Positions 1 through 25,863 of a stretch of DNA of 25,863 bases are shown piece by piece; position 1 is the first letter of the stretch; each line of letters starts with the position of its first letter. Below the pieces are notes generated by a model, which was given only the letters and a program-made list of their open reading frames with translations, made no database searches and was not told the DNA's origin. Both the position numbers and the translations under genes were made by a program. Origin of the DNA: a virus; the IMG/VR virus record IMGVR_UViG_3300000115_000057, positions 1 through 25,863 of that record, one strand, 5' to 3'.

Positions 1-712
1 GTGAAAATATATCATCATACCCGTACATAAACCCTAATGTATACCATGGGTTTAAAGGGTTTCCATTTTCATCTAACTCATTTAACCATATTTCAGATGG
101 GTTATAACCATAAGCTCGTTCATGTCCTCTTAATATAGCACCTGCTGAAAAAGAGAATTTTTTTCCTATTGGTAACCTAGCTCTAAGTTCTGCTGAATTG
201 TAATTTAAATTAATTTTACCTACTTCTCTGGATTGTACTTTTGCGATATGATACTTACCTGTGTGTTTTAAGAAAAAATTATAATTAGTAAAATCCTCAC
301 CTCTCCATCTTTCCTTTTCAAAATGGAATTGATACTCTAACCCTTGAACCGCTGATGTTGGGGCAGAAAATACTAACTGTTCTTCTGTACCATCATAATA
401 ATTTTTAGGTTTTCTTTCATAGTCAAATCTAGCTAATTTTCTAATACCAAATCCATATCTATAATCGAAAGGAAATACTTCAGTATTATTAACTACATCA
501 GGGATAGAATATAGACTTCCATCAGGATTTGTCCTTAAAAAATAAGTGGGTTCAGCTGCTTCAATCGAATTAGATATATCTCCAGCAGCATATATTGTTC
601 CATATTTTAAAAAATCTTTATATATAGATTTAAATAGGTTAGATTTATCTTCTTGACCAAAAGAAGGTACAATATAAAGGAATATAAATACTAATGTTAA
701 TATTTTTTTCAT
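1..712 (-). CDS. Secreted outer-membrane-type protein, 3' end cut by window edge
   Basis: The frame is open from an ATG at 712-710 to the window edge, about 237 codons. The N-terminus is a clear signal peptide: two Lys, a hydrophobic run of about 14 residues, then PSFG|Q, a cleavage context typical of Bacteroidota exported proteins. The mature part alternates polar and aromatic residues in short stretches (for example SAELRARLPIGKKFSFSAG near residues 178-196), as in outer-membrane beta barrels, and is rich in Tyr, Phe and Gly. I do not recognise the family. It is preceded by its own promoter-like element and by a terminator that insulates it from the upstream gene, so it is probably transcribed alone and late. 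Possible roles are outer-membrane modification, receptor masking or a host-derived surface protein; these are inference. The gene is confident, the function is not. Confidence 0.72.
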   Translation of the reverse strand, partial: MKKILTLVFIFLYIVPSFGQEDKSNLFKSIYKDFLKYGTIYAAGDISNSIEAAEPTYFLRTNPDGSLYSIPDVVNNTEVFPFDYRYGFGIRKLARFDYERKPKNYYDGTEEQLVFSAPTSAVQGLEYQFHFEKERWRGEDFTNYNFFLKHTGKYHIAKVQSREVGKINLNYNSAELRARLPIGKKFSFSAGAILRGHERAYGYNPSEIWLNELDENGNPLNPWYTLGFMYGYDDIFS

Positions 713-760
713 ATAGTTTAAATTTAAAGTTAATTAGAAAACTATATTACAAACAACAAT

Positions 761-780
761 ATTATTTGATGATAAATATA
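761..780 (-). promoter_or_regulatory. Late-promoter-like element before the signal-peptide gene
   Basis: In the gene direction it reads ATATTTATCATCAAATAAT, a variant of the ATATTTATAAT element found before six other genes. It lies directly after the T-run of the terminator at 781-810 and about 50 nt before the ATG. The leader between them contains AATTAACTTTAAA, also present in the leader of the gene starting at 17222. Confidence 0.45.
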
Positions 781-810
781 AAAAAAGAGGGTGCTAATGC
801 ACCCTTTTTT
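781..810 (-). terminator. Bidirectional rho-independent terminator
   Basis: Perfect 6-bp stem GGGTGC/GCACCC at 789-794 and 799-804 with a 4-nt loop, extended by an A-T pair. On the minus strand it is followed by a run of seven T after TC; on the plus strand by six T. It ends transcription from the 86-aa gene and sits directly in front of the next promoter-like element. Confidence 0.85.
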
Positions 811-838
811 AATTTTCTTTTTCAAATTTTGTAATAAA

Positions 839-1099
839 TTAGATTTTATTTTTTAAGCTTATAACCCAATTTTTAAATAAATCCCAATTTCGCGTAGCAA
901 ATACACCAAACGCGATCCCTGCGTAGACTTTAAACCCAAAAGACCAAAGTACTAATCCTGCAATTAATCCTAAAATTCCTTCGATTCCATTTCCTAATAT
1001 CCAACCCTTTACGGCATTGAATGTTCTCTTAAACCAACTAAGTTTTACCGGGGGTAAAGTTGGTGTTTTACTTATTTTTGCTTTTCTTGCCATATTCAT
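839..1099 (-). CDS. Small membrane protein (two hydrophobic segments)
   Basis: 86 codons from ATG 1099; a second in-frame ATG at 1093 gives an 84-residue protein starting MARKAK, which is equally plausible since UvsX here also starts with MARK. The N-terminal third is basic (KAKISKTPTLPPVKLSWFKR). It is followed by a Gly/Leu/Ile-rich hydrophobic segment around residues 35-53 and a second around 56-68, then a basic tail. The likely topology is a small integral membrane protein of the cell envelope. It has its own promoter-like element and terminators on both sides. No enzymatic motif is visible. A holin or membrane-remodelling role is possible but unsupported. Confidence 0.7.
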   Translation of the reverse strand: MNMARKAKISKTPTLPPVKLSWFKRTFNAVKGWILGNGIEGILGLIAGLVLWSFGFKVYAGIAFGVFATRNWDLFKNWVISLKNKI

Positions 1100-1120
1100 T
1101 TAATTTTTAATTAATTTAAT

Positions 1121-1140
1121 AATTGTGTTTATAAATATAA
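1121..1140 (-). promoter_or_regulatory. Late-promoter-like element before the 86-aa membrane protein
   Basis: Gene-direction sequence TTATATTTATAAACACAATT, matching the shared ATATTTATAA core. It follows the T-run of the terminator at 1139-1167 directly, forming a terminator-promoter cassette. It lies about 25-30 nt before the ATG, with an AT-only leader and no Shine-Dalgarno sequence. Confidence 0.55.
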
Positions 1141-1167
1141 AAAAAAGGGATGCTAATACATCCCTTT
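1139..1167 (-). terminator. Rho-independent terminator after the 76-aa membrane protein
   Basis: Perfect stem GGGATG/CATCCC (1147-1152 with 1159-1164), 6-nt loop, extended by A-T pairs, followed on the minus strand by eight T. It lies just after the stop codon at 1192 and ends the run of genes that includes nrdB and nrdA. Confidence 0.87.
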
Positions 1168-1191
1168 CAACTTTATTTGTAATCTTTTATA

Positions 1192-1422
1192 CTATTTTTT
1201 TAGTATGTGAATTAGTACAAACGCACCAACTAGACCTAATAGGCCTTTTCCATCTAGATTACCAAGTATTCCCATAATATTATCCACTACAGATATATCC
1301 TTCCAAAAAGGGATACCTACTCCGCCAAATAATACTTCAAGTACTACTCCGAGTGCTATTACTGAAATACCTATCTCAGTAAGTTTATTGGCCCAAGAGC
1401 CAATTTTAGTTAAAATTTCCAT
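1192..1422 (-). CDS. Small two-helix membrane protein
   Basis: I place the start at ATG 1422-1420 (76 aa, MEILTKIGSWANK...). An in-frame ATG at 1461 would add 13 residues, but these are poorly structured and would consume most of the leader. There are two hydrophobic segments: residues 15-33 (IGISVIALGVVLEVLFGGV) and the C-terminal 59-73 (GLLGLVGAFVLIHIL), ending in two Lys. It lies 77 nt downstream of the nrdA stop and before a strong terminator, so it could be read through from the nrd operon or from a promoter in 1423-1498 (a TATAAT-like hexamer is present there). Function unknown; a small holin-like protein is one possibility, without direct evidence. Confidence 0.65.
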   Translation of the reverse strand: MEILTKIGSWANKLTEIGISVIALGVVLEVLFGGVGIPFWKDISVVDNIMGILGNLDGKGLLGLVGAFVLIHILKK

Positions 1423-1498
1423 AAAATATATGATTTTAGTTAAACAAAATGTAACTAACAACTATGAAGTTTGGTGGAATTCCATATTATACATATTA

Positions 1499-3214
1499 CT
1501 AACCATCACAAGCTACACAATCTGCCATTCTTGATCCTAAATCTCCTTTAATAACACTATCAGTTCTTAAGTAATAAAACGTTTTAATACCTAATTTCCA
1601 TCCTTCTAAATGTACTTGATTTATCCATTTTGGTGAATCATTTACATCAAAAGATAGATTTAATGATTGAGTTTGATCAATATAACGCTGTCTAATTGCC
1701 GCTTGGCGCACTAGTTCTAATTGATTAATTTCGGGGAATGTTAAAAACAATTCTTTTTCTTCTGGGTTTAGAATATTATCTGGTAAACCTTGTGCTGAAC
1801 CATCCTCAGCTAACATTTGATCCCACCATTTATCTTTATCTTCACCCTTTTCAATTAAAATAGATTGTAATACTTTATTTTTTCTAATAAAAGTACCTTT
1901 AGCACCATTAAAAGTGTAAATATTAGCAGGTAGAGGTTCAATACCAGCACTAATACCACCACAAATAACTGAATTAGATACTGTTGGAGCAATTGCTAAT
2001 AAATGTGTATTTCTCATACCTGTACCTCTACACCATAAAGGTTCTCCATATTCTTGAGCTAAGGCCATAGATGCTTTTTCTGCTTTACTCCTAATGTCTG
2101 AAAATATATTATGAGTATGTGCTGTAGATGCTATTGAATTAAAGGGTAATTCTTTTTGTTGTAAGAAAGAATGCCAACCCATTACACCTAAACCTAAAGC
2201 TCTACCTTTACGAGCATGGTTATATGTTCTTTCTAATGAAGTTTTACCTGCTGATTTATCAATAAATTCTTGCATTACTCCATCTAGGAACCAAGTAGCT
2301 AATTCAACGGCATCTGTATCTTTCCATTCATCATATTTAGATAAATTCATAGAAGATAGACAACAAATAAAACTATGTTCTTCATCTGTAAATAATGTAA
2401 TTTCAGAACAAATATTTGTCATACTTACATCTAAATTATTTAGTCTATAAGCTATTGGGTTATCTTTATTAACATTATCCTTATACATTATATAGGGTTC
2501 ACCTGTTTCCATTCTTGACTTTAAAACAGTAGCCCATCTATTCATTGCTTCTGGATCTCTTGCTTCTAGCTTTCTCATAAATGAATCTCCTACAACAACA
2601 CATTGATGTAAATTTAGACATTGTCTGTTTGGATCACCTTTTGGTCTACGAATTTGTAAAAATTCTTCTATATCTCCATGTTCTATATCTAAATTAACAG
2701 ATGCTGCTCCTCTTCGAACATTACCTTGGTTAGTAGCAATAATTGATGAATCAAATATTTTAGCCCATGGTACTACACCTTCACTTTTACCATTTCCTGA
2801 GATTTCAGTTCCACGTTCTCTAATGCGGTTTAACGAAATACCCACACCCCCACCGGATGCTGTTAATTTCATTAGTTCCGCGTTAGTTAAACCTATTCCA
2901 CGTATTGAATCGGGTGTATCAACACCAAAACACGAAATTGGTAGACCACGATCAGTTCCCATATTTGATAATACAGGTGATGCTAATCCTAACCAACCAT
3001 TCCACATAATTTTAAAGAATTTATTAGCTAATTCTGGTTTTTTAAGTCTATTAGCAGCGGCATTAGAAACTCTTCTATATGCTTTTTTTACATCTTCTCC
3101 TGGTAGTAAATAACCTTTGGATATAGTTGCTAAAGAAATTTCATCCATCCATTCTGGGTAGTTTTTTCCTTTTTCCCAATTTGTATAATCTACTTGTAAT
3201 GCGTTGTTTTCCAT
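1499..3214 (-). CDS. nrdA: Ribonucleoside-diphosphate reductase, large (alpha) subunit
   Basis: Class I ribonucleotide reductase catalytic subunit; it reduces ribonucleotides to deoxyribonucleotides for phage DNA synthesis in the cytoplasm. Visible features at 571 aa: Cys95 in PISCFG, the Asn267-x-Cys269-x-Glu271 catalytic triad in TNICSEI, the partner Cys at 284/285, the radical-transfer pair Tyr547-Tyr548 in FYYLRT, and the redox-active C-terminal Cys566-x-x-Cys569. It is much shorter than E. coli NrdA (761 aa) because it begins almost at the first catalytic domain: the N-terminal ATP-cone that senses dATP is absent. It starts 3 nt after the nrdB stop, so the two are translated as one operon. 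The leader is A-rich without a Shine-Dalgarno sequence. Assignment very confident. Confidence 0.97.
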   Translation of the reverse strand: MENNALQVDYTNWEKGKNYPEWMDEISLATISKGYLLPGEDVKKAYRRVSNAAANRLKKPELANKFFKIMWNGWLGLASPVLSNMGTDRGLPISCFGVDTPDSIRGIGLTNAELMKLTASGGGVGISLNRIRERGTEISGNGKSEGVVPWAKIFDSSIIATNQGNVRRGAASVNLDIEHGDIEEFLQIRRPKGDPNRQCLNLHQCVVVGDSFMRKLEARDPEAMNRWATVLKSRMETGEPYIMYKDNVNKDNPIAYRLNNLDVSMTNICSEITLFTDEEHSFICCLSSMNLSKYDEWKDTDAVELATWFLDGVMQEFIDKSAGKTSLERTYNHARKGRALGLGVMGWHSFLQQKELPFNSIASTAHTHNIFSDIRSKAEKASMALAQEYGEPLWCRGTGMRNTHLLAIAPTVSNSVICGGISAGIEPLPANIYTFNGAKGTFIRKNKVLQSILIEKGEDKDKWWDQMLAEDGSAQGLPDNILNPEEKELFLTFPEINQLELVRQAAIRQRYIDQTQSLNLSFDVNDSPKWINQVHLEGWKLGIKTFYYLRTDSVIKGDLGSRMADCVACDG

Positions 3215-3217
3215 ATT

Positions 3218-4204
3218 TTAAAATAAACTGTTTGCGTCCCAATTTTGAACACCTTTACTATAATTTGTTACTCGGTTTGCGAAAAAATCTGTATGTTGTT
3301 TTCCACCTGATAGACTATCAAACCATTTCATTCTTTTTACTGCATCTTTATCTATCCCATTAACTATAGATCCATACCCTAAATCACTCATTTTAGTATT
3401 TACTCTATGTTTAATAAATGAAATTAAATCATATTTTGGACAACCCTTTAAATCCCCCATTTCATATACTTTATCAATAAAATCTAATTCTAATTTTAAA
3501 GACAATTTAGCCGCTTCTTCAATATCAGCTTTTAATTCTAGAGTGTTATATTCTGGGTGTTCTTCCATTAGGGTTCTAAATAACCAGCATCCTGCTTCAG
3601 AATGTAAGGATTCATCTCTAATACTCCACTCAACAATTTGACCTACTCCTTTAAGTTTATTATCTAGTTTAAAAGAAAGTAATACTGCAAATGAAGAAAA
3701 TAAATTAACTCCTTCTGTAAAAGCAGAAAAGACTGCTAGTGATTTTGCTCTTTCATGCCAATTAGGAGTACCATCATGAGAATCTCTTACAGTAGTTAAT
3801 GCTTCTATTTTTGCCATAGTAGCTTCATCTTCCAAAAATTCAGCAAAGTTATCTAATCCTAATTCTTCATTTAATAAAGAATAAGCTTCGGCATGAATGG
3901 TTTCAAATGCACCAAATGTAACAGCCATTTTAATTATTTCAGGTTTTCTAAACCAACTAGTTACTAAGGTAGTCCAATAATCATTTACTACAGTTTCTGT
4001 TTGAGCAAAACCTTTTAAAATTGTACCAATAATGTTTTTTTCATGGGGTTCTAAATTTTGTTTCCAATCATTAACATCACTCATCATTGGGACTTCGGTA
4101 TGTAACCAGTGTGCTTGTTGTTGTTTAAGCCAATAGTCTGAGGCTTGTTGGTATTCGAAAGGTTTATAAACAATTCTTTCTTGTGTGATGTCTTTTTTTG
4201 CCAT
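3218..4204 (-). CDS. nrdB: Ribonucleoside-diphosphate reductase, small (beta) subunit
   Basis: Radical-generating ferritin-like subunit of class I ribonucleotide reductase, partner of the downstream NrdA. At 328 aa it keeps the carboxylate/His metal ligands in the expected order: Glu70, Glu101-x-x-His104, Glu164 and Glu198-x-x-His201 (RDESLH). Tyr108 sits four residues after His104, exactly where the E. coli radical Tyr122 follows His118. It is therefore a tyrosyl-radical class Ia/Ib type, not a Tyr-less class Ic. The C-terminus (NSLF) is the usual flexible peptide that docks on the alpha subunit. It starts 13 nt after the helicase stop and ends 3 nt before nrdA, inside the replication operon. 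Confidence 0.96.
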   Translation of the reverse strand: MAKKDITQERIVYKPFEYQQASDYWLKQQQAHWLHTEVPMMSDVNDWKQNLEPHEKNIIGTILKGFAQTETVVNDYWTTLVTSWFRKPEIIKMAVTFGAFETIHAEAYSLLNEELGLDNFAEFLEDEATMAKIEALTTVRDSHDGTPNWHERAKSLAVFSAFTEGVNLFSSFAVLLSFKLDNKLKGVGQIVEWSIRDESLHSEAGCWLFRTLMEEHPEYNTLELKADIEEAAKLSLKLELDFIDKVYEMGDLKGCPKYDLISFIKHRVNTKMSDLGYGSIVNGIDKDAVKRMKWFDSLSGGKQHTDFFANRVTNYSKGVQNWDANSLF

Positions 4205-4217
4205 TTATTTCTTTTAT

Positions 4218-5591
4218 TTAAGGGTTTAATTCAAAAAATTTCTTACGTAACAGTTGTTTATCAAAATTATCTACATCTGTATCAAATTTATTAGAACGTG
4301 GTTGTAATGCTGCTGCTTCGGGTTCATCCCCTTCAACATACTCATTTTTTACTATAAAATGTCCCGTTGAAGTATCAGCTTCAATACCAAAGGTAATTCC
4401 ATCCATCCCATATCTGTTTTTCATTAAATGGAATCTACCTGTGTTATTAACTTTATCTTCTTTTTTACGAGAAAGTGACATACAAAAATCGGTTATCATT
4501 ATCTTATCATAAGATCCTGCAGCCTTATCTCCTTGGATGACATTATCATTTGCACCTGCACGATTAACTTGAGAAACAGACCAAATTGGTATATTTAACT
4601 GTCTAGCTAATCCCTTAGTACTTGTATAAATATCATCAATTTCATCCTTACGTTCACGATTTGTTTTTCTTGATGAAAGTAAGTCTACATAATCAATAAT
4701 TACCAAATCTGGTTTAACTCCCATACTTGTGCTTTTCGCAATATGTGACTCAATAGTTGAGACTGATGCTCTACCTGTTGGGTATTCTTTAATTATTAGT
4801 TTACCAGGCAATTGAGGTATAATTTCTTCTACTTTTTCTCTTTGGGAATCGATTTTATTAACTGGTATTTTAGTGAAAAAAGCATCGTATCTTTTACCAA
4901 CATATTCCTCTCCTAATTCAAGTGTATAATGTAATACATTATATCCTAACCTAACAGCATGTCCTCCTAATGCTACTAATGACCAAGATTTACCACCTCC
5001 TGGATTACCAAATATGAGACCAAAATCTCCATTTCCCAATCCACCTTGTAATAAGTTATTAATTTTGTCCCAAGGGGTAGGTACAGTTTCTCTTGAATTT
5101 TCTCTATAACGTTCTTCAATATCTTTAACATATTCATGTCCTATATTTTTATCCTGTCCTGCTTTTAAAGCATTATCTACAATAAAACGAATACCATCAA
5201 AGTCGCCTGCTTTCAATAAGTCCACAGACGACATTAAGGCCTTTTTCAATTGTTGGTTTTTACAAAAATTAGTAAATTCTTCTTGTACATATTCTAAATC
5301 ATCATCCGAGCTAACAAATGCTTGTTTTAATTGCTCTTTAATAGATATCTGTAGTACTTCATTATCTACCTTTTGTAATTCTACTTTTAATATATCTAAT
5401 GAGGGAGTAGTATGGTACTTATCATAATAGTTAAGTACCTCTTTAATCGCCCATTTTTGTGCCTGATTTTCAAAATATTCTTCTGATATAATATCATGGA
5501 TATTAGTAAGAAATTCTTTATGAGTTAACAGAGATGATAATACTTTAATTTGAAAATCATGTCCGTATTGATTTATACTATTTAATGTCAT
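4218..5591 (-). CDS. Replicative DNA helicase, DnaB/T4 gp41 type
   Basis: RecA-fold hexameric helicase of the DnaB family, expected to unwind the replication fork as T4 gp41 does. 457 aa. The N-terminal 1-145 is helical and resembles the DnaB N-domain (LTHKEFLTNIHDIISEEYF). Walker A is G195-S202 (GNPGGGKS), and Walker B is the hydrophobic strand ending in Asp300 (DLVIIDYVDLL). A glycine loop at 183-187 precedes the core, and a Gln-Val-Asn (SQVNRAG) sensor motif lies near residue 340. The ATG is preceded by AAAAGG at a suitable distance, one of the few Shine-Dalgarno-like sites here. It lies 11 nt from the RNase H gene upstream and 13 nt from nrdB. The matching primase and clamp genes are not in the window. 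Confidence 0.93.
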   Translation of the reverse strand: MTLNSINQYGHDFQIKVLSSLLTHKEFLTNIHDIISEEYFENQAQKWAIKEVLNYYDKYHTTPSLDILKVELQKVDNEVLQISIKEQLKQAFVSSDDDLEYVQEEFTNFCKNQQLKKALMSSVDLLKAGDFDGIRFIVDNALKAGQDKNIGHEYVKDIEERYRENSRETVPTPWDKINNLLQGGLGNGDFGLIFGNPGGGKSWSLVALGGHAVRLGYNVLHYTLELGEEYVGKRYDAFFTKIPVNKIDSQREKVEEIIPQLPGKLIIKEYPTGRASVSTIESHIAKSTSMGVKPDLVIIDYVDLLSSRKTNRERKDEIDDIYTSTKGLARQLNIPIWSVSQVNRAGANDNVIQGDKAAGSYDKIMITDFCMSLSRKKEDKVNNTGRFHLMKNRYGMDGITFGIEADTSTGHFIVKNEYVEGDEPEAAALQPRSNKFDTDVDNFDKQLLRKKFFELNP

Positions 5592-5602
5592 TTATAACCT
5601 TT

Positions 5603-6643
5603 TTATTTTTCATAAGTTGGAAATAGAGCAAATATATCTTTTAACCATGAATCTAAATTCCTAATCATTCCTCCTAGTTTATCTTCATTATAAAATGAAA
5701 TAAACATTTCAGAATTAAATTCAGGTAAATCTTCATCTATTAAATTATCTATATGTTCTTTTCCTCTATCATCAATCATTGGAGTGCTTAAATCCATAAC
5801 TTTGTAATTAGTTTCAATCCTAGATTGTTCTTGAACAATGCGGGAATATACAACATGTTCCTTGAATTTCCTAGCAGATATGTCGAAAATATCATCTAAA
5901 GTTAAATCATGGGTTTTTAATTCAGGAAATTTTTTAAATATACCTTTTGCACCTAACCCTTTAATACCTTGAATATTATCTGAACTATCTCCCAATAATG
6001 TTTTATGTAAAATAAAATTAGAGGGTTTTAAACCAAATTTTTCTTCTACTGTTTTAGGAGTATAATATTCCTTCTCCATTGGTCTATAGACAATAATTTT
6101 ATCTGTTACTAACTGTAGGAAATCTTTATCACTAGATACTATAAAACAAGTTGAATTATGTTTTTCTACTAATTTTTCAGCTAACACGGCTATAATGTCA
6201 TCCGCTTCTACTTTATCGAGTATGGTGGTTTTAACAGGTAATAGCTTTAGATATTGTATTATACGTACAATTTGGTCGATTTTTGAGTCATGTTCTTCCT
6301 CAATGTTATCAAATGCTTCCCAATTAGTAATCCTAGATAAATTTCTTGTTCCCTTGTACTCGGAGAGCAGATTCTTACGATTTACTGTTGAACCTGCTCC
6401 GTCGAATACTACATAAACAGAAGTTGGATTTGTTTGTCTAATCATAGCACCCAAAGAGCGAAAGAATCCTCCTAACCCACCAATATGAACTCCATCAGGA
6501 TTAACCATATTCATCATAGCAAAATTTCTAAAAAATAAATTTAAACCATCTAAGATTAATACTCTGTCGTGTCTATTTTGGGTAGGGATCTCCTGATCTT
6601 CCTGGATATCATCCAGAAGATTAAATAACTCTTTGTGTTTCAT
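5603..6643 (-). CDS. rnh: 5'-3' exonuclease / RNase H, FEN-1 family (T4 Rnh-like)
   Basis: Structure-specific 5' nuclease expected to remove RNA primers from Okazaki fragments, like T4 RNase H. 346 aa. Metal-binding acidic residues follow the family order: Asp32 (ILDGLN), Asp81 (VVFDGAG), Glu146/Asp148/Asp149 (VEADDI), Asp172/Asp174 (SSDKDF) and Asp219/Asp222 (GDSSDN). The helix-hairpin-helix motif GIKGLGAKG at 226-234 follows directly. An Arg/Lys-rich arch region lies around 88-105. The N-terminal 25 residues are acidic and hydrophilic, before the first beta strand. It sits 8 nt after the uvsX stop and 11 nt before the helicase, consistent with coupled expression. No truncation seen. Confidence 0.93.
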   Translation of the reverse strand: MKHKELFNLLDDIQEDQEIPTQNRHDRVLILDGLNLFFRNFAMMNMVNPDGVHIGGLGGFFRSLGAMIRQTNPTSVYVVFDGAGSTVNRKNLLSEYKGTRNLSRITNWEAFDNIEEEHDSKIDQIVRIIQYLKLLPVKTTILDKVEADDIIAVLAEKLVEKHNSTCFIVSSDKDFLQLVTDKIIVYRPMEKEYYTPKTVEEKFGLKPSNFILHKTLLGDSSDNIQGIKGLGAKGIFKKFPELKTHDLTLDDIFDISARKFKEHVVYSRIVQEQSRIETNYKVMDLSTPMIDDRGKEHIDNLIDEDLPEFNSEMFISFYNEDKLGGMIRNLDSWLKDIFALFPTYEK

Positions 6644-6651
6644 GTTTTTGT

Positions 6652-7725
6652 TTATAAGTCTTGTACGTCGTAAAGTACAGGGGTTACATCTTCTTGGTCT
6701 TCTACAATTTTGAATGTTCCACCACCTAAGATTTTAGTCCACTCATCTGAATGTTCTTTCTTATAGTTGTTTTTATCCTTATCTGTATCTTGGATAAAAC
6801 CATGGTTTGTCATAACAATTTTACCTCTTGATTGCATACCATTAACATGGTTTTTATCAATTTGTAAGTTTGTTCTTTTACCCCATTCAACTTGTTTACC
6901 ACCTTTAATTGCTTTAATCTTAGAAGTACCAGCATTGGATACATTTCCAAATGTAACTACAAATGTTGCATCATACCACATAGCCATTCCACCTTTATTC
7001 ATCATCTTTGGTTGACCCATAGGTGATTCTGCTTTAGCAGTCCATACTTTATTAATACAGCAAAGTGTATTAGTAAAGGGTGATGATTCTTTACGTGACA
7101 TTACAATACTTTGGTTAACTGTATTACCAAATTGTGTTGACATTGCTCCAGCATTCCATTCATTATTATTTTTTAGTTTTTCAACTGACATTGCACAAGG
7201 AATAGAACCAATTGAATCCCAAAAGAATGCTAAATCATAAGGCAAATTACCTTTTTTCTGTTCATTCTGTAAATCCATTATAAATGCTGCTACGTCTTCA
7301 ATAGTATGTAAAGTTTCTCTATCAACATAAATAAAATTACCTTCATAATCTACAACATTATCTTCATCATCTTTAATTAGTTTAACTTCTAATCCCATTT
7401 GAGCGGCATGTTCCCAATTCCATTTCATTTCAGTAATAATAAAAACAGGTAATACCCCCATTTTTTGTGCTGATACTGCTGCTTCAAGTAAAGCTGTTGT
7501 TTTACCTGTATCAGAATGTCCTCTAAGTAATGAAATATGTCCCATTGGAACTCCTGGTACTCCAGATATTTCTTGGAATGCTGGAGATAATGGTATCCAT
7601 TTTTGTTCTTTAAATTTAACGTTTTTATCTAAACCTTTAGATGATTTAAATTTATTTAAGTCAAATTTGCTCTTAATCTCAGCAGACACTGCTGCTGAGA
7701 GAGACTTTGATGCCTTTCTTGCCAT
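6652..7725 (-). CDS. uvsX: UvsX-like RecA-family recombinase
   Basis: Strand-exchange ATPase that drives recombination-dependent replication and repair in T4-type phages. 357 aa, slightly shorter than T4 UvsX (about 390). Walker A is G69-T76 (GHSDTGKT), preceded by a beta strand (ISLLR). Walker B is the hydrophobic strand ending in Asp170 (LAFFWDSIGSIP), with the S-x-G-S-x-P turn typical of UvsX. The conserved Glu100 after FIIT fits the catalytic glutamate position. The C-terminus is acidic. The ATG is 2 nt after the gp32-like stop, so the two partners, which load together on single-stranded DNA in T4, are translationally coupled. Confidence 0.94.
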   Translation of the reverse strand: MARKASKSLSAAVSAEIKSKFDLNKFKSSKGLDKNVKFKEQKWIPLSPAFQEISGVPGVPMGHISLLRGHSDTGKTTALLEAAVSAQKMGVLPVFIITEMKWNWEHAAQMGLEVKLIKDDEDNVVDYEGNFIYVDRETLHTIEDVAAFIMDLQNEQKKGNLPYDLAFFWDSIGSIPCAMSVEKLKNNNEWNAGAMSTQFGNTVNQSIVMSRKESSPFTNTLCCINKVWTAKAESPMGQPKMMNKGGMAMWYDATFVVTFGNVSNAGTSKIKAIKGGKQVEWGKRTNLQIDKNHVNGMQSRGKIVMTNHGFIQDTDKDKNNYKKEHSDEWTKILGGGTFKIVEDQEDVTPVLYDVQDL

Positions 7726-7727
7726 AT

Positions 7728-8564
7728 TTAGAAAGGTAAATCATCAACTTTGTTAGTACTATCTTTACTATCAAATAAAGAATCAAATTTGTCTACTTTG
7801 CTTTGTTTAGCCTGATTAGTATCTAAACTAAAATTTGAAGGTGTTTTTGGGGTAGATGCAACAGGTGTTGCAACAATTTCCTCAGAATCTTCTTCTGGTG
7901 ATAACCATTTTTCTAATGCCACTTTCATTTCATCAAAACCAAATCGTTTAAATAAACCATCTTTTGGGTTTGGTTGTTCATTTGTCCATTTTTCTACTAA
8001 ACTAGCATCTTCACTAAGTGGTGAAGTTTTTAAACGAACACGTACTGATGACTTATTATAAGGAGTACCAGTTGATTCTGGTCCTACTGTTTCAACTGTA
8101 AGGTCTCTACCATTTACAATATCAGTGTAATCTCCAATTTCATCATCAACAGCAAGTGCTAATAATTCTTCATATACTTGCTTTCCAAATTGCCATAATC
8201 TAGTACCTTTATCTTCTTCTCCACGTACTACTACAGGAACGAAAATACGGTTTTTAGCATCTAACTTTTTAGCTAGCACATAATTCTCTTTATTATACTC
8301 ACCTTCACGTAATTTTCCAGCGAACAGAGCAATTGGGTCTTTTTCACCAAAATTAGTAGGTGAAATCATTACTTTATTAGTAATACCATAATAAAATTTT
8401 AACTCAGTAAAAGGGTTAGAAGCATCATACGCTGATGGTACAATTCTAATTTGTTGTTTACCTACTGTAGGTCTCCAAAAAATGGTTGTGTAATCGGTCT
8501 TTTGACCACCCTGTGGTTTTGATTGGAGGGTATCCAATTTCTTTTTTAATGCATTTAAATCCAT
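7728..8564 (-). CDS. Single-stranded DNA-binding protein, T4 gp32-like
   Basis: Expected to coat single-stranded DNA during replication and recombination. 278 aa. The N-terminus carries a basic, Ser/Thr-containing segment (ALKKKLDTLQSK), like the LAST motif gp32 uses for cooperativity. The OB-fold core starts with FWRPTVGKQQIRIVPS and runs to about residue 225. The rest is an acidic, Ser/Thr-rich linker, and the last residues are VDDLPF. It contains no cysteine, so the zinc cluster of T4 gp32 is absent. The terminal DDLPF resembles the tip bacterial SSB uses to recruit partners. It heads the uvsX-rnh-helicase-nrd run and has its own 71-nt leader with a promoter-like element and a small hairpin. 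Identification rests on core similarity and context. Confidence 0.88.
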   Translation of the reverse strand: MDLNALKKKLDTLQSKPQGGQKTDYTTIFWRPTVGKQQIRIVPSAYDASNPFTELKFYYGITNKVMISPTNFGEKDPIALFAGKLREGEYNKENYVLAKKLDAKNRIFVPVVVRGEEDKGTRLWQFGKQVYEELLALAVDDEIGDYTDIVNGRDLTVETVGPESTGTPYNKSSVRVRLKTSPLSEDASLVEKWTNEQPNPKDGLFKRFGFDEMKVALEKWLSPEEDSEEIVATPVASTPKTPSNFSLDTNQAKQSKVDKFDSLFDSKDSTNKVDDLPF

Positions 8565-8635
8565 AATGTAACTTATTTTTAATTATAACTGTTTATATGT
8601 AACCGAATATACGAACTAATATTTGGGAAACCAAA
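8565..8635 (-). promoter_or_regulatory. gp32-gene leader with promoter-like element
   Basis: This is the longest gap inside the replication block. In the gene direction GTTCGTATATT occurs at about 8606-8616, the same element found before the polymerase gene (10371-10382). It lies about 44 nt before the ATG. The leader downstream of it is AT-rich and largely unstructured, the kind of leader on which T4 gp32 autoregulates; autoregulation here is inference. Confidence 0.45.
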
Positions 8636-8636
8636 T
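8621..8636 (-). other. Short perfect hairpin at the end of the 155-aa gene
   Basis: ATTTGG and CCAAAT form a perfect 6-bp stem around a 4-nt loop and overlap the stop codon of the upstream gene. No T-run follows on the minus strand, so it is not a standard terminator. It could protect the upstream 3' end or mark an RNA processing site in front of the gp32-like gene. Confidence 0.35.
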
Positions 8637-9103
8637 TATACTTCGATTATTTTGTAAATTTTTGTATTTAATTGGTTTAAATCATTATGTTGTGTAAGTA
8701 AAACACAATTTCTATAATGCTGCCAATCTACTTGATATTTAGTATCTACAACACCACCATTTAACTTTTTAATAAGTTCATTAAGGGCATTAATGGTATA
8801 TAAAGTGTTAGATTCTTTTTTTCTATGCACCAAAATAGTATTATCTGGTATTGTATGTACATTTCCTTGGTCTACATTATATGTAACCACATATTCATCT
8901 TTTCCTACAATCTCTAAAACAAACATTTTATTATAAATAATTGTATATTTTGATTGTATATCTTCGATAAGTGCATCTAACCCTTCTAAGTCGGTGAAAG
9001 TGCAAAATAATTTATTGTTCAAATCGCCTGCGTTTTGGATGTCTTTTATAACATCATATTCCGCATTATACATATTGATACTATTCTGAAAAATTGTAGT
9101 CAT
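8636..9103 (-). CDS. Unknown protein between polymerase and SSB genes
   Basis: 155 aa, soluble, no signal peptide or membrane segment. I do not recognise it. It has an alpha/beta pattern: a helical first half, a strand block (MFVLEIVGKDEYVVTYNV), then TLYTINALNELIKKLNGG and VDWQHYRNCVLL near residues 100-135, which looks like the best-conserved part. Its ATG lies inside the end of the polymerase-like gene (23-nt overlap), so the two are translationally coupled and probably functionally linked. A small replication accessory subunit is the natural guess from context alone. The second cysteine-containing motif (YRNCVLL) shows no metal-binding pattern. Confidence 0.75.
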   Translation of the reverse strand: MTTIFQNSINMYNAEYDVIKDIQNAGDLNNKLFCTFTDLEGLDALIEDIQSKYTIIYNKMFVLEIVGKDEYVVTYNVDQGNVHTIPDNTILVHRKKESNTLYTINALNELIKKLNGGVVDTKYQVDWQHYRNCVLLTQHNDLNQLNTKIYKIIEV

Positions 9104-10352
9104 AACCTTCTATTTCTTTAATATTTAATTTGTATTTTATAAATACATTTCTAATTTCTTCTAATATATTTTCCTCACTATCATCTAAATCAAATAAAAA
9201 CGAATCATAAGTATATAGTACTAGTTTTGTTTTACATTTCCGTAATATACAAAACATATCCCATAATATACGAACGTTCATTGACGTCTCCAAATTTTGT
9301 AATATATAATTAAATAATTTTTGTGGATTCATATTATCTAATTTTTCCTTTTCATATCTATACCCAGAAACCTCACATTCTACAAACCCGTCGCTTTCAA
9401 ATTTATTCCAGAGATCTAATACGTATTTCTCGATTTTTTGAAAGAATTCCAAGCCTTTGTAATTATCAAAAACACCTCCATAGAGTTGTTTGAAGGTAAG
9501 TTCTTTCGATTTTTTATAATCCACTCCATATAGGGTTGCAAAATGAGCGTGAATATCAACATTGGCAAAATCATAACCAATAAGACGAGCAGACAAGCTA
9601 GGATGGTAAGCACTGATGTCAATTTCCACAAGCCTATTATTACGTGGTATAAAACTTTTTCTACATCCGTTTTCTTTATTAAGTGCGGCATAATTTACAT
9701 TTTTAAATTTATTTGAAGGTCTTGTAGTTGTTGTTTTTAAGTTGAACTGAGTGTAGACATATTCACCATTAACGGGATGGAAGTGTTCTTCGAAGGTTTC
9801 ATTGTGTATTCGTACTCCATTCCTTTCGATAGCGTTGAATACCATGGATACTCTACTGTTAAAGAATTCATCATATTTTGTTTTTTTTAAGTTAATATTT
9901 GCTTTTAGATCTCTAAAAATCGTCTCACACAATTCATAGTGTTTAACAATTGGTATAATTAGGTTTAACTCACGGTTATCTTTATGTTTACGGTAGTATA
10001 AATCGTGTGTTTGTGTTGTAGGTCGTATATACGTATGAGGAGGTGGTGTTATGTCATAAAGAGTTTTGATTGGAAAATAATGTAACATTTCCTTTTTATC
10101 ACGACAATATAATACTTCAAATTTTTCTATTAATTTGTCTATACCCGTATTTAACACATTTAAAGATTCACTATGCGTAATACATACCATAAAGCCTTTA
10201 GTTGCTTTAAGTGGTCTAATATACACTAAACTTACATGATTTAGTACGGGGTGTATTGTGTCATTATAAGGTATTACCTCAATGAACGCTTTTTTATAAC
10301 CACTATTTATTAAAACATTTAACTGTTCCTCATCTTCTACAAGCCAGTACAT
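9081..10352 (-). CDS. Divergent family A DNA polymerase (Pol I-like palm), no intact exonuclease
   Basis: 423 aa. The C-terminal 260 residues contain the family A polymerase motifs in order: TTTTR at 207-211 (the TGR region), RKSFIPR at 231-237, motif A Asp245 in EIDISAYHPSLSAR, the O-helix motif B with Lys283, Phe287, Tyr291, Gly292 (K-E-L-T-F-K-Q-L-Y-G), Gln352 in FNYILQNLETS, and motif C Asp383 in YTYDSFLFD. Two key positions differ from the usual enzyme: the Glu of motif A (DYSQIE) is His250, and motif C HDE is Tyr-Asp-Ser. The N-terminal 150 residues lie where a 3'-5' exonuclease would be, but I see no intact DxE/YxxxD set, so proofreading is probably absent or on another protein. AAAGG precedes the ATG. 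It opens the replication operon behind its own promoter-like element. Confidence 0.82.
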   Translation of the reverse strand: MYWLVEDEEQLNVLINSGYKKAFIEVIPYNDTIHPVLNHVSLVYIRPLKATKGFMVCITHSESLNVLNTGIDKLIEKFEVLYCRDKKEMLHYFPIKTLYDITPPPHTYIRPTTQTHDLYYRKHKDNRELNLIIPIVKHYELCETIFRDLKANINLKKTKYDEFFNSRVSMVFNAIERNGVRIHNETFEEHFHPVNGEYVYTQFNLKTTTTRPSNKFKNVNYAALNKENGCRKSFIPRNNRLVEIDISAYHPSLSARLIGYDFANVDIHAHFATLYGVDYKKSKELTFKQLYGGVFDNYKGLEFFQKIEKYVLDLWNKFESDGFVECEVSGYRYEKEKLDNMNPQKLFNYILQNLETSMNVRILWDMFCILRKCKTKLVLYTYDSFLFDLDDSEENILEEIRNVFIKYKLNIKEIEGYDYNFSE

Positions 10353-10362
10353 ATACCTTTAT

Positions 10363-10385
10363 TTTACCCTAATATACGAACGCTA
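10363..10385 (-). promoter_or_regulatory. Promoter-like element before the replication operon
   Basis: The gap between the 286-aa virion gene and the polymerase gene reads GCGTTCGTATATTAGGG in the gene direction. It shares GTTCGTATATT with the gp32-gene leader and GTATATT with the leader of the gene starting at 20925. It is placed about 18 nt before the ATG at the switch from structural to replication genes, which fits an early or middle promoter. Confidence 0.5.
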
Positions 10386-11246
10386 TTAGTAACCTCCAAA
10401 TGTATTTGATGAAGAATTATAAGTTTTTATTTTTGGTTCATTCATATTTTGAATTAGTTGATTATTTGAACCACTTATTGGAAGTAAAATATTATGTTTT
10501 TCAATGGTATGTTGTCTACCTTCCATAGGACCCTTATTAGGGTGGATATGATAATAACCTCTATACATTTTACCTGTTACTATAGATTTAAATTCTCCTC
10601 CTTCAGTATACAAATTATCTTGGGATGTATATTTAAATAATTGATCATATCTACCTTTAAAGTAAGATTTAAAACCTTGTAATTTAAAATTCTTTTGAAC
10701 TCTATTAACAGTTTTCATGTTAACATTATATGTATTAGATCTATTACCTGTTATTACCCAGGGGAGTTGAAATGCAATATATAGGGAATGTTGGACAGTT
10801 GAATCTTTACTAACAAAAGAATTATATTGAGATTCATTTATTTCAGTATATTTCACTTCATTTATTTTTGATGTAAAATATCTTTGTATTTCTCCTATAT
10901 TATAATTATTTGGTGTAGGTAAGGGTTGGATTTGAATAGGAGGTTTTGGGAATGGGGTTGTATCATTTAAATTTATCTTTTTAGCCCAATAATAATCATC
11001 ATCTATTATATTATAGGAATCAGGAAATTCTTCTAATTCTGGGTTATCTATTGGGAAATCATTTAAATTAATAGATACTGCTTCTAAAGGGTTATTTGGT
11101 TTATTATTTGAATTTTTACCGGTAAATATTTTTCCATCACCTGTTATAAAGTAGGATCCAGAATATAAATTATTAGTACCTAAATAAACATATTCATTAC
11201 CAGAGGTAAATAGATTTGTTTTTATTTGTGATTTTGGATAATACAT
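10386..11246 (-). CDS. Probable virion/baseplate protein with duplicated Tyr-Gly motif
   Basis: 286 aa, no signal peptide, rich in Asn, Tyr, Ser and Pro, a typical virion composition. Residues 28-55 (LYSGSYFITGDG...FTG) and 228-256 (MYRGYYHIHPNKG...MEG) are two copies of one pattern: aromatic-Tyr-x-Gly-x-Tyr, then Gly-x-(I/M)-x-x-Gly, then a downstream Leu. Only the C-terminal copy carries His233, His235, His246 and His251. A Pro-rich linker lies at 98-113. The ATG overlaps the last base of the hub-peptidase stop codon, so it is coupled to the baseplate genes. Family not recognised; a baseplate or spike-associated role is inferred from position. Confidence 0.7.
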   Translation of the reverse strand: MYYPKSQIKTNLFTSGNEYVYLGTNNLYSGSYFITGDGKIFTGKNSNNKPNNPLEAVSINLNDFPIDNPELEEFPDSYNIIDDDYYWAKKINLNDTTPFPKPPIQIQPLPTPNNYNIGEIQRYFTSKINEVKYTEINESQYNSFVSKDSTVQHSLYIAFQLPWVITGNRSNTYNVNMKTVNRVQKNFKLQGFKSYFKGRYDQLFKYTSQDNLYTEGGEFKSIVTGKMYRGYYHIHPNKGPMEGRQHTIEKHNILLPISGSNNQLIQNMNEPKIKTYNSSSNTFGGY

Positions 11247-14200
11247 TATACGTAATTTGTGTTTTTAGTATTCCATTGTGATTGTGGTAATCCTTTATTG
11301 TCTTTAGCAGCATTTGCTTGGGCGGCATCAGTAACCCTAGTTACATCGAAATGAACACAATCAACATAGTTTTTAAAATAACCACCCCATCTCATACCTA
11401 ATCCTACTGCTATCTGTGGAATCCCTGATTCAATCCAAGGGGTTCTATCTTTTTTCATATAAACTTTCCCTGTTGGGTCTACAACATTCATATCTATACC
11501 GTAAGCATAATTATGAGGGGATTTTCCAGGTGTTGCATTTTTAGAATTTATGGCTTTTAGTTCAATAGATCGTTGGTATGTACGATAAGTAGCATTAATT
11601 TTTAAAATATAACCAGGATACTTATCATTTAATGTATTTAAAAATTTACGCCATGTGTCTTGGGTATAAAGGTTCATTTCACTAACTAACCAATCTATAC
11701 CTTGATATGTTTTATATGTTCTAGAATCAAAAGGTACACCTCCAACTGTTCTTTGATCATAAATTTTTAACTTTTCATTTGGGTTTTTAGAGGGAATAGG
11801 ACCTTTTTCTTCTATAGGACCAGTAGATTGTGTTGTTTCCCTTGTCTGAAAAGGAGATGGTGAAGAGGTTATAGGTTGGTCTGTAATACTTGTTGATATT
11901 GTTTTTATATTTGTTTCCCATAAATTGCCTTTTACAGAATGGTTAATTCCTCGAATAACAAATTTAAGAGCTTTAGGATAAGCAGGAGGTAAAAATCTTT
12001 GGTTTATACTTATTTTGTTGTAAATTTTCATACCACTTAATCCCTCTGTAGTTAAGTCTAATTCTACAGGAATAAAACCACTTAAGCTAGATTGAACCCC
12101 AGATTCTTTAAACTCAGCAACATTTATATTATTTATATAAGTTTTAAAACTATTAATACCACGATTAACAAACCCAGAATCCTCTATTGATTTATACCAT
12201 AAAGCATTACTAGCGTATATTTTAACTTTTTGACCATTTCTAGAGGAAAGACCAGTATCTCCACCAAAAGCAGAAATTATATAAGATTTATATTCTTCTC
12301 CAGGAATAATATTTAAATTTTTTAAGACAGATTCACTATCTACAAGTGTTGGATCAATTATTTTTCTATCTGGAAATTTTAGTTTATCTGATTTTTGGAT
12401 TGCTTGGACTTTTGAGACTACCTCATCTAATAATTTTTTATTTTCTTTATCTACTATCCAATCTCCAGTAAGTTCATCATTATCCCAACCAAGATCATTA
12501 ATATTAGTATTTTGCCATTCCCAATCATAATTTAAAGTACCAAGTGAAACAAATCCATCTTGGTCTATTGTACTTTTATCACCCTTTGTAGACATATCTT
12601 GTTTAAAAAGAGTTATTATATCAAATGGAGAACTAACCCCCTCTTCTGGGGAAGATTTACTACCAACATATTCATTAAGGGCAGGATCATTGTCTGTTTC
12701 CTCTGATTTTTCTTCAAATCTATTTTTAAAACCATCATTCCAATTATTAAATGGGAGTGATGCCGCATCCCCATTAGCGGTTGCACCCAAAGAAATCATA
12801 GACATTAAATCAGGGGTTATTTTAGTATTAAAAGAGAAATCTTTAACAAAATTAGATTCTCCTTTACTGTTATAACCTAATATTTCAATAGGGGCTGTAT
12901 CTTGAACAGTTGTTGTTTTATCAAACCCTTTAATAGGATTTTGTTCTAAAAAATATATAATATTATCATCTTTTACAGCAGGTTCTATATTAGTAGTACC
13001 ACCTGTACATTTATTAATACCATTACATATACCTTGGAGATATTGAAATAAACTTAAATTACCTTTATCATCAAGATTACTATCTAATTCTGATTGTAAG
13101 AAAGTAATGTTCATATAAATGTTCATTAACTTACCATATGTAACATTATTGGTTGAATCCCAAACTACAAAAGGTCTAATACCCTTATAAGTTCCTGCTT
13201 GTTGCAGATCTTCTGTAAAGGGTTTTCTAAAATAAGAAGCATTAGCAAAGTCTTCAGTAAATTTAAAATCAAAAATACATATTCCTGGATCTAGAGGGAT
13301 TAGATTAAATACATAATTACATCTATTAGTTTCAGCTCCAGTATCAATAGTAACTTGCTTAAATTTAGTTGAATTACCATTTGTAATATCTCTAAATATT
13401 TTTTCTTGAAGATTTTCTAAAAAGTCTCCTAATCTTATAAAATACCTTTGGGTTTGAGGCACACCCCCAAGATATTGATTTTTTCTAGCAGAAATATCTA
13501 AATTAAAATAATTATCTGTTGGAGGGAAATTTAAAAGGGTTTGACCTAACCATTGTGTTATTACATTTGATCCTATATTATTAATAAGAGAATTATCATA
13601 ACTACCATCATCATTTTTATTAACATCAAATTTATCTGCTAATTCTTCTTGAATATAAGGAATTGATGCTGTAGTAATTTCTATAGCAGGTTTTCTAACA
13701 TTTATAGATTCTATAACACTACCTAAAGTTATTAAATCTACTTTTATATCATAACTACCATCTTTATTTACTTTCCAAGAAAAATTAGATACCTTTCCAA
13801 AAAAACCATCATAATTACCTTGCGTTTTTTTTCTTATGGTATCTATTTTTTTTAACATAGATTGTTGAGTAAAAGTATTTTCTTTAAACCAACTCTCTTC
13901 AATAATAGTTGAACCCATTTGTTCTATAGTTACATTAGGGGGTGTATTAGGAGAATCTGTAATTTTTTCAACTTTAGAAACATATTTATCCCATCCCCAT
14001 TCTAACATCATAATATATCCTAATCTTAGATAAATTAATTCTACTAAATTAAATTGAAATTTATTATAAACTTTAATATTTACTGATGCTTTTCTAATAG
14101 ATCCTCTATTTAGGGATTCAACTGTAAAATCTATTATACCCCCCACCGGTTGTAAACCTTGAGAATTACCCCCTAAACCACCATACATTTTATCTATACT

Positions 14201-14590
14201 ATTTGATAGTAGGTTATCTTTTCTTACACCACTTCTTGGAAGGTAAGGTTGAGGTAAATTAGTATCATAATCATTTATAGATTGAATTGTATTAAATAAT
14301 ACTAGATTTTTTGCTAAACCAATACCTTTTAAATTATTAATATCTGGATTTGTAGTTTTTTGGTCAGGGGCTTGTGCAAAAATATCCTGTAATTTTTCTG
14401 TTCCTATGGATCCTGATATAGCAACACCAGATGCCATTTTTATCCAAGCATTTCTATTATTTAAATAATTTAATACTGAGGGATCACGATTAACTGATTC
14501 AGAATTATAACCAGCACCCTGCAACTTTTGCCTGCTATCTATTTGTTCTAATATTTTAGGACTAATTGGTTCCCCTATTAAATTTCCCAT
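11246..14590 (-). CDS. Baseplate hub-like protein with C-terminal M15 peptidase domain
   Basis: 1114 aa. The N-terminal 900 residues look like a virion structural protein (for example SVNIKVYNKFQFNLVELIYLRLGYIMMLEWGW at about 173-204), consistent with a baseplate hub. The last 170 residues form a peptidase M15 domain (VanY/CwlK type) with the zinc ligands His1026 (SPHNYAYGID), Asp1033 and His1080 (VDCVHFD), plus Asp1077 in the D-x-x-H arrangement. This domain cuts peptide bonds of peptidoglycan, so the protein likely pierces the cell wall during infection, the job that the gp5 lysozyme does in T4. A Pro/Ser/Thr-rich linker at about 905-940 joins the parts. It sits 2 nt after the LysM-like gene. 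Peptidase call confident, hub call from context. Confidence 0.85.
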   Translation of the reverse strand: MGNLIGEPISPKILEQIDSRQKLQGAGYNSESVNRDPSVLNYLNNRNAWIKMASGVAISGSIGTEKLQDIFAQAPDQKTTNPDINNLKGIGLAKNLVLFNTIQSINDYDTNLPQPYLPRSGVRKDNLLSNSIDKMYGGLGGNSQGLQPVGGIIDFTVESLNRGSIRKASVNIKVYNKFQFNLVELIYLRLGYIMMLEWGWDKYVSKVEKITDSPNTPPNVTIEQMGSTIIEESWFKENTFTQQSMLKKIDTIRKKTQGNYDGFFGKVSNFSWKVNKDGSYDIKVDLITLGSVIESINVRKPAIEITTASIPYIQEELADKFDVNKNDDGSYDNSLINNIGSNVITQWLGQTLLNFPPTDNYFNLDISARKNQYLGGVPQTQRYFIRLGDFLENLQEKIFRDITNGNSTKFKQVTIDTGAETNRCNYVFNLIPLDPGICIFDFKFTEDFANASYFRKPFTEDLQQAGTYKGIRPFVVWDSTNNVTYGKLMNIYMNITFLQSELDSNLDDKGNLSLFQYLQGICNGINKCTGGTTNIEPAVKDDNIIYFLEQNPIKGFDKTTTVQDTAPIEILGYNSKGESNFVKDFSFNTKITPDLMSMISLGATANGDAASLPFNNWNDGFKNRFEEKSEETDNDPALNEYVGSKSSPEEGVSSPFDIITLFKQDMSTKGDKSTIDQDGFVSLGTLNYDWEWQNTNINDLGWDNDELTGDWIVDKENKKLLDEVVSKVQAIQKSDKLKFPDRKIIDPTLVDSESVLKNLNIIPGEEYKSYIISAFGGDTGLSSRNGQKVKIYASNALWYKSIEDSGFVNRGINSFKTYINNINVAEFKESGVQSSLSGFIPVELDLTTEGLSGMKIYNKISINQRFLPPAYPKALKFVIRGINHSVKGNLWETNIKTISTSITDQPITSSPSPFQTRETTQSTGPIEEKGPIPSKNPNEKLKIYDQRTVGGVPFDSRTYKTYQGIDWLVSEMNLYTQDTWRKFLNTLNDKYPGYILKINATYRTYQRSIELKAINSKNATPGKSPHNYAYGIDMNVVDPTGKVYMKKDRTPWIESGIPQIAVGLGMRWGGYFKNYVDCVHFDVTRVTDAAQANAAKDNKGLPQSQWNTKNTNYV

Positions 14591-14592
14591 AA

Positions 14593-14895
14593 CTATTTAG
14601 AGTTTAATTGGTCGTAATCTAATAAAATTTGTGCTATATTCCTAGGGATTCTAATTTGAACTCCTAAAGGAGGATACATTGTATTTTGAGGTAATTGAGG
14701 GTTAGCTATTGAGATAATCCACCATAAATTAGAATCACCAAAATTATTTTGTGCTAAAATATCAAACCTATCACCCATGTCGGTATAGACATAGACATCA
14801 TCAAAACTTAAAGGAATATCAGGATATTTAGTGGTGGATTTGTAATTTTTTCCACCTAAAGTTTTCCTATTTTTTATATTTATATACCTTCCCAT
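14593..14895 (-). CDS. LysM-like baseplate protein (gp53/gpX type)
   Basis: 100 aa. The middle carries a LysM-type fold pattern: DVYVYTDMGDRFDILAQNNFGDSNLWWIISIANP, then Gly-x-x-x-Arg-Ile-Pro near residue 85. Such small LysM-like proteins (T4 gp53, P2 gpX) join the baseplate wedge or hub, not peptidoglycan. The basic N-terminus (KNRKTLGGKNYKSTTKYP) is typical of these phage forms. It is flanked by the 707-aa and 1114-aa baseplate candidates with gaps of 14 and 2 nt, so a baseplate role fits. No T4 gp53 length match is claimed (T4 gp53 is longer). Confidence 0.78.
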   Translation of the reverse strand: MGRYINIKNRKTLGGKNYKSTTKYPDIPLSFDDVYVYTDMGDRFDILAQNNFGDSNLWWIISIANPQLPQNTMYPPLGVQIRIPRNIAQILLDYDQLNSK

Positions 14896-14909
14896 ATTTT
14901 TTTAAAGTA

Positions 14910-17033
14910 TTATATTGTTGTACCCTCTCCATTTACATTATAATTTTGGGTTATACCATTACTTAATGAAATATACCTTTCAGGTCCAAAGGTTGCTAAA
15001 TCACCTGAAGAATTTGTTCCTTCTGCATTTGTTTCTGCAAATATATTTTTCTGTATATTAGGTACAAAATTATGGATTGGGATGAAATTAAAACCTGATA
15101 CTTTAATTATAAATGGTAATTCTTTAACACTTGGGTCTGATCTATTTTGGTCAAAACCCGCTCCAGGAATTGAAGAATCGTTAATACCAATTTCCCATGG
15201 AGATTCTTGAGGAACTGAATATTGAATCCCTTTCATTATACCAACTTGATTATGTAAATAACCACCTACTGTTAATTCTATTAAATTACCCCTCATATAA
15301 CCATCAGATGAGTAATCTGGGGCACATACCGATGCTAAGTAATTTAACTTTTGATACATAGGTATAAGTTCTTGTTTAGATTGAGCAACAACAGTCCAAG
15401 ATAAATTAACATTCCTATCAAATCCTTGGTAGTTATATAAATTTTCTGCCCTACCCGTAAACTTTTGTGCCCCCCAATCGGCACTATAACTATCATCCAT
15501 ACTATCAAGTAAAGCCCTAAAATGAATATAGGTTTTTAAGGAAGGATCATTATTATCTATTACACCAATTCTAAATTTGCATAAATCATTTATATCTTTT
15601 TTAGGGTCAACATCTGCAGACTTGTATAATTGTAAAGCGTTTATTTTATCTAAAGCTTCACCTCTACCTTTAACATAACTTGTTCTTGCAAATTTTCTAC
15701 CGGGAGATCCCTGATTAACCCTTCCATCTAATCTTTGATTTATATCATTATAATTTATGGACTTTGGTTTTGAATCTTTATTAAGGGTATTTTGTCTAAA
15801 ATCTTGTAAAATGGCATTATCTACAGACCCAGAATTACCTGCAACCATTAATTGGTTGTAATCAAGAGTATTTTCTAAACCAGAAACAACTGATTTTGCT
15901 TGAGGATTAAAGGTACCTGGTTGGAATACACTTGTAGAAAAATCTTGTAATACGCTTGTATTATTTATTTGAGTATATTTCCCTTGGAAAAGATCCACAC
16001 CACCCATTGACTGATAAACAGTACTTAAAGTTTTACCAAATATTTTTGCTGCTTGATAATAAGTTGAACGTGGATTAGTAAATACCGAATAATCTTCCCT
16101 CCCATAATTAAGAGCTCCGGCAGTTGAAAGAAAAGAACCAAATGCCGGGGTTGGAGTAGTACTACTCCCAAATAACCTATCACTAATACCAAATTTAGGT
16201 TTTGGAATTGGTTTTAGTGTTTTATTACTATTAATAAAGAAAAGATCAGTTGCTTTTTTAGATCCTGCTAAATTAGGGTTATTTCTTCCAGTTCTATCTT
16301 TAGCTATAGCAATTCTTGTTTTACCCACACCTAAGGTAGATCCTGGTCCTCCTGAGTATGAATAAAGTTCTGTTGCTTCTTGTACTACATATCTACCAGG
16401 GTTATCTGTTTTGCGTACTCCATCTTTTATAAAAGAATTTGTAAATTGGATTAATCTACTAGTACCAGGTTCTTCAGAGTCTTGTCTTTCATTTTGGGCT
16501 ATTGAATCTATATAAAGGGGATTAGATAAAGGAAAAAGATCTCCAAAACCTAATGATAAGATATTACCATTGGCTACATTATTTGTACTAGCAAATGGGT
16601 TGATACCTTGTTTAAGTAAATGTCCACCTAATGGGTTAACCGCCGCTTGCGCCAATGTAGAGGTCGGCAAGTAAACACCGTTATTTAACGGTAATCTGTT
16701 ATTAATTTTATCAGTTGATGGTAGTCCTCTAGCACTAGAACCTGCAAGTTGATTTACTCCAGATCTAGATAAAACATTCTGTTTCACTGAAAATAAAAGT
16801 CCATTTGGAGATTTAAAATCAAACATCATTTGAGTTAATCTAGAAACATCCCTTACCACTGCTCCTGGTAATAACGATCCTCCTCTTAATAAAAAATCGG
16901 TATCACCAAAACCTGGTCCTTCTCCATTAGGTATAGAGGTAGTAACGTAAGGTTGGTTACTTGAACCTTGATCACGTCTATCACTTCCATACCTTAAAGA
17001 TTTTAGGTTGGTTGTTAGATTAACTAATGGCAT
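14910..17033 (-). CDS. Baseplate / tail-tube cap candidate
   Basis: 707 aa, rich in Asn, Ser, Gly and Pro, no signal or membrane segment. The first 480 residues are low in recognisable structure. Residues 485-650 form a compact domain: FRIGVIDNNDP, FRALLDSMDDSYSADW, YNYQGFDRNVNLSWTVVAQSK, ELIPMYQKLNYLAS, GYMRGNLIELTVGGYLHNQ and QESPWEIGI. This strand-rich pattern (a curved-fibre domain for phage tube contacts) reads like the tail-tube-related fold of tube initiator or cap proteins such as T4 gp48/gp54. The assignment is tentative. Position between tape measure and LysM-like/hub genes supports it. The C-terminus ends in an acidic/Asn-rich tail. The ATG is 3 nt after the stop of the 61-aa gene. 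Confidence 0.75.
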   Translation of the reverse strand: MPLVNLTTNLKSLRYGSDRRDQGSSNQPYVTTSIPNGEGPGFGDTDFLLRGGSLLPGAVVRDVSRLTQMMFDFKSPNGLLFSVKQNVLSRSGVNQLAGSSARGLPSTDKINNRLPLNNGVYLPTSTLAQAAVNPLGGHLLKQGINPFASTNNVANGNILSLGFGDLFPLSNPLYIDSIAQNERQDSEEPGTSRLIQFTNSFIKDGVRKTDNPGRYVVQEATELYSYSGGPGSTLGVGKTRIAIAKDRTGRNNPNLAGSKKATDLFFINSNKTLKPIPKPKFGISDRLFGSSTTPTPAFGSFLSTAGALNYGREDYSVFTNPRSTYYQAAKIFGKTLSTVYQSMGGVDLFQGKYTQINNTSVLQDFSTSVFQPGTFNPQAKSVVSGLENTLDYNQLMVAGNSGSVDNAILQDFRQNTLNKDSKPKSINYNDINQRLDGRVNQGSPGRKFARTSYVKGRGEALDKINALQLYKSADVDPKKDINDLCKFRIGVIDNNDPSLKTYIHFRALLDSMDDSYSADWGAQKFTGRAENLYNYQGFDRNVNLSWTVVAQSKQELIPMYQKLNYLASVCAPDYSSDGYMRGNLIELTVGGYLHNQVGIMKGIQYSVPQESPWEIGINDSSIPGAGFDQNRSDPSVKELPFIIKVSGFNFIPIHNFVPNIQKNIFAETNAEGTNSSGDLATFGPERYISLSNGITQNYNVNGEGTTI

Positions 17034-17036
17034 AGA

Positions 17037-17222
17037 TTACTGTACGTTTCCTGTTGTATCTACTGCTCTTGGAGTTTCTGAAACAAAGTCAATATATGTT
17101 CCTTTTGAGAACGTATTATTAACTGGGATTGTTCCTGCATTTTTTAAAGGTGCAGAAGGTTGGTTACCTGTTAATGGTGTTAATTGAGATCCTTCTGTTT
17201 CAAACTTTTTAAGTAAAGGCAT
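17037..17222 (-). CDS. Small unknown virion-module protein
   Basis: 61 aa, hydrophilic, Thr/Pro/Asn-rich (LTPLTGNQPSAPLKNAGTIPVNN), without hydrophobic segment or known motif. It has its own upstream promoter-like element and ends 3 nt before the 707-aa gene, so it is the leading cistron of the baseplate transcript. Its leader contains AATTAACTTTAAA, also present before the gene starting at 712. Small size and lack of homology leave the function open; an assembly factor or minor virion protein is possible. Confidence 0.62.
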   Translation of the reverse strand: MPLLKKFETEGSQLTPLTGNQPSAPLKNAGTIPVNNTFSKGTYIDFVSETPRAVDTTGNVQ

Positions 17223-17245
17223 AATTTTAGTTTTTAAAGTTAATT

Positions 17246-17266
17246 ATTATTTTGTTATAAATATTA
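17246..17266 (-). promoter_or_regulatory. Late-promoter-like element before the baseplate genes
   Basis: Gene-direction sequence AATATTTATAACAAAATAAT, a close match to the shared element, 30-35 nt before the ATG at 17222 and directly after the tape measure gene. Confidence 0.6.
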
Positions 17267-17287
17267 GTTTTATTTAAGGAATGTACT

Positions 17288-19882
17288 TTATTGAACAGAA
17301 TAGGCATATTTTCCTACTGCGGTACCTAAATTATCTCCATTCATTTCAATTACAGGATCAGGTCTGTTAATTGCTCTTTCTAGTAATCTCTCCATTTTAG
17401 AATTATCCTGTTTTACTACTGGTGATGATTGTTGTTGGTTAGAACTTTTGTTAAATAAATCAGTACCAGCTATAATTGTATCTCTATTATTTAAAGCAAT
17501 AGCACCTTCAGGACCTGTTATTGTTCTAGAACCATAACCACTTGAATCACCCGGAGACATATAATCATCTGCTTTGCTATAATACATATAACCTAAACCA
17601 GCAGCAGCTGCTGCACCCGCTATACCTAAAATAGGACCAATAAAAGGGATTGCAGATAATGAGGAGAAAGCTCTCATTGCCATTTCAGCTATACTAGCTA
17701 ATAAACCACTTTTTTTAATTGCATTACCTATCATTGCAATACCATTACCAACAATAGCAGCTGCATTACGAGCTAAATCTAAAGCTAATCCTGCTTTATC
17801 TGTTATAAATTCTCTTACTGATATTGCTGCACTTTTCATTTTTGCAACAATTCTTAATTCTTGTATAGATAAATTATTAAGTCCTAAAATATTAGCTAAA
17901 CTACCTTGAACATTTTCTTTAACTTTCATTAAAAAGCTTTCTTTTGCAAATAAAGATTTTGCTTTTTCTACTACTAAATCTTTTACTTTTAAAGCATTTG
18001 TTTTTACTTGAGTAAGTAAACCTTGATTTTTATGAAAATTACTTAGTTTTTCAACAGTCATACCTTCTACTGATAAAGCTGTTTCTCTACCTTTATTTAA
18101 TACTTTTTGTTGATCAGTTATTAAACCTATTTTTGAAGCTGTATTACGTAATAATTCATTCCTATAAACACTATTACCTAAAAATTGAAGAGTTTTATAA
18201 ACTGCTGCTATACTTCCTAATACTTTTAAGAAAGTCATGGATTTAGAAATTAAATTGGCCATATAACCAACTGCAGCGGCAATAGGTTCAACTATAGGAA
18301 TTAAGGCAGCTGCAACTTGTACAAATAATTCTTTCATTTTTGCTACTGAAGCTGTAAATTGGGATTGTATTCCCTCTGAATGAAGGGATTGTGCTAACCT
18401 TTCATCCCCCAATTTATTTGCTATTTGTTCTTGTGATAAACCCTCTGCTTTTAGTCTATTATAAGCAGCCTGCATATCTGCATCTTTACCTCCTAATTTA
18501 GCTAATATTTCTCTAGATTGTAAAGATTTTGCTAAATCCTCTTTACTCATCCCTACAGCTTTAGCTAATGCTTCCTGCTGGAGTCTATTCATAGCCGTAA
18601 ATTCGGCTGCTGATCCTGCTTGTTTTGCAATTTCTTCCGCTACTGTAGCTAAATCATTGTTTAAAGCGGCGGTTCTTGCCTTTTCTAAATTAAGACTTTT
18701 ACCAGTTAATAATTCTGCTTCTAATTCATTAGAGATAGACTGTTCAAAATTCATTAAACTACCTGCTATACCATCTACCTTTGATAATTCCATACCAAAT
18801 TGCTTAGCAGTTTGTACTGCTTTTGCTAATTCAATAGGATTATTACCCATACTTAATTGTATACTACTAGATAGTTTTGCTACTTCTTGTAAGATAGATT
18901 TTTCTGTAATTGCTGTTTTATTAGCAGCATTCATAGCTACAGATTGACCCATTACATTGGCCGCTATTTCTTTTGATGTTTTACCAGTTAATAAACCCAG
19001 TTTTGCGATTTCACCACCAGTTTCAGCACTTAACCCTAGTTGGTGAGTTAATTCCGTTTGAGTTTGCAACATTTCAGCAGTAAACATCGCATTAGTTCCA
19101 AGAGCTGCTGATAATTGGATTTGGGAGTTTGCAATACCTTCAGTAGTAACAAATATATTATTTGAATCTTGTGCAATTTGAGAAAATTGTTGATTCATTC
19201 CAACAGCTTCATGGAAACTTATTCCTAAGTTTTGGGCAACTTTTTCTGTTGTTGCATCTAAAGATAAAAAAGCATCAACTACAAAACCTATAGCAAGTTC
19301 CATTAACCTCATTGGGGTTACTGTATCTTTTAGATTTAATTTCATTAATTTTGATGCTGTACCTGATTTATCAAGTTTATCTAATAGGTTAGCACCTCCT
19401 TCTCCAAGTAAAGTAAATAAGGATTTTTGTTTTTGTCTTTCAGTATTTTCTGATTTAAGGGTATTAAGAGTATTTTCTTGTATACTAAATTGAGTACTAA
19501 GTTGTTTGGTAAGATCTTCATTTACTTTTATGCCATTTGCTGTAAGAATATTTTGTTGACGTGAAATTGTTTTTTTTCTAGTTGCAATTTTTTCTAATTC
19601 TTTTTGAATTTTTGCTTCTACATTAACCCCTTTACCTATTTGGTCTTGGAGTTTTGTTATCTCTTTTAAAGAGTTAGTATTTTGCTTTATAGCATTATTA
19701 AGGTTTTTAGAAAAAGTTTCCCCAATTTTTTTAGTCTGCTCATTTACACCAATTAAGTTATATTCTACTTCATCTTTAATTTTTTGGCCTATAGAAGTAA
19801 AAGCATCTTCTAAATACCCTAATTCTTCATTGAGGGCTTTAGCTGCTAATTTTGCTTCTTCAATTTCCTTAAGACTTGCCAT
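17288..19882 (-). CDS. Tail tape measure protein
   Basis: 864 aa, the length ruler for the tail tube and probably the DNA-passage protein. Residues 1-150 are predicted coiled coil (many Lys/Glu/Gln heptads). Residues 190-208 and 518-570 are hydrophobic (VQVAAALIPIVEPIAAAVGYMANLI), and residues 745-767 form a strongly hydrophobic Gly/Ala segment (IPFIGPILGIAGAAAAAGLGYMYY). The end carries GYGSRTITGPEGAIALNNRD then TIIAGTDLF, a tail common in phage tape measures. Residues 240-500 are helical with Ala/Gln-rich repeats (QTELTHQLGLSAETGGEIAKL). It follows the two chaperone reading frames, the canonical order. A terminator and its own promoter-like element separate it from them. Confidence 0.9.
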   Translation of the reverse strand: MASLKEIEEAKLAAKALNEELGYLEDAFTSIGQKIKDEVEYNLIGVNEQTKKIGETFSKNLNNAIKQNTNSLKEITKLQDQIGKGVNVEAKIQKELEKIATRKKTISRQQNILTANGIKVNEDLTKQLSTQFSIQENTLNTLKSENTERQKQKSLFTLLGEGGANLLDKLDKSGTASKLMKLNLKDTVTPMRLMELAIGFVVDAFLSLDATTEKVAQNLGISFHEAVGMNQQFSQIAQDSNNIFVTTEGIANSQIQLSAALGTNAMFTAEMLQTQTELTHQLGLSAETGGEIAKLGLLTGKTSKEIAANVMGQSVAMNAANKTAITEKSILQEVAKLSSSIQLSMGNNPIELAKAVQTAKQFGMELSKVDGIAGSLMNFEQSISNELEAELLTGKSLNLEKARTAALNNDLATVAEEIAKQAGSAAEFTAMNRLQQEALAKAVGMSKEDLAKSLQSREILAKLGGKDADMQAAYNRLKAEGLSQEQIANKLGDERLAQSLHSEGIQSQFTASVAKMKELFVQVAAALIPIVEPIAAAVGYMANLISKSMTFLKVLGSIAAVYKTLQFLGNSVYRNELLRNTASKIGLITDQQKVLNKGRETALSVEGMTVEKLSNFHKNQGLLTQVKTNALKVKDLVVEKAKSLFAKESFLMKVKENVQGSLANILGLNNLSIQELRIVAKMKSAAISVREFITDKAGLALDLARNAAAIVGNGIAMIGNAIKKSGLLASIAEMAMRAFSSLSAIPFIGPILGIAGAAAAAGLGYMYYSKADDYMSPGDSSGYGSRTITGPEGAIALNNRDTIIAGTDLFNKSSNQQQSSPVVKQDNSKMERLLERAINRPDPVIEMNGDNLGTAVGKYAYSVQ

Positions 19883-19890
19883 TACAATTA

Positions 19891-19908
19891 GATTTTATTA
19901 TAAATATG
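19891..19908 (-). promoter_or_regulatory. Late-promoter-like element before the tape measure gene
   Basis: Gene-direction ATATTTATAATAAAATC, with a TATAAT hexamer 14 nt before the ATG. It lies directly after the T-run of the terminator at 19909-19933. If TATAAT is a -10 box, the transcript leader would be only about 7 nt. Confidence 0.62.
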
Positions 19909-19933
19909 AAAAAAAGCAACTATTTATAGCTGC
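19909..19933 (-). terminator. Rho-independent terminator overlapping the stop codon of the 94-aa ORF
   Basis: On the minus strand GCAGCTA/TAGTTGC forms a 7-bp stem with one G-U wobble and a TAAA loop (19916-19933), followed by seven T. The TAG stop codon at 19922-19920 lies inside the stem. Confidence 0.78.
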
Positions 19934-20204
19934 TTTTACCTTCATATGCTTTAGAAGCTTGTTTAAATTGGGGGGCATTTACTTTACCTTCTGAATTTAC
20001 TAATGAAGTTTTACCGGCAGACATTTCATTTTTTTCGGCTGCGGCTTTTTTCTCATAAAAATCATTTATTTCTTTGAAAGTAAATTTACGCAACCATATA
20101 GGCATATTGTAAATGGTAATATAGTCATACCCACCTTTACCATGAAATATTATTTCATGAATTTGTTTAAATATATTTAATCTAACTTGAGGAGCTGTCT
20201 CCAA
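19920..20204 (-). CDS. Second tail-assembly-chaperone reading frame (gp51/GT-extension-like)
   Basis: 94 codons if counted from TTG 20204, but no ATG or Shine-Dalgarno sequence starts this frame, which is open from just after a TAA at 20225-20223. It overlaps the end of the 247-aa gene and is most simply made by frameshifting from it, giving a fusion of about 334-335 residues. Visible features: RLNIFKQIHEIIFHGKGGYDYITIYNMPIWLRKFTFKEINDFY, compact and helical, then a Lys/Ala/Ser-rich disordered tail. Position between tube and tape measure genes is where tail assembly chaperones lie in most long-tailed phages. The T4 counterparts would be the gp26/gp51 pair; the gp51 link is tentative. Confidence 0.8.
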   Translation of the reverse strand: METAPQVRLNIFKQIHEIIFHGKGGYDYITIYNMPIWLRKFTFKEINDFYEKKAAAEKNEMSAGKTSLVNSEGKVNAPQFKQASKAYEGKSSYK

Positions 20205-20925
20205 AGTCAGGCCAAAAAAAGTTTAGTCCAATAGGGACTGTTACCTCCTCTCCGCTATCTAGAATAACATTAAGATCTACATCAGGTGATGTTTCAACTA
20301 TGTGTTTTCTAAATGCTCTAGCATCACGTGCTAAAAAATAGGTGTCTACAAATTCTCTAATATCTTTAATTTCAGTTTCTCCATTAACAGAGGTTAATGC
20401 ATATTTTAATCTAGTAGAGGCATCTGGGGATGAATTTTTATTTAATTTTTTAAGTCCTTTTAATTCTCTTTCAATTTTAGCTTCATCATGACCCGTTAAC
20501 AATTTATATGTAATCTTTGTATCACTATGGGGTAAAGTAAAAGCAAATTCATTTTTACCTTCAATCATAGTAGAACTATCAAATTCTTTATTTTCTAATT
20601 CTGAAAGATCAATTACTTCTGTATTCCCATTAACTATTGTTTTATAATCAGATCCATATCCTAAAATACGGGTAGCAATTAAAATCGCATTTTTATCACC
20701 TACAATTAAATCTTTTAAATCTATTTTAGATATTACTACAGATTCTAAAAGTTTATCTAGCACTATGCCTTTCTCAATATAAGCTTGATTTGAAAGAATA
20801 TCTTCTTCCTTAGCGGTCATATATTTAATTTCTACCTTACCACTAGATAGGGGATTGTCTTTAGGATATATTAATCCTTTAGATGGTAATTCTATTTCTT
20901 CTGTTGGGAATTTAAATTCAGCCAT
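20182..20925 (-). CDS. gp26-like baseplate/tail assembly protein, chaperone frame 1
   Basis: 247 aa. The N-terminus EEIELPSKGLIYPKDNPLSSGKVEIKYMTAKEEDIL (residues 9-44) is characteristic of the T4 gp26-type baseplate family (Pfam T4_baseplate). The remainder is mixed alpha/beta: DLKDLIVGDKNAILIATRILGYGSDY, then FTLPHSDTKITYKLLTGHDE, and a helical DTYFLARDARAFRKHIVE segment. The gene lies between tail tube and tape measure, and its 3' end overlaps the second chaperone frame, so gp26-type proteins probably act as tape-measure chaperones. The ATG at 20925 follows a 106-nt leader that begins with a strong terminator hairpin for the tube transcript and carries a GTATATT element. Confidence 0.86.
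   Translation of the reverse strand: MAEFKFPTEEIELPSKGLIYPKDNPLSSGKVEIKYMTAKEEDILSNQAYIEKGIVLDKLLESVVISKIDLKDLIVGDKNAILIATRILGYGSDYKTIVNGNTEVIDLSELENKEFDSSTMIEGKNEFAFTLPHSDTKITYKLLTGHDEAKIERELKGLKKLNKNSSPDASTRLKYALTSVNGETEIKDIREFVDTYFLARDARAFRKHIVETSPDVDLNVILDSGEEVTVPIGLNFFWPDFGDSSSS
20185..20222 (-). other. Probable programmed frameshift window (T7 slippery run)
   Basis: In frame 0 the 247-aa gene reads AAC TTT TTT TGG and stops at TAG 20184-20182. The second frame is one base further (+1, equal to -2) and is blocked by TAA at 20225-20223. Any shift must therefore occur in this 38-nt window, which contains a run of seven T at 20220-20214. Downstream, CTT/AAG plus GGAG/CTCC can form a short hairpin at about 20207-20186. 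A +1 shift gives 237+97 residues; a -2 shift adds one Phe. Confidence 0.7.
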
Positions 20926-20951
20926 AATCTTTATTTGGTTAAAACGTTTTT

Positions 20952-20980
20952 ATCAGTTATACATATGTAATATACAAAAA
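20952..20980 (-). promoter_or_regulatory. Promoter-like element before the gp26-like gene
   Basis: Gene direction TTTTGTATATTACATATG then TATAACTGATA, sharing the GTATATT core with the leaders of the polymerase and gp32-like genes. It follows the tube-gene terminator and is about 45 nt before the ATG. Alternatively the T-run belongs only to the terminator. Confidence 0.38.
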
Positions 20981-21003
20981 AGCTTGACCGAAGCCAAGCG
21001 TTT
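20975..21003 (-). terminator. Strong UUCG-loop terminator after the tail tube gene
   Basis: GCTTGGC/GTCAAGC, a 7-bp stem with one G-U pair around a C(UUCG)G tetraloop (20982-20999), the most stable common tetraloop, followed by six to seven T on the minus strand. It separates the very highly needed tube mRNA from the catalytic-level chaperone genes. Confidence 0.9.
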
Positions 21004-21031
21004 TTTGAGAAATTAGGGGTGAGTAAAATTT

Positions 21032-21520
21032 TTAGAAATTTAATACACAGTAATCTGGTTGAACTGTCATTGTAATTTCTTGAGCAGCATTTTCAGTATC
21101 CCAGTTATAATCTCCAAATGAAGCTTCTGTAATCATTGCTCCTTTGATAATCCATTCTGAAACGATATCACCTACAGGTCCTAGTACATTGATTGTAAGA
21201 TCTTTCTTATAAAAATCACTATAACCATCTCTACCAGTTACTGATTCATGATGTAATCTAACCCATTCCATTACTGATTGTGCACCAGATGGAGTAATTG
21301 GATCAAATAATGTAAATTGAATTGTCCCCCAAGTTGTTTTACCTTTTACAAAACGTTGAACGTTAATATGATTTAAAGGTACTGTTCCTTGAGATACAGT
21401 TACGGCTCCTACACCTTTCATGATGTATGCTGGGAATCCATCTACAAAAGCTATAAATCTGTTCTTTTGTTTTGGCTCGAAAGCTGTGAAAAATATTTCG
21501 TTTGGGTTTAATACTGCCAT
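21032..21520 (-). CDS. Tail tube protein (T4 gp19 family)
   Basis: 162 aa, the monomer that stacks as hexamer rings inside the sheath. The pattern fits T4-type tubes: NPNEIFFTAFEPKQKNRFIAFVDG at the N-terminus, then KGKTTWGTIQFTLFDPITPSGAQSVMEWVRLHHE and the terminal LGPVGDIVSEWIIKGAMITEASFGDYNWDTENAAQEITMTVQPDYCVLNF. It directly follows the sheath gene (42-nt gap with a promoter-like element), the usual gp18-gp19 order. The leader is A-rich without a Shine-Dalgarno sequence. It is followed by a UUCG terminator, so the mRNA is probably monocistronic and abundant. Confidence 0.93.
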   Translation of the reverse strand: MAVLNPNEIFFTAFEPKQKNRFIAFVDGFPAYIMKGVGAVTVSQGTVPLNHINVQRFVKGKTTWGTIQFTLFDPITPSGAQSVMEWVRLHHESVTGRDGYSDFYKKDLTINVLGPVGDIVSEWIIKGAMITEASFGDYNWDTENAAQEITMTVQPDYCVLNF

Positions 21521-21530
21521 TTTATATGTT

Positions 21531-21549
21531 TATTTTATTATAAATATTC
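21531..21549 (-). promoter_or_regulatory. Late-promoter-like element before the tail tube gene
   Basis: Gene-direction AATATTTATAATAAAATA, with TATAAT about 16 nt before the ATG at 21520. It lies in the 42-nt gap after the sheath gene stop. There is no terminator in the gap, so readthrough from sheath plus extra initiation is likely. Confidence 0.62.
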
Positions 21550-21562
21550 GGTTTTCTTTTTT

Positions 21563-23914
21563 TTATGCTGGGAATGTTGCTCCAGTTGGTAATACATTGA
21601 AATCAAGTATAATAAATTCAGCTGTTTTAGTTGGTTGTAAGAAAATCTGACCGATTAACTCATTTCTATCTATTACATCCGGTGTATTATTTGTTTCATC
21701 CATTACTACTTTAAATGCATACAAACCTTGTCTTTGTTGAACACTTTCTAAATATGGATTTACTTGTGTTAAGAAGTTATTTCTTGTAGCAATTGTATTT
21801 GCTTCAAATACTAAGTTATCAGCAATTTGAGAAATATAATCTTTAAGTGTTATTAACAATCTACGTACATTTACTCTATCTAAAGCAGTTGCTGCTTTTT
21901 GTAATGTTTTCTGTCCGAATACTACAACTCCTTGTTGTGGGAATGTAGCAATTGGGTTAACATTACCTTCATATAAAGTATCTCTGTTTGCTGATGTTAA
22001 TTTTCTTTCAGCTCTTACTACCGAACCCATTCCACCTCTTGTAATACCTGCTGGTGCAAACCATGGATCACTTGAAGCATCTGTAAAGGCATATACTCCT
22101 GGAATCATTGTTGAAGCTGGAACATAAACTAATAATCCAGTACTTGGGTCAACAGTTTGTAACCAAGGCCAATATGCCGCTGCATAACTAGAATCTAGTG
22201 ATGCTGCATTTTGTAATACAGTGTTAATTGCTGTATTATAAGGAACTAAATCCATTATATAAATAGCATCACCTCTTGCAATAGTATTGTTTTTAATCAA
22301 ATTACACTGAGTAGCATAATTTGAAAAATATAAACCTGGTGCCGAGATTACATTATATTGATAATCATCTTGATTAGCTAATAAATTAATAGCATTTGTA
22401 TAATCTGTTCCAACTAAACCTTGTGTATTTGTTCCATCAATTTTATCGTAGAAACGATTAAATGATATGGAATTAAGATTTGAACCTACTGCTTGATCAA
22501 AAGAACCTGAACCTATTTGTGGTAAAGATGATGTAAATTCATTTTTTGCTATTCCATTATTTTGGAAATATTTAGGAGTATTAAATTTTACTTCTTTTAC
22601 TCTTACGTAATTAGAAACATTTGGATAAGAACCTGATTCTTGTAAATATGTTCCAGAACCATCTGCTGCTACTACTACATTAGAAGTAATATCACCAATT
22701 GCTCTTGAAATATAATTTGGAGAAAATGGATCTAATGAAATGTTATTAAATGATTCTAATATTACTTTTGAATTATTATTATCATTACCACGTCTAATAA
22801 GTAATGAAAACACACCTGAAGCGGTATTTACACTTGCAACTTCCCATCTAATATTATCTGCTGATCCACTTGATAATGCACCACCTGATAATTCTGTTCC
22901 TGCTGAATCTGCTCCTACTGGAGTTGTGTTATTCATAATTATTCCTTCAGAAAGTGTTTCTAATATAAAAGTATTTGCATTTTCTATTTCACTATCTAAT
23001 AATACATGAGTTGCTTCTAATGATCCAACACCTAAGGTTGCTGCAGCTATTGTAACTGTATTACCTGCTACATATCCTGCTCCTTCTGTTGTAACTGAAA
23101 CTGTTGAAATTGCTGAACCTACATTAGTTCCTGCTAATTGGATAACTATATCTCCACCTGTTCCTCCAGAACCTAATTGTGGGTCTGCTTGTAAAGTAGC
23201 ATTGGGAATTGTAATGATTGAATCTGCAGCGTATCCTGTACTTGAAGCTACTGTTAAAGTAACACCTACTACTACTCCACCTGCTGCATCTGTAGTAATT
23301 ACAGCTGTACCACCTGAAGCACCAGCTGTATCAACCATACCTGCAGTTATTGTAATAAGATCTGAAGATACACTAGCTGCATATGCACCAGCTGCAACTC
23401 CAGCACCTGTTGGTACTGCTGTTATTGAACCTACTAATAATCCACTTACTACTGTTGTTACTGTTGCTTTTGCACCTGAACCTGCTGTTCCCGTTATTAC
23501 TACATTTGGGTAGGTATTAGCAGTATCGCCAGTATTTGTACCACCAGTCCAAGGAGTTAAACCTCCTACTAACCCACCATCTCCTGTTTCAACATTGTTT
23601 TCAATATTGGTTGATAGAGCAGGTAAAAAAGAACCGCTTGTTACTCTTGTTACTAATAAAGAACTACCTCCACTTGAAAAATAGTTATCTGCTGCTATTG
23701 AAGTTAAATAAGTATAATCTGTAGATCCACTTTCTAATGCTCCTCCAAAAAGAGCATTAAATGAACTAAATGAACTAACATAGGTTGGTTTTTCAACTGG
23801 ACCCTTTACGGTTGGGCCTATTATAGCCGCACCTCTTACTAATGGTTGAGCCGTAACAAGTGATTGATCGTTTTCTCTTGCTAATACTCCTGGAGATATT
23901 AATGTTTCTGCCAT
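21563..23914 (-). CDS. Tail sheath protein (T4 gp18 family) with large inserted domain
   Basis: 783 aa, the contractile sheath. The N-terminus (LISPGVLARENDQS, then AAIIGPTVKGPVEKPTYVSSFSSFNALFGG) and the C-terminus (IGQIFLQPTKTAEFIILDFNVLPTGATF) are canonical sheath signatures; the latter forms the conserved core contacting the tube. Other conserved parts include KTLQKAATALDRVNVRRLLITLKDYI near 675-700. Residues about 112-305 (DNA 23000-23581) are a Gly/Ala/Thr/Val-rich insertion with imperfect repeats of the type GxGYxAGxxxTI. It is unusual in composition and probably a surface decoration. Sheath length elsewhere is about 600-660 aa, so the insertion explains the excess. Confidence 0.94.
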   Translation of the reverse strand: MAETLISPGVLARENDQSLVTAQPLVRGAAIIGPTVKGPVEKPTYVSSFSSFNALFGGALESGSTDYTYLTSIAADNYFSSGGSSLLVTRVTSGSFLPALSTNIENNVETGDGGLVGGLTPWTGGTNTGDTANTYPNVVITGTAGSGAKATVTTVVSGLLVGSITAVPTGAGVAAGAYAASVSSDLITITAGMVDTAGASGGTAVITTDAAGGVVVGVTLTVASSTGYAADSIITIPNATLQADPQLGSGGTGGDIVIQLAGTNVGSAISTVSVTTEGAGYVAGNTVTIAAATLGVGSLEATHVLLDSEIENANTFILETLSEGIIMNNTTPVGADSAGTELSGGALSSGSADNIRWEVASVNTASGVFSLLIRRGNDNNNSKVILESFNNISLDPFSPNYISRAIGDITSNVVVAADGSGTYLQESGSYPNVSNYVRVKEVKFNTPKYFQNNGIAKNEFTSSLPQIGSGSFDQAVGSNLNSISFNRFYDKIDGTNTQGLVGTDYTNAINLLANQDDYQYNVISAPGLYFSNYATQCNLIKNNTIARGDAIYIMDLVPYNTAINTVLQNAASLDSSYAAAYWPWLQTVDPSTGLLVYVPASTMIPGVYAFTDASSDPWFAPAGITRGGMGSVVRAERKLTSANRDTLYEGNVNPIATFPQQGVVVFGQKTLQKAATALDRVNVRRLLITLKDYISQIADNLVFEANTIATRNNFLTQVNPYLESVQQRQGLYAFKVVMDETNNTPDVIDRNELIGQIFLQPTKTAEFIILDFNVLPTGATFPA
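23000..23581 (-). repeat. Repetitive Gly/Ala/Thr-rich insertion inside the sheath gene
   Basis: Encodes about residues 112-305. Three imperfect copies are visible: TGAGVAAGAYAASVSSDLITIT (about 169-190), SSTGYAADSIITIPNATL (224-241) and TEGAGYVAGNTVTIAAATL (276-294). The DNA is richer in G and C than the flanks, and almost free of charged residues and Lys. Codon choice is dominated by GCT, GGT and ACT, as expected for a beta-rich repeat domain. Confidence 0.68.
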
Positions 23915-23936
23915 CTTATTTTTATTATTTTAATAA

Positions 23937-23957
23937 TTGTTTTATTATAAATATTAA
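23937..23957 (-). promoter_or_regulatory. Late-promoter-like element before the tail sheath gene
   Basis: Gene-direction AATATTTATAATAAAACAAT, identical over 16 nt to the element before the tube gene. TATAAT lies about 26 nt before the ATG. The leader is A-rich. Confidence 0.62.
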
Positions 23958-23973
23958 AGAAGGACTCAAAAAC

Positions 23974-24228
23974 CTATTCTGGGGTAATAAATTCCCCTGT
24001 TTCTAAATCTATATTTCCTTCTCCATACTTTTTTTGGAGTTCTTTAGCTGTTTTATTTGATTTTTCTTGTAAATCTGCTAAACCATCCAAAATTGAAGCT
24101 CTTTGACCTTCTAAAAATGCTTTTTGGATATCAACTTGTCCTAAGTCAAAAGTAATTGCATTTTGGTTTTTTTGGTATTCTCTAAGAATTGTTAATTCTT
24201 CTTCTGATAGTTTGATTTTTTTACTCAT
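23974..24228 (-). CDS. Small coiled-coil protein upstream of the sheath
   Basis: 84 aa, Glu/Lys/Gln-rich and almost entirely helical (LSEEELTILREYQKNQNAITF, then EKSNKTAKELQKKYGEGN). It ends in DLETGEFITPE, a short strand-like tail. There is no membrane segment. It lies between the glycosyltransferase-like gene and the sheath gene with its own promoter-like element only 8 nt from the ATG, so its transcript may be almost leaderless. I recognise no function; a small structural or assembly protein of the tail is the contextual guess. Confidence 0.75.
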   Translation of the reverse strand: MSKKIKLSEEELTILREYQKNQNAITFDLGQVDIQKAFLEGQRASILDGLADLQEKSNKTAKELQKKYGEGNIDLETGEFITPE

Positions 24229-24230
24229 TA

Positions 24231-24251
24231 TTGTTATTTATAAATATTAAT
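24231..24251 (-). promoter_or_regulatory. Late-promoter-like element before the 84-aa gene
   Basis: Gene-direction TTAATATTTATAAATAACAA. The TATAAA hexamer ends 8 nt before the ATG, which would place a transcription start at or next to the start codon (a leaderless message). Confidence 0.55.
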
Positions 24252-24257
24252 TAATTT

Positions 24258-25217
24258 TTATTCAGTGTATTCTATTGTTTGGTAAATTGATTCTTTATAT
24301 TTATTTGTTAAGTCAGTATACTCACCATCTAATATAAAACCTAAGGTTTCAATTTTAGGTAAGTTTATTAAATTATTTTTACCCTTTATTATATCTGTAT
24401 ATTCATTATTAACTCTTAATTTTAAATTAGAAATTTGAATATCAAAAAGTAAAATTTTAGATACCCCATCATTTTGAATAGTATTATGAGTATGATTGTT
24501 TTGGAAAAAAAGCTTAAATTTATTTGTGCCACTATAATTAAACATAGATTCAGGGTTATCAAATACAATTAAATCAACTATAGGTTCTGGATGGATAGTG
24601 TATAAAAAATTAGTTATTAAATGGCCCCAGTAATCTTCAGCTGATTTAAACCTGCTAGGTTCTTTCCATGGGAGGGTGTCACACATATAATGTTCTTTAT
24701 TAATTAGAGGTAATAAAGCTTTTAAATTTTTCCTATTTAAAATATTAAGCATAAAGCTTGGGTATCTAGGGTTTGATTCACTACAAGGCTGTACCTTAGA
24801 TGTTAAAAAAGAAGTAGGATTATTTAAAGCAGTAATTATTAAATCTGTAATTTGGATATCATAATTTATAAAACTAAAATGACTATAGTCTAAAGATAAA
24901 CCTAAATTACCACCTAATAAAATTTGATTAAAAGCAGTCCAACCATAATCTGGGTATATAGTTTGTAAACGATAGTTAGTATCATCTAATATTTTTTTCC
25001 AAAAAACCATCCCCCTATATGGCCAATTAATTATAGGGTTACTTTTATCATAAATAAAATACTCTATCATTTGTTGAATATGAGAAGGTATAGGTGTGTG
25101 TGATAATAATAAAATATCAAAATTTTGAGTCTTTAATTTTTTAATATTATCTGTTAATATTTCTATTTTTTCCTTTGAATCACAATGGGAAAGAATTATT
25201 ATTAAATTATTTTTCAT
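24258..25217 (-). CDS. Glycosyltransferase-like protein
   Basis: 319 aa, cytoplasmic. The N-terminus (NLIIILSHCDSKEKIEILTDNIKKLKTQ, then DILLLSHTPIPSHIQQMIEYFIYDKSNP) has the strand-helix-strand order of a Rossmann-like GT-A nucleotide-sugar-binding domain. FSFINYDIQI near 116-126 sits where the D-x-D region lies, but the motif is NYDIQ, not a clean DxD. The remainder is alpha/beta, with PSRFKSAEDYWG later. The start codon overlaps the end of the deacetylase gene, so the two are coupled. Likely role: transfer of a sugar to a phage or host target; substrate unknown. Family assignment is moderate. Confidence 0.6.
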   Translation of the reverse strand: MKNNLIIILSHCDSKEKIEILTDNIKKLKTQNFDILLLSHTPIPSHIQQMIEYFIYDKSNPIINWPYRGMVFWKKILDDTNYRLQTIYPDYGWTAFNQILLGGNLGLSLDYSHFSFINYDIQITDLIITALNNPTSFLTSKVQPCSESNPRYPSFMLNILNRKNLKALLPLINKEHYMCDTLPWKEPSRFKSAEDYWGHLITNFLYTIHPEPIVDLIVFDNPESMFNYSGTNKFKLFFQNNHTHNTIQNDGVSKILLFDIQISNLKLRVNNEYTDIIKGKNNLINLPKIETLGFILDGEYTDLTNKYKESIYQTIEYTE

Positions 25218-25863
25218 AACATTTTATATAGTTATCTTTATTTTTACTAACATCATATTTTTCGATACACTCATATTCTATATAGTTAGTAAAAGGATCA
25301 TTGCTTTTAAACCAATCCCCATTATTATTTAATAATTGATTTATAATGGGTGTTTCCGACGTATATAATGTAAGTAAATTATTTTTGGTATCCAAAGTAT
25401 TTTGGTCTAGTTTTTGTTGGGATTTACCAAATACGTAAAAATTATTAGTAATATTAAGTATAATATCAAATACTAGTTTATGTTGTGGGTGACCATATTC
25501 ACCTATAGGATTATGAGTAACTATTTTTTCCCATTCTCTACTTTTTAAAATATCTTTTAAATTAAATTGTTGGGTAGGGTATAGTGTATCTTCATAATCA
25601 AACATTTCCCAAGAACCTACATTTAATTTTTTCATTACTGTTTCAAATTCTTTACTTCGTATTTTATTTAATTTATTAGTAAGACAAACAACTTTATATT
25701 CTGGGCCATATTTTATTAATTCTGCTCCTCCAAATATTAATTCATCATCAGGGTGAGCAACAACCATTAATTTAGTAGTTTGGTAATCATTAAAGGCTAA
25801 TTTTAAAGTTTCAGCATTTTTAGGCTTTACTGAAGGATCGGGACCATGAATAAAGTAAGGTTG
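25207..25863 (-). CDS. PIG-L/LmbE-type N-acetyl-sugar deacetylase, 5' end outside window
   Basis: The frame is open from the right window edge; the ATG at 25767 lies in the middle of the first beta strand (TTKLMVVAHPDDE), so the true start is upstream and at least 32 more codons belong here. Motifs: AHPDDE (zinc-binding His and Asp plus catalytic Asp, numbered H5, D7, D8 from that ATG), a Rossmann-like KVVCLTNK strand, and the second zinc motif GHPQH (H93, H96). PIG-L/LmbE enzymes remove acetyl groups from GlcNAc-type sugars. With the overlapping glycosyltransferase-like gene it suggests sugar modification. The upstream part (PYFIHGPDPSVKPKNAETL) may belong to a further domain. Confidence 0.85.
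   Translation of the reverse strand, partial: QPYFIHGPDPSVKPKNAETLKLAFNDYQTTKLMVVAHPDDELIFGGAELIKYGPEYKVVCLTNKLNKIRSKEFETVMKKLNVGSWEMFDYEDTLYPTQQFNLKDILKSREWEKIVTHNPIGEYGHPQHKLVFDIILNITNNFYVFGKSQQKLDQNTLDTKNNLLTLYTSETPIINQLLNNNGDWFKSNDPFTNYIEYECIEKYDVSKNKDNYIKCYEK

Follow-up and report, generated by a model that had tools for sequence, protein, structure and literature searches.

The TibC/AAH autotransporter heptosyltransferases glycosylate serines of proteins. TibC hyper-glycosylates adhesin repeats, modifying Ser but not Thr at the mapped sites; it needs Asp-110, Arg-286, Trp-305, and Lys-230, and each of its iron-binding Cys residues is needed for the dodecamer (PMC4358343). Phage glycosyltransferases have been discussed as modifiers of lipopolysaccharide (LPS), DNA, or virions (PMC7029224, PMC12619734). 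Our search of the open-access literature, which reached few subscription papers, found no TibC-like enzymes in phages and no link of GSS or GTS repeats to such enzymes, and the term "heptosyl" was not found in the relevant sections of PMC7029224 or PMC12619734.

The window analyzed here is a stretch of 25,863 nucleotides, bases 1 to 25863 of a 41155-base IMG/VR virus record; positions beyond 25863 are given in record coordinates (Table 1). The structural genes of the record are T4-like. The tail tube gave tblastn values of 59.4% against Microcystis phage Mel-JY01 and 56.5% against Flavobacterium phage immuto, and in both of these phages an annotated tail sheath gene immediately precedes that of the tube. 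In the order of minus-strand transcription the record carries neck-like genes, the gene for a 395-aa protein, two small genes, and genes for 1097-aa, 236-aa, 291-aa, 762-aa, 480-aa, 319-aa, and 84-aa proteins, followed by the sheath and the tube. This gene order is shown. Its likely explanation is a phage-encoded protein O-glycosylation module that lies in the structural gene run and sugar-coats virion fibres; the presence of the products in virions is inferred. Ambiguous bases (N) lie just beyond the window edge, at 25864 and 25866, where a near-identical contig (L003) reads through. Most of the phage genome is probably outside the record.

Table 1. Coordinates of the putative glycosylation genes and their neighbors (window positions unless marked as record coordinates).
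Feature	Position	Strand	Basis or remark
395-aa protein	34418-35605 (record)	-	long Gly-Ser/Thr-Ser triplet runs
1097-aa protein	30593-33886 (record)	-	long Gly-Ser/Thr-Ser triplet runs
291-aa protein, family unknown	28933-29808 (record)	-	
762-aa protein, GT4 plus TibC-like	26642-28930 (record)	-	
480-aa GT-A plus PIG-L protein	25207-26649 (record); the window holds the 3' part, 25207..25863	-	ORF list
PIG-L (LmbE) deacetylase domain, residues 291-470	25240..25779	-	PF02585; VIA; invariant motifs
End of GT-A (glycogenin/GT8-like) domain, residues 3-291	25780..25863, remainder beyond the window	-	model and VIA
319-aa glycosyltransferase-like protein; GT-A residues 1-219 (~24561-25217) and beta-rich C-terminal part	24258..25217	-	
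11-nt overlap of 480-aa gene end and 319-aa gene start	25207..25217	-	possible translational coupling
Conserved 84-aa gene between glycosylation genes and sheath	23974..24228	-	
Tail sheath, 783 aa	21563..23914	-	place before the tube gene
Tail tube, 162 aa	21032..21520	-	tblastn against annotated tail tubes

The family assignment of the deacetylase is firm. The C-terminal part of the 480-aa protein matched Pfam PF02585 at 7.1e-12 (46.4 bits versus a cut-off of 28.2), and the AHPDDE and HPxH motifs were invariant in all 23 aligned relatives. These are metal-site motifs; the second commonly reads HPDH in PIG-L proteins and reads HPQH or HPKH in this family. The predicted model of the domain matched teicoplanin deacetylase Orf2 (VIA Z 16.0). 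Residues 3-291 of the same model matched glycogenin (Z 12.6, rmsd 4.4, 210 residues aligned), with a weak mid-region in which pLDDT fell below 50 at 128-155 and 199-209, and a D-G-D-A-F sequence containing a DxD motif (D103-G-D105) was invariant in the 23 aligned relatives. The 480-aa protein is thus read as a PIG-L deacetylase joined to a second GT-A domain; the folds are predictions of the model, and deacetylase activity is inferred. The 319-aa protein was modeled with a mean pLDDT of 90.8, with a GT-A fold over residues 1-219. Its best VIA match was mannosylglycerate synthase (Z 14.2, rmsd 3.3, 169 residues aligned), and nucleotidyltransferases of similar fold were also listed. This family has no DxD, just an invariant Y-D. 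Among the Foldseek rows for the model is a PBCV-1 transferase (2p6w) whose title gives it a part in the capsid glycosylation of that virus, a likeness that is only a resemblance between a known and a predicted fold. The 319-aa protein had no Pfam, PHROG, or NCBIfam family over cut-off, and neither it nor the GT-A region of the 480-aa protein could be assigned to a named family over cut-off in those libraries.

Most claims of the original prediction for this end of the window held. It had described two overlapping open reading frames directly upstream of the tail genes, one running off the window, and had named them an LmbE/PIG-L deacetylase and a GT-like protein; one 84-aa gene, then the sheath and tube, follow. 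It had guessed that the deacetylase carries an extra N-terminal sugar-active domain beyond the window, and a GT-A domain is predicted there. The absence of a GT fold, which would have refuted it, was not observed: both domains of unknown family were modeled as GT-A. The claim of translational coupling is merely possible. The 762-aa and 480-aa genes overlap by 8 nt and the 480-aa and 319-aa genes by 11 nt; in the latter pair the stop codon of one gene lies over the ATG of the other.

The next gene upstream lies beyond the window. The 762-aa protein consists of a GT4 domain and a C-terminal half that matched TIGR04414, the model for autotransporter heptosyltransferases, at 204.4 bits. This passes the cut-off of 200 by only 4 bits; the same half scored 29.4 bits on the LPS heptosyltransferase I model. 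The only PDB sequence matches at E<=0.01 were to TibC (4rap and 4rb4; best 1.3e-33, over ~350 aa). TIGR04414 scores were higher for LR756501, a phage of 735 kb (305 bits), and for Mel-JY01 (317 bits), and 9 of 11 records passed the cut-off, with G002 (178) and G016 (194.6) below it. All 28 aligned TibC-like domains matched TIGR04414 at E<=1e-5. A viral search for the domain confirmed it in at least 595 stretches, of 600 considered. A 64-row tree placed 26 of the 30 viral rows in a single supported clade, which also took in L131, a contig of this phage type found in a bacterial metagenome-assembled genome (MAG); of the other four viral rows, one was that of Mel-JY01, one that of LR756501, and two were short second copies.

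Conservation of catalytic residues was also shown. All 28 aligned domains keep the catalytic base D110 and the sugar-binding residues T226, K230, and W305. The four iron-finger Cys were kept in 25, including that of the near-identical contig L003, and were lost together in the other three (L021, L022, and L036). The position of TibC R286, also a sugar-binding residue, was Arg in only one domain (Thr in 18, Leu in 8, and Ile in 1), and that of P300 was Gly in all 28. Because R286, along with P300, is not conserved, the donor may not be ADP-heptose and the sugar is perhaps not a heptose; for lack of R286 the domain is filed only as a relative of the BAHT heptosyltransferases and not as a member. 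Among 10 records searched for ADP-heptose synthesis genes, GmhA was absent and HldE-like matches occurred only below cut-off, in 2. A suspected heptose-synthesis gene in one long contig (G001) was dropped after its best scores proved to be on nicotinamide-nucleotide adenylyltransferase models. The domain is best described as a TibC relative with an intact catalytic base and an altered sugar site; it may work like TibC, an activity that is inferred. A by-eye reading of the neighboring 291-aa protein as a GT9 enzyme was not supported by family scans or by comparison with the TibC profile (match probability 0.7%).

The position of the TibC-like gene is nearly fixed. Three viral searches yielded 119 loci, from which 25 same-contig or near-identical ones were dropped by hand, leaving 94, of which 92 had a TibC-like gene. 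In all 85 of these 92 that held a sheath, the TibC-like gene lay upstream of the sheath on the same strand, with its end less than 8 kb away. Near-copies remain (L121/L130 and L031/L034), and the 85 are not independent. The minimal module consists of a neck gene, a ~360-aa gene, the TibC-like gene, the 84-aa gene, and the sheath. A search with the 480-aa protein yielded 35 distinct viral loci, in 30 of which the PIG-L part was matched; in the remaining five (L031-L035) the GT-A domain was fused to a 319-aa-like domain in place of PIG-L. A single open reading frame joined TibC-like, GT-A, and PIG-L domains at 17 of the 35 loci. Fourteen of these frames were 1241-1251 aa long and included GT4 as well, and three were cut by contig ends. 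These fusions are shown, and they tie the TibC, GT-A, PIG-L, GT4, and 319-aa-like domains together. Some loci had one or two extra 319-aa-like proteins. A collection of phage records yielded PIG-L matches in 4 records (34% identity) and nothing that resembled the GT-A part of the 480-aa protein. Pfam scans of the tested relatives' loci found a PF02719 dehydratase, a C-methyltransferase, and a GT25 protein, with an RmlD-like match below cut-off. LR756501 encodes, as neighbors, its TibC-like protein, a protein carrying a run of 19 triplets, and a protein that combines GT4 with a 319-aa-like domain (73.6 bits). G001 also carries, elsewhere in the contig, a further cluster with a glycosyltransferase and a UDP-sugar dehydrogenase.

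One alternative is that the transferases modify the host surface, altering LPS or O-antigen during infection and excluding competing phages. This is how the authors of the pelagimyophage study interpreted glycosyltransferases encoded in the host-recognition region of other marine T4-like phages (PMC7029224). The clusters of relatives hold polysaccharide-type sugar genes, G001 has its second cluster with a UDP-sugar dehydrogenase, and 23 of the 28 TibC-like domains also reached E<=1e-5 against the LPS heptosyltransferase I model. However, the preference of the window's own domain for the protein O-heptosyltransferase model (204 versus 29 bits) and the single slot before the sheath, kept at 85 of 85 loci, speak against this explanation, and LPS modification does not account for the linkage to proteins with Ser/Thr repeats, which is most evident in bacteria (see below). 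We consider host-surface modification unlikely.

DNA hypermodification, with sugars placed on modified bases and PIG-L serving as a tailoring enzyme, is less likely still. PIG-L proteins and glycosyltransferases do occur in phage DNA hypermodification, in TET-linked pathways, and G001 has, ~32 kb away from the module, genes for QueC, a QueD-like protein, a radical SAM protein, and GTP cyclohydrolase. These genes are likely to serve 7-deazaguanine synthesis. Against this explanation, the thymidylate-synthase/hydroxymethylase family PF00303 was found in none of 9 related records (the window's own not included), and Tet_JBP was found in none of 11 records, the window's included, with the caveats that the control was silent and that the records may be fragments. 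The relationship to TibC and the location among structural genes also argue against it. The original prediction had favored glycan modification of a virion protein or of the host surface rather than of DNA, and this is supported: extension to the right revealed not the DNA-hypermodification or nucleotide genes that would have refuted it but GT4 and a domain homologous to protein O-glycosyltransferases. Of its two options the virion protein is the likelier, because the nearest characterized relative, TibC/AAH, glycosylates protein serines and because homologues adjoin Ser/Thr-rich repeat proteins. A glycan on the virion has yet to be demonstrated, and modification of the host surface stays possible.

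The favored acceptors within the protein O-glycosylation reading are the repeat proteins encoded upstream. The 1097-aa protein contains 252 GXY triplets in which Y is Ser in 234 and X is Thr in 106, Ser in 102, and Asn in 23, and no Pro occurs at X or Y. A triple-helical collagen reading was not adopted, there being no Pro and scores below cut-offs; the phage repeat is inferred to be more an O-glycosylated stalk than a triple helix. That these proteins are fibres is likewise inferred. Strand-loop-strand repeat models matched none of 8 proteins of the window's record, in which only collagen-like models matched; we take the model library to include the autotransporter strand-loop-strand repeat model.

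A GXY run of >=15 triplets was present in all nine long contigs with a TibC-like gene. Seven of these (G002, G010, G012, G013, G014, G015, and G016) had been picked after a GXY gene was seen near the TibC-like gene; G001 had none nearby, and G011 and LR756501 were not taken whole. Within-contig P values for the distance between the GXY and TibC-like genes were 0.015, 0.021, 0.023, 0.034, 0.14, 0.18, 0.19, 0.19, and 0.92, four of them below 0.05; the combined value of 4.6e-4 is descriptive only. The value of 0.92 belongs to G001 (106 kb), a linear contig whose ends may adjoin. GXY runs of >=15 occurred in only 22 of 51 loci that have a TibC-like gene and >=6 kb upstream of the sheath, versus 4 of 18 tail loci without the gene, a difference short of significance (P = 0.16). 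When only the tube-selected loci are counted, 2 of 42 had a TibC-like gene, neither with a GXY protein, and 4 of the 40 without it had one. Within the TibC-positive loci, GXY proteins were linked neither to the 319-aa family (P = 0.25) nor to PIG-L (P = 0.58); they were linked to the 291-aa gene (9 of 10 versus 13 of 41, P = 0.0012, uncorrected for kinship).

It is possible that another constant neighbor, the tail sheath or the 84-aa protein, is the TibC-like acceptor and that the phage GSS repeats are incidental. The sheath is the most constant neighbor of the TibC-like gene, 29 of the 51 loci with >=6 kb upstream have no GXY run of >=15, and minimal modules without GXY runs exist (L075-L077, L084, and L085). 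However, bacterial TibC genes that lack phage tails are linked to GTS/GSS proteins, five loci (L111, L115, L119, L120, and L127) show no sheath and have their nearest GXY gene 1 to 4012 bp away, and a GXY protein is present in all nine long contigs. The sheath or 84-aa protein is an unlikely acceptor on this evidence.

The case for linkage between the repeat and TibC rests mainly on bacteria, because the viral comparison was not significant; the genetic linkage in bacteria is shown. Among 37 genome contigs with TibC, a run of >=10 triplets was present in 14 and lay within 1.2 kb of TibC in 9 (8 to 1116 bp). By eye, eight of the nine repeat proteins have N-termini typical of secreted proteins or lipoproteins. 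Of the five remaining repeat-bearing contigs, three (L131, L132, and L136) carry phage genes. A whole-genome pattern search found the repeat in 10 of 12 TibC-positive genomes, 8 of which had been picked for a repeat seen near TibC and 4 for none seen; 2 of these 4 proved to have one. In eight genomes (2.3-6.1 Mb) the repeat lay within ~2.1 kb of the single TibC gene over cut-off, with one extra match elsewhere in G024. G018 and G019 had their perfect matches elsewhere in the genome and imperfect repeats adjoining TibC.

The association was also evaluated in one bacterial family of 101 genomes, sampled automatically around G018. Five consecutive Gly-[ST]-[ST] triplets occurred in 7 of 9 TibC-positive genomes (E<=1e-40) versus none of 92 TibC-negative genomes (P = 2e-9). 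This count sets aside four pattern-positive genomes (G275, G293, G295, and G305) in which reading of the matches found Cys, Trp, Arg, or stop codons in place of Ser/Thr; without this filter the counts were 7 of 9 versus 4 of 92 (P = 6e-7). Four of the TibC-positive genomes (G018, G019, G024, and G028) were already known as such, and counting only the five newly found ones gave 4 of 5 versus 0 of 92 (P = 1.4e-6). The repeat was within 750 bp of TibC in 4 of the 7 positive genomes. Two of the nine TibC-positive genomes had no repeat. One that lacks it, G290, has the top TIGR04414 score in the family (654 bits), and a canonical autotransporter target is one possible explanation. At the class level, 3 of 184 TibC-negative genomes had the repeat (11 before filtering, with 8 of 12 pattern-positive genomes set aside after the matches were read), and TibC was found in 1 of 185.

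In the mechanism that we propose, the TibC-related half of the 762-aa protein would place the first sugar on serines of virion proteins in the host cytoplasm. The acceptors would most likely be the products of the (Gly-Ser/Thr-Ser)n genes that lie a few genes upstream, with the Ser preceding each Gly modified. Extension or branching of the glycan would then fall to the GT4 half, the 319-aa protein, and the GT-A domain of the 480-aa protein, and the PIG-L domain may strip N-acetyl from a HexNAc of the glycan and so expose a free amine. The fused and overlapping genes would hold these steps together. Initiation on repeat serines rests on homology and linkage; the later steps are inference, as are the enzyme activities, the acceptor, the donor sugars, and the order of steps.

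A bolder reading, which could as easily prove wrong as right, is that TibC-family enzymes and (Gly-Ser/Thr-Ser)n repeats form an enzyme/acceptor-tag pair in both bacteria and phages. Scattered bacterial species would use the pair for small secreted proteins, and hundreds of environmental phages would use it for heavily glycosylated virion fibres. Within the tail gene run, the phage versions would have become parts of multidomain proteins for glycan assembly (GT4-TibC-GTA-PIGL). Modification would fall on the Ser that almost always precedes Gly. If this is true, (GSS/GTS)n is an acceptor repeat for a TibC-like subgroup outside autotransporters, which would account for a class of Ser-Gly proteins of low complexity with matches to collagen-like models. 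Tail-region glycosyltransferases of marine phages have been interpreted as altering host LPS (PMC7029224); if many of them instead coat the phages' own fibres, their annotation changes, and they are a directly testable source of virion glycans that may affect adsorption, stability, and recognition.

The phage domain is homologous to the TibC/AAH enzymes (TIGR04414; 4rap, 4rb4), sharing the catalytic Asp, T226, K230, and W305 and, in 25 of 28 cases, the iron-finger Cys. It differs in being fused to GT4, and in relatives also to GT-A and PIG-L, and in lying in a structural gene run beside a Gly-Ser/Thr-Ser repeat. Similarly, the 480-aa protein shares a fold and metal-site motifs with teicoplanin deacetylase Orf2, chitobiose deacetylase, and MshB (PIG-L/LmbE); unlike these, it is fused to a GT-A domain. 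The repeat proteins have the Gly-X-Y register of the collagen-like adhesins SclA/SclB and Lcl, whose NCBIfam models they match below the curated cut-offs (SclB 306.1 versus 325, SclA 238.2 versus 400, and Lcl 237.6 versus 500), but their X and Y are mainly Ser/Thr, without Pro. Another close counterpart is the "methyltransferase FkbM" of Mel-JY01 (WWT39291.1), one open reading frame with GT4-type, 319-aa-like (55.9 bits), and TibC-like domains, the last being the 317-bit match; at a distance of 4.3 kb from that match there is a GXY frame of 149 triplets. The Mel-JY01 protein differs from the protein described here in not being next to its own sheath, and it is annotated solely as a methyltransferase. 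Glycans are also carried by virion proteins of mycobacteriophages (Freeman et al. 2023, as cited in PMC12619734 and PMC12691614), where they are at the C-termini of capsid and tail tube subunits (PMC12619734), whereas the present case points to an enzyme of the TibC type and a long repeat protein.

GXY genes, which encode long (Gly-Ser/Thr-Ser)n triplet runs, co-occurred with the gene for the 291-aa protein in 9 of the 10 loci that bear it and have at least 6 kb of sequence upstream of the sheath gene. The 291-aa protein itself is of unknown family and is conserved, being found in the record containing the window and also in related loci L008, L009, L010, L014, L021, L022, and L036. Microcystis phage Mel-JY01 has a plus-strand open frame of 1016 aa with 149 GXY triplets, and an annotated minus-strand CDS overlaps this frame. 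This overlap may reflect a misannotation.

Coordinates of features discussed in this section
Feature	Locus	Positions	Strand
291-aa gene	Window record	28933-29808	
Two ambiguous bases	Window record	25864, 25866	
GXY open frame	L051 (Mel-JY01)	2-3052	plus
Annotated CDS	L051 (Mel-JY01)	739-2298	minus
QueC gene set	L047 (G001)	7337-11425	
268-aa gene	L047 (G001)	6023-6829	
Second glycosyltransferase cluster	L048 (G001)	4727-13790	
Genes preceding GT4	L007	6697-7728	
Genes preceding GT4	L026	6277-7722	
Second TibC-like gene	L115	11071-11958	
Second TibC-like gene	L120	11077-11955	

The 119-kb relative G001 encodes QueC, a QueD-like 6-pyruvoyl-tetrahydropterin synthase, a radical SAM protein, and GTP cyclohydrolase I, a set that probably represents a 7-deazaguanine pathway distant from the glycosylation module. 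A Pfam scan of the nearby 268-aa gene returned no match. A second glycosyltransferase cluster in G001, away from the tail genes, includes a UDP-sugar dehydrogenase and an epimerase; Pfam testing covered three of its genes.

Homologues of the window's 319-aa GT-A protein occur in two to three diverged copies close together in L014, L015, and L028, with differing neighbors, and this array appears to acquire and drop transferases. APS-kinase-like, nucleotidyltransferase, and small membrane-like genes directly precede the GT4 gene in L007 and L026, a pattern seen in several relatives. The kinase and nucleotidyltransferase of L007 were assigned by Pfam; the remaining labels were assigned by eye.

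The ambiguous bases lie within the 480-aa gene, immediately beyond the window edge. L131 (JAAEPJ010000383.1), a contig of a bacterial metagenome-assembled genome, is phage sequence grouped into a bacterial bin: it has this phage module too, along with sheath and tube genes.

In L115 and L120 a second, shorter TibC-like gene (292 to 295 aa), without the N-terminal part, comes immediately after the first copy and adjoins GXY genes. All four iron-finger cysteines of the TibC-like domain are jointly substituted (N, I, D, A) in L021, L022, and L036, and despite this loss the TibC residues D110, T226, K230, and W305 are retained.
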